In this document: positions 1-64,000 of the stretch, piece after piece
Position numbering within the stretch: the first letter of the stretch is position 1
Layout of the letters: every line of letters starts with the position of its first letter
Origin: Sanghuangporus weigelae
Taxonomy: Eukaryota > Basidiomycota > Agaricomycetes > Hymenochaetales > Hymenochaetaceae
Reading direction: 5' to 3'
Assembly (NCBI GenBank): GCA_033182465.1
Contig: CP137327.1
Span: forward strand, 248,001 to 312,000
DNA length: 64,000 nucleotides
Notes under the pieces: generated by a model
Database searches by the model: none
What the model saw: the letters and a program-made list of their open reading frames with translations, nothing else
Told to the model about the DNA's origin: nothing
Position numbers and translations under genes: made by a program

Positions 1-173
1 TTTCGAAAAGATGAATTTAGCAACTTAGATGATGTGAAACCGTTGAGATTTGGGTGAGATATGATTTTATCTGTGTTTTGAGGCTCTCATGGCGAGAAAA
101 GTGGTGAAATCACGTGATTGTCAACAATTTTGCAACTAGCTGTATAATATTTTATAATTATGGCTTTTAATTT

Positions 174-1456
174 TCAAAGCGAGATGCAGATGAGAGGATT
201 AAGGGCAATGACTAGTAAAGTGCGGCAGATAAGTATCGGAACGTCGCCAATAGTTTTTCGGTCCACTCACCTTGCCCAAAGTACCGCAGATGCGCATCGT
301 TGATACCCGAGGAAGGAATAGAATCACTGCAGTTCGGGTCTTCGTGACCAGTGCACTGTACAACGTTGTTGGGATCGGTATCTAGAGAAATCATTCAGTG
401 AAAATTTCTGGCGGTGAAAGACAAGTAGTCGACTCACTAGAGTCTCGGGACACCCAGTACTCAGTGCCACTACGCACAGTTATCATTTCTGCATGTTGCA
501 AGAAGAATATTAACTTACTGATGCTCATAACCCCATGATTGGAAAGGAATAGTGGGAACGCCGTCTATTTAAATGTGATTGTCACAAAATACTCGGCCAT
601 CTCGTAACGAAATACGTACCATATGTCTCCGTACCTACAGACAAGATGAGTCAGATTCGTTTCAAGCTGCTTCAAATATGTCAAAACATACCTCTGTAAA
701 TGTTCGAAGCACCGATCAGCTCCTCCGCCAAGTTCGCGTAAGTAGGATTACCCGTCCTCGGCTGGCCAAACGTGAACACCTTTAGCGGCACATCAGGGAA
801 ATTACCCGCAAGCGAGACGCCGCCGAGAGAGGCCAATGCGCCTCCAAGGGAATGGCCAGTTGAGACGAGAGAATAGTCCGGATGAGCGTCGAGCTCGGAA
901 GAGACGATAGAAATTACGGATGATGCGACACTATTAAAGGCAGACAAGAAGCCGTAATGGACCCGGACTCCGGAGATTCCTTCAGTCGATACACCCGGAG
1001 ACGAGAAGTCCTCGAGCCACGCAAGGACGTCTATTTTGAGACGTCATTAGTATCTATCGTCATGCCGACATGCTACATGACATTGTCCATACCAGTAACA
1101 AAGTCCTGAAGCTGAATGCTCCCTCGAAACGCGACGATGATTTCCTTTCGAATGTCATCTCGCGCGATATAGCCTTGTGTGTTGGTGGATGACTCGTCGA
1201 ACTTGCAGATGGTACAGGACGCACTTCAAATACGCAATTTGGAAAAGACTTGGAATGCACTTACAGATTTCACTAAAGTCAAGCCAGCTGGAACAGGGCA
1301 CCACAGTTGGTACGCGCCAGATGCGTACTTCACGTATCTTTTGAAGTCATCCATGAGAGATTGTGAAATGGCGCGACGTTCAATGAGAGGAGCAGGAACT
1401 GCAAAAACAGCACTTGCGAGTGTTACAAGAGGCAGAAGAAAGCGCGTCACCAGCAT
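174..1456 (-). CDS. Secreted class 3 (alpha/beta-hydrolase) lipase, copy 1
   Basis: This is a triacylglycerol-lipase/feruloyl-esterase-like enzyme of the fungal class 3 lipase family, expected to be secreted and to hydrolyse ester bonds. An N-terminal signal peptide starts MLVTRFLLPLVTLASAVFA. The nucleophile elbow is GHSLGG; the acid residue is expected in the YDGVPTIP motif and the histidine in INDAHLRYFG, giving a complete Ser-Asp-His triad. I assembled eight exons: 1265-1456, 1093-1201, 692-1030, 620-634, 519-564, 438-469, 271-381 and 174-211. They sum to 882 nt (293 aa), a normal family length. Exon 4 is only 15 nt. The start is the ATG at 1456; an in-frame GTG at 1465 was not used. A near-identical paralogue lies 3296 bp away. 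Confidence 0.9.
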
Positions 1457-2330
1457 GATAGACACAGGTTTGCGGCCTCAGGAAACTCAGAGAGGAGACC
1501 CCAGTTGAGAGAACTGGGTAAAGAAGGCATAAACATCGCAAACGAACTTTTAAATAATCGCGCTACCCAATCAATGTGAAAATCCTTGATGTAACACGAG
1601 CGAAATCAACGAGCAGGGAGGATTCAAAAAGATCCGCAAGTCACCAGAGCAGGTAAACTTGCGGTCATCTCAATTGCAAGGATCAGAGAACATTTCGAAT
1701 GATCTCGCGTGCACGAACATAGAGTTTAGGAGAAGTATCGCATGGTACGAGACAGACGCCTTACAGATCCTAATATGTCGGCGGCCAGAACATTTATTTT
1801 TATGTTGGCTCCCGCGAGAAATGATAAAATACCCTCCGTGGACGCGTTCTAGCAAGTTGATGTCAACCTCAAAGATTGGTTTCATAGCAATTGAGTAAGT
1901 CCCGCAAAGTACTTCGTGCCGAATGGAGCAAAGCCTCATAGAGCCCAAATCAAGTACTATTCATCGTCGAACCTGAAATCCAAGTGATGAGAACTTCGTT
2001 GCACTTTCACATGTAAGCGAGCAGGGTTCGCATGACCATTTCGCTAAGGACTTCTTGCTTTTTACGGCGAAAACAAAGGGAGGAAGCGAACGACGCGATC
2101 ATATGCTCAAGCAAAAGCATGGAACAAGATTTTGCAGCACTAAACCAGAACGCCATCATTTGAGAAGAAGTAAGGGTAGCGGAAATGTGGGGAAAGGACA
2201 TGTGGGGAAAGGAAGGAAGAAAAGATAGATCGATGAACGTGAGAAATTAGTCACCACGGCCAATCGCCAAGTCCCACGAATCTCGGAACCGGAACCAACT
2301 CTTCATCACTCAATATATTGACAAAATTTC
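1457..2330. other. Upstream spacer of lipase copy 1
   Basis: This non-coding spacer separates the lipase start from the helicase remnant. A TATTTAAAAG-type element near 1550-1560 (minus-strand sense) lies about 95 bp upstream of the lipase ATG and could be a TATA-like element. Short ORFs here are also present in the second unit but look like chance ORFs. No gene is supported. Confidence 0.6.
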
Positions 2331-2370
2331 ATTTAACTTCCTTGCGTGCAGCAATAATTGTTCTTCCGGA

Positions 2371-2855
2371 TTACGAGTGTAAAGCAGTTGCTCCAGGTTG
2401 AATTGCTTTCTTCTCTGCGGTCTGGTACAAGATTGTTTTGTTATGACAGTCATCAGTAGAGCCGAAAAAGAATACTGACGCTGTGTCTATAAAATATGCG
2501 GATGATTTCAAGTACCCAATATAGAATATGCTCTGCAAAGTCGGGGCCGCATCGCCCATATGGCGGAATTCAGAACGACAATGCACATGCAGGTAAGACA
2601 TTCGCGTTGTTTTGGGATCTCCAAAAAAGTATACTTTCGCTAACTCCTTGAAGCGACCAAACAGGTGCTATCAATTGAAACAACCGAGCCTTCGGTTATC
2701 GACTAAGATATGCACTCACCAGATAATCAAGAACACTTATTTGAGATGCTTCGTCAATAATGAGCATTTGCATCGGAATAAGACGAGAGAGGCGAATCGT
2801 ATCAAGTGCTGGATTTGAGAGTGTGCTAAATATACAGAGCATAGTCTTCCGAGGC
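2371..2855 (-). pseudogene. Deleted remnant of the Upf1-like helicase
   Basis: Sequence encoding LIIDEASQI (helicase motif II) and the preceding LSNPALD segment matches the intact helicase at 5.7-8.6 kb. The Walker A region is absent because similarity stops near 2850. Farther on, the motif corresponding to about 6408-6530 is joined directly to the last ~15 codons (AEKKAIQPGATALHS). This removes about 680 bp that would contain motifs V and VI. The remnant cannot encode a working ATPase. Its stop is at 2371. It lies on the same strand as the lipase and is part of the tandem duplication. Confidence 0.85.
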
Positions 2856-2859
2856 TGTT

Positions 2860-3445
2860 ATATGGTACTTGTGCGTGGAGACGTGTGGATACACGCTCGA
2901 GGAGCTGGATGAGATCTTCTCCGTGCCGAACCCTGTCCAAGCGCGCGAAGAACATGATTGCCGTAAAGGAGAACCAGATTATTGTCGTGGAAGATGATCA
3001 GCTTAGTTCCTCCTGTATAGATTGATAGCTTCTTGCTTGTTTCCTTGACTTTTTTGATGCTGAGTGTTTTCCAAATTCAAGGCGTGTATAGAGTTTCCTT
3101 GAATTGAAATACTCAACTTCATCCTTCATGTACCTTAGTTTATGCATTCTTTACAAAGATTTGTTGATCTGATATTGCGTTTGCTTTCGCCGGGTCAATT
3201 TCTACTGTCCTTCTGATGACGGAGACAATTGTGGCCGTCACGTAGTATCTTCTTCCGGGCCGCAGAGTTGGATGGAGGATACAAGCGCATAGTATACCCA
3301 AGGTATCTTGGTTCAACCTAGAGGTCGCAAGTGAGAGCCGTGCAGAGAGCATTGCATCCCAACTTGCAGTCTCTTTTATCGAAATTATTTGATAAGAAAG
3401 TATCTTGTTTCACAAACATCAGTAACCCAAAACTGAGCCATACTA
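2860..3445. other. Segment between the two duplication units, no gene seen
   Basis: This stretch has no counterpart that I can see beyond the right unit. It contains only short unsupported ORFs. It may be sequence inserted or retained at the duplication junction. Confidence 0.5.
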
Positions 3446-3469
3446 TTCGATAATTATGGCTACTAATTT

Positions 3470-4752
3470 TCAAAGCGAGATGCAGATAAGAGGATTAAGA
3501 GCAATAACTGAGGGGGAGGTAGCAGATAAGTATTTGGACGTTGACAAATAGTTTCAGTCCACTCACCTTGCCCAAAGTACCGCAGATGCGCATCGTTGAT
3601 ACCTGTAGAAGGAATAGAATCACTGCAGTTCGGGTCTTCGTGACCAGTGCACTGTACAACGTTGTTGGGATCGGTATCTAGAGAAATCATTCAGTGAAAA
3701 TTTCTGGCGGTGAAAGACAAGTAGTCGACTCACTAGAGTCTCGGGACACCCAGTACTCAGTGCCACTACGCACAGTTATCATTTCTGCATACTGCAAGAA
3801 GAATATTAACTTACTGATGCTCATAACCCCATGATTGGAAAGGAATAGTGGGAACGCCGTCTATTTAAATGTGATTGTCACAAAATACTCGGCCATCTCG
3901 TAACGAAATACGTACCATATGTCTCCGTACCTACAGACAAGATGAGTCAGATTCGTTTCAAGCTGCTTCAAATATCTCAAAACATACCTCTGTAAATGTT
4001 CGAAGCACCGATCAGCTCCTCCGCCAAGTTCGCATAAGCAGGATTACCCGTCCTCGGCTGGCCAAACGTGAACACCTTTAGCGGCACATCAGGGAAATTA
4101 CCCGCAAGCGAGACGCCACCGAGAGAGGCCAATGCGCCTCCAAGGGAATGGCCAGTTGAGACGAGAGAATAGTCCGGGTGAGCGTCGAGCTCGGAAGAGA
4201 CGATAGAAATTACGGATGATGCGACACTATTAAAGGCAGACAAGAAGCCGTAATGGACCCGGACTCCGGAGATTCCTTCAGTCGATACACCCGGAGACGA
4301 GAAGTCCTCGAGCCACGCAAGGACGTCTATTTTGAGACGTCATTAGTATCTATCGTCATGCTCACATGCTACATGACATTGCCCATACCAGTAACAAAGT
4401 CCTGAAGCTGAATGCTCCCTCGAAACGCGACGATGATTTCCTTTCGAATGTCATCTCGCGCGATATAGCCTTGTGTGTTGGTGGATGACCCGTCGAACTT
4501 GCAGATGGTACAGGACGCACTTCAAATACGCAATTTGGAAAAGACTTGGAATGCACTTACAGATTTCACTAAAGTCAAGCCAGCTGGAACAGGGCACCAC
4601 AGTTGGTACGCGCCAGATGCGTACTTCACGTATCTTTTGAGGTCATCCATGAGAGATTGCGAAATGGCGCGACGTTCAATGAGAGGAGCAGGAACTGCAA
4701 AAACAGCACTTGCTAGTGTTACAAGAGGCAGAAGAAAGCGCGTCACCAGCAT
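3470..4752 (-). CDS. Secreted class 3 (alpha/beta-hydrolase) lipase, copy 2
   Basis: This is the second copy of the secreted lipase, with the same signal peptide, GHSLGG nucleophile elbow, YDGVPTIP and INDAHLRYFG motifs. All eight exons of copy 1 are conserved at +3296, including the 15-nt exon at 3916-3930, and the splice dinucleotides are intact. Visible protein differences are few: DDF to DDL after the signal peptide, an E to G near the start of exon 2, NPTYAN to NPAYAN, and SSG to STG near the C terminus. Both copies therefore look functional. The promoter-proximal region upstream of the ATG is more diverged than the coding sequence, so the two may differ in expression. Confidence 0.9.
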
Positions 4753-5660
4753 GATAGACACAGGTTTGCGGCCCCAGGAAACTCAGAGAGGAGACCCCAG
4801 TTGAGAGAACTGGGTGAAGAAGGCGTAAACATCGCGAAGGAACTTTTAAAAGACAAAGCTTCCAATCAACGTGAAAATCTCTGATGTGAAACAAATGATA
4901 CCAAACGAGAAGGACGGGTTCATTAAAAAGATCCGCGGGTCACCAGAGCAGGTAAACTTTTGTAAACTTGCGGTCATCTCAATTGCAAGGATCAGAGAAC
5001 ATTCTGAGCGATCTCGCGTGCATGAACATAGGATTTAGGAGAAGTATCGCATGGTACGAGACAGACGCCTTACAGATCCCAGTATGTCGGCGGCCAGAAC
5101 ATTTATTTTTATGTTGGCTCCCGCGAGAAATGACAAAATACCCTCCGTGGACACGTCCTAGCAAGTTGATGTCAACCTCAAAGATTGGTTTCATAGCAAT
5201 TGAGTAAGTCCCACAAAGTATTTCGTGCCGAATGGAGCAAAGCCTCATAGAGCCCAAATCAAGTACTATTCATCGTCGAACCTGAAATCCAAGTGATGAG
5301 AACTTCGTTGCACTTTCACATGTAAGCGAGCAGGGTTCGCATGACCATTTCGCTAAGGACTTCTTGCTTTTTACGGCGAAAACAAAGGGAGAAAGTGAAC
5401 GACGACGCGATCATATGCTCAAGCAAAAGCATGGAACAAGATTTTGCAGCAAAAAATCATAAGGCCATCATTTGAGAGGAAGTAAGGGGAAGGGTAGATA
5501 TGGGGACATGTGGGAAAGGAAGGAAGAAAAGATCGATGCGTGAGAAATTAGTCATGATCACGCACCTTAACGCCACGGCAATCGCCAAGTCCCAAGTCTC
5601 GGAACCAACTCTTCATCACTCAACACATTGCATTGATAAATTTTTATTAAATTTCCTTGC
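4753..5660. other. Upstream spacer of lipase copy 2
   Basis: This is the duplicate of the 1457-2330 spacer. It carries a TTTTAAAAG run near 4846-4855 in place of the TATTTAAAAG of copy 1. No gene is supported. Confidence 0.5.
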
Positions 5661-5685
5661 GTGAAGCAACAACTGTTCTTCCAGA

Positions 5686-8555
5686 TTACGAGCACAAAGC
5701 GGTTGCTGCTCCAGGTAGAAGTGCTTTCTTCTCTGCAACATCGACCCACTTACACCAAGTATTCGATCTTCCCACTTTCTCCTCCCAATGTGATACGAGC
5801 TTTCCAAGAAGCGTCTTGCGAACGCTATCGTGTCGCGTAAATTCGCGCTTAGTGACGATCACCATTCCCGCCTTGCATCGTGTGAGCATCACATTTACTC
5901 GATTTTGGGACTTCAGGAATCCTGGGCCCGATGTACGGACGACGGACACGAGAACGTATTCGGCTTCGTTTCCTGCAGTAAGACAAGATGAAAACACATG
6001 TCAGTCAACGGACCTTCTACTCTTGGAGCTTGTCTTCCCTTACCTTGGAAGCTATCAACATTGAATACTTTTTCCCAAGGCAATCTCTCTTTCTTCAACG
6101 CATTCTGAACTGCACCCCGCTGCGCGTCATACGGAGTGATAATGCAATAGTCCTTGTGCCTGTAATAGTGCCGAACCAAATGAAGAATCGTCTGTACTTC
6201 TCGTCCATTCTATGTGGGATATCAAATCGATGCAACGGCGCTAACAATGGACCGATTCACCTTCCAGCTTTTTCCAGCCTTCTCTTCGTTCCCATTCCAG
6301 ACATCAATGAACTTTATACAATTCCAGCCATCTATCGAGTGCGTTGACTTCAGTTTCGACTGATACACAGACCGTGAAATGAATTCCCCGATCTCGTTCG
6401 GCATGCGGTCTGGCACAGGATTGTTATGACAATCATCAGTAGAGCCGAAAAGGAATACTAACACTGTGTGTTTAGAAAATATGCGGATGATTTCAAGTGC
6501 CCAATATCGAATATGCTTTGCAGAGTTGGGGCCGCATCACGCCCATACGGAGGAACTACGGATAAGAAGTCATGGAATTCCGCACGACTATGCACGCGCA
6601 GGTAAGATACTCACGTTGTTTTGGATCCCCAAAAAAGCAGACTTTCGTCAATTCCTTGAAGCGACCAAACAGGTGCTATCATTGAAACAAGCATCATACA
6701 ACCGTGTCTTCGATTATGCACTGAGGTATGCACTGTACTCACCAAATAATCAAGAACACATATTTGAGATGCTTCGTCAATTATGAGCATCTGCATCGGA
6801 ACAAGACGAAAGAGGCGAATAGTATCGAGTGCTGGATTTGAGAGTATGCTAACTGTACACAGCACAATTCTAGTCTCATGAAACATCAATTTGACTTCTC
6901 TCGGAGTATCGGGAAATTCATCCGTGCGAATGAGGTGCTTTTTCACCTCAGTGTAAATGTGCTCGTGCCTGGCCATGAAATGCACTCCTGAAATTCGCGA
7001 GGAAAGAAAAAGATGCAGAATGGTACGCACCATTCCTCATAAAATTCTTTTGAAACAAGAATTTTGAACGCCACAGAATGCTTTGCGAGACTCTCCGCAA
7101 TATTTTTCACGCCAACATTGGATTGTGCCACCACCCAAGCTGTCCTCCGTAGAGCATATATCTCTCGCATGGCGACCGAAATCGTGGTTGTCTTTCCGGT
7201 TCCAGGCGGTCCTACAGAGCAAATGAGTCAGGATTACCATTTATGACTTTACTCGAATCGACGCTGACCGTGTGCAATGACAATCGGTCGGTGAGGGTTA
7301 ATGATTGCTTCGACTACATTCGCCTGTGATTGATTCAACGGGCGGTCTACTTGTCCGACACGTATCCTTGCATTGTTTATGCGCCTGACATTCAGTCGCC
7401 TGAGAATCGGAAACCAGAGAAACCCAATGAATGGGTAGTTGGGATCTGATAGTATCCTGACTCCTTGTAGCACTCCAAGGAGAAATGCATCTCGCGCTCT
7501 TTCATGGTTCGTAGACTCTTCGCGGCCCTCGACTCTCACGTTCGCGATCGAAGCGTTCGACATGACTCTACCTTGCCTGATAAAAGTTCTCTTGCCATTT
7601 ACGCCGTTTGCCTTGCCGCGGTACTCTCTGCCGTTTACATCTGTCAGAACGACCCTTGTCTAGCCACTTCCGTTAAAATAGACCCTGATAAAAGTAAAAT
7701 CAATTGTAGGAGTAACTCACCTTCCCACTCATCCGTACCCGTGTTTTGTACCTCTCATTATGGATGATAATTCCCCCATCTTTTCCATGCTGTACACGCG
7801 TAAAATCGTTCTGAATAGTCTGAGGCTTGGCGGCATCAATAATATGGAGTTCTGTGACCATACTGAACAGGCGCTTGAATTCCTTTGGATGTAGAGATCA
7901 TTGGTTATGTGAAGCACGTCGTATAAGTCACTTACTAAAACGGATAAACGGCTTGTATCCACTGCCATGCTTGTTGAAAGGTGTTCCGACCATTTGGAAC
8001 ATGAAGCAAGCCTGTGAAAAGAGGCCATCAGCTAATGCATACACCTCGTTACTGTTTATACCTTTGCGTAATCCACGCCCTCTCACAAAGCAACTCCAAC
8101 TGTTTGCCCTTGTCCTCGTCGCAGATGTTCCAAATTTGATCGATCTCGAACGATTTGGAAGACGGGCGTAGCAAATCTTGTACAACAGAGCCAGGAGAAA
8201 TGCCCTCCGTCGGTGGAAGATTGCATCCACGAACATCGAAGGCCAAAGAATGCTTGATATGCATTGCGAGTCTGACAATATCGAACCCGGCGACGCACCC
8301 TGAATCTCCAGCAAGAATTCGCTTCAGAACATCGCTTTTCTTCTTTGTTACATCGAACACGATTATTCTGTCATTTATTGAAGTAGCAACGAACTGCAAG
8401 ATGCCCTTCTCGTTTATGTGTGCTGAGAGGCCGATCACGTCTGAAGAGGCCGTGCTCAGCGCGTAAGAAATGTCTTCGGAGGCGGAATAGATGGACCAGG
8501 TCAAGTTCTTTGGTATTCCCTTGCCCTGGATGTATTTCTGACGAAAGCTAGGCAT
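5686..8555 (-). CDS. Upf1-like superfamily 1 helicase, paralogue 1
   Basis: This is an SF1B (Upf1/IGHMBP2-like) nucleic-acid helicase. The N-terminal ~170 residues (8049-8555) resemble a degenerate RNase-H/DEDD exonuclease fold, read from GLSAHINEKG and VAGFDIVRLAMHIKH; catalytic acids are not obviously kept, so this is inference. The helicase core is split by short introns: a Q-motif-like PLNQSQANVVEAI, Walker A GPPGTGKTTT around 7190-7225, motif II IIDEASQI near 6770, motif III FFGDPKQ near 6630, then VDSFQGNEAEYVLVSVVR and RVNVMLTRCK (motifs V-VI). The protein ends ALLPGAATALCS. The first in-frame ATG is at 8555; an upstream TTG was rejected, and a missed 5' exon is possible. All core motifs are present, so the gene appears intact. 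The substrate is unknown. Confidence 0.85.
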
Positions 8556-8999
8556 AACGACCACGGGAGTCAACGCAGGAAGACACGAGTGCGTTAGGCG
8601 CCAGCCTACCTTTCTTATGCACAGTAGATCCGCAACACGTTCCAGACCACCATCATCAATATCGTGAGGATCACATTAAAGTTCCGTGAATAGTGGGGAA
8701 TGGGATTTCTTCTAAAACCTCATGCCCGAGTCAACGATACTGGATTCACAATGGGCGCCTATTCAATGGGTCCCAACAGGCGCCTAACGAATACAAAATG
8801 AACTAAGGACACTGACCAGCCGATCGGAGGAATCTTAATGTCCAGTAGATTTTTGCGGTATATCTGTTCTTCATCTACAATCCTTGGGTAGGTAGATATT
8901 GCGATCATGATCGAAGTGAAAGTTACATTTACTTTGTCGCGTCACCAAAAGTGCGTCTGGTACTGGTACAAATACGTACAAATATCGTACAACATCGAT

Positions 9000-11900
9000 T
9001 CAAAACAGGGAAAGCTTCTCCCAGCGCTTATTCTTCTTAGTCAGAGGCAAGTTCTCACTAGGAACATGTTTCCTCAGAGGAGTCAGTTTTTGAGACGTCA
9101 CCCTGGCTCCTGACACGCCTGGGGTCCGTACCTGCGAAGGCATTGGGGGTCCGCTCGCCCATGCGCCTACGAGCGACTGAGAACGAGAGCCCGAAGGTGA
9201 TTTTGATAATGACGGATAATAAGCGCCGGGAGTATCAGTTCTGTAAGTATCGACTGGTACCCTTGATCGAGAAGTGCGCGTCCCGGATTCGGAAGGGAGC
9301 TTTGGGAAACCTGCATCTAAATGCGTCCGACGCAGATCAGAGGTTACTGAAGCGATGCTGGACTCCTTACTCGTGGCGGGCAATAGGATTGCTCTCTTTT
9401 GAGGGGGAACGTATGATACAGCCCCAGGAGTAGGTCGACTTGATACGTGGGTGCGGATGGGCGCTAAATTAGCGTTCGATCGATAAGTATCAGGAGAAGA
9501 TGCTCGGGTAGAAGTCCGAGGGCGAGAATTGAAGCTCTCCACAAGCTGCGAATCGTGCTTGCTTCTTGCACCATCATCAGAACCAGGTAAGATGGCTTTC
9601 CCTTCGGCAATAGCTTTCCAATCGCGCCAGGTATTCTGGCGGCCGTAGTTCGTCTCCCAGTATTGATGCATCGCGCCTAGTAAAGTACCCTTCACATTCC
9701 CTTGCTGCATGAAGGCCCGACTCGTGACGATCACCATTCCAAGTTTGCAACGCGTCAGCATCACGTTCACTCTGTTTCTCGATTTCAAAAAGCCCGGAGA
9801 CATTGACCGGACGACTGAGACAATAACATAGTCTGCTTCGTTTCCTGAGGAAGCGTGAGCGCTATTGCATGCAGATGCGAAGAAAGTATATACCCTGGAA
9901 GCTGTCGACATTATAGATGTTATCGTATCTCAGACTCGCGGCTTCCATCGTCTTGTGCAGTAAATTTCTCTGTGCATCGTACGGAGTAATTATACAATAA
10001 TCCTTGCCCTTATAATAGTGGCGAACAAGATGTTCCACGGTCTGCACTTCCCGTTTGTTCTTCAGATTCAATCGTCAGCAATGTGGTGAGAGATATAGGA
10101 AAAGGTATCTACGATGTAGCTCTTTTTGTCGTCCTCTTCTTCTCCGAGCGAGACGTCAATGAAGGCAATGCAAGAATGCGTCTTCACATCATGTTCTGAT
10201 CGGAGTTTACTGTCATAAACAGCTTCGGAAATAAATCGCCCTAAGGGCACGGGCATACGGTCTATTTATATAGAAGGTCAGCGTTCGCTATGCAAGAAGA
10301 GAGGGTATCTGACATTGCGTGTTTAAGAAGTACGCTGTAGGTTTCAAGTGGCGAACATCAAAGACACTCTGGAGCGTTGGTGCTGCATCCTTACCGAACG
10401 GAGGCACTAGAGACGTAAAGTGAGTAACGGGATAAAAGTACTTTGTTGCGTATAAGCCTTACATTGCTTAGGGTCTCCGAAGAAACACACCTTGCTTAGA
10501 CGCTTAAAGTTGGCAAAGATGTGCTGAAAGAGTGACGTGAGACTCGAGGGTCTGATAGGCGCTCGGGTACCAGAACTTACCATATAATTGAAGATACCGA
10601 TTTGAGATGCCTCATCCACGATTAAATTGGATACAGGAACAAACTCAAAGATCCTCTTGTCGTTCAAAGATGGATTGGAAAGCGTAGAGATCGTGCATAA
10701 TATGACGTTTACGCCGTAAAATGTCACTTCAACGTCTTGTACGCCGTTTGGTAGTTCGTCCGTACGGATAAGTGAATCCGTGACTCGATCGTCGTAGATG
10801 TGTTCATGCCTTGGAGAAGTTTTAGAGATTCTTATACCACGATGATAATCGGAAACGTACCATTCGTGGTAGAACTCCTTCGATACCAGAAGTTTGTACG
10901 GCACGGAATCCTTAGACAGTCGTTCGGCAATATTCTTCACCGCAACGTTTGACTGTGCAACGACCCACACCATATCGCGTTCCTTGATCCATTGCTGCAG
11001 AGAGGCTGAGATTGTGGATGTCTTTCCTGTCCCAGGTGGACCTGGGAAAAAGAGGGATGAATGCTTCTCAAAAATAATAGATTTAGAGAAGAACTCACCG
11101 TGCACGATAACGAAAGGTACTTCAGAATAGACCATTGCCTCCACAACATCTGCTTGAGACTGATTCAACCTGCCCGTTTTGATAGCCCCGGTAACTTTGC
11201 CTGGGATTCTTTCATCTACATTTGGATTTGGAAAGTAAAGTTTTTGGATGAGGTGATATTCCGGCTCATGGAGGTCGTGTTTGCCTTGCAGAAGTTGCAA
11301 GAGAAACGCTTCGCGAGCACGCTCGGCGTGACTAAATTCATCCTTGCCCACTACGAAAATAGCCTTGAGCGAAATACTGCCCAGATCGCTGCGCGTAGCG
11401 ACCTGCGTAAGTTTCCCGTTGGCACGTCTCGCAGTTCCGCGGTGCAATCTGTCATCTTGGCCGATCATCCAGACTTCCGCCTGCAGAGTGTATTAATGCA
11501 AGTTTATCGAATCAGAGAGAAGAATACTCACCCTTTCGCTAGGACGAACGCGGTTGTTAAAACGATCGTTCGTGATAACAACATTTCCATTCTTGTCAAT
11601 GGTTGTACCCTTGAAATCGTTTTGCAGTACCCGTGGTCTCGCTGCTTCTATTTTCTCGACTTCTATAAGCATCTGGTGGATTGGCTTAAAGTACTAGGGC
11701 ATCGCTAGTAGCTTAGGAATGGACGAAATGCAAATGGCGCTAGAAAATCTTACTTTGCTTGATAGATACATGGTATCCACAAATTCTCGTTGCACCAGAC
11801 CATATCGCGAGTCAAGCGTAGCGGCAACCCTGCACATGGAGACGTCAGTCAACCCTTCGGCTAAATCTTGCTGTAACCTACCGTGATGTAAGCCAAGCGC

Positions 11901-12447
11901 GAAAAGCTAGGCTCTCCAGTCTGTTGTAGTCAATTCCGGATTCACAGGGAAGAGCATCCCAGAGTGTATCGACACCAAACGTGTTGGCGTCGGGATCGAC
12001 GTAGTTCTTCACGAAGGCCCCTGGGGACAGATTCATTTCTTTCGGAGTCGCAGCCTCCGTTACTTCAAGACCGCGTACATGCGAATTTACTCCATGGCGA
12101 ATGTGCATTGCAATGCGAGCCATGCCGAAACCGACAAGAAGGGCCTCCTTTCCGCGTAAAAGAGCATCGATGCCGGGCTCAGAAAGGCTGATGCCTCCAA
12201 GGAGCGGCGAATTACGAGTATGTAGAATAAAAATTTTATCGGAGGTAGTCGAAACGGCCAAGGCTTCTAGGGAGGTATCATCCACTGCGAGCAGAATAGC
12301 GACGCCCAAGATAGGGGGGAGATCTGGGACACGATCAATGACACTGAGAACCGCAGCGGAGAAATCCTTCGAAGACCTGAAGAACGCCGGACGAAGAAAT
12401 TTTGGTGCGTCGTGGGCGTTCACCAATGACTGTTCAAAGGGCTCCAT
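9000..12447 (-). CDS. Upf1-like superfamily 1 helicase, paralogue 2
   Basis: This is a diverged paralogue of the gene at 5.7-8.6 kb, in the same orientation and directly upstream of it. It begins MEPFEQSLVNAHD. It has the same N-terminal module (VGFGMARIAMHIRHGVNSHV) as paralogue 1, followed by RLNQSQADVVEAM, Walker A GPPGTGKTST, VVAQSNVAVKNIAERL, motif II LIVDEASQIG, FFGDPKQC, YNVDSFQG and RVNVMLTRCK. A C-terminal tail of about 180 residues rich in Ser, Pro, Arg and Thr, absent from paralogue 1, looks disordered. Several short introns interrupt the core; one lies immediately before GPPGTGKT in both paralogues. The family suggests RNA-directed unwinding. A role in RNA surveillance, silencing or defence is speculation. 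Confidence 0.87.
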
Positions 12448-12976
12448 GGGATAAAGAGGTGACGATGGAGGTCCGATACAAGATGGTCATAAGAGGCAGG
12501 CCTAGGAGTCTAATAGGTGATAATATAGATATGGTCATTGGGCCACCTCGCGATCTCATTATTTGGGTTACGTATATACATGAGGAACGCCTCAAGCCAG
12601 AGTTATAAGGAGACGAGCGCCTAATTTGAACTTAAAAAAACAAGGACTGAGGACCAGAAGAGTTGAGCGCTTATCCACTGCGGATGATAAAACTACGTAT
12701 GAGGATCCGCATCTCCCAGGTTGCAGGGTGTTTTCCTTCGAGAAGTCGCAAGGAATGGAACAGAAGCAACCATAAGTACTAGTCCTGATGCAACATTCGT
12801 AGAAGTCTCTTTCTGGGTTTGTCGTGTTTTGGTGATGACACCGTGGCGGAAACAAACCGATATAATCCATCTCCATCTAGACAATCAAAGTAGGCAATCA
12901 AGTCCCACGCCAGATTACAAAGAAACGCGACCGGTCCTTGGATCTTCAGACAGGCTCAACAACTCTTCAGACTAAT
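12448..12976. other. Intergenic region upstream of helicase paralogue 2
   Basis: No gene is supported. It would serve as the promoter of the minus-strand helicase and possibly of the weakly supported plus-strand ORFs to the right. Confidence 0.5.
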
Positions 12977-13839
12977 ATGGCACCAAACGCGAATGCAAAC
13001 AGAAGAGTCGCTGCATCTTCCGGAAGAAATGCGCGAAATGCGAGCATCAAGAAAAGTAACACCGGTACCTTAGGTATAGACGATCTCGACCCTGTCGTAC
13101 AGCCTTCGCAGTCCAGCAGCGACGACGGGTGCGTGAACCTCGCTGCAATTCTTAACGAGGAACTCAGGTGTTGCATAGGATAATGGCAAATATTGCTCAG
13201 CAAATGCAAAGTAAGAATGCTCCATGCCAAACAGTGACCGCGCTGATATCTTCTAGCATCAATGGAGAAGAAGAAGAAGGAAAGAGAGGTCAGGTTCCTC
13301 CAGGCAGCCCAATCGGAATTTTCGAGAATAGTATGCGCATATTTCGAGACTCTGAACTATCGCTCGGCTTACTTTCTGTCCTCTTAGCTTTCCGAGAAGG
13401 CACACGAGCTTCAAGATGGCGTCGCGGAGATGTGCGATTCTCTCTTGGTTTTGGTCTCATCTTCGTCCATACCATTCCTCTCACTCCCTAACTCTAGAGA
13501 CAGGATCTATGTTGGCTTTCAAGATGCGTACGTTGCTAATGAAGATAATATACGGAGACTCTGGACTGCGATCTTCGAGGAACAGTTGAAGCTTCATGCT
13601 CGTCTTTCTCCCTATTCTCTTTCTCTTCGTCATCTTATTGAATCATGCTGCAGGATCTCGTCGATGAGAAACATGGGTCGACAATAGAAGGCGAAAAGCG
13701 TCGGGAGAAAGACCATATTCAGTCCCTGACTCACTGCCGGAAAGCATGCGAAGGTCGTTTTCCTCTCCTTCGCGGCATAAGTGAAGCTGATCATTCTGTT
13801 CCAGAGTCCCAGCGTCTCATTGACTTACTGGAACAGAAC
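12977..13839 (+). CDS. Hypothetical protein or gene remnant, exon structure unresolved
   Basis: An ORF starts at an ATG at 12977 with MAPNANANRRVAASSGRNAR, a basic, Ser/Asn-rich and probably disordered start. Two later ORFs have coding-like composition: one spells EKAHELQDGVAEMCDSLLVL then LWTAIFEEQLKLHARL (about 13390-13687), the other is charged and possibly helical (13645-13842, including EKRREKDHIQSLTHCRKACE). I could not join them with convincing splice sites. They could be exons of one real gene or a decayed one. I recognise no family. Confidence 0.25.
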
Positions 13840-14187
13840 TGAAAATGTGCTGAATCTCTTATTGATACTCGTTCTGCTCTGGACTGCTTGTGCCTGTCGC
13901 TCTTCTGTCTTGTGACTTCAGATCTCAGGTTGAGAATAGCTCTCTCGGAAACTCGGTACCATCTGCGTCGGTTTTCTCGTATAACCTCGTTACGTGTTAT
14001 TGTGATATACAGTATAATTCAGAATGTTTTCGCAACAATTGCGGCTTGTCTTCATTTATTCTGACCTTTAGCTAAGCTGAAAAAGTCAAGTTTGCCAATT
14101 AAGCCAGAACAAAATCTGTTGCTTTTGCTTCTTTCTTGTTCTTGGCCCCTTGTCCAAGCCACATTTCAATCAACGCTTAATTTCCAG

Positions 14188-14317
14188 CTCAAACGTCCAG
14201 GCTTTCATGCTAAAAGAGTTCTTTGGCACGCCCACGAGTCGCAACTACGCCGACATTTCTCCCTACTCTCCATATCCACAAGCCTATCCTTGGCTCAATT
14301 ATGCACTTTTATTCTGA
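14188..14317 (+). pseudogene. Isolated terminal exon of a CE15 glucuronoyl esterase
   Basis: The plus strand encodes SNVQAFMLKEFFGTPTSRNY followed by ADISPYSPYPQAYPWLNYA and a stop at 14315-14317. This matches the C-terminal exon of both CE15 genes in this window (AFMLKEFFGTPTTRNYSDIS and AFMLKQFFGTPTDQNYSDIS), which are on the minus strand. An intact acceptor (tttccag) precedes it. No upstream CE15 exon (signal peptide, GCSR-GK serine motif, HC histidine motif) is present on the plus strand nearby. It is therefore an inverted, truncated relic. Confidence 0.85.
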
Positions 14318-14498
14318 GTTTGGTGGTGCTGTCCGGTCTTGCCGAATTTACAGAATTTTGTCTTTCTTCTGTCTGTAGAAATTGGTTCCGGCTTGTCATA
14401 ACTACGTATAATTTCAATTGGTTTTGACAACCCGGCCTGGCAAGTTCCAAGAGGATCCGACTTGACATACATCGGAATTCCTGCCCCAAATCAGTGTT

Positions 14499-15040
14499 CT
14501 AGTTCTCTGTGTAACGGTAAAATAGTCTAGTTAAGATTCCTAACTTCTTTGCGCCTCCTGTACCCTTCTCATCGACAAAAGAGTGTCGCACTCTACTATC
14601 TCTATGGCTCGAAATGTCGACCGAAAATCCGGTCCAAGATTGCCTTCCAGCTGCGAAAACAAGCCCTCGCTATAAGAGAATAACACAACTCGAAGCTGAG
14701 AACGTACAGTAATTCATGGCTTTGTAGTCTCCAACGAAGCAATTTCTTGACCCATCCACTTCAGAGAATGTCGTCAAACGTTTCTCTGCCGATTTCGAGA
14801 GAGTGATTTGGCCATTCTGAGCACTCATCATCACTGGACCAACAAGGTCTGCTGGAAGTGCAATGGAAACAGAACCATAGTTAGTATTGGCGGCTTTGGA
14901 CGCGGAAAACGTCGGAAAATGGATGGATCTCGCCGAGGAGATGCACCCACGGAGGACTACGGGTGAAGAAGTAATTGTTGAGATGTGGAACCATTGCGGT
15001 TTCGTATGGAGGCGGTCCATTGTCCTGCTCTTTGACAGGC
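14499..15040 (-). pseudogene. Internally deleted DUF7330-family remnant
   Basis: The C-terminal half matches the intact family members: GSVSIALPADLVGPVMM, RLTTFSEVDGSRNCFVGDYK, then an intron and a last exon of 152 nt (14499-14650) with QSWTGFSVDIS and SFVDEK. This last exon has the same length as that of the 15.6-16.6 kb gene. Upstream, a PPPYETA segment recalls the N-terminal PPPY of the intact genes. The middle of the domain (the IKRENSSIKGTFVVDAGL to TADVWLVDD section) is missing. The remnant lies back to back with the orphan CE15 exon. Confidence 0.75.
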
Positions 15041-15049
15041 TGGGGAAAT

Positions 15050-15630
15050 GAAGAAGGTTCGGTAAACTATGGAAATTTCTTTATGATTGTACGAATCTAC
15101 GAAGGATACGATATCCTCATCCTCTCCTTTAGCACTGATGACCATGGTGGTGGATGGTAGAAAACAGCGGATGCACTGAGCTGTTGTATGACCACCAAGC
15201 TATCCTAACTACGGCTGATTGATCTAATACTTGTATGTCCTCGGCCTTGTTTATAAGAATGAGCGCATCATGACGCTGGGAAATGACCAGGTACTGTATA
15301 CCGATGTTTATCAATTAAAAATTATGAGCTAGTCGAAAAGAAAGAACATCTTCAGCATTGATTACCTTAACACAGCAGATCGAATAAATAGCATACAAGC
15401 ATTTCTTAGAGACAACCAGTTGATTATCCTCTGAGATCAGTTGGACGGCCAAAGTCTAATGATTCAGATTCACGATTTGAATTCGCCAAGAAATCAGCGG
15501 ATTGCAATTTAATGAGCAAGGCCAATGCATGCCATACGAATACGATCTAGTCCATATCTCGGAACTGTCGATAACAGGAAGTCAGCTTATTCAACAGACA
15601 GAGAAATAGACAGAGAAACATACAAAACAC
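15050..15630. other. Intergenic, no gene seen
   Basis: AT-rich sequence with only short unsupported ORFs lies between the DUF7330 remnant and the first intact DUF7330 gene. Confidence 0.5.
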
Positions 15631-15632
15631 AC

Positions 15633-16593
15633 TTAGAATCCCGCAAAGAGCCTGCGAAAGAAGCCTCCGCCATCACTCACACTGCTACTCGCACTCGGAT
15701 CAACCTCGTCAACAAAAGATAGCTTGACTCTGCCGTTGACACTCCCGATCTCAGCTACTGATCCAGCCCAACGCTGGCCACCAGCTGCGATGACCATGAG
15801 ACGCACCAGAGTAGTGAGATACCGGGCATACGTTTTAAAGAGAAACTACGTACTGTATCCTGCTCTCCTATAGTCACCAACAAAGCATTTTCTTGTCCCA
15901 TTATCTTCTGAGAAAATCACCAAGCGCGATTCCATCGCACTAGACAAGGACACGGAACCATTCACAGTGTACAAGGTTAGTGGTCCCACGAAGTCTGATG
16001 GGAGTGCAACGGTGGTAGTTGCATTCTTTGATTTTATAATTAACGAGAAGGGACGTGATGTAGTCGAGTCCTGGAAAGGATTTTAACAGCACATTAAGGT
16101 AAAGTAAACACACGGCACCTACCAGCTTCAAGTTAATAGATCCGTTTCTTGACCTTAATTCGAGTTCTGCCCTTCTCATCAGATCCTTGTGTGAAGCCTC
16201 CGTTTCATCATCGACAAGCCAGACGTCGGCTGTAATACTAGAGTTGATGGACTCAAGGTATAGGTTCTTCTTTGCCTCAGCTTGTATCGGTCCTTGCGCA
16301 ACTTCGTCAGGTGAGTTAGAAGTCGATGCAGATGCTGGTAGTGTTGATAACAATTCATCTGGGATAGTAAGACCAGCATCGACGACAAATGTTCCTTTAA
16401 TTGACGAGTTCTCTCGTTTGATCTTGGTAAAATTCGTCGACATAATGTTAACTGGTCTTTCGCGACCCGAGGAAGAGCGAGATCTTGGATCGCTCTCTGA
16501 ATTATCATCGAAGGATGACGATGTGGGTGCCGGATTGTATGGTGGCGGAACGTCGCTTGGCCATGGACCAGTTTCCGGCTGTGATGACGCCAT
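15633..16593 (-). CDS. DUF7330-domain protein A (PPxY-containing)
   Basis: Three exons, 16123-16593, 15854-16070 and 15633-15784, sum to 840 nt (279 aa). The N terminus is Pro/Ser-rich and carries DVPPPYNPAP, a PPxY motif of the kind bound by WW domains. The globular part has the family pattern: IKRENSSIKGTFVVDAGL, NLYLESINSSITADVWLVDD, ELRSRNGSINLKL, VALPSDFVGPLTL, VIFSEDNGTRKCFVGDYRR, then WAGSVAEIGSVNGRVKLSF in the last exon, ending FFRRLFAGF. Repeated N-G-S/V strand-like segments suggest an all-beta repeat fold. Function is unknown; I read the family as DUF7330, common in agaricomycetes. No signal peptide or membrane segment is seen, so it is probably intracellular. A frame-preserving last intron is needed; reading through gives a false stop at 15846. 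Confidence 0.82.
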
Positions 16594-17144
16594 ATAGCTT
16601 CAGTGATAACCATCTCGAGGAAGACAACATACCGATGGTGGATTTCCTTCACTCGCCCCTTTCTCCCCAGGTATGAACATGTTGAACTTGTGCGGCTTTG
16701 TCGGATACTACGTTCGCCAAGCTGCTCAATCAAGGTCTTGTCGGAAGTTAGAAGTAGAAGCCTCCAAGAAAGTGTCCGAGCCTTGGCCATGGACTGCGGA
16801 CGGCTTCTCCGGTGTCCCAATCCAATCCTACTCGTCGCACGTGATGCCAAAAATGAGACGTTGCTTGACTTTACCTATTCTATAAAAATCTGCATTGAAT
16901 CGCTCACTTACTTGCCCAGATAATGAGTCCTATCGATTCTACTTCGGTCTTGATTTTGAATATTTGGAAACCTAATTCAATCGCATTGTCGCTCGAATAC
17001 GTGAACAAACAAATCCGGAGCATAAGACCAGTACTGCCAGTGCCAGTCACTACTGAGTACAATTTAAATGAATCAATGAATGGTCGCATTCCAAAACCTC
17101 AATGAAACTCCTGGATAAGAATTCGATGTAGTCAGCCGACTCTT

Positions 17145-18695
17145 TCAAGGCATGTCATTGATCCATAGGTACGCCTCAGGGAACGGTGTGTAGGGAGAAA
17201 TATCGGAGTAATTGCGAGTTGTCGGCGTTCCGAAGAACTCCTTCAGCATGAATGCCTGGATGTTGGAGCTAGAAGACGAAAGACCTTGATGAGTAGACCC
17301 TATGTATACTCGGAGCCGTTGCTTACTATCCAGAGATATCGCAATGCCAGCTGTCGCGAATCGCGACACCCACTTTGTCGCCAACACCAAGGAAATCGAA
17401 GACCGCCTTCGTAGCCGGGAAGGTCACCTCAGCTTCGCCCTCCGGGTTTGTCTAGAGTAAACCAAAGTAAATCGACGTTTTTTTATCAGCGTCTAAGCAG
17501 TTTACCCAGTAATCCGTTTCTCCTACGAGTTCGAGAAAATTAATTAGTTGTGATGCCTGAGCAAAGCTAACACCCACCCTCATCCCAGATTATCGCTCTC
17601 TTATTATTCCAGGTAAGTCATGCGCAGTGCCATTCTATAAGGTGCTATGGCTTACCGGCGCTACCAATGCCGCATTTATATGCGAGTCAAACGGAATCTG
17701 GCGTGCATCGTTGACGAACTTTAGTAAATTCGTATTTGTCCAGTATGGGTAAACTCCGGTGATGTTAGTGATCTTCTCGTTTTCTCCGACTAACGTAACT
17801 GTCAGACATTTTTGTGAAATACAGAAGTAGAGAAGAAGACTCGCGCTCTTCAAAGTGGAACCTCCAGGGTGCAATCCCTTCTGTCCCACTTGACATGGGC
17901 ATAGAAAGGGTTATCTAAAATCGGGAATATGCATGAGATTACTATGTATATGTGAGCGATATAAAACCAAAACTTACGCGCTCATCGAAAATACCCGCCG
18001 CGAGAGCGGCTTTTCCATATCGGCTGCATCCAATTGAGCCAACCCTAGTTGCGTCGAGCTCCGGAGCGACCTGGATGATTGCATCCAGTACGCGATGATA
18101 TCCCCAGCCCCAAGCCGTAAGGACACCTGGGACCAAATGAGATCCGAGAAATTTCCCTTGAAGTTTACTCACCAATGTCTCGGCCAGAGTATAAAGTCCA
18201 AAATGTGCCGGTACGAGCAGTCGAGTCCGCCGCAACATCAGGGAGATTGAACGTAGCAAGAGCGACACCGTAACCAAGGAACACGTTGTTGTCTACCCCA
18301 CCTGCACTGATGACAACAGGGACAGGTGACTGAGGAGTGCCGCGGACGTTCGTCGGTAAAGCAAGGCTCGCTCCAAAAGTCGCCGACTTCCCATTTGCAG
18401 AGACAGTGATGGAAAGCGAGTTCCCGGTGCGTGTAGCGTTGACGGTTTCTTGAGAGTGATCTGGATAATAGCCATACATATATTCTTGAACAAGCGTCAA
18501 AAGTTCAGCTCTGCGACAATCCCAGTCCTCAGGAGTCTGAACGGATGCATTATTGAAGAATGTGAATGGATCTGGCATGACATCGATGACAGGAAGGTCG
18601 GTAGGCGCTGGAAGAGGACTCGGTAGAGTCGGGCATGATTGGGCCCGGACGGTATTGGCGGCGAAAAGGAGAGCCAAGTATACGAAGGTAGTCAT
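17145..18695 (-). CDS. Glucuronoyl esterase (CE15), copy 1
   Basis: A secreted 4-O-methyl-glucuronoyl methylesterase of carbohydrate esterase family 15. These enzymes cleave ester links between glucuronic acid on xylan and lignin alcohols. The signal peptide is MTTFVYLALLFAANTVRA. The family start LPAPTDLPVIDVMPDPFTFF is followed by YMYGYYPDHS, TAWGWGYHRVLDAI, the nucleophile motif GCSRYGKAALAAG, MPMSSGTEGIAPWR, and DSWHCDISG with the expected catalytic His. The last exon ends PFPEAYLWINDMP. There are multiple short introns and no carbohydrate-binding module. It lies just upstream of DUF7330 A on the same strand. A TATA-like element lies about 50 bp upstream. Confidence 0.92.
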
Positions 18696-18740
18696 CGTTA
18701 GTGCGCAGTGGCTTGGTGTCTTACCAGCTCAAGGCTGAGC

Positions 18741-18750
18741 GTTTATATCT
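18741..18750 (-). promoter_or_regulatory. TATA-like element of CE15 copy 1
   Basis: The minus strand reads AGATATAAAC about 46-55 bp upstream of the CE15 ATG at 18695. This spacing is plausible for a short 5' leader. Confidence 0.5.
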
Positions 18751-18751
18751 T

Positions 18752-20485
18752 TCCATTGTGGTGTTTCCTCGGTGTACTGGAAGACTGGATTCAGTAGGTT
18801 CAAATTGCGAAGTGCCTAGCCATATTATTAAAATGGACAAGAATAAATCTTGATTCTCCGGTAGCTCTTGTAGGACAGATTCGATGTGGTCAGCAGGCAA
18901 TGCTTATTACGACCCGAAGCCCTAGAAAGTCTAGCAGCTTCGACCATAGCGCAATTGCATCCAAGAAGTCGCAGCTTATGCCAAAACGGATGCTCTTTCG
19001 AGGAAATATCGGAAAAGAGAAGCAAGAGGAGACCCTGCCCAGGTCAGGTCGAAGCATCGAGACTGTACATCTTCGGCTGTTTGATGTAATTTTATTCTCA
19101 GAATTGCATCGAAGCGGTCCTTTGAACAGAAAAGAAACTTATCTACCTGCTAAGGATGAAGCTCTGAGGAACGAGTAGTTGATGTCCTCGGAAATTATCG
19201 CTTTCCGAGACAGGCAGGGCTTCAACGTCCGGAGTAACTCAGATTCTCAAGGATACTAGACCAGCCCCGAGAGATCCCCAGCATCGTGCGTGAGTGATCA
19301 GAAGGAGGCAGAAGGTGCGAACATAAAAAATAAGCATATCACACGCACGAGCTCAAGAACAGATCTAGAGACACGACATTTTATGGACGTTCGGCGATAT
19401 ACTAAGAGCATTCGGTGAACACCTCGAAGCCAGAAAGGATCTCGTGTTCGAAGGATCGCGATTACCTCAAGCATTCGAGCAAGTACCAAAATTCATAGTG
19501 CATCTGCCCTCGTTACACAGCTTCGTCGATGAATGCAACCTATACGAACAAACGGGAAATTTCTTGATGACGATCAGGTTTCAAGTTCAAGTTGTGAGTC
19601 TAACTTGAATCCGGTATTTCCCGAACTTGGCTTATTTCTCACTTTCCATCTCTATCGCGATCGGTTCTCGACCGCTAATAAAGTCTGTTTCAATTTACTG
19701 GATAGCAGCTCTGCAAAACACCATCGCAAATATCAATATGAGCTCGTACCTTCTTCATGCGAACTCAGTTCACCCGTATTGGTTTCCCTTCGGTTTCCTC
19801 GTTTTTTTAAGGGCAGTGCTCGCCACGGCTAAATGGAAGCTAGGAGTCGCCCAGAACATCTAGATCTAGAACTCTGCCCTCTATTCTCTCGTCAACACAT
19901 TCATTGATTCAGAGTCGCTAGAGCAGACGCAGTAGGATGAATACATTCCCTCCATCTGTATGCCGCTTCTCAAGCTACCCATTTGCAAAGTTTGACTCGC
20001 TTACGGCATTAGACGTGCGTCGTGAAAAGAGCGCTAAGCTCGGTACTGCAAAGCTTTTCTGCTGTGGCGACATGGAAGGATATTGTGCTGCGTTGCATAT
20101 TCTGCTTTGATTCTCCTCGGAAGAAAATGTCAAACTGATTGTGGCGAGAAGAAGCCGAGCATATTTCCCTGTCAGTCGTAGCATCGGTCATTTTGCGGGT
20201 TGAAAACATCGGAAGCAAACAAGACTGAAATTTATGCCACTCGGAGAATCCACAATCGGAAAATTACATTTTGTATGTACATCTACTTCCTTCTTCAGTC
20301 CTTGCGGTGCGAGCTCTATTTTTATTCTTCCGACAGGCAGGCGCTTTTTCCAGATAATTTTGCATCCTCTGTTGCCACAAACAAGCAGTCGCAACGCAAA
20401 GGAATGTCCGATTTGTACTCAATGAATTACAATCAAGCACATTAGCCATGTTTCCCTGTAGGGAAGGTGCTCAATATCGAAGGTT
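18752..20485. other. Intergenic region between divergent CE15 and aspartic protease genes
   Basis: About 1.7 kb has no ORF that looks coding on either strand. It separates the divergently transcribed CE15 copy 1 and protease genes and may hold the regulatory elements of both. Confidence 0.5.
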
Positions 20486-20493
20486 TATAAAAG
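20486..20493 (+). promoter_or_regulatory. TATA box of the aspartic protease gene
   Basis: TATAAAAG lies 90 bp upstream of the ATG at 20583. Its presence inside the apparent ORF extension argues against the upstream ATG at 20448 as the true start. Confidence 0.6.
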
Positions 20494-20582
20494 GAGGTCC
20501 GAATCACGACAAATACTCAACAGAAACTCGCAATACTTCTGTACGTAAACTGCAACAGCAAAAAACAAAAAATATTCCAGAT

Positions 20583-22359
20583 ATGAGCCGGAATTCAGCA
20601 GCTAAAAAAGGTTCAGCCCATCACAGCTCAAAGCCATCGGCTTCCACTGCTAGCCATGAGACTAGAAATCATAGATCAGGTCAGCATGCGGCGTCTGCAG
20701 CTCCGAAGGGCGCTCCATTGGCATCCAAGAGTCCGAACGTTGCTGCACCACCGCAGGAGAGGAAGAAGGCCGCAGCTGTACCCGAAAAGAAGCAGGAAGT
20801 AAGGGCTCATTCGACGGCTTCAACCTCCTCTCACACAGCTCATCACAAGCCATCGGGAGCACGATATATCACCATCAAGGCGATAGCGAAGAGGAATTTG
20901 CTCAGGGCGAGCATATCGGATATCCTGAAGAACGACAGGGAACGCGATGTCGCATTCCAGAAGTTCATCACGAAGAGCTCTCGCAATCGTCTGATCACAT
21001 CCTACATGCCCGAGTCTTCGGCCGCTGGTCAAGGTGGGGATGACGATGGGGATATTGAGGACGTGCCTGTCGCCAATGTGAACTACCTGAACATGCTCAA
21101 CTTGAACGCTTTCGGGAACTTCTCACGTATGTATACCGAGATTACCTTTGGAGAAAATCCTGCATCAACCCCGGTTGAAGCCCTTATTGACACCGGGTCA
21201 GCGGTAACCTGGGTCAATTTGACAGCCTATAAAGAAGCAATAAATAAAACGAAGTCTAGGGCTGCTAAGACCATTAAGAAGAAACGTTTCGAAATGGCTT
21301 ACTCAGCTGGGTCTATTAAAGGTGACCTACTCAAAGACAAGATCAGATTTTGCGGCATCAAGTCGCAAGAGGTTGTCCTTAACCATGTATTTGGTGTCGT
21401 CGACGAAAAGGAGTGCCCAGATGCTTTGAGATGGAGGACAGAACAAGATATCAACGCAATACTTGGTCTTGGACATCGGGACCTCGCAAAAGACGTCGTT
21501 AAGAAACTTAGCAAGAAGGGCACAGACAAGAAAACAGAAGATCTACCTACTGTTCCAGACAGGCTTAAAGCCAAGGGATACATATCCAGCATTATAATCG
21601 GCATTCACTATCGACTCCCCGATGAAGGCAAAAGGCAGCCAGACGACTCTTCGAGTCATTCTTCAGGTTCGAACGCCGGAATAATGGTTGCAGAATTCCA
21701 CATTGGAGGGATCAAGGCCTCCGTCTTCAAGGAAGAGACTCATAGGACGATTCCCGCGACTATTATCGGCGACTCTGCGAGGTACGGCGGAGTAGACCTC
21801 GAACTCAAGTATGAGAATGAAGTAGTGATGCCCGAGAGCCATGGGATCATTGATACGGGAGCGGAGATGATAGGCTTGCCTGGATCAATTCTGGACGCAT
21901 ATTTTGCGATGGTCAACAAATCGGCCGGTCGAGACATCGTAAAATACGACCAAACGGAGAAGATCTATTACATGAAGAAGGAAGATTTCGGGTTGCTGAA
22001 GCCTTTGGAGTTCAACTTCAAAAAAGGTAGTAACGCACTCTTCAGCTTTGAACCGCGCCAGCAAGTCTATCCTCCAGCTTTCGTGAGAAAGCTTGTCGCA
22101 GAAGACCAGAAAGGCGATCATCTCTACTTTATCTTCCGAAGACTTGATGATACGCAAGGCAGTTCCCGTAAATTCAGTCTGGGACAGTTGTGGAGTAAGT
22201 GAAATTCCAAATAGATCGCGAGTCAAATACCGATGCTCATATTTCAATCTTCCAGTAATGTGGTACTACATTATATTAGACGGGTCAGATCCTAACCAAG
22301 ACAAAATTGGTATAGCTGAGATTGAAGGGCACACAAGTCATAAATGGCGAGGCTTGTAA
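20583..22359 (+). CDS. Pepsin-like (A1) aspartic protease without a signal peptide
   Basis: Two exons, 20583-22194 and 22256-22359, sum to 1716 nt (571 aa). Residues 1-100 are Ser/Ala/His/Lys-rich and low complexity, followed by a propeptide-like helical section. The bilobal catalytic domain has ALIDTGSAVTWV (first Asp) and HGIIDTGAEMIGLP (second Asp). The C-terminal lobe ends LGQLWIMWYYIILDGSDPNQ then IGIAEIEG, recovered only after splicing the last intron. Both catalytic aspartates are kept. The start MSRNSAAKKG lacks a hydrophobic signal, unusual for a family that is mostly secreted or vacuolar. A 5'-UTR intron just before the ATG is possible. It is oriented opposite to the flanking CE15 genes. 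Confidence 0.85.
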
Positions 22360-22560
22360 ACACGCGTTAGAGTAGATGCCACATGTAGCTGCAGCGAGCG
22401 CAATGTATCTGAATACTCGAGATAGTAATTCATCCGTATTTATTCTCTAGATCGCAGTGCGATCAACAAACGGGTTCATACAAGACAAGTCTGATAAGCT
22501 GACCCGATCACAACGTTTTATGAATAATTGAGACTGGTATCCTGACTCCAACGATAGAGA

Positions 22561-24156
22561 TTAAAAGTGGGTCCGTCCTGGTGCCTCGTTGATCCATGGA
22601 TATGCCTCAGGGAACAGAGTATAAGGAGAAATATCGGAGTAGTTCTGATCCGTTGGAGTCCCAAAGAACTGTTTGAGCATGAATGCCTGGATATTTGTAC
22701 TGTAAAAAAGCGTCTTCTTAGCCAAAATGTTTCGTCTGCCATAAATGTGGAACGCACTATCCAAAGATATCGCAATGACCACTATCACGTATAGCCACTC
22801 CAATTTTATCGCCGACCCCGAGCCAATCGTATACCGCCTTTGCGGCAATGAACGTCACCCGCGCTTCGCCTTCGGGGTTTGTCTTAGTTCAGTCAGTGTC
22901 TGACGCAGATAAATCTTGAATTAGGAGATCTCACCCAATAGTCAATTTGACCTATGAGAATAAGAAATGAACAAGGAAGCTATAGGCCATAAAGAAAGAA
23001 AGAAAAAAAGATTAGTACGAACCTTCATCCCAGATGATTGCACGCTATCATAAAGATCTGGTAAGTCATCCTTGAACGAATTATTAGGGAGCTCAGACGT
23101 ACTGGAGCAACCATCGCTGCATTGAGATGCGCGTCAAATGGAATCTGGTGAGAATTGTTTCTGAGTTGGATCAGGTTCGTGTTCATCCAATAAGGGAAGC
23201 CGCCAGTGATGTTTTGAATTTTCTCGTTTTCGCCAACTGAAAAAGAAAAACTTAGAACTTCCGTACTGAAGTTTTGCATATAGTGGTGCTCACACTCCTG
23301 AAACTGGAATCTCCAAGGCGCGATACCTTCGGCTCCGCTTGACATGGGCATTGTAAGCATAATCTGATCAAAAATCATGAGGGAGGAACGAAGATGATAC
23401 AGAAGAACATCGACTCACGCGTTCATCAAATATTCCAGCAGCAAGAGCAGCTTTTCCGTCTCGACTACAGCCAATGGCTCCTACACGCTTAGTATCTAGC
23501 TCCGGGGCAACTTGCTCTAGCGCATCCAGAACACGATGGTATCCCCAGCCCCAAGCAGTGATAACGCCTTCGAAGAACTCTCAGTCTATGGGATAAATGG
23601 TTCAGAGACAGAAATTCTTACCGATGTCGCGACCTGAATACAGGTCCCAAAATGCGCCACTGGCATTGACGGAATCGGCGGCTACATCTCCGACATTGAA
23701 AGACGCAAGAGCTATACCAGAACCCAAGAACACAGTATTATTGACTGGATCGGTGTTGATGACGACAGGGACAGGTGCTCTCCTCGAAGCATTCACACTC
23801 GTCGGAAGAGTTACAGTCGCGCCGAAGGTTGATGTTCTGCGACCGACGGAGACCGTGATGTTCACCGAATTGCCACTTCGTGTGGCATGAACTCTCTCAA
23901 GAGAGTGATCTGGATAGTAGCCGTACATGTACTCCTGCATAAGCGTCATGATTTCCGCGCGCCGGCACGTCCACTGCTCTGGGGAACGCAAAGATGCATT
24001 ATTGAAGAACTTGAACGGATCAGGGAGCGCCTCGATAACTGGAAGGTCTGTTGGGGCCGGTAGACGTCTGGGAAGTGTTGTTGGGCACGACAGTGCATTA
24101 GCATGGAGGATACCGACAAGCAGCGAGAAAACGAACAAGACAGCTGGAACAGCCAT
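22561..24156 (-). CDS. Glucuronoyl esterase (CE15), copy 2
   Basis: A paralogue of the gene at 17.1-18.7 kb with the same domain order. The signal peptide is MAVPAVLFVFSLLVGILHANA, followed by APTDLPVIEALPDPFKFFNN, YMYGYYPDHS, TAWGWGYHRVLDALEQVAPE, nucleophile motif GCSRDGKAALAAG, MPMSSGAEGIAPWR and DSGHCDIFG. The last exon ends YPWINEAPGRTHF. The start is the ATG at 24156. The in-frame ATG at 24201 overlaps a TATA box and was rejected. The copies differ at the residue after the catalytic serine pair (GCSRYGK versus GCSRDGK) and before the catalytic His (WHC versus GHC). No carbohydrate-binding module is seen. Confidence 0.92.
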
Positions 24157-24200
24157 GTTTCCAGTTACTTGAGCAACGTTGGAACAAGAGGCAAGAAGCA

Positions 24201-24207
24201 TTTTATA
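24201..24207 (-). promoter_or_regulatory. TATA box of CE15 copy 2
   Basis: The minus strand reads TATAAAA (within CTATAAAATG), about 45 bp upstream of the chosen ATG at 24156. Confidence 0.6.
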
Positions 24208-25089
24208 GCCTTCATCTTAGGTATTCTGGTGACACGAGGTTGAAGGTGTCGACGTCCAGGTCGAGCTAAACCGTCGACGATGACATAGCAAAAGGCTGCA
24301 AACCGGGAGGGCTGAGCTTCGAGATACCGCTCCAAACAGGATCTATAAATACGATCGATCACCAGGCCACAGCTGTCAATTCATCAAGCGGAGGAATAGC
24401 TATAAATATCGCAAAAATGCTGTATGTCGCTACCGGTGGGTACGGTAGAAATCAAAAAGGCGCCGAAGGTTGGCACGAGTACACGGTAGAAGACAGTTCA
24501 CATGATCTGCGGCCATACTCGATGTCGTTGGGGCGGCACCGTTGGGTCCGGGCGACGGAGAGTCGAACTTCAAGAAGCTCAATGAGCGCATGAGCAAGTT
24601 ACTAACGGGAGAATTGTTTGTGCAATCCAGTGCTAAACGGTTGCTGCAGGTCACGACTGGCAACCAGAGCTAACCACTTCGCAATGTCAAAATCAACAAC
24701 TTGAAGTTCATCGCACGAGTCGCACCATGATACTCCTAGTAAGAATGATGCCTTGGATTGTTTTATGTGTCGAGACCACTGCTGCTGTAAGTCGCAAAAC
24801 CGAACTCAAGACGATTTCGATTGTGGATAGAAAGAAAAGTCACGCGAATTTCGTCGCAATCGCGAAATCGATCGATCGACAGTCGCACGGTTGTTTACCT
24901 TTGCTGACACTTTACAAAGCAATGACGGCCAACGACATAGAGCAAATCCAACAATATTAATGATTACACGCACAAGCTTTCATACGGACTGAACTAACAT
25001 GAATGGGAAGAAAATAATACAGGATCCAGAATGCAGTACAGGTTAGCAAGGAAATTAGGCGTGTACTACATGCATGACTTCCACAACAA
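24208..25089. other. Intergenic, no gene seen
   Basis: This stretch lies between CE15 copy 2 and DUF7330 B. Short ORFs on both strands have no recognisable features. Confidence 0.5.
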
Positions 25090-26097
25090 CTATCCACCGA
25101 ATATCCTCCGCCAGAATCCGGGATTCGTCTTCTCTTCTCCAATATACGAAAGACTAACGCGTCCATTATGGCTTCCCATATCTATAGTAGACCCGGTCCA
25201 AGCCTGCCTACCGGCTGAACAAAATGAAATACAAGGAGTCAGACTCTTCCCATTCATTCTGCAAATCAAAATTCGAATGAAGAGTTTACGCACTGTATCC
25301 AGCCCTCTTGTAATCTCCAATGAAGCAGTTCCTCGTCCCATCCTCCTCCGAGAAGGTCATCAATCGCGCTTGCACCGCTCCCGACAGCGAGACACACCAA
25401 CTCTTAGCGGTCAATGTCACGGGTCCGACAAAGTCAGCAGGGATCGCGACTGAGACGGAACCATTATGCGAGGTTGCGATTAATGCGAAAGGCCGTATTG
25501 TAGTCGTTTCCTGCGTAGAGCAGAGAATAATGAGCTTGACTGTGGATCATCAAGGCGTGAACGTACGAGTCGCAGATTAACAGATCCATTGTGAGATTTC
25601 AACTCCAGCTCGGCCCTCTTCCCTACCATCTCCGGGTCACCGTCTCCAGCCGACTCTTCATCATCAACGAGCCAGACATCCGCCGTTGCACTCGCATTCG
25701 TACTCTCGAGGTACAAGTTCTTCCTCACTTCCTCACTGCTTCCTGCTTCCCCTCCGTGCACAGCACCTTCCGTTATTTCAGACTCCTGCGCGGCACCGAA
25801 GAGGACTCCTTCCGGTACGCGAAGCCCAGCATCGATAACAAATGTTCCCTTAACGGACGTGTTCTTGCGTTTTATCTTCACGAAGTTGGATGAAGGTATG
25901 TTTATTGGTCTTGGATAAAATGGAATACGCGACTGTGCTAAGGATGAGACGCCAGACGGTGGAGTGTTGCCTGCAGATTCAGATGAGAGATTATAAGGAG
26001 GGGGCACATCGGCTGCAAAAGGCTCCTGAGCAATTGCTGTAAGCACCGTCGCGTTGTTCATTCGAGAACAGTCAATCACGTACTGTCCTTTCCCCAT
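25090..26097 (-). CDS. DUF7330-domain protein B (PPxY-containing)
   Basis: Three exons, 25567-26097, 25294-25510 and 25090-25214, sum to 873 nt (290 aa). The layout is the same as protein A: N-terminal DVPPPYNLSS (PPxY), IKRKNTSVKGTFVIDAGL, NLYLESTNASATADVWLVDD, ELKSHNGSVNLRL, VAIPADFVGPVTL, FSEEDGTRNCFIGDYKRAGY, and a last exon with WTGSTIDMGSHNGRVSLSY ending FWRRIFGG. Exon 2 is 217 nt, exactly as in A. An alternative start, MNNATVL, lies at 26061. Function is unknown. It sits beside CE15 copy 2 in the same relative way that remnants and copy A sit beside other CE15 sequence. Confidence 0.82.
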
Positions 26098-26372
26098 TCA
26101 CATCTTTCCTGTCTTCGAGAATGAGCATTACGGGTAAATCGTGCTGGTGAGGGCTGTTTGACTACTCCCGAGATATCGCGAAAGATAATCGGCATAGGCA
26201 TATAAAGCTTGACGCATGCTGCGCCTGTGCGAAACTGCGCATGGGCGCTGTCCCAAGTAAACTTGGCGGTATCAAATCACCACTATTGGAAGTAACACGT
26301 AAGTCCTTCAAGTTACATTACATTAGCTAATCAAGTGTAATCATATCCATTTAGTTCCTTTCTACTGTATAC

Positions 26373-28660
26373 TCAACCAGATTCCGTGGACTCCACTTTA
26401 ACACTCAAACTAGACCTCTTCCCTTTCTTCTCGTCCACGTCCTGGACGTCTTGGCCTTCCCTATATCTCTGAACCTTCTCTTCGTCACCAGCCCCAACAG
26501 TCCGCACTGGTCCTTTGAACCAATATACACCACCGTATTTCGGGAAATAATAGTAAATGACTGAGAAGAGCATAATCCCGCCAAGTACGACGATACTGTA
26601 GTTCATGTCTTCCGCGGAAGTGTCCCCGCTGAGTGGGGTCTCAGGGAACATGAAGACGACGAACATGAAAGCCATCCAGAGAACGGAGATGATTGCACAA
26701 GGGAGGCTCTGTGGATGTCCTCAATTCTCGTGTGCACATCATAAACTGGAAAGACAAGGAACACTCACAAACCAGCCCAGACTGAATGGACCTGGTCTGA
26801 ACTCGTTGTCGAATGCAAAGCGCGCGACAATAGGGACTGCATAAGCGATATAGGATGCCGTGACCGAGATTGAAAACACAGCGTTAATCGCTTGGTCTCC
26901 TGCGAACACCAGCAAACCCAAGAGTACTGCACAAATCGCGCTAAACCAAACGGTATTCACCGGTGTGCGTGTGTAGGAGTTCATGCGGTAGAGATAGCGT
27001 GAGAATGGTAATGCACCATCTCGGGAAAATGCGAAGACTTGACGGCTTGATGCAAGCAACATCCTACAAGTGATATCGCTCTCAACACGATCCGACCAAT
27101 GAGAGGTAAATGGACGAGCACTTACGAAGTACCCATGAAGAACTGCACAATGACGACAAAGGCCCAGATCGCTAAAGTCCCTTTCTGCCCGAAACTATTG
27201 AAGAAAATCGTCGCCATTGGTTGGCCAATTGGATTGTTGAAAATCGAGTCAAGGTCAGTGCCCATACAGAATGCGAGGGATACATTGATTGCCCAGCCAA
27301 GGACACCTGCGACGAAAATAGCGCCAACGATGGCCCATGGCACAGCTATCGCTGCATTGGAAGCTTCCTCGCTGATGTGTACAGCCGAGTCGAAAGAACC
27401 TTTAGGAAATTCAAGACTATTAGTAAGAATTCGGAGGGCAACATATTACTCACATATCGTCCACAGCGGTGCAAGGAAGCTAAGGATGAAAGCGAATCCA
27501 TCCGGCCACGTCGTCACTGTGGGCAAGATTAGTCCTGCCACCATGATATAATCGGCTCAGAAAGAAACTCTTACGTACTGCTAGAGAAGCCTCCAAGCGC
27601 AAAACTTGCATCATTCATGAATTCTTTCGGCGTCGCGGCGGGTAATGCGATAATGACCACGAGACATAGGCTTCAATCCATGCGAAAGCGCATCCGAATT
27701 AGATAGCTGTAATATGCATTTCTGAGAAAGAACGTACACAATATTGATTATAACATACGCGGTCTGTAACCGAGCAAGAACGTTTGTCGCAAGGCAGCAG
27801 ATGATAGTACAAAGGATCATTATCAAGCAATACACGGCGCTATCATGCACACGTCAATCAGCATATTCCTGGAGAGTATACGGACCTACAATGTCTGAGC
27901 ATCCGTAGGTTCAAAACTCCCATTCGTGCCGATGCTTGCAGCTGCCATGACTTGTACCGCGCAACCCCAGCTGATGGACGCCACGGCAGAAACTGTTCCG
28001 ACGGTGTTCGCATCTATATCGCGTATTCAATTTTCTACATCGACAATAAACCAGATGAGTCAAAACTCACAACCAACGATCCATGCTAGGAAGTTTCGAC
28101 ATCTTGGAGAAGACAACGAATGCGTCCAGAAATATAACTGAATGAAAAGTTTAAGCTAAAATTAAAGGCAAACCGGATACAGTTTCGACAAGGACTTACT
28201 CCACCTGATGTTGGTGCCGCTGAGCCAAGCTCGCCCATCGACATTCCGACAAACAGAATGAACAAGCTCGCGACTGCCCACTGGACAATCATGGCGCAAA
28301 ATTAGCAAGGATTGAATTGCGACGCAAATAGCTGAAAATAATGACGTACACCCCACACCATCGCAGAGGGTCCACCGTTCGGTACAGCATAAAACAAGAC
28401 AGATCTGGAACGAACCTCGTCAATTCACGCACGCGAATACAAGATATGTACCACTCACGCGATAGAAGGCAAAAGGCCGATAATACTGAATGCGATTCCA
28501 AAAACCTATCATCGTTCTAAGGTCATCCGATAAAGAAGAACGGGACTACTCGACGCACCTCAAGCGGTGTAAACGCTCGCAAAAACTCCTGTTTATACCC
28601 AAGATCTGCCAGTAATTGCTCATCAGCGACAGCAACTTGCTCTTTCAACGGCCTCGACAT
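26373..28660 (-). CDS. Amino-acid/GABA-type permease (APC superfamily)
   Basis: A polytopic plasma-membrane or vacuolar transporter resembling fungal GABA and choline permeases (Uga4/Bat1 type). The start MSRPLKEQVAVADEQLLADL gives a cytosolic N terminus, followed by the conserved FTPLE, then VFGIAFSIIGLLPSIA. Further segments are WAVASLFILFVGMSMGELGS with APTSGG, AVYCLIMILCTIICCLA, the hallmark SFDSAVHISEEASNAAIAVP, and MLLASSRQVFAFSRDGALPF with SRYLYRMNSYTRTPVNTVW. The C-terminal tail is charged (DEEKVQRYREGQDVQDVDEK). About 12 membrane segments are expected. Roughly ten short introns interrupt it, so internal boundaries are approximate. The substrate cannot be fixed from sequence. Confidence 0.88.
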
Positions 28661-29354
28661 GGCTTCTCCTTCTCGCCCAGGTTCAACAAATGTCCTCAGC
28701 TTCGCGGATACAAACTTCAACGAGGAAGAGGGAGGAAGAGGAAAGGAGCTGAGGAAGCGCCAATACAATCAACCTTCCCTCACGATTGGAGTTTCATATC
28801 GCATACATGATCCGTATCGCCCCACGCCTCCTCTTGTCATCCCTCGCCTCGGAGACGGAGAAATCTGGAAGCCGTATAATGAATGGGAGTTAAAGATAGA
28901 AGCACGCCCAATGATAACGCGGCTAAGGATAATGTTCATTTGGTTATCTCCTCAGCGCGTGGGAGCTCAAGGCAAGTCCCGTGCTCGTCAAATAGCCGCA
29001 CTCATCAATGGGCGTTGATGAAGCGTACGTACGTATGCATGTATTTTTGAGGCAAAGTGACCGACCATTTGTGAGGTGAAAAGAAAAGATAAATTTGAAA
29101 AGATTATGACTGGCGATCACATGATGTCGACAAAACAGTAGCAGTAAACATCGCGTACGAAAAAGAAATCATGCCGTCACTTAGTTGACTCCGTGAGCTC
29201 GAAATTCTCTTGTGCAACATGTTTCTCGTCTCTCTAGCTATACATTCATCCCTCCGTGTTTCTATACAAAATACTCTCTTCATCTATTCACAAGGCTTCT
29301 ACACCTGCGTGACTCTAGGCACGAACGAAATCATCGCATACCTGGTGATGGAGA

Positions 29355-31530
29355 TCAGTCGAGCCCAAAGTCGAGAAATTCGCTCAAAAAAACAAAGATC
29401 ACTGACTTTCCGTTGACTCTCCACTTCTCTCCACTCGCATCTAGGGCGTCGGCTTTCTCCTGATCGACACCGACGACGACGTCTGCCTTGCTCGTCCGAA
29501 GGCTTAAAATAGGGAATGCCCCTGCTAATGGACCTAGATGATCCGAGCCGTGCGTCAGACAATGAAGCAATGGCAGAGATCAAATTACCTATGGCCTCAG
29601 CCATTGGAGTTGACGCTGGCCATTTAACGTCTCCTGTTAATCTGCAAGGGACCTCATTGGTGTGGTGTGACTTCTTAAAACAAGACAAAACCTTACTTTC
29701 TATAACTAAAAGCCATTCGACAGTTTATTGCGGCATTCTTCATCGATACGGTTCAGCACTCACTTCAAGTCGCCCTAATGTGTTCCATTAACAAGGCTCG
29801 TCTTATTACGACCAGAACGAACCAAACGTACCTTGAATATAACCAGTTCGCTCTGCTTTAAACTCTCGAACAATTTCGGCGCTTTCTCGCTCATGTCCCA
29901 GTACGGATTTGGCGCCGTCCAGAAATCATATATTTCATTCTTCTCGCCTAATTCTGTCTCCAATGGTACGCTCAGCACAAACACACCTTTCTCGACATAC
30001 TGTTCCCATCGTGTGAGGAGAGTGGAGAGTTGAGCGCGGGCATCGCCAGATGGTGCATCGTGAAGGAAGAACGATTCAGAGCGCAGAGATGTGAAGAGAG
30101 CGCGAAAGTCGGGAGGAGTTACGTCTGATACGAACCAAGGAATTGATTTAGGACTGAAAGAGCGAAGGGTTATGAATGAGCCGTGCAATTAGGCGAATAC
30201 AAAATACGTACTGAAAGACAACTCTGGAAACATATGGAGTGTAGGTAACGAGGAAATCGGCGAAGACAAGATCCGTAAAGAGCTGAGAATGGATTCATTC
30301 AATAGCTTGTTCCATTATGTGCTGCAGAATGTACCTCAAATCCGGCTTTCAGGAACAAATGAGACCAGAGTCAATATATATAGGGAGGAAAGGGATAGGC
30401 TTACCGTTATCGAGAATAAAATCGATTCTCGCATCCTTCAGGGTAGTCAAGTACTCGAAGGCCACTTTTTCGTCGTCGCGCAAGATGAATGCCTTACGCT
30501 CATCTTGTACCTCTTTCCCAACGCTTTGAAGCTTCAGAATGTCCTCATGCGTGAGGTTCGTCAGCAATGATAGGTCCTAAACTCAATCAATGTCTCGAAC
30601 TTATGCGAAACTATCAAAACTTTTGTAGAACTCACAGTGGCATTTCCCCATAGACACATTTGGATCATCTCATTGAAGAGCATGTCCAGCTTGCTCGGAT
30701 CCTCCTCCAGTTCGGCCTTCGTTTCTTCGAACTCGTGCATTGTAGCGGCAAGCTCTGTAGTAAGTCAGCCTCATATGGTCCTCAAATATGTTGTAGAACT
30801 GTACTGTAGATAGCAGCCGAGGACGCTTTGAACGAATCTTCCTTGCCAGAAAGGAATGGATCATAATACTTCCAATACGTCGTGATTGCGAACCAGGAGC
30901 GAAGCAGTCGATACAAATAACACCTTCAACGCATCGTTTTTCAAAAAAAGGAGCCGAGAGAAGAGTACGATGTACTGACTCAGCGTATAGCCATGGAGCC
31001 GTGAACCACGTATTCTTGCCCTGTTCCCCAAGTTTTGCAAGCTCGAGATTGTATGTATCCACATCCGCTTCTCCGTCGTCTCCAATTGGCCTATGACCAA
31101 CCGTTCATTTTCAGACTTCATCATCTTAACGTAGCTTGCGGGAACATACTGCAATGCCCGATCCCTTGCCATCTCATACTTCAACTTGCTGACCTTCTCA
31201 ATGATTGCCTTGCCTTCTTCCACTCGAGTCTCCCAATTCGGGTCTACTGAGCCTTCTGTACTTGACCGCGATGCAGCCATCGTGAGCTCATGGTTCACTC
31301 GATGGATATGGTCGATGAGCTTCGTGAGTATTATCGGCCATCGTTTTAAGACCGTCTCATGGCTACGTTCGAGGAATCATAAAATCGCAAGTTGAGAAGG
31401 AAATGGAACGAAAGAACTGACGAGAATCTGCTTGGACGTCAGCTTGGATTTTTGGCGTACTGTTCAGCAATACTGACCCATTCTTATCTGTCGGATCGCA
31501 GGGAGAATATGCCGGTATGAAAAGCGTCAT
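29355..31530 (-). CDS. DUF89/ARMT1-like metal-dependent phosphatase or carboxyl methyltransferase
   Basis: The family (yeast YMR027W, human ARMT1) comprises metal-dependent damage-control phosphatases; ARMT1 has also been described as a protein-glutamate methyltransferase. The start MTLFIPAYSPCDPTDKNGS splices to TVLKRWPIILTKLIDHIHRV, then DTYNLELAKLGEQGKNTWFT with APWLYAE, then WFVSDVTPPDF, FWTAPNPYWDM and ELVIFK. The signature GDLNYRKLTGD is assembled from an 11-nt exon at 29764-29774 and a 9-nt exon at 29697-29705 joined to the exon starting at 29641. The C-terminal part has VKWPASTPMAEAI then GAFPILSLRTSKADVVVGV, ending EFLDFGLD. An upstream in-frame ATG at 31575 would add 15 residues. 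It is probably cytosolic. Confidence 0.88.
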
Positions 31531-31723
31531 GGAAGACCGAATCGAAAAGTAGAAAGCAGGTGCTGATGAAAACATCCTTTAGGCACGTGAAAATGACGTA
31601 GCGCGTACAACATCGATATCTCGAAATTGTAATATACTTGATCGTGAGTTATAATACATTGCAAGTATAGATACACATGAAATCATTACAGAACAATTAC
31701 ATGAGGCTCGTACAGATTATTGA

Positions 31724-32989
31724 TCATGATGAGTCGGAAAGCACGAGAAAGCGGAAGCAAAACAACACGGGAGGATCTTTCGTCTCCTGCCAAGGTTTCC
31801 AGACGAGAATCTCGCTTCCCAAGGCAGGTGGTGACGCAGAATCCAATGTGTGAAATCTATGTTCGTCGTTCGTAAACGAAAGCAGGACGCTGCGTTCCTC
31901 TCCATTCGGCAAAGTGGTACAGGTAGCAAGAACAGTACGGAGAGCACCAGCAGCGCGGGAGTGGACGTTTGCATTTCGCGAAACATGGACAACTTCCTCG
32001 ACACGCAGGCGAAGGTCTGCATTCAGACGGTCTGGACGAGATAAGGATTCTATTTCCTTTCTCCATAAGGCAAGGGCGGTAGATGAGCGGTTCATGAGCA
32101 TTTGAGCACGCTCGGCAAGTCCGGTTCTGTTAAAATCAGTATGAATTTGACGCTTGAAGAAACGAGCGTCATACCGGATAAATCTCCCTCTCTTTCTATC
32201 ACCTTTTTCAGGACTGACGAGCAGCCCTCTCTGTAATTCCAAAGCCTCTCCAACAACTTCCTTCTCTTCTGGCAGCTCAACCGTGGGAGGCTCGAAAGCT
32301 GTCATCACCATAAGTTTCCCCTTCTTTTTCACTCCACCCAAGTCGAACTTCAGCAATGGAGGTCTCTTCGATGGAGCGACTGAAGATTCTGCCTGTGTCT
32401 CGTCGGATATGGCCACAGGAACTGGCAGTGCAAGAAAGGACATGACCTTGCGCGCTGGTGTCACTGAGCTTGGCCTCTTGGTTCGTAACTCTGGAGGGCG
32501 AATGCGGTTCGCGAACGGTGTAACCAAGTCGTTACTTCGTTTTACATCTTTGCTCGCCGGAGACTCGGGTCTGCATCCCAGTTTCTTCCGCAGCTCATTG
32601 AATGTCGAATCGGCGCGGGGCAGAGGGAAAGGCGGTAGTCGCACATCACATTCACTGCTCGAGGATGACTTCTTGAATGTAGCAAGCGCCTCGTCTGGAT
32701 TCAAAGGTAAAGGAGGAGGCCGCGGCTGTTTCTGTCCACCAGCACGCAACGAGACGGGTTTCACGCGAAAGCCACTATCTGGTCCAGACAGTATCGCTCT
32801 AGCAATAGGAGGAGGTCGGCCATCCGAGCTCTTCGGCTTTTCTTGCACATCATTGCGAGGCCTTTTCTGAAAAGAGACAAAGTTATTGACATCCTGAAAG
32901 CTGCGCAGAAAGATAACATTTACCACGACATTTCCTTCGCCAAACCCCGATATTGGAAGACGCTTCGTTCTTGAGCTCGCGTCAGGCAT
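31724..32989 (-). CDS. Basic, Pro/Ser-rich protein of unknown function
   Basis: A 421-codon open frame runs from the ATG at 32989 to the stop at 31724. The first ~280 residues are basic and low complexity (RPPPIARAILSGPDSGFR, QKQPRPPPLPLNPDEALATF). The C-terminal third looks folded, with RSSTALALWRKEIESLSR, TVLATCTTLPNGEERSVLLS and SEILVWKPWQE. Two segments have canonical intron ends and lengths divisible by three: 57 nt starting gtaaatg near 32925, and 48 nt starting gtatgac near 32175. The true protein is therefore probably about 386 aa. I recognise no family. A nuclear, DNA- or RNA-associated role would be only a guess from composition. Confidence 0.7.
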   Translation of the reverse strand: MPDASSRTKRLPISGFGEGNVVVNVIFLRSFQDVNNFVSFQKRPRNDVQEKPKSSDGRPPPIARAILSGPDSGFRVKPVSLRAGGQKQPRPPPLPLNPDEALATFKKSSSSSECDVRLPPFPLPRADSTFNELRKKLGCRPESPASKDVKRSNDLVTPFANRIRPPELRTKRPSSVTPARKVMSFLALPVPVAISDETQAESSVAPSKRPPLLKFDLGGVKKKGKLMVMTAFEPPTVELPEEKEVVGEALELQRGLLVSPEKGDRKRGRFIRYDARFFKRQIHTDFNRTGLAERAQMLMNRSSTALALWRKEIESLSRPDRLNADLRLRVEEVVHVSRNANVHSRAAGALRTVLATCTTLPNGEERSVLLSFTNDEHRFHTLDSASPPALGSEILVWKPWQETKDPPVLFCFRFLVLSDSS

Positions 32990-33378
32990 TTTGGTAGTTT
33001 CGCTGGTTCACAAAAGACGCGTAGCGCAGGAAGTGTGCCATTAAGTACCAATGGCCATGATGGTTGGTAGTAAAGATTGGTACTGTACGAATGGTGTTAC
33101 ACAGAATGGGACAGAAAATACATTCCCACGCATATTCAGTTCAGTTCAAAAAGTAATCTCACATCCGCAACTCCAGGTTAAAAATTAGCATTAATCTCAC
33201 TGCACCATCAAATTCCTCAAATATTGCTTGATGCATGTAGCCCCTGAAGGACCGTACCATTAGAATCAGATTTCTCAACGAATTCAGTTCCGCACGAAAA
33301 CCATTCCGTATATTAATTATAAACAGTGTAAATCAATAGCGAAGTTCCGCCATTTGATCCACATGAACCAAGCACTCA

Positions 33379-34961
33379 TCAGGGTTCATCAAACCCAGCA
33401 GCATGCAAAAGCGTAGCAAACTGCGTCCAGTCGCATATCATCAGATTCTGCAATTATTTAATATCAACTGTAACTTTGCGTACCTGTACTTTAGCAATGC
33501 TCTTCAATTGACGGAAGTCGTATCCAGTACGGTTGCTGATGTCTCCGGAATTGTGATACATGGGATCTGCAATCGGGCCTGCACGTTCAAATACCTGCGT
33601 CGAAGCAAAGCCTTGCTCATGGAATGACTGGTGGTCACTACAACATGCTGGTGTGAAGCCAACTTCGAGTTCCGGGCTGTAGAAAGCAGAGATGTTCGCA
33701 ACGAGCTGTGCGACTTCAGGAGTCCCGATACTAGGACATGATAAGACTTGATGCTAGGAAATCAAAGTATTGGCTCACATATCAGGGAGTCCTAGCTGCG
33801 GGGATTCACCGGGCTTGTGATATGCCAGCATGTCAGCCTGTATCATGAGAGTAATATTCGCATCTGCGTCCCTTAGCTCGCCTGTACTAGTCAGTCAGAG
33901 ATAAACGAAGGCCATGAAAAGACTGACGAGCATAGGCTTTCGAGCCGAGCAGACCCTGTTCCTCTCCACCGAAAAGGCATAGCTCGACATTCGACTTGAA
34001 GGAAATCCCGCTCTTGCCTATAGCACGAGCAATAGCCAATATAGCCGTTGTTCCGGAACCGTCATCATCACCGCCTGGAGCACGCGTGCTCCCGAACGAG
34101 CCGCGAGAATCATAGTGGGCACTCAACAAAACCAGAGAGTCGGACCCGTCTGTCCCAGAGTACCGGCTAACGCGAATAATCAGAAAACCGTGTCCAAACA
34201 GAGGGACGCAAGACGTACCAAATGACATTGGGAGTAAAACCTGGAAGGAAAGGGCGCAGCTCACAGATTGCACCGGTGTTCTCAATCTGTTCTGCAATCC
34301 ACGATGCTGCCTTGCGCGCATCAGGATGGAATGAATGCCGACTCTCGATTGAACTCTCTGGAGCCTCTCCTGTAAGCCATGTAACATCCTTATTCATTTG
34401 AGGAATGGAAATGATATCGACCAGGGATGCAATAGACTCGTTATATTTCAAGCTCTTGAGAATTGACCCAACACGCGCAATGTCGTCCTCGGGGACGGGT
34501 ACCAAAGGGCTGGGAGGAAAAGAGATAACATATCCTTTATGATACGGAGCGAGAGTGGATTCCAATGCGATGTACTCCGAGCCACGTCCACGAAGTGCAA
34601 ACAATGAGGAAGTTGATGTCCTGTATAGCACAGGAGCACGGAAGTCCTCCAAGATCTGTTGACCGTCGCCGGTAGATACACCAGTGCTCAACGAACTGTC
34701 GATGTATTCCCACGGATTCGCAGGTTTGAGCGCGGAGAGCAGGTCATCCTCCAGAGAGGCATCACTGACCCAGTAAAGAGTTGTCGCATCGTCTGGCACA
34801 CCGACTAGACCGCGGATGTCTATGTTCACGTCGGTCGCACCGTTGACAATGCATTCTGTTGACGGAAGATACAGGCTTTGGCTGCCGAATGTCCCTAGGT
34901 ATCCTTGCGACAAGCAAGAATCTGTGGGCAGTATTTCGGCTGAAATTACCAAGTGCTGCAT
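33379..34961 (-). CDS. M28-family zinc metallopeptidase (aminopeptidase-like)
   Basis: The catalytic part has SAHYDSRGSFGS, APGGDDDGSGTTAILAIARA, ELCLFGGEEQGLLGSKAY, then HKPGESPQLGLPDI and CCSDHQSFHEQGFAS. These supply the His, Asp, Glu-Glu, Asp and His positions expected for a two-zinc M28 site. The N-terminal ~250 residues (SQGYLGTFGSQSLYLPSTEC onward) match the extended fungal form. The protein ends LLHAAGFDEP. The N terminus is uncertain: the first ATG in frame before SQGYLG is at 34961, no clear signal peptide was found, and a small upstream exon may be missing. It is divergent from Nup192. Confidence 0.82.
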
Positions 34962-35185
34962 GCTTTTCCACCTTATCGCTTCGACGACGACTAGACTTTT
35001 GCTTGCCGTCGTCGTGCAAGATGAGTTTGAGCGCTGGATGGATAGGCATCTCGAATCGTGACAAGATAAAGCCACGTGACCCGAAGTCGTAAGTAAAGTT
35101 AAAGTTGCGCGCGCGTCTTCATTGTTCACCTTCATCAGCACGCTGTTGGTGACGACGGCGACAACAGCATTAACGACACTCAACA
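34962..35185. promoter_or_regulatory. Compact divergent promoter between M28 peptidase and Nup192
   Basis: About 220 bp separate two head-to-head genes. No TATA-like element stands out. If the M28 N terminus extends upstream, the spacer is even shorter. Confidence 0.45.
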
Positions 35186-38100
35186 ATGGAGGATATATCG
35201 TCCTTGCGTAGCACCATCGTGTCGTCTCTCACCTCAGGTGGTGGTGATGAGGCTGAGCAGGACTTATTTGACGAGCTCACGATCAACAAAACGCGTCTGC
35301 TCAAAGTCTTTGATTTTGGGCCACGAAATCCACAAGAACAACAAGAGATAGAATCAGGTACGCAACATCTCAACTTCAAAGCAAAGTTAATCGCACTGAC
35401 ATCTTCATCAAGGCAAAGTGGTCGTGGACGGACGGATCCTTTCAGTTAATAATGAATTCGCGCGTCAGGTCGCCTTCATTTCACAACAGGTCAATTGCTC
35501 AGAACGGTTCATTGCTGGAATCTTGCATTCTGTGCTTTCTGAGCATCCGACAATAGACAAAGTGGAAGCGGTTGAGCAAACAGTTCTTGCCTACCACCAG
35601 TCACGCCGCGAGTTCGCGGACTGTATACGATTCATATTCGAAGCTGTTGAGAAAGCGGAATCCCCTGATGCCTTACCTGTTCATGCTCTGTTGGATGACT
35701 TCGTCAGGAGGCACTTAGTAAAGAATGGTGGAGAGGGCTCCATTGCGTCGAGGATATTCGTAGAACTGTCTGGGATGGAGAAAACGATTGGAAGTGCTAG
35801 GATAGCAGTGACCAATGCAATTTCGAAGACTAATATCCCAGGTTCCCAAGGCAAGTTCGAATATTCTCAATCTCGGAGAGAGCTTATAGTAACTTACTTT
35901 AAGCTGGTTCCTCTGGCAATCTCGGCCAAGCAATATTACAAGCTCGGCTGGAGTCGCTTCTCTACGAACGACGCACGCTAGCTATTGGCTTCTACTTTTG
36001 TGCTAGAGCAGGACATATTTCCCCTTCAGAAGTACGACAAGTTTTAGAATGGCTCGAGAAGAATCCAAAAGACGACATGACAGTTTACATACTCTCTTCT
36101 ATCTTCGCTTTCTTCGACATGTCGCACTCTCCTCCCGCCTCGCAAAGTGCGGAGTTGCGGTTGAAGATAGCGAGAAATGCTGAGGCCATATCATTTGTAA
36201 GGAAAAAAGTCGCGCCTGGCTCGGAGTGGAAGGATTCCTCGCTGAAAGCAGTCATCAATCTCAAGTGGACGCTCTTCCTCACCGAAGTACGGTTTCGAAA
36301 TGAAAGCTTCGAGAATGTCGAAGGCTTCAGGAACGAGGACCTAGCTATGCAAGTGTTTAACGCTATTCAAGGAGATGCATTTTCTTTCCTGCTACGAATT
36401 GTAACGAATCTCTCCAGCGATCGAAGTATGTCTAGCCAGCTTCTCGTAAACAGTATGGCACCTGGGTCTGTAGGAGGTGAAGTAAATGGCGTCATCGCTG
36501 CTGTATCGGACGACTTCAAGCCCTACTTCCTTCACGAAGTCGAGCTTCTTCTCCGTTCTCTTCTCACTCACGCATCCGCTGAACTGCGTAGAGTCAAGCA
36601 TAAGCAGGAAGACCAATTTCGCCCTCGTGCCGAGCGCCATGTACGAGGTGGCTTCCGGCCTGCGGAATCGAGCATAGAAGCGATCCCCCCACGCAACGAC
36701 ATCGCAATTCTCTTCCAGTTACTCGGAGCCCTCTATTCTACCTTACCTGAAGATAGTGCGATCCAGTTTTGGGGAGGTGCTCCGCGTGCTGAAGTTCCAG
36801 CGTATTATGAAAAAAAGGAGATTGAAGCAGGCAGGCTTCCATCCTTCCTACGTTGGGCTGTTGAGGTTCGAGAACCGGATCTTATTATCTGCGTTTTTGA
36901 CATGCTTGCTGGTTTATCCACCGGTGTTGCTTGCGCCGAGTGCGCGTACAATTTCATGGCCATCGGTTCTTTGGACGTCGTGCATGGAGTTGGTGGTCCA
37001 GATAATGGCCTTTATGAACTAGCCACGGTGTTCACTTGGCGTAGTATATTTGGAGAGCTTGAGAGTTGGGCAGCTCTTGGTTCCGTTCAACGAAGCCCTC
37101 ATGGCGTACCGCCTCCGCAGTTGCAAATCGCGCCTACAGATGTGCTTTTGGGGCTAGCGTTCCTTAAGCTCGCCGCCTCTGTCGCGACGCACTCGGTCCA
37201 GGCACGCATCGCGATCGCTACGCATCCGCAATACCGTGCAATCGGCTGCTTGGTCTCACTCATTCCGCTAGGAGTTCCTCTCGAGCTAAAGGGCGCTCTG
37301 TTTGAAACCCTCTCTGCTTTCTGTCATCCAGGAGCAGGCGTGCAAGGCGTGGACATATGTAAAAACGTCTGGGGACAGATGGAGAGACTAGAAATTATTA
37401 ATGTACGCGGAGGAGGCTTTGGACCCAAAGGTGTGGAGATCGAGTTAGAAGAAGTGGAATCTGTCTATCGAGTTTATCCAGCTACAACTGCCTTCCTCGA
37501 ACTCCTCAGCACTTTGATTCACACCCTGAAGCGCGTACCTCTTAAAAGTCGAGTCACTGAGCCAGAACCCATCAACACCATTCCAGAGAATCTGGGGTCG
37601 CCATACCGCGCTCCCGGAATCGGGCCATTCATCAACTTTGTCGTTGAGAGCGTGTTGGCAAAATTGCCTAGACGAGAGTTTATGAGCATCGCTGACTCAT
37701 GGAGGATGGCTGACTTGGCATTGTGTTTCTTAGAGAGGTGCCTGGCCAGTTATGATCTGGAATCGCTTCCCAGCCTTGCCCATGAGTTTGCCATGAAGGG
37801 ACCGGAGGTGCTTGTTCCGTTCGTACATCACCCAGGATTCGAAGTACTTTGTCGCATCTTATCCGAAACGCAGTTACGAACTACTCTGCTCACGTATGTA
37901 GTAGAGGGAGCCGAAGAGATACCAAGGCAGTCTGTCAAGTCACGGTTTACGAACGTCATTTTGCGTGCACTTCGGATTACGGAGAGGGTTCTTGAGATAC
38001 AGGATCTCTTTCTCGATCATTTTGTGCCCGCCATTTCCGACTTTGAGGACGTCACAGTTGCTGGTACTCGGATCTCGCAAAGTTTCCTCTCGAAAATCGA

Positions 38101-41100
38101 CCAAGGGCTTTCGCTTGACCATAGATCAATTCCTGCCCTTGGATCCTACGTCAGCTGCGTCACGAATCCGGAAATAAAGTACTTGGCCATTAAAATTTTG
38201 TCGATATTGTCACAATCGCCGTCTTTCCAGAATATTGCGGTGCTCATTGCTCGCAGTCCAGAATCTACGATCATACTTGATGGGTTTGTGGACCTACTCA
38301 ACACTGACTCCGCGGATGATGTTGGCGAATCCGAGGAGTGGGCAGATCTCTGGACTGGTGCTGGGGCACCGGACTTGGGCGATCAGCCAGAGCTATTTGC
38401 GCAAGCTATACGTCTTGCTATCTTGGACCTCTTACTGCGAGGAACAAAGCACAGCAAGTCGTCTTCACTTGCGTTTCTCCTCTTGTTTGGAAGGAGCTCT
38501 CCAGACGCTCAGATCCAAGACCCTCACGCGCTTGGATCAAGGGAGCTTTGTCTACATGTTATCCTGGAGCTGCTGAATATCGGCGTGCCAAGGTTGAACG
38601 AGAAAGGGAAGGACAGGGAGCAACAAAGGTCGCTGAGGTCGCTGCCATTGTTTGAGAGTCAACCGATCCTCGCCGAAAGTTTGTATAAGCTCGTGTACCA
38701 GCTTTGTGAGCATCCACGAACTAGTGCTCCAATGATGCTTTACCTGCGTACGCGGGAGGATTTCTTTGCGCGCCACTTATCTGCGATGATTATACATGCT
38801 CCTGCCGATGCACGAGATCCGTCTATCGAAGTGGTGTACGGAGATGGTTCCCGTGTCGTGACAACTTCCGCGACCATGAGAGCATTCCTCCAATCGCGTT
38901 CTTGGTTATTGGACCTTGTCTCACTTGAACTACACGTATTAACCAACAAGGGCCAGAATCAGCGTGTCAAAATGCTCCTTGACCTCCTTTTCGGCACAAC
39001 GGATACATACCACGAGTTGGGGAGCGATTGGGAACACGGCGTGTTCCAACCGTTTAACGATGTCGGTCAATCCCGCATACGCATCATCGAAATCTTCCAG
39101 TCGCTAGACTTTGAATGGTACGACAGCATCACACTCACTCCTGTCGAGCTGCAATTCTATTCGAGCCTTAATCTACAATCTTGTGGTCGATCAGACGAGA
39201 ATGGCTGCGAAGTCATCGATCGAACAGCCCTCTTCGAGATGTTGAGCAATGCCCGTAGGTTACTTTTCCGCCAAGGTCAAGTGGTCAATGCAATGCATAA
39301 GGCTCAGCTCGATGCAGAAACCAAGTATGTCTTCGAAAGTTGTGTGGTTGAGAACCATAGGCGCGAGCTGCAGTTTGCCCTTGGAGGGAGTTATGAATCC
39401 TGGAAGAAGCTGCTTGATGTCGTCCTTACAGAATGCTTCAGCCGAATTTCGCATGATCAGCGAGAGGGCATTCTTTTCGATCTACTTCACGTCCTTCCCC
39501 CCACCATCCGGTCGGGTACTCTTCCAGAATCTTCAGCTTCTCTTCTTGCTGAAGCATTGCTTTTGCTGGTCACAAAGTTACGGGAAGAACGGCACCAGGC
39601 ATATTTACTTTCCGCTTCTGACTCACTTGACTCGAGTGCACTGCCAGTGGAAAGGATGTCGGCATTGTTACGGCATATGCTAGAATGTATTCTGGACAAG
39701 AACAAGAAGGAGCTTGTGCGAGGAAATGTCTACGCAGCGCTAATAAACTTCCTTCGCCTAGTTTTGAAGAGGTCAGATGATAGGACATCGACGAGTACCG
39801 TACCGCCCTTGGAGCGCTCCTTAACGAACTTGACAGTTTCCTTGTCCCTGTCGGGTGATACGAAACGTGCTAGCAATCCTGCAGCTTCTTTAGAATCAAC
39901 TTGCTTCGCAGTTGTGAAAGTGGTCCTCGAGCGCCTCGTGACGACCATCTCGAAAGATGCGATGGACGGAATTGATGTTTGGAAAACAATTGCTTTCACG
40001 CTGCTGGAGATACTAGGCAGACTATCGCGACTCGACTCGAAGCAAGCTTTCTTGAATACGCTTGAGCGATATGGCCTTCTCTCGAACTTCGCCCATAGCA
40101 TCGTTGATGCTGATTCGAGCTTACAAGACACGTTAAAATCAGAGCCGGATGATCTCAATCCTCTTTTTGTGTACGAAACAAAAATGTCGTTCTTTATCCG
40201 CCTTGTTCAGACGCGTCAAGGTGCTGAAAGACTTTTGGAGTCTCGGATCCTTCGTATCCTGTCTCAGGTCGATTTCCTGGATACAAGGCCAGAATCTGCC
40301 GATGGTACTCTTGGTATGTACCTTCAAGCGATGCATGTAAACTGCAACTGATATTTGTATAGACGAAGGGAACTTCTTGCCGTCTTCTTCGAGTCGTTAT
40401 CACCAGCTTTTCGTGCCCGCTTTACAACTAGTTACGGGCCTTCTTTCCACTCTGGGATCCAAGCACGTGGCCGCATCAAAACAAGTACGATACCATACTG
40501 ATCCTGATGACTTCCGACTAATTTGATTGTGAAGGCTCTCGATTTCCTCTACAGCCACAGAGACACCTTCGTCATCATGCTCAAAGAGGATACTTCCCTG
40601 ACCTCTCTTTCGGGCATCCAAGAACTGGCCCTATTAGTTTCTCTATGCGCGTTGACTGTACCTGCTATTTCTCAGAATGATTTCGTACGCCTTGTCTTCT
40701 TTATCGCTCTATGAGACATTCTCACACGGTTATCTGCAGTCTACGTCGAATTCAGGCTTCGGGAATTTACATAATGCCATTCTCGGCTTATCCGCGAGAA
40801 CGCTTGGTAACCCCCGGTGGTCAGCCTTTGTTCGTCCTTCCGATGAAACGGAAGCTATAGAATCTACGCTTCCAGAACCTGGTCTGTCCTAGGTTGTTCA
40901 TCGCATCAGTTTTTGGGATCTGACGATGTTCACTAGGCTATGGTACAGAAAAAACGAAGTTTGACACGAAAGTTCGTCGGGCTGTCCAGGACTTGCGAAG
41001 AGCCCTTGTGCGCTACTTATCGGCTGCTATTGACCTCGGAGGTGGGTTGCTCTCAGTCGTGCGATGGTATCATGATTTGCTTAGATTCCAACAGAGCCTG

Positions 41101-42002
41101 AACTGACGGTTGTTATCGCTCCTACCTTATCTTCCCGAGACGACCGGCCTTCCTCAGGCGTAGCAGGTAAGCATGCATTATGAGACTTAGCTCACGAAAT
41201 TGACGTCGTTCTTTAGCCGTTATTCCAAGCCTCAGGGATACCATCGACTTTCTTGACGATCTTTGCGACGATCTGCTTGGAACGTTACACGACATTGATG
41301 ACATCACATCAGAACTAGAGCATCGAGATCATGTCCGTATTGACAACATTGAAGAGGTTCGCTTCATTTAGTATGGGAACAGCCCTGACACTAATGATTT
41401 GATACAGCTCGTCGGCGATGTGGATGCTGAGGCTATTCGTAGACTAGAAATTAATCAACGACGAGCGCTTGTCTGCTTTGCTCTAGAGCGATCCCTTATT
41501 TCAAGGAGGACACGAGCTGGAGATCTTTTGAGTAAGTTCATTGTTCTTGAGCCTGAATCATCTATATGGACTTGATGCCTTTTAGTTTCTATTGAAATGC
41601 TGCTTAATATCCTTTGGAGACATGTCTGTTACTATCTATCTGAGCAACCCTCGTTGCCTGTTTCGATCGGCGAGCAGCGACCATTTGGCCGGCCAGAAGG
41701 CCCGTCGACTTCGCAGGCGCATTTGAAAGCGTCAGCTCTACGATACCTTTCCAAGCCAGACCCGGATATATTCCGTTCCGAAGCATCCACCGCTTTGACT
41801 AAGGTCGTTGAAAAAATAGCGACGATCGAGCTCGTGAGTTGTTGCGGCCATCATTTGTATACCCCTTGTTTACGTTGTCTTGTAGAGTGATGACACTGTA
41901 GGGCGAAACTGGAAGATCAGTCAGACATACCTTGAACTTTTGAGCGGCCGTCTAAGGGAAGCAGTCGCTACGGATGCTCGTTCGGAGGACGAGGCTGAAT
42001 AG
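35186..42002 (+). CDS. NUP192: Nucleoporin Nup192/Nup205 family
   Basis: A large alpha-solenoid scaffold nucleoporin of the inner ring of the nuclear pore complex. It starts MEDISSLRSTIVSSLTSGGG. The second exon has VDGRILSVNNEFARQVAFIS. The third exon runs from about 35904 to 40313 and encodes most of the helical repeat, including LLYERRTLAIGFYFCARAGH and PEDSAIQFWGG. Shorter 3' exons follow: DEGNFLPSSSSRYHQLFVPA, YGTEKTKFDTKVRRAVQDLR, EPELTVVIAPTLSSRDD, SDDTVGRNWKISQTYLELLS, with the stop at 42000-42002. The estimated protein is about 2,080 aa, normal for the family. The intron at 35851-35903 is probably GC-AG. The gene converges on the AKR gene, with about 200 bp between stops. Confidence 0.9.
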
Positions 42003-42201
42003 ACAACCGAAAAACTTTATTTGTGATCCGCATGTTCTTGTATGTTACGTCAAATGCGATTCTGCTATTACTGTCAGAAACTCTTCAAGTGGCTTTGTTC
42101 CGCGACGAGGTCGCTCTTCCATCCAACATTGAATATGATCATATTATATTTCGGACCGCTTTCCTTCGAATCTCAACGAAAGTAGCTTTCAATATCCGGC
42201 T

Positions 42202-43833
42202 TCATCCCCATAGATGCCATGCTTCATCTCCTCCAGGTCCATACCTACCTCCCTGAACCGGGTGGTCATCCAACAATTTCTTGACAGCATCGACATCCGT
42301 CGAACTCAGCTCTACGTCAGCCGCTGCACAGTTCTCCTCCGTCCTTTGCTTCTTCCTGCAAAGCCAACAATAATTACCAACTTGGAGAATGGATGATAGA
42401 CAAGAAACACTCACGAAGAACCAGGAATGGGTACGACATGTGGACCGAGAGCGGAGACCCAGGCAATGCAAAATTGAGCAGGAGCTACGCCCTTCTCTTT
42501 GGCAACGCTTTGAACGCCTTCTATGATGGCTGCGTTGTGTTTGAAATTCTTTGCGCAACAAGTTCAGTTCGTCGTTCGTTACGACATAACTACACGGACT
42601 CACGTCTTCCTGAACTCTAGCCAGGTGTTTCCGCAAGTCGCCGTCTAGAAAAGAACCGGGTTCATTCGTTTGAACGACACTAGCAGAGATCGCACGTACC
42701 TTCTAAATCCTGCGTACTCTTGTATTTTCCAGACAGGAAACCACGTCCAAGAGGCCTATCGTATTATATCAGCACTGTGTATCAGGAGTGTTACAGAGAC
42801 ACTTACGAGTAAGCAAAGACGATGATACCAAGCTCCTCGCTCGTTGAGATGACTGGAACTCGTATGAATATCCTCATCAGTAATGGGTAAAAAGAGTACA
42901 AACCTTCTTTAACCGGCGCATCGTAAGACCAAGGACTAACCTCAATTTCAACGCCAGCAATCGGATGTACCTGAAATTATCTCTGAATATTTCACGCAAC
43001 CACAGGTCACAGAACTCACAGCATTTGCACGTCTCACAGTAGACGCCTTGCTCTCAGACAAGCCAATGTAGTCAAATTTGCCCTCGGAAACTAACCCAGA
43101 CAGAATCTTGATGGTATCCTCAATAGGATAGTTCTTGTCAACTCTAGCGCATTCGAAGAGGTCAAGCTTCTTAGTTCCACGAAGTTTCGCGAGGATATTG
43201 TCAACGCTACGCTTCAAATTCTCAGGTCTTCGTAAAGCATTCAGCAACGTCATTGCATCAGACTAAATCGGATAGACTCACGAGGAATCTGGACTCGGAG
43301 GAAAATTCTGAAAATTCATTCCTCCCTATACATGGCTAAGCCCTATGATATGTTTAGGTAAAATGAACGCAGACCTACCTTAACGGAGAGGAAGGCTTTC
43401 TCTGCATAATTCGAGTACTTGTCAAAGAAGCGAGCGAGAAGCTCGAGGTTAGCTTCGCGAGGGTTCAAGCCGTAGAATTCACCTGAGCGCGCATAATTAG
43501 CTACTATTCTTACTGACTATGCAGAATCGCGCGAACCACTGTTCAAAACCATCTTCGTGCCATGTGGTACTGAATCCAAAGACGCCTTAATAGCCTCGAA
43601 CGCCTCTTCATCCGATACTGGCTTAGGAACCGCGCTGAATTGTTCCTCATGAGTTAAAGGAGGGACATTACTTCCAGTCCGACTTAAAGACGTACGTCAT
43701 ATGCATAAGACCATGCTGGTTGAAATCGAAGTTATGAAACGCTTCATGAAAAGGAAAAGGCATTGGTACTCACGCCAACTTTACCGATAGTAACAGCCTT
43801 GTCGCCAAAGGCAAATTTCGCGGCAGCTTTCAT
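42202..43833 (-). CDS. Aldo-keto reductase, pyridoxal-reductase-like (AKR8 type)
   Basis: An NADPH-dependent oxidoreductase similar to fission-yeast pyridoxal reductase, which interconverts pyridoxal and pyridoxine. The start is MKAAAKFAFGDKAVTIGKVG at 43833. Later segments are AVPKPVSDEEAFEAIKASLD, LNSGEFYGLNPREANLELLA, KLDLFECARVDKNYPIED, GKFDYIGLSESKASTVRRA, SPLGRGFLSGKYKS, APAQFCIAWVSALGPHVVPI and the C-terminal DVDAVKKLLDDHPVQGGRYG. The Tyr of the FYG segment and the barrel-strand pattern fit the AKR fold. Exons are small with several ~50-60 nt introns. A TATATATA stretch about 80 bp upstream (43911-43921) may be promoter. Substrate assignment is by family resemblance only. Confidence 0.82.
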
Positions 43834-43921
43834 GTTTGCGTAGTTCTTTATCGTCGAATTGGAGGGAGTTAGGAAGAGGCAGGAATGCCGGTCTAATATA
43901 TTACTTTCAACATATATATAG

Positions 43922-44460
43922 GTCGGTAAGCTTGCTGACTAGTCACATTTTACTACCGACACGCACTTCATTCCGAAGCAATTGAGCCGACCTATCAAGC
44001 TGTCGTCAGCCTTCGGCCACTTTCAATAAACAACATCAAAAAATCCTAGACAATCCGGGTCGGAGACATATTTGTCAAGCCCATAAATAGCAAAGCTTGA
44101 CCTCAGCGCATCATAAGCACATCATTCTCTTCGATTTGAGGATTTTTGAAATGCTTCCACTTTTACCTCTGAATGTCGTTCAAACCATCCCTGAATCCGA
44201 TATGATTGGTGTCCTGTCGCTCTGCTTGGAGAACAGGGAAGTCCCGGGGCCTTGTTCTCATTATGTCATTCGCTCCTCAGCGTTATCGAAGATCCCTTGT
44301 TGAGTTTCCTTTTTTTTGTCTGCAAAAGGTTACATTTGATAACAGGGAGAGCATACAAAGGCTGCACGTTAAAGAGCAAAAGTAAATCCGTTGACATCAA
44401 GCGACACAGCTGTTATCAGTCCACTGGGAGGTGTTTAGAAACCTGTGCTTTTGCTAAGCA
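43922..44460. other. Intergenic, no gene seen
   Basis: Only short ORFs without recognisable features lie between the AKR promoter and the 3' end of DUF7330 C. Confidence 0.45.
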
Positions 44461-44464
44461 CGAA

Positions 44465-45472
44465 TCACATTAAGATGCACCCACTCCCTTCCTCGTTGTT
44501 CTGAACCTCATCGACGAACGACACCATGAGATTTCCATACCCGCTTTGTATGTCAACTAGTGATCCAGTCCAATCTTTTCTGCTCGCTGTTTATTGATCG
44601 TCCTCGTTAACAGAAGAATATTGACGGAAACATGGCACGCACTATATCTCGCACGTCGATAGTCGCCTATGAAACACGTCATCTTCCCATCCCCTTCCGA
44701 GAACGTCACCAGCCGAGACTGTACTGCATCGGAGAAAACGATTGATGTGTTGTATGGAATGGTCCTCACCGCAGAAGACGCGGAGCCTCTCGAGCTCCTT
44801 GACTCACGAACTCCAGAAGGAGAGAATGGAGTGAAGGAACTCAGCCGGAGGGTGTCGTACAATGAACCCGTACTGAGCGTGATGGGACCTACGAAATCCG
44901 AAGGCAGCGCAACTGAAATATCACCACCATTTGAAGTTGCGGTCAATGAAAATGGTCGCATAGTGAGAGCATACTGGACATCTTTAGCGTTAAACCAAAT
45001 CCGAGAATCCGTGCAAGAAGACATCGCATACCATCTTTATATCGACCTTGCCCATCCACGACTTGCAAAAGACGTCAATGACAGCCCTTCGCCTACTTCC
45101 ATTCCCGAGCTGTACCACCTGTTCCTCAGCATCTACGAGCCAGATATCCGCGGTGATGCTCCCCCTTGTGCATTGAAGCGAGAGATTGGCTTTCTTCGTA
45201 GGGTTGTCCGACACGAGATCAGCTGGCATCTCGAGCCCAGGATCGATGACATAAGTTCCGCTTATTGGCATCCTGTAGTTGACGGACAGATAGTTCGTCG
45301 CTTGGACATTTGGTGGGGATCGCTTTGAAACTCGTCTCAAAGTAGATTGTTGGTCTCTTTCTGCTTCAGTGTGTGAGCGATGAAACGGAGGACCATGATT
45401 AGGGCTAGGGTCCATAATCGAAGAGTCTGACGATACCCAGAGGACAGTTCCAAACGAGTCAATATGACACAT
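44465..45472 (-). CDS. DUF7330-domain protein C ending in a CaaX-like box
   Basis: Three exons, 45032-45472, 44643-44973 and 44465-44586, sum to 894 nt (297 aa); a start at 45415 (MDPSPNHGPPF) would remove 19 residues. Family features are kept: YRMPISGTYVIDPGLEMP, RGSITADIWLVDAEEQV, VALPSDFVGPITL, SRLVTFSEGDGKMTCFIGDY, then WTGSLVDIQSGYGNLMVSFV in the last exon. It differs from A and B in three ways. It lacks the PPPY motif. It carries an extra Ser/Arg-rich loop in exon 2 (RESRSSRGSASSAVRT region). It ends GSGCILM, where CILM fits a prenylation-type CaaX sequence. Function is unknown. It is about 19 kb from the other copies and not near CE15. Confidence 0.8.
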
Positions 45473-46426
45473 GAAAATTATCCTGCATACCAGACTTGGC
45501 TCCTACGATAGGCGGGCGATTGGTGTCTACGCGCATTTTCGCTCTTCAAGGCGTTGTCCTCCAGGAATACGTCGAGAACTCAGTTGTGATGGTTGAGATG
45601 CTAGTCCAGTGGGATACAAGTCCAACATTCATGTGGGAACATCTTGCAATGCATTTGCCTCATGCAAGTAACTTCTGGTTCCAGATATGAACGATAGAAG
45701 CTGATCGCAAACAGAATTGGCTCTGTTTGTTGCTGTTGACACTGGAAGCGTGTGTGATCGTTACGTAAAGTGCAAAAGTTGCACTCTCTAATCTTCATCA
45801 CATAATTCTCGATCAGTAAGTATTTAAAGAGACTGTCTTCTCTGTGTCCGTACAAAGATAAAGCATTGGCTTTGCTACGAGACTGATTACCGGCGGATGC
45901 TATCGACCATATGCAGACAACAATCATTTACATGTAAAGGCGAATTTTATATACCTAATCTCCTAATGTAAGTATCTTCGGAAAACGTATGTGTTCTACT
46001 AGACTCACGAACAAGCATCAGTCTCCATCAATCGCTCTATCGACGGTTGACCCAATTATTGTATCGCTTCAGTTGAAGTAGTTGAAGCCCTCCTATTTCG
46101 CGTGTTGAATCAACAACATTGATTGCATTATTTCATTCCGTGGGGAGGACGAGTTGAGTTTCGCCGCAACCGGGCATGTGCGGACCATGCATTCGCTGCT
46201 TTAGGCATTTCATATCTCAACGCATCCCTGTTAGTTATTGAGTCGCGCAAGCCGACTTGCCATGTTGTGACGCGTCGCCCTGGTGGTCTATTCGTCGAGA
46301 ATATTGTCTTGTCGCCCCATAGACAAGCCGGCAGTACGCGTACGTGCATACAAGCGGCACGAGGGAGGTGGGATATCCATCAAATCCCTCCTTTTTCTTC
46401 GTGAAGACATAACATGTCTGAATCAA
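45473..46426. other. Intergenic, no gene seen
   Basis: About 950 bp with no coding-like ORF, upstream of both the minus-strand DUF7330 C and the plus-strand AKR gene (divergent pair). Confidence 0.5.
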
Positions 46427-46434
46427 TATAAAAG
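46427..46434 (+). promoter_or_regulatory. TATA box of the aryl-alcohol-dehydrogenase-like gene
   Basis: TATAAAAG lies about 55 bp upstream of the ATG at 46487. A well-placed canonical TATA box suggests an inducible gene, which is inference. Confidence 0.65.
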
Positions 46435-46486
46435 GCCTTGAAATTTCTTCTTGACTTCTCATCGCTCTGCGCTTCCGTGATTTCAT

Positions 46487-47827
46487 ATGGCAACTACAAC
46501 TCCTAGCATGACCGAAATCTTCGGGTATGCTCCTGATCCTCCTACACCACTAGGTCGCTATCGCGCTCTTTCGCCACTTGCAAGCGTACGTGTTTCCCCA
46601 TTGCAGCTTGGTGGTATGAGCATCGGTGATGCATGGGCCAAGTACGGAATGGGAGCAATGGACAAAGAATCATCCTTCAAGCTTCTCGACGCCTTTTATG
46701 AGGCTGGAGGTAACTTCATCGACACCGCTTGCAACTAGTGAGCATGATTTTGATTTTTCATTGTGCGTCGTATTCACATGTATGCAATTCCAGTCAGGAC
46801 GAAACCTCCGAAAAGTTCATTGGAGAATGGGCAGAACAAAGGGGTATACGAAATGAGCTCGTCATCGCGACAAAGGTCAGCTATCGATCATATTGCATCA
46901 ATTCTTACCTTACCCTGTGACCCCAGTATACGTCGCATTACAAGCGTGCTGACGATCGAATCAAAACCAAAGCGAACTATGTGGGAAACAATGCCAAGTC
47001 TCTCTTTCTCAGCGTGGAAGATAGCCTGAAGAAGCTTCGTACTACGTATATCGACATATTGTATGTGCATTGGTGGGATTGGAACACATCTGTCGAGGAA
47101 GTTATGGATCATCTCCACAATCTCGTAGTCGCACGCAAGGTCCTCTATCTCGGAATATCCGACACTCCTGCATGGGTCGTCGCTTCTGCGAATCAGTATG
47201 CTAAACTTGCGCATAAGACACCATTTGTGATCTACCAGGGGGCGTGGAACGTCATAGATCGCAGCTTTGAGCGCGAGATCATCCCCATGGCTCGCTCGCT
47301 CGGATTGGCGCTTGCACCTTTCAATGTCCTCGCCACCGGGCGCTTGCGTACTGATGAGGAAGAAGAAAAGCGTCTCGCTTCAGGGGAGAAAGGCCGGATG
47401 TTCGTTCAATCAGATTGGAGACGCAATGAGGACGAGAAAAAGATGAGTGCCGCTTTGGAGAAAGTTGCGAAGGAGGTCGGGACAGAGCATATTACCGCCG
47501 TTGCCATTGCGTACGTGATGCAGAAAACCCCTTATGTATTCCCGATTATTGGTGGACGCAAGGTCGAGCATCTCATGGCTAATATTGAAGCGCTGGAAAT
47601 TTCGCTGTCGGACGAACAAATCAAGTATTTGGAGAGTGTCCTGCCTTTCGATCCCGGGTTCCCTCACTCATTCATTGTTTGTCATATTATTTCTTCCCTC
47701 TTATGCAAACATTAACTATGCTTTACAGGGAGATGGAACTCAATCAGTATCTTTCTTCCTAGAGAACGCAGCACGCGAGGATAAAGTGCCGCTGAGACAG
47801 CCAATCAAACCGAAGGTCAACAATTGA
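46487..47827 (+). CDS. Aryl-alcohol dehydrogenase / norsolorinic-acid-reductase-like AKR (AKR9 type)
   Basis: Four exons, 46487-46737, 46794-46875, 46927-47676 and 47729-47827, sum to 1182 nt (393 aa). The NADP(H)-dependent aldo-keto reductase tetrad is visible: Asp and Tyr in [14 protein letters not shown], where the Tyr codon spans the first intron, Lys in ELVIATKY, and His in [10 protein letters not shown]. Other family segments are [46 protein letters not shown] and [20 protein letters not shown]. The protein ends IKPKVNN. Family members reduce aromatic aldehydes during lignin metabolism or act in secondary metabolism; sequence alone does not say which. The gene converges with Dis3, about 200 bp between stops. 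Confidence 0.9.
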
Positions 47828-48030
47828 CTGTCGTAGCATGGAGGGACGGCATGCATTGAACACAGGTTTCCTGCGTCGGTTTAGTCCTGTTCTCCACGTA
47901 CGTAAATAAATCCTGATGTCCAACACCATTTACTTTGGATCCGAGTTGAACAAGTAGAATCTTCGTGGTTTTGCTTCATTCTGACGTTGATGACATGTGA
48001 GGGAATACAGTCTTTTTGATTGATCTATCG

Positions 48031-51000
48031 CTACAAAGCAGAAGAATCGACGGGTGATACCAAAGTCATTTTGACAACTCCACGCTGCGTGTTCCTATCT
48101 TTCTCTACGGTAATGCGTACAACCACCTTATCAAACACCGCAATGGTGGCATCCTGCCCATTTTTGTCCGCGCGCGGTATGGTGATTGTGTAGTTCTCAG
48201 CATCAAACGAAGTCTCTCGCTTGAACATAACGAGACCTTCAAGACCAAGCCTGAAACAAGGCAACGAGTGTGAGTTAAGTCGGAAACAACGAAGAAAAAG
48301 CAGCATACTTTGAAACGAACACCCCTAAACCATTACGGAATGTACGGATTACAAACGCCTCCTCGCGAACTTCGATTTCACGTCCATCCCGCATCCCACG
48401 TGCCTTTAGGGCGAGCCCAACGTAAAACTGAACGCTCGCTCGTCCTGCCATCTGTGCCATCCGGTGCCGGTGATTAACACCGTTGAGTATCCGCTCCACG
48501 ACAGATTTGGAGTGCAAAGATGCATGTAACGGCGCGTAATTTATTGCAGCGGCTAGTTGACGATGTGCAAGGACGTCTGCATATCGCCTGATTGGACTTG
48601 TGAAATGAGTGTAGATAGGACTTGCGAGCCCGTAATGTCCGAATGTATCACGAGCAACGCTGCCGGAGCAGAAGTACTCGGCGGATAGCATGCATCGAGT
48701 TGCCATGATTCGGACGAGAGTATTGAAGGAAGGTTCATTAGGATCCTAGAGTCAAGTTATTATTAGAAAATAAACATCAGATTACAACGCGGCCGAACGT
48801 ACGACACATTTGTCTAGAGATGCGGCTAATGCTCCCGAACTTGAGACATCAAGCACCAACCCTCTTCGCTTCTTCAGGATATCCTGCAATTTCTCAAAGT
48901 TTGCGGGCGGCGGTGGCAAATGTCGTCTAAAGATGCGATGTAATCAATACTGAAGTCTCCCAGAAAAACCTTATTCACCTGAGAACAGCGGTCTGTGGAA
49001 ACGTCTCCTGGATTTTCTTCGCCACACTGATATTGGCAAGTAACATGAACTCTTCAACGAGACTGTTCGTCTCACGAAGTTCTTTTTGTTCGACGTCGAT
49101 AGGGTCTGACGACTCGGAGCTGTCTAGATATATCTTGACTTCTGGAGAAGCAAGATTGAGAGCGCCCGCTGCCATCCTCTTTGCCCTGAGTTTGATGGCA
49201 AGGGAATTCAGCAGACGAACACTCTGGCTTAACTCATCCTGCTGGTGGCTAAAGATGAAAGTTAGCTCCGCATCTCAATCGGGACGTAATGGTCATGTAT
49301 TTACGGATCATCCTTACGAAGTTGCGCTTCTTCGTATGTGAACGCAGCTTTAGAAGCTATCACAGATTTGGTGAATCGAACATTGACGATTTCCGCCTCA
49401 GGCGTGAGTTCCTACAAACATTTCGCTCTCATTATGAGAAAGGGCAGTCATTTCGAAATGACTTACCCAAATGACGGAAAATGCTAACCGCTCGACGAAA
49501 GGACGCAATGAACACAAGTTCGTACCAAGAAGAGATGGAAGCATGTCAATGCGCTTGTCCACGAGGTACACTGTCGTTCCCCGCGCAGCGGCTTCGTTAT
49601 CCATCGGATTTTCAGGCAGAACAAAATGTGAAACATCCGCAATATCTGCGACGCGGATAAGATCCCGACAATGCGATTGAAAAAAAAAATCATGACTTAC
49701 GGACTCCAGCCTCGATATTCCCGTTGGATAGTCGTCGAGCGTGGAGAGCATCATCAATATCTTGGCAGCCTATGAAAAATGAATGAAGAGCTACGAAAGG
49801 AATCAGGATAAATCTCACCTGGAGGATCGATGCTACAAATGATCAAATTTCTGAGATCTTCCCTGTCTCGCCACTCCGTTGAAGTCACGTCCTTCGGAGG
49901 TACAACCCATGCATCACCTTCCTTAGGAAGACAATCTAGTATAGCCTTCCCAAACGGTCGATACGGTACATCATATTCAAGCAACAAACTCTCCTGTTCC
50001 GCCTCTTTGCTCTCTGCAGCGCCGAGGGCACGAACGAAGTGTCCTTCTGGGTACCGCGAAGTGATATCCCACCGATCAATGGTGACAAGAATCTTCTGGC
50101 CTAACAATGCAGGTGCCTGGCGTGTACGCATGCGAATGCGTGGTAGCACTCTCGAGACAGGCTGAGCAAAGACAGATTGGAGAGACTGAGAAGTTGAAGC
50201 GCCCGAAGCGAGAGAAGACCGGTCGACGTGACAAACGTATGCACGCCAATTGCGCTTGATAATCCCAACAACACGACCACTTGGTTGCTTTTCAGAAGGC
50301 GGCTTGCTTCGAATACCCGCAGTTTCGCGGGCTAGCATTCGACGTTCATGCTCTTGAGCAACCACATCTTCATCTTCCTCCTCCTCTTCGGACTCGTCCG
50401 GATCATCATCCTTGAGCGTCGCTACAAGTACTTCTGAGACCGGGAATAGCTATAATGATAATTCGATCACTTACATTCTTCTTCTACAACTGCGTCCGCA
50501 GGGGCTTTCCAATCCTTTTCATCGAAAACTTCAATGACAACGAAGTCGCCTTGGATTGCTCTGTTCATGTTCTCCCTCCCAATCAACAACACAGGCTTCT
50601 GAAATGCCGGCGCGGACACGCTACCCTCGAGATAGTTGTAAGGGTTGGCATTGAAATGGCCCTGATGTAAATCACCGGCTCTGATTCCGGCGAGGAGGGT
50701 GGATTGAGGCAGATACTGTTTTAAGTAGCAATATCAGCATAAAGAAAGGCTCATCAGAGAAAAGGTTTCAAACTTCAGGATAAAGCGGTCCTCTTCCAGC
50801 CGTTCCAGCCTGCGTCGGTTCAATCGATGTCTCCGCAGCATATGAAAGAAGGTCAAGAAGCTGACTTGCTTCCTTCGTGCCTTCAACGTACTGTCGTACT
50901 AGACTCGATTTCTCAGATTGATCAGAAAGTAGCAGCAAGACCCTTACCCGAAAGACACTTAACCCCTTCCAATTCTGCTCGTCTTCTATTCTCTGCGTCG

Positions 51001-51811
51001 TCTGTAAGAAGGACGACGACTGGCAAACTTGTTGTCTTCTGTGTCCGACTTGCGGTACGCATCTGTGCTATGTGACGATTATACCAAGCAGCGCCTTTTC
51101 GAATACCTGGCGCAAATGTTCAAGCCGGTTTATTCAAACAACAGTAGTGAAGCAACTTTACTTCGATCATTCCTATCATTTGGTGATTCTCCGTCTTCCC
51201 TTATGACCGCAGTCTCTCTGAATCACTGTCAGCTCAGCTTGCTCTTTCTTTCTTCCCTCGAGAAACTGATGATCAATGACAAAAAGACAACTCACGACCG
51301 AAACTCGTTGTAGAACACCCACACCCTCTTCTCGTCCACTTTCATCAAGGCTTTGAGGCGGGAGTACAGAGGCAACGATCGATGCCGAACCTCTTCAAGC
51401 ACGGTTTGCAGCAGAATAATTGGAGGTGTGGATGACGAGGATTCTAGGAGATCCATTTGATGCAGGATTACATTTGTGTCTGGAAGGACAAAGTGTCCTG
51501 AAGGGAATAGGGAGTGGTCCACAGCACCATTTGCGGGCAGAAGTGGTTGTTCCACATGCATATCCCCTGGGGCAGGAGTGACCGAGGAAATCGAGCATAT
51601 AGCGCAGTTTTCGATACCGCAAGATACATCGTCTCGTAAATAGCGCTCCCGTATGACTGTAGTCCACAGACTCAGTAATGAGTTGCTTTGCAATGAATCT
51701 GTATTTTTACGGACCTTTTACGACCTTGCCTCGAGCAGTCTTTCTGAAGAACTTTCGTTGAGTCGCTACAGCATCGCTATGCGATCGTTTGCAAATCGTG
51801 ATTTTAACCAT
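48031..51811 (-). CDS. DIS3: Exosome exoribonuclease Dis3/Rrp44
   Basis: The catalytic subunit of the RNA exosome, with endonuclease and 3'-5' exonuclease activity. The start [20 protein letters not shown] at 51811 is followed by the conserved [20 protein letters not shown]. The PIN domain has [16 protein letters not shown] and [16 protein letters not shown]. Cold-shock/OB domains follow with [20 protein letters not shown] and [15 protein letters not shown]. The RNB active site has ICSIDPPG spliced to [13 protein letters not shown], keeping the acidic cluster, then HIADVSHFV, and [22 protein letters not shown]-terminal S1 domain has [20 protein letters not shown], ending SPVDSSAL. Many introns are 50-60 nt. 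All expected domains are present, so the gene is intact and about the usual ~1,000 aa. Confidence 0.93.
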
Positions 51812-54788
51812 CGTCGTCGGCCAGTTTGAGGGACAAAAATAAGTTCAAATTCAATCGCATTTCTTTGAGCAGCACGTGACTCTTTTTCTACGTTAACGTT
51901 GAAGCCGGTCCACCGTTTAGACCCTTTTACCACCCACCATCATGAATGCACCGCGGTGCATCCTGTCTGTTCCCCAACTCGTCGGTTGAGCCTCGCCGCT
52001 CATCATACAGCGTCAAACAACTTGTGGAATACGGGTTACTCTTCAAGTTCTAACTAATACTTCCGAGCATTGGGAGGACAGATTAATTGGTTGGAGATCC
52101 TTAGCAGCAAAGCAATCCAATGAATGACTCTGCCGAGAAACATATCTGAGCACTTTTTGCCCTTGGATGCTTGTAGGTGGCCGAATGACGTCTCGGGGGA
52201 GTTTGAGCGTGCCCTACGCCTCAGACGGTAAGCATGAGCGCTCGCGTATGTCTTGGGGAGCGGGATTCTTCGACCCGACCCTACTGTATCTTCACTTTAC
52301 GATCCGCGACGACTATTTTCGTCCCGTCTCTCCATCGAAGTTCATTCTCCGACTGATCTCCGGTGCGGTCCCATTCCTCCGTCCGGTGAACTCAATAATC
52401 TGCGCCAAAGACTCGGAAAGTCGTGGATATAGTGCACTGGGATGAATTCTCGTTGATGACGCTATTGGAGGATAGACACGGAGGATCGTCGATACGTTCA
52501 AGGAATGGCTTTCGCGTCTAGCGGCTATCGAGATAAACGTCAAGCGGAAGAAGAGGAACTTGACGCCAGCCAGAGAGACGGCGATTGCATCTCATTCCAG
52601 ACTATTCAGACAGCACGAAACAGTATTTGATACGCCTGGTGTGTGTGCGCTGGCTTTCAATCAGTATTGAAAACTCTATCTAACTCTGTCTGGCCATCTC
52701 TTCTCTGGATGCTACGTGCGTCTCTATTATTCGGATATACTAGCCCTAGCCTTACAAGGTTTGCCAATTACTGACTGCTGATCCAGGCGAAATACACGCG
52801 CACAACTCTCCTGATGGATTCAGGAAGGAGCGGTATCCACACATGCTACATGTTCCGAGCATACACACCAAATGGCCAACTCGTTACCCGGATGATTCAA
52901 TATGCGAAGAAGTGATATATACAATTAACAAGCGGGTGCATCAATGATAGACTCAATCAAGTATCCTCGCAAGTCGTCGGTCGCATCGGTCGCATCGGTC
53001 GTAGGAACGCATGACCATGCGAGAAATTTTTACCTGGAGCCTCATCACCCAAATAAACGAATTCCCATCTATATTTGGACTCTTGCGCAGTTGCCGCCCC
53101 TGTTGAACCGCAATATAGAGAAGCGTGACGTTCACGAGAATCAGGAGAAGTGTCTATGTATCTCTCAGCACAGCTTCGCGATTGACTTCAGATATGGTGA
53201 GAATTCACTTTGAATTGCAAGGCGAACGAAGCTCACAGTCGCGACATTCTGCCATACCAAATGAAAACCTTCGATTGGAATGGAAGAAGCTCCAAGAAAG
53301 ATACCGAAATTGCGTGTCTGTCAGGGGAGCGGGAAGATGAGGAGAAGACTGAGCAAGATTGAGAAATTTAATCCAGATAAGTTGAGCGTTGAAGCTAATA
53401 GCCTCGTGGCGTGAGAAGTTTTATTCGCGCTCAACTCTGAGCTGAGTATGTTCTTTTGGTATTTTCTTCGTTGACCACTCTAACCTAAGGTTGCTTGCCT
53501 CTGAATGGAACACGAGAAGCCATGTCGGAGGATAGCAGGAACCGACTTCTTTTGGATTCCCAAAACGTACGCATGTCCGATGCTTCTATTCAACGTGCTT
53601 CTTGGTATGGGGGGTAGACGGAGAGGTACGTGTGCAGATACAGAGAGGCAGAATAGTCATGAGGGTTCTGGTTCTGATTCGTGACATATCTGTAAGTCCT
53701 GATCGTTATGGAAGAACAGTAGAACCGCATCCGCACTTTCCAATTATTGTTCGAGCTTTCCAGCAGAGAAGGAGGCAAACGACCGCGATCATCGCGTAGA
53801 ACTTTGTTTTGTTCCAGGGTCGTGGGAAGTTAAGGAGGGACATTCCCTTCTGCAGTAACGGAGCAGCACGGAATGGTGTAGGGTCCGCTTTTGGTACGCG
53901 GTTAGACTCGGAGAACTCTGTGATCTAGATACTTCCCGGTGCCGGTACTCGGGAAGCGACACTCGGGAACTCGGAGGGCTGCGCAAAATCTTCTCTTCTC
54001 GGAGACCCAAGAAGTTGAGCGGATGGAAGACATTTTTAGAACATTGGAACGTCTGGAGATCAGGTACTTTAGAGACGGACTTGGTAGGCAGGGCGATCAA
54101 CTAATATAGTACTGACACCCGTTGACGAGATGAGTAATGCCGGGACCGAATATAGCTACGGAATCAGAAAATACGTCTACCGAAGGATTGATAGAAGGGG
54201 TGTGAGATTTCCAGGTAACTATTCGGGCAATTTATCATAAGACACCTATTCCGATACAAGACAGGGAGCAATAACGTGAAACGAGATGGGACAACTCGGA
54301 GGCAGGGCGAGAAAGCTCATGGACAGATGCACACACGTTCGGAGTGGCAGGACAGGTACGCTCTGCTTCACAGCTCATCTACATTCTCACTGAGATTCTG
54401 ACTGATACTGCATGGCAAGAAGACAGAAGAAAGAAGGTAGGGTGTTCGCGCTCAGGTTGCTTCCCACAACTTTCGTGCTGAGCCACAGGGTCGGCGAAAT
54501 GAATATGAACGGCGAAGTCAAGCGCAGGTAACTCAGCGAACGTATTTGAAGAATGCTATGCGCATCGCTTCTTCGAGGGGAAATGCCAAACGTTACATCT
54601 GACAAATGATCCATCTTCCTTACGGTCGAACCATCCATGGTTGCTGAATTTAGTACGAAGTTACCTATATGGAGCATGAGACGGAGAGACAAGGATCAAA
54701 GCAGGGATCTATTAAAAAAAACTCCTGAAAGTATCGGGTATTTCCATCACTGTAAGTAACAGCGCGACATCATCGGTATAACTTGAAC

Positions 54789-54847
54789 GATGGATGGATG
54801 GATGGATGGATGGATGGATGGATGGATGGATGGATGGATGGATGGAT
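54789..54847. repeat. GGAT tetranucleotide microsatellite
   Basis: About 15 perfect tandem GGAT units span 59 bp. Confidence 0.97.
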
Positions 54848-57411
54848 ATACTGTCGGAGCGAGAGGAAGAAACGGACTGGCATTAATCAACCGATAAGCA
54901 AAACAGCGGAACTTTCGTCAAATTGAATTGAAAGAGAAGCTTTTCTTTTTTCTTTTTCAACTCATGCGGAGCACTGAAGGTTAGGTGGAATTGCGGACCT
55001 CAGGAACTTTCCGCGAAACTTGAACTGTAATTTGAACTTGAAGAGAGGGGGGAGTACGAAGATTGTTATTCTTGATACGCAACTTCGCTTACTTACCCGA
55101 AGGAGTGAGCATCCAAGCCAGAATATTCCTGACGGCAGTTCGAGCCCGCGTAGCATGGGGTCAAAGACCTAGCCCCTCTCTTCGTAACTGAAGTTAAATT
55201 AGAAATTCAATCGATAGGTAGAATCGACGGAAGAACAGCGATCGAAGGACTTCCTCTCAACGTCTTCCTGAATTCGTTGACCCAGATGCGGCGGAAATGA
55301 CACACGTTATCAATGACCTTTCCTTGGGCTGGGATGGCATCATCAGCAAGCACAAATTATAAGCACTGCTTCGCGCTCGTTGCAGGCGGCCTTATAGTAA
55401 CAACAATAGCGAGGCCGAGGCCGAAGCCGAAAGCGATCAAGTCAAAGCAACCTTCTTCTTAGCAACTTGGGGTCGTTATTCAAGTCGTGAATTGAATCAT
55501 GATATTTTGGTCCGTCTACACTGCACGGATACTAAGAAGACCTATTAAGCTGAGTGATTGATTCCTTTATTTCTATTTCAAATTATTTCGTGTTACCGCA
55601 CGCTTATACACACAGGTCATGACTCTTGACTCTTGATTGCATAATGCACTAAACGATCGGCTAATGTCCATTTCCATGTTCAGGCCGGCTTTGGTTATTG
55701 GACCGTAAAGAACAGAACGTTGTTCTGTCGGTGAAACTAAATAAAATGAAAATGAAAAGGCCTACTACCAGCGAGACATCCGACTTACTAGTACTAGTGA
55801 TCCGGACGGATATAGATCAACATACGTAATATATTTTTCAAGGAATCAAAACAAAAACAAATATCCGGTTTTGTTTGACGGTAACTTTTTTTACTTATCC
55901 ACTCGGCATCCTACTTATGTCCCTATGACCCGCACGAGCTCTAGACTAGGCAAAAAAAAAGGGGGGGGATGGAGGAAACTCGAACTCGGGAGACTGCACG
56001 CGCTAGTATTGGAAGAGGGAGAAAGGTATTCCGTGAACCTGAATCCATCCATCCCTCCCTTCTTTCTTTCCTTCCTTTCATCAATGTTAATGTTAAAAAT
56101 TCACTGATTGTAGACATGGGTCTAGACTCGAGGTGAGTATGGATATATACTTGCCCAGAGCCACCACGCAGCACCCCTAATGGGATGTATGATGTGGGGG
56201 AATCGATACCTTCGCTCTCCTTTCGAAACCTCCGACCGACCGATGAGAGTGAGCTCTGGTCATCATGCGCATAGCCAAAGTCAACTCAAACTCGTCTCCA
56301 CACGTACATACAGTAACTTACCGCTTACTTACTTACTCGCTTACCCTAACCTCCGCCAGCATCGCATCGCAGCGCATTGTCTCGGTCTCGCCTCGCCTCA
56401 TTTTACTTTACTTTACTTACATGCTCCGGGGCAGCGTAAACGACGCTCCTCTCCCGCACCGCCCGCTCGTCCTACGGGCTTGTTCTTTCTTGCATGAAGA
56501 CAAGCAAGAAGCGAAGTACATAGCTATAGATATAGGACAAGACACCACGCACGCACGCACGGACGAGCGGACACATTTTTTCAACTGCCGGCCGAGAAGC
56601 AAGGAAACAGGAACAATATCGCTGCAGCAGCAGCACGAGATAGGAGAAGGGTCTGTGTCTCTGTATTATATTATATTATTCGAAGCTCCAATTCGCACAA
56701 AAAAGCGCCGCCGCCGTGAGTGAGTACTGTATTGTTTATTATTATTATTATGGTGATGTCCGCGGTGTTTGTGAGTAGCCTATTTCGTTCATTCAGTCCA
56801 GTGAGTAAGAAGGGGAATATGGTACTGTGTAAGCACTTCCTCCTATTGGTCCGTGGTCCGTGGTCCGACGTGTCCGACGTCCGTGGTCCCTTGGGTTCTT
56901 CATTCCTGCTCGGCTCGCGTCGCGAGGGGGTGCGTGCGCATGTACTTATGCATCCGGCCCCCCGTCATGCATGCATACATGCATGCATATCATGGGCTTG
57001 AGCTGCTTCGAGTTTCGAGTTTCGGGATGCCTGGATGGGAAGCCTCAAGGATAAGCAAGTCTCTCCGAGAACAGCCACACTTCAACCGCCAGGCTCTGTC
57101 GGGAAGAGCTCCGGATGAGGCTGCTCAAGTAGGGAAATTTATTAAAAATCAAGACCGCTGTCCAACCCAACTGCATGCGCACAGCACACCTCCTCCATTC
57201 CAATCAAGAATCCGCGGAGCCCATAAGTAAAAAGAAGGAGATCCAGAGAGGCTCGAGCATGATCGATCGATGCATCACTTCGCCCTGATTGGTCTTGATG
57301 TGTACATACGGTACAGTATTAGCGAAGTCCGTGCGCCCGTCCGTGCGCCTAGATGACTCCAGAATTAAGTCGCTGCCACACAAGGAAGGGAGTTATACCG
57401 ACATTAATGCA

Positions 57412-57438
57412 ATGATGATGATGATGATGATGATGATG
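57412..57438. repeat. ATG trinucleotide microsatellite
   Basis: Nine tandem ATG units in non-coding sequence. Confidence 0.95.
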
Positions 57439-57682
57439 TTCGGCGTCCAATCCTAGGCAACATGAAATGATCAATATGAAGTGCGAACATGCATGCACCT
57501 CGCGTAGGCAGGCAGCCCATATCTCTCTCTACGCGGACCTTCGTCGAGTTGCTGCGTTGTCACATTGGCTCGTCGGCGAGGTGTCTGTGTTCTGCGTTCA
57601 TGTTGGTTGGTTAATTCGCGGGGCCATCTCTAGATGCATATAGACAGAGAGAGGGAGCTTCCGTTCCGTTGTTATCCCACAT

Positions 57683-57702
57683 GCGTACGTACGTACGTAC
57701 AT
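57683..57702. repeat. GTAC tetranucleotide repeat
   Basis: A short run of palindromic CGTACGTAC repeats. The same palindrome recurs many times in the right-hand 7 kb. Confidence 0.8.
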
Positions 57703-58219
57703 ACAACGCATGTACGGACCCGGGTTCCATCCTGTACTGTTCGCCGCAGCATCGATATCGTCACTTTTTTTTTTAGCGCAGGGGGACAAACATGAACACG
57801 CGCTGTACGTACGTGAGGGATGAAATCAACGTACCTTATCTACTAGGTTGTGCACACGTGTCGAGCACCCCAGGCCAGGCCCTGGACCTGTGCGGCCAAA
57901 TGAAGGCCGCGTTGGTTTCCTGCCTGAGTGAGAAGTGGAGCGGAGTCGGTGAGAATAGACCTTGTTCCTTTACTTGTGGGGAGCCGTTACGGTGTGTATT
58001 GCTTTATAGGGCTAGCGTGTGACCGAGATTAGCATAAAGTGTCGTACCTCAGAGCCAATCGTGCAACAAGTTGAGTTCTCACGCGCTGACGCTGACTTCA
58101 GGACGGGAGAAGGAGGAGCAACGTAAGTGGTCGGGACTACTCTCCAGCCAATCACATTGCTTCCTTCTTTTATCCTTTTATATTCTTCCCATCCCTTCTC
58201 CCTCTCTTCATCCTCAACA

Positions 58220-60567
58220 ATGTCCCACCACCATCCCCACTCCCATTCTCATCATGAACCATCCAGACATTTCAACCGCGCTCCGGTCATCGCAGCATCG
58301 CCCCAGGACGTCGTCAACCCGCGTATACTCGACGCTAGCATCCGTGATGTAACAGAGCGTCTCTCCAACGAGCAGAAGGCAGAGGTCCTCATCCACGCAA
58401 TGAACCTCCTCAAACTCGCAAAGCAAGTACCTCTTCGCTTCGCCGCTTTCGGACAAGTCCTCTTACTGCTTACTTTTCGTATTCGCCGGCTCGGTCCGAC
58501 CGACCTTTAGCCCATTCTCACACCATATCGTCGAGAACGGCGTGCTCAGCTGTCTCCAGGTCGCCAAGCTCGGCACTCCACAGCGCGTACAAGCTCTCCT
58601 CCTGCGCGGTCGCGCACGGATGGCTGCAGGCGACATCGGGAAAGCTAGACAAGGTGCGTTTTGCCCCGACGGGATGACCAACGCGTTTACGTCTTCGCCG
58701 CCTCATTGGCCTTTCTCGCGCAGATCTGTACAAGGTCTTGGAACTCGTCCCTGACCATGCCGTCGCTAATTCGCTCCTCTCAATACCGAGCTCTGGGACG
58801 ACCGTCAACAAAGACGTGAGTGCGCCAACTTGCAATCATATGCGCGGGTGACTTTGAGGGTACTCGTCACGCTGCCCGTCGCGTTTCCACCACTGTCCTT
58901 GATCATTACTGACTGACGATGGACTACGTTCTTGCAGTCCAGGTTATGGAGCATCGAAAGCGCCTCGCGACGGCTCTCACCAGAACTATGGCGACAAATA
59001 GCTTCCTTCCTTCCACGCCGCGACCTCAAAACGCTCATGCAGATCCCTCACGTCCTCTCACGCATCGCGTTCGAGCTCGTCTTCCAAACCGTCGACCTGC
59101 ACATCGGCGTATGCCGACTCTCGGGCGAAGACAAGAACTGGGGAGACGGCGATCTCGACCATCCAGACCGTCCCGGGTACAAGCTGGAAAAACAGCTCGC
59201 GCAGCGGACGGCGGACATCGTAGCGCGGATCGTACTGGACCCGTCCTTCGCGAAGCTCATCAAGACGGTACGTATTTCGGCGGAGAGGACAGATAAAAGC
59301 CAGCATATGGCGTTCAGAGCGAACATGCTCGCGACAGCGCTGCCGAAACTCACCAACCTGCGGGAGGTCATCTTCTCAGGCTCGAACGATGTGTGGAACA
59401 AGCTGGCCGAGGTAATAACGTCAACGCATCCGCGCCTTGAATCGCTCATCATCGAGCCCGAACACGATTCCGAGCCGGTCCTCCCACACCTTACGCACCT
59501 AACGCAGTTCAAATGCGTGCGGGATCATACGAGTCACTCCCTCGGTTCATTCCTCACGCAGAACCGCAGCACGCTGAAGAAACTGTGTCTATGCGCATAC
59601 TACGCATCCTTCCCGCCCGCGCCGGCAGTTGCATTCGGCAGCCTCACGCACCTCGAGTTCGTCGGTACCGTTCCTGCGGGCACGGGCGCCGAGACGATCG
59701 CGCAGATATTCATGCTCGGCACGCAGCTCGTCTCCCTCCGCCTAAATTGCGTGCTTCTCTCAGGCATCTCTGAGCAATTCGCCAAGTTCCCCGCGGCGCT
59801 TCCGCGTCTGAAATACTTTGGTTTCCGCGTGCTGGATCATTTGGGGCCCAAGGCGACTGATCCGAACTTGTTCCCCAACATCGCTGAGTTCCTCCGCGCG
59901 CACGCTGATCTTGAGAAGCTCGAGCTTGATGTTGCCGGTGAGAGTAACCAGAAGGCGTTCGGGTACGATGCGAGCGTGCTGGGTGTCCTGCCGAGTTTGA
60001 GCAAGCTGAGGCAGTTGGCGGTGACGGTGACGAAGGATGCGAGCCCGGGCCTGTTCTCGTGGATCATCCCAAGAGGACTCCTTGCGCTGCTTCTCAACGG
60101 TGTCCCAAGAAGAAATTGCGAGCAATTCATGATCGTGCGTCTTTTTTTTACTTTAATCTTTATTCCAATATTATTCTTAACTTCATTTGCAGACGATGCG
60201 TCCTGGTCTCCCTCCAAACCTCCGATACCTAGCCCTCCTAGGGACGACAGAAGTGCGAGACGAATCCCACTTTGTCGAGACAGCGCTCCCACGCTCGCTG
60301 CGCCTCGTCAACATCTCCGATCGGTTCTACACCGTCAAACGACGCTCTCCAGCGCTTTCGCGCGCGTCCACGCCCGGGTCGCCGCCCACGCCCGTCTCGT
60401 CGTCCACGGGACCGGGGAGCACGGACGGCGGGCAGTTTGAGGGGCTGGAAGAGTGGCCGGAGAGGAGGGTGCAGCTGCATGCGGAGGAGTGGCTTGAGGC
60501 GCTCGGGTGTGAGGATGCGCTGTGGGATGATTTTGCGCCGGGGAGTTATCAGGGCGGGTGGAGGTGA
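58220..60567 (+). CDS. TPR plus F-box protein with leucine-rich C-terminal region
   Basis: Five exons, 58220-58426, 58560-58653, 58724-58815, 58938-60134 and 60193-60567, sum to 1965 nt (654 aa). It starts MSHHHPHSHSHHEPSRHF (His-rich). Two TPR-like helical hairpins follow: RLSNEQKAEVLIHAMNLLKL and RVQALLLRGRARMAAGDIGK then ARQDLYKVLELVPDHAVANS. The F-box spans LSPELWRQIASFLPRRDLKT. Leucine-rich segments follow (PKLTNLREVIFSG, HLTHLTQFKCV, SLTHLEFVGT, LVSLRLNCVLLSG, DLEKLELDVAG, LPSLSKLRQLAV). F-box proteins usually recruit substrates to SCF ubiquitin ligases. The first intron boundary (acceptor before GTCGCC) is the only in-frame choice I found. Confidence 0.82.
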
Positions 60568-62300
60568 GGCGGAGGGGCGCTCGAAGTGGTGTCCCCCACC
60601 TACATACTTTTCCTCTACCCTCTATCCGCGACTGGGAACGACACAAAAAATCGTCTCTCTGCGAAGTCTTTTCATCCCATGCATCGTCATCACCGCTTCG
60701 CTCTGGCTCTACTCGCTCTGATCTGATCTGACCTCTATCGCATATTTCTTGCTTACTTGCATTTCCCCTCCCCTCTCCTTCCTTCCTAAATTCCTTTGCT
60801 CACCTCTCCCCTTCTTCCCTTCTCTCTCTTCTCTTTCCTATTCCGTTTTATCTCACATCGCTACAACTCACTGCTCAAACGTTTCATTTCTGGCATGTCC
60901 CATATAAATAATATATACAGTAGACCACACCCTCCCCGTGCTGATATTTATCATTGTGTACCTTCTATATCTGTCTGTCTCTTCGTCTTTTTTTCATATA
61001 TGTTTTTTTATGTCTTTTTTTCTGTGACGAGAGTCTCTGTTGGTTCTAGCTCTCGGCTCTCGGCTGTTGACTCTTAGCTCTTGCTCTTAGCTCTTGCTCT
61101 AGCTTTTCAATCCATCCCCGCTCTCCTCACTTCCTCACTTCTTCTCTTCCTCACTCTTCCTTCGCCTCCCTCGTCGAGTTCCCCCGCCCTCCTGCTTTCG
61201 ACTTCTATCCCACTCATTCCGTGCCATTCCGTGCCATTCCGTGCCATCTCAGCAAGCCAGTCCGTTCCCACTAAAAAAAAATTGTACGTGCATACAAGAA
61301 CAAGAACAAGATGATGTGCCCGTGTCAGTGTATGTAGGCTACTCTATATCTCTAGAGACGGGAAGAGGGAATAAAAATGCATTTGATATTGATATTGATT
61401 TTGATATTGATTTTGATCTTGGTATTTTATTGATTTGATTAAGAAATTGGGATTGTTATTCTATTCTTTGCCCTTCGCGTCGCGTCGCGTCTGTGCTCTT
61501 CCCCCCCTCTTCGTCGTGCGTGTTGTGTTCTTGATAGATGAGTTTTTGACTTTCGAGTTCGAGTGTCTGACTTCCGAGTTTGAATTGGAATTGGAGATCG
61601 AGATCGAGGGGGTTCGGTACTTACACTCCAACACTCCAACACTCCAACCAACTATCTACACTTACCTGCTGGTCCTGGTCAGTCATCCCACCTGTCCTGT
61701 CAACTGCAGTAACTGTGCGGACCGGCACGCTCCGGACTTTACTGTGTTCGTGTTCAATACATTCATTCAATGTGCAATATTATATATATGTGGCTGTGGC
61801 AACGCGAAGGGAGCGGGAAATACCGCACCAATCAGGTACTGTATATATACGACCGGGACGGACTGTGGACTGCTCCGATTCGTCCCGGTTACATGTACTA
61901 CCGGTTACGGTTGTGGTTAAGCCCGGTTATGAACGGCTTTTTTCCTTTCCCCTTGCAAGTTGTGATTTCCGTACTTGGGAGAGGGGGGATCTTCGTTCGT
62001 AGGTTTTTCGTTATTCGTATTTCGTTTTGTTTCGTTTTGTATTTCGTATTTCGTATTTCGTATTTCGTATTTCGTTGAGCGTCGCTTGATGTTCGCGTGA
62101 GGTGTAGAATAAAGTAGAGCAGAGTAGAGCAAAGTAGAGTGGTGAGCTGTGAGGCACTGAGGATGAGATCGAGATGATGCGTGTACATGTGTACATACAG
62201 TAGTCTAGTAGTGAACGAACGTAGTGAAGGATGATTTCTTTCACTGGCAGCTTCTTCAGGCTCCTCAGCTTGTTCTTGTTATTGACGTTCATTAATATTC
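60568..62300. other. Pyrimidine-rich intergenic sequence, no gene seen
   Basis: This holds the 3' flank of the F-box gene, long CT-rich stretches, three tandem GTGCCATTCC units near 61219-61246, GATATTGATTTT repeats at 61384-61430, and an ATTTCGT array at 62020-62075. ORFs here arise from repeats. Confidence 0.6.
62020..62075. repeat. ATTTCGT heptanucleotide array
   Basis: Several tandem copies of TATTTCG, degenerate at the left edge (TTTTGTTTCG). Confidence 0.9.
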
Positions 62301-62304
62301 GATA

Positions 62305-62330
62305 CCAACCAACCAACCAACCAACCAGCC
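62305..62330. repeat. CCAA tetranucleotide microsatellite
   Basis: Six near-perfect ACCA/CCAA units. Confidence 0.9.
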
Positions 62331-62559
62331 AAGCTAAAATAAACAAATGACTACCAGACCACCAGACCACCAGCTTACCGCTACCACTTCCGCCGCCGCC
62401 GCCATCCATTATCATCAGGGCTAGCTAGCAGTACGCACGGCTAGTAGGCTCTAGTAGGCTATCGTGCGTGCTGCGCTCATGGAAATGAAATCAGAAAAAT
62501 GATATGCATCACCTGAATCTCTCCTCGTCCGTCCCGCTGCCAAGCACAGCGGATATCAT

Positions 62560-62745
62560 CTCCAGACTCGATCTGTTATGTTTCGGGACTGGATGGGTTT
62601 CACCTCACCGCAAGAGTTCAGTGCACTCGTACGTACGCACAGAACTAATATTAATCACCCGCATGTACTGATACAATGTGTGTCCGCATCACTAATAACA
62701 CTTAGGGATTGATGCCATGCAGCCAAACCGAAACGAAATGACCAC
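62560..62745 (+). repeat. Unclassified dispersed repeat, copy R1 (partial)
   Basis: It shares GCAAGAGTTCAGTGCACTCG and the following ACGTACGC with the inverted copy R2 (about 27 of 29 bases by eye). ACTGATACAATG and CTTAGGGATT are further landmarks. Confidence 0.7.
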
Positions 62746-62899
62746 CAGACCGCCAGCCTACCACTACCACCGCCACAGCCGCCACAGCCATTATTAGTCG
62801 CTAGCAAGCAGTGTACGCGCGAAATGATCCATGACTACATCCATTGCTGATAATCTAAGCGGGTTAATAAATTGTGGACTGGACACGGGCATCCGACCG

Positions 62900-63300
62900 T
62901 TCATCATGAGTCTGAGCCCATCCTAGGCCAAGGCATAGTTTCGTCGGTGGCAAGGTAAGAATGATCTTCGACGACTCTTGAAGAGGAGAGGAAGATATCG
63001 ATGTTCTAAACTGCGTGAGTGTGATATGAGCGCAATGAGCGCATCCATGACCTCCTGCGCGACTCATTGCAGACACGACACAGTATTGAGTGTACGTAGG
63101 TCGCTCGATATCAACCCGCACGCAATCCGGTGGGCAGCATGCAAATCATATTTTCATTTCGCTTCATACATGCTCTCTGTTCGACTCAAGTTTAAATCCC
63201 CAAGTAACACATAGATTGTATTAGTACTAGCGGTGATTGGTTCGGTACTCATGCAAACGCGTACGTGCGAGTACACTGAACTCTTGCATGGATATCTGCT
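62900..63300 (-). repeat. Unclassified dispersed repeat, copy R2 (inverted)
   Basis: Read on the minus strand it follows the order of R3: GCATGTATGAAGCGAAAT, CGGATTGCGTGCGGGTTGAT, CGAGCGACCTACGTAC, GAGTCGCGCAGGAGGTCATG, CGCAGTTTAGAACATC and CGAAGATCATTCTTACCTTG. It is an inverted relative of R3 and R4. Confidence 0.75.
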
Positions 63301-63399
63301 GTACTTGGCAATGGGACGAGGAGAGATTCGGATGATGCATATCATATCATATCATTCCCATGAACGTCAGTACGTACGGTAGCCTTCTAGCACTAGCCG

Positions 63400-63692
63400 T
63401 ACCATTTAGCATACGCTGGATACGTACGTACAAGTTTGTTTGCATGCGCACCCTTAGGGATTCAAGCTCGGATCGAAATGCATGAAGCGAAATTTATCAA
63501 CTTGTCATCGGATTGGGTGCGGGTTGATACCGAGTGACCTACGTACGCTGTGTCATGTCCGCAGTGAGTCGTGCAGGAGGTCTTGTATCAGTTACGCTCG
63601 CATCACATACGCGCAGTTTAGACATCTTTTCCTTCGAGAGTGACCGAAGATCATTCTTGCCTTGATCGGCTCGGGCTCAGGCTCGCGAACCA
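63400..63692 (+). repeat. Unclassified dispersed repeat, copy R3 (direct)
   Basis: Landmarks in order: CCTTAGGGATTCAAGCTCGG, GCATGAAGCGAAAT, TCGGATTGGGTGCGGGTTGA, CGAGTGACCTACGTAC, GAGTCGTGCAGGAGGTCTTG, CGCAGTTTAGACATC and CGAAGATCATTCTTGCCTTG. Confidence 0.75.
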
Positions 63693-63699
63693 ATACTCT

Positions 63700-63985
63700 G
63701 TATCAATGCGTTTAAATATCGGGACTAGGTGGGATGCACTGCACGCCATTATTGCACTCGTACGTACAGACGTGTTTGATGAATACCGAACCAATCACTG
63801 CAAGTTCTTATCATCACTTTAGGATTCAAGCTCAAATGAGTCTCGGAATAAGATAAAGTAAGTCTGACCTGCCTCCGGTGAGGATTGATGCCGAGCGAAC
63901 CCAAGCTACCTGTGTTTGCAGTAGTATGCCGCCACCATGGGTCCATTGCGCTCATCATACTCGCCCTTATCATTCTCTCTCATCA
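63700..63985 (+). repeat. Unclassified dispersed repeat, copy R4 (direct, diverged)
   Basis: It has ATCGGGACTAGGTGGGATGC (compare R1), GCACTCGTACGTAC, TACCGAACCAATCACTG (compare R2), TTAGGATTCAAGCTC (compare R3), and GGTGAGGATTGATGCCGAGC. It may continue past the window edge. Confidence 0.65.
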
Positions 63986-64000
63986 TCGTTAATTGCCAAA

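Follow-up and report, generated by a model that had tools for sequence, protein, structure and literature searches.

Crowded short introns and consecutive microexons at the active-site motifs of a predicted ARMT1-like (DUF89) phosphatase gene in Sanghuangporus weigelae

Among fungi, the closest described systems are the P450 genes of Phanerochaete chrysosporium, for which exons down to 6 bp and microexons in nearly one-third of the genes have been described (PMC1184071), and Xlr2 of Trichoderma virens, whose microexon is presented in the abstract of that study as the first functional one in filamentous fungi (PMC11121469). In the open-licence literature, we found no paper joining microexons with DUF89, and a search on micro-exons in Agaricomycetes fungi returned none; in three further papers the term microexon refers just to a setting for mapping reads. 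Here we describe an ARMT1-like (DUF89) gene found in a 64,000-nucleotide stretch of DNA (hereafter the window, meaning the whole stretch that was analysed), located on contig C10 of a genome that was searched as 33.87 Mb in 13 contigs. We hold with high confidence that it is an intact ARMT1-type gene (DUF89, PF01937), in which crowded short GT-AG introns leave three certain microexons and one probable microexon that would be spliced serially. The exons, the open frame, the family match, and the absence of these interruptions from the other DUF89 gene of this genome are direct observations, and the inclusion of the microexons in the mature transcript is predicted from homology. All four microexons (6, 11, 11, and 9 nt) sit between GT-AG introns of 50–59 nt, and all four fall within the length range of 3–30 nt that defines a microexon in the Xlr2 study (PMC11121469). 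The features discussed below are collected in Table 1.

Table 1. Positions, within the window, of the ARMT1-like gene, its microexons, and the introns that flank them
Feature	Length	Position	Strand	Description
ARMT1-like (DUF89) gene	479 aa	29299..31530	minus	start to stop codon, modelled with 15 exons and 14 introns
Intron 1	50 nt	31428..31477	minus	GTCAGT...GCAG; CTGAC branch-like site 11 nt from end
Probable microexon 2	6 nt	31427-31422	minus	ATTCTC; part of GFS before HETV, near the N-terminus
Intron 2	59 nt	31363..31421	minus	GTCAGT...GTAG
Intron 7	59 nt	30346..30404	minus	GTAAGC...AAAG; upstream of microexon 8
Microexon 8	11 nt	30345-30335	minus	CCGGATTTGAG; within DNAGFE, completion of A, then GFE
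Intron 8	52 nt	30283..30334	minus	GTACAT...TCAG; downstream of microexon 8
Intron 10	57 nt	29831-29775	minus	GTACGT...TTAG
Microexon 11	11 nt	29774-29764	minus	GGCGACTTGAA; within KGDLNYRK, GDL plus two bases of N
Intron 11	58 nt	29763-29706	minus	GTGAGT...TTAG; without good branch-site match
Microexon 12	9 nt	29705-29697	minus	TTATAGAAA; within KGDLNYRK, the remainder of N, then YR and two bases of K
Intron 12	55 nt	29696-29642	minus	GTAAGG...GCAG; without good branch-site match

All introns of the gene model are 50–65 nt long, and the frame is open throughout. The spliced protein scores 268.4 bits (cut-off 25) with the PF01937 profile, over profile positions 2–309 of 311, which bears out the DUF89/ARMT1 identity proposed in the initial annotation. 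A phmmer search of the PDB placed S. pombe SPCC1393.13 (7t7n_B, E 3.6e-93) as the closest solved relative and also recovered SPAC806.04c (7t7k_B), yeast YMR027W (3pt1_A), and the DUF89 phosphatase 6umq_A. The PDB names the solved relatives “Damage-control phosphatase”, and the product aligns with them nearly end to end. The window gene appears, by predicted activity, to encode a metal-dependent metabolite-repair phosphatase. DNAGFE begins at residue 263 of the product, KGDLNYRK at 399, and RTSK at 436, so that the family motifs DN[AS]GFE, KGDLN[YF]RK, and RT.K, common to the three fungal relatives, are all present; the last of these we take to define the ARMT1-like subfamily. The D of DNAGFE, which is presumably catalytic, is replaced by N in 8tkz_B when compared with 7t7n_B. 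An alignment of four sequences shows G266, F267, and E268, together with G400, D401, L402, N403, R405, and K406, to be invariant, and every one of these residues comes from the microexons or their split codons. The exon total of the gene is 15 or possibly 16, as 35 of 48 spliced alignments (see below) place a further intron of 42–57 nt within exon 10. The commonest candidate, 29984-29943 (26 alignments), is a multiple of three long and lies in a stretch that is not conserved, and thus frame cannot decide on it.

Microexons 11 and 12 occupy a 190-nt region between two larger exons, one ending at 29832 and the next beginning at 29641, and the spliced join across them reads IFKGDLNYRKLTGDVKWP. 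With introns restricted to 45–75 nt, inserted exons to 30 nt or less, and no more than three introns, 46 splice chains are possible in this region, and the chain with both microexons yields GDLNYRK. Its score of 39 was matched by 0 of 5000 dinucleotide-preserving shuffles, the best of which reached 18. The target peptide is independent of the window, because it is the peptide of yeast YMR027W and S. pombe SPAC806.04c. The initial annotation had described an 11-nt and a 9-nt microexon flanked by introns measuring 57, 58, and 55 nt, each junction having GT-AG ends; all coordinates and lengths proved exact to the base, and the ends are as described for introns 10, 11, and 12. It had further proposed that the spliced product carries the conserved family signature, which is indeed read across the two microexons, and that the motif would be lost without either of them, which agrees with the early stop that follows a skip of the 11-nt exon and with the loss of three residues from NYRK on a skip of the 9-nt exon. 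Its count of microexons, however, was too low: the two that it named stand, but the gene has three and probably four.

The third is microexon 8, where the A codon of AGFE is split between the last base of the preceding exon and the microexon itself; this exon was reproduced in 0 of 5000 shuffles. The 6-nt exon 2 is probably real as well, on a weaker case than exons 8, 11, and 12. GFS itself was matched in 7 of 5000 shuffles, and under a fair test, which accepts any in-frame microexon that places F at the exon 2 column, 101 of 5000 succeeded. This column is occupied by F or Y in each of the three fungal relatives and by F in cyanobacterial contexts such as SFANVT and SFAHYT; the corresponding stretch of the second DUF89 gene is SFAHAT. 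A tandem acceptor, AAGCAG, precedes the exon, and use of the site three bases upstream would give a 9-nt exon 2, CAGATTCTC.

Unguided spliced alignment recovered the same pieces. A protein-to-DNA aligner, set to GT-AG introns of 40–130 nt and BLOSUM62, was run with 16 relatives (three solved fungal and 13 cyanobacterial) at intron penalties of 6, 10, and 14, giving 48 runs. Exons 8, 11, 12, and 2 were called exactly in 48, 48, 47, and 21 of the 48 runs, respectively, repeat included. The fungal relatives gave exons 8, 11, and 12 in 9/9 runs, and exon 2 in 1/9 with its donor in 5/9; the corresponding calls with the cyanobacterial relatives were 39, 39, 38, and 20 of 39 for exons 8, 11, 12, and 2. 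Recovery of exon 2 varied with the penalty (13, 7, and 1 of 16 runs at 6, 10, and 14). These four exons account for 164 calls between them, and the aligner proposed further internal exons no longer than 20 nt on 10 occasions. The cyanobacterial references are intronless, with one frame spanning the match to within one base in 12 of 13 (893/1081 in L027), and these 13 loci are uninformative on intron conservation among fungi. They come from a contig scan for relatives of the ARMT1-like protein, in which all 13 loci found carry cyanobacterial titles; close-relative and profile scans of viral contigs found no relatives of this protein. The 13 loci (L017-L029) encode ARMT1-type proteins with DN[AS]GFE and KGDANYRR. 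The ARMT1-type subfamily is mainly eukaryotic. Could these cyanobacterial proteins then reflect gene transfer, or old ancestry?

How exons of this size might be spliced is best considered from the side of the introns. The work usually cited for intron definition is said to be that of Romfo in S. pombe, from 2000. The initial annotation saw in these exons a challenge to exon-definition models, which is not supported, since the introns are only 50–65 nt long and intron definition depends on the length of the intron, its efficiency being set by intron length and not by exon length (PMC8624252). Because the introns of the model are this short, we infer that recognition across the intron suffices as a mechanism. 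Each intron would be recognised as a unit and removed one after another; after the removal of one flanking intron, the microexon would be joined to a longer exon and its own size would become irrelevant. The microexons are probably constitutive.

The reading frame shows what errors in this process would cost. Skipping of exon 8, of exon 11, or of exons 11 and 12 together leads to a stop at codon 290, 401, or 405 of 480, respectively, but the frame survives if exon 12 or exon 2 is skipped. Any one of introns 1–12, if retained, brings an early stop, and retention of intron 13 or 14 leads to a new stop slightly beyond the normal length. As a skip of an 11-nt exon causes a frameshift and an early stop, and a skip of the 9-nt exon shortens an active-site motif, faithful splicing is needed. 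The same outcomes would also suit a gene whose microexons are regulated, in which skipping of the 9-nt (or the 6-nt) exon would give an in-frame protein with an incomplete KGDLNYRK, skipping of the 11-nt exons or intron retention would give early stops, and splicing efficiency would set the level of the enzyme. A precedent exists in the glucose-dependent switch of a 20-nt microexon in Trichoderma Xlr2 (PMC11121469). However, the frame outcomes are those of any short exon. Splice signals bear on both sides of this question. When scored with a matrix from 24 introns of the DIS3 and permease genes, controls that themselves built the matrix, so that outsiders score low, the acceptors of introns 1, 7, 10, and 14 and the best branch-site-like scores of introns 4, 11, and 12 fall below all 24 controls. 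Introns 1, 7, and 10 lie directly upstream of microexons, and weak acceptor and branch-site scores around the microexons would be in keeping with regulation; coming from a small and biased matrix, they are a hint only. For introns 10, 11, and 12, on the other hand, the donor scores (8.3, 8.8, and 6.6) are within the control range. We consider regulated inclusion unlikely, and favor constitutive, serial splicing of an intact gene.

For the origin of the arrangement, we suggest that the microexons may have arisen as introns inserted independently at neighbouring sites, in a lineage rich in introns. An introner-like origin of the introns was also considered and is not supported, as no near-identical copies turned up in the genome of the fungus itself: each of the three microexon regions matched itself only, in a DNA search that skips common words and may miss old copies, and the best intron pair inside the gene was equalled by 8 of 200 shuffles. 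A separate observation concerns the donor GTCAGT, which is used by 4 of the 14 introns here (1, 2, 4, and 14; at 31477, 31421, 30979, and 29406) versus 0 of the 24 controls. We give little credence to the idea that the microexon cluster is ancient, conserved in the ARMT1 of mushroom fungi, and kept because it ties enzyme activity to splicing. If this were true, efficient removal of small introns would yield active enzyme, skipping of the 9-nt exon would yield a full-length, catalytically crippled isoform, other splicing errors would lead to early stops and decay, and the ARMT1-like gene would report the state of the splicing machinery.

A family search of the genome found one other DUF89 gene, on contig C1 (L004, C1:1829600-1832800). 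Its frames run uninterrupted through DNAGFELY, KGDLNHRK, and SFAHAT, and spliced alignment yields about six exons and none of the microexons; at the lowest penalty, 3/12 runs included spurious 11-nt and 7-nt pieces at the termini. It reads KGDLNHRKLTYD where the window gene has KGDLNYRKLTGD, and is a distinct, diverged member of the family. Since its motifs are uninterrupted, the microexon interruptions are specific to the window copy and not demanded by the protein. With intact motifs in this second gene and some weak splice signals in the first, one might ask whether the ARMT1-like gene is a decaying copy, its motif pieces being remnants that are no longer joined. This is highly improbable, given that the 479-aa frame has neither stop nor frameshift, that its product matches solved relatives nearly end to end with the invariant residues kept, and that the second gene is itself distinct and diverged. 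That the pieces are chance matches and the true exon path a different one is scarcely credible, for although exon 2 alone stands at about 2% by the fair test (101/5000 shuffles) and the aligner occasionally calls other small internal exons (10 vs 164), exons 8, 11, and 12 arise in 0/5000 shuffles and are called in 47–48 of 48 alignments.

Taking the locus, then, as an intact gene with serially spliced microexons, we compared it with short exons elsewhere in the genome. A convenience sample of 79 exons was drawn from DIS3 (14), permease (12), the tubulins (45, with the better query of two), the second DUF89 gene (6, at penalty 10), and cytochrome c (2). None of the 79 exons is 11 nt or shorter, and 2/79 are of 12–16 nt (12 and 16 nt), in a tally that leaves out a 15-nt terminal piece where the alignment to the second DUF89 gene ended. 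We attach no p-value to this comparison, as its microexons were the reason for choosing the window gene. The tubulin genes have a 12-nt exon followed by a 26-nt exon, and also a 16-nt exon, all stable at four penalties. The cytochrome c gene was included because the Xlr2 study (PMC11121469) lists a P. chrysosporium cytochrome c paper among its microexon references; the aligner modelled it as two exons and found no microexon in it. The introns of two other genes of the window measure 49–78 nt. On the evidence of this sample, the genome tolerates tiny and consecutive exons, with the ARMT1-like gene at the extreme. Motif conservation is partly what makes the pieces visible, and microexons of variable regions would escape the method. 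The pair of 12-nt and 26-nt exons lies in a diverged beta-tubulin-like gene with a 19-exon model (L012, on C7 near 2192141).

Two other families were observed in the window. Open frames with GCE_fung, the fungal glucuronyl esterase domain, lie at 18168-18728 and 23605-24216 on the minus strand, and DUF7330 matches lie at 14673-15080, 15943-16599, and 25483-26097. The GCE_fung pair and the DUF7330 matches suggest local duplication. Families typical of fungi, GCE_fung among them, and the size of the introns agree with a fungal genome.

The initial annotation held that very short exons are usually missed by gene predictors, which fits one published case, that of Xlr2 (PMC11121469). A predictor with a lower limit on exon length would miss the active-site motifs of this gene, and the enzyme would look defective or truncated. 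The locus could serve as a compact test of annotation that allows for microexons, and of the serial splicing of short fungal introns, with three junction sets 9–11 nt apart, an intact second family member without microexons in the same genome, and intronless bacterial references. The ARMT1-like gene does not overturn splicing models; it appears to be a striking example of something that fungi are already known to do, and not a new mechanism. Compared with the P450 genes of P. chrysosporium, the gene concerned here codes for a predicted phosphatase and has three or four microexons, of which three are in invariant active-site motifs and two are adjacent. The P450 microexons, as presented in that study, are gene-structure predictions except for CYP63, in which alternative splicing was observed (PMC1184071). 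Xlr2 is similar in that a fungal exon of 20 nt codes for part of a key domain and was missed by genome annotation; however, it belongs to an ascomycete transcription factor and its glucose-dependent inclusion is backed by RNA-seq (PMC11121469), whereas the ARMT1-like gene so far shows no sign of regulation. The human gene RPS24 is likewise described as having several microexons in a row, but it is a ribosomal protein gene studied for alternative splicing in cancer, in a metazoan setting (PMC12686416, PMC11162997). The tubulin genes of the same genome also place short exons, two of them consecutive, between introns of normal length; unlike those of the ARMT1-like gene, the tubulin short exons are at least 12 nt long and do not fall at a catalytic motif.
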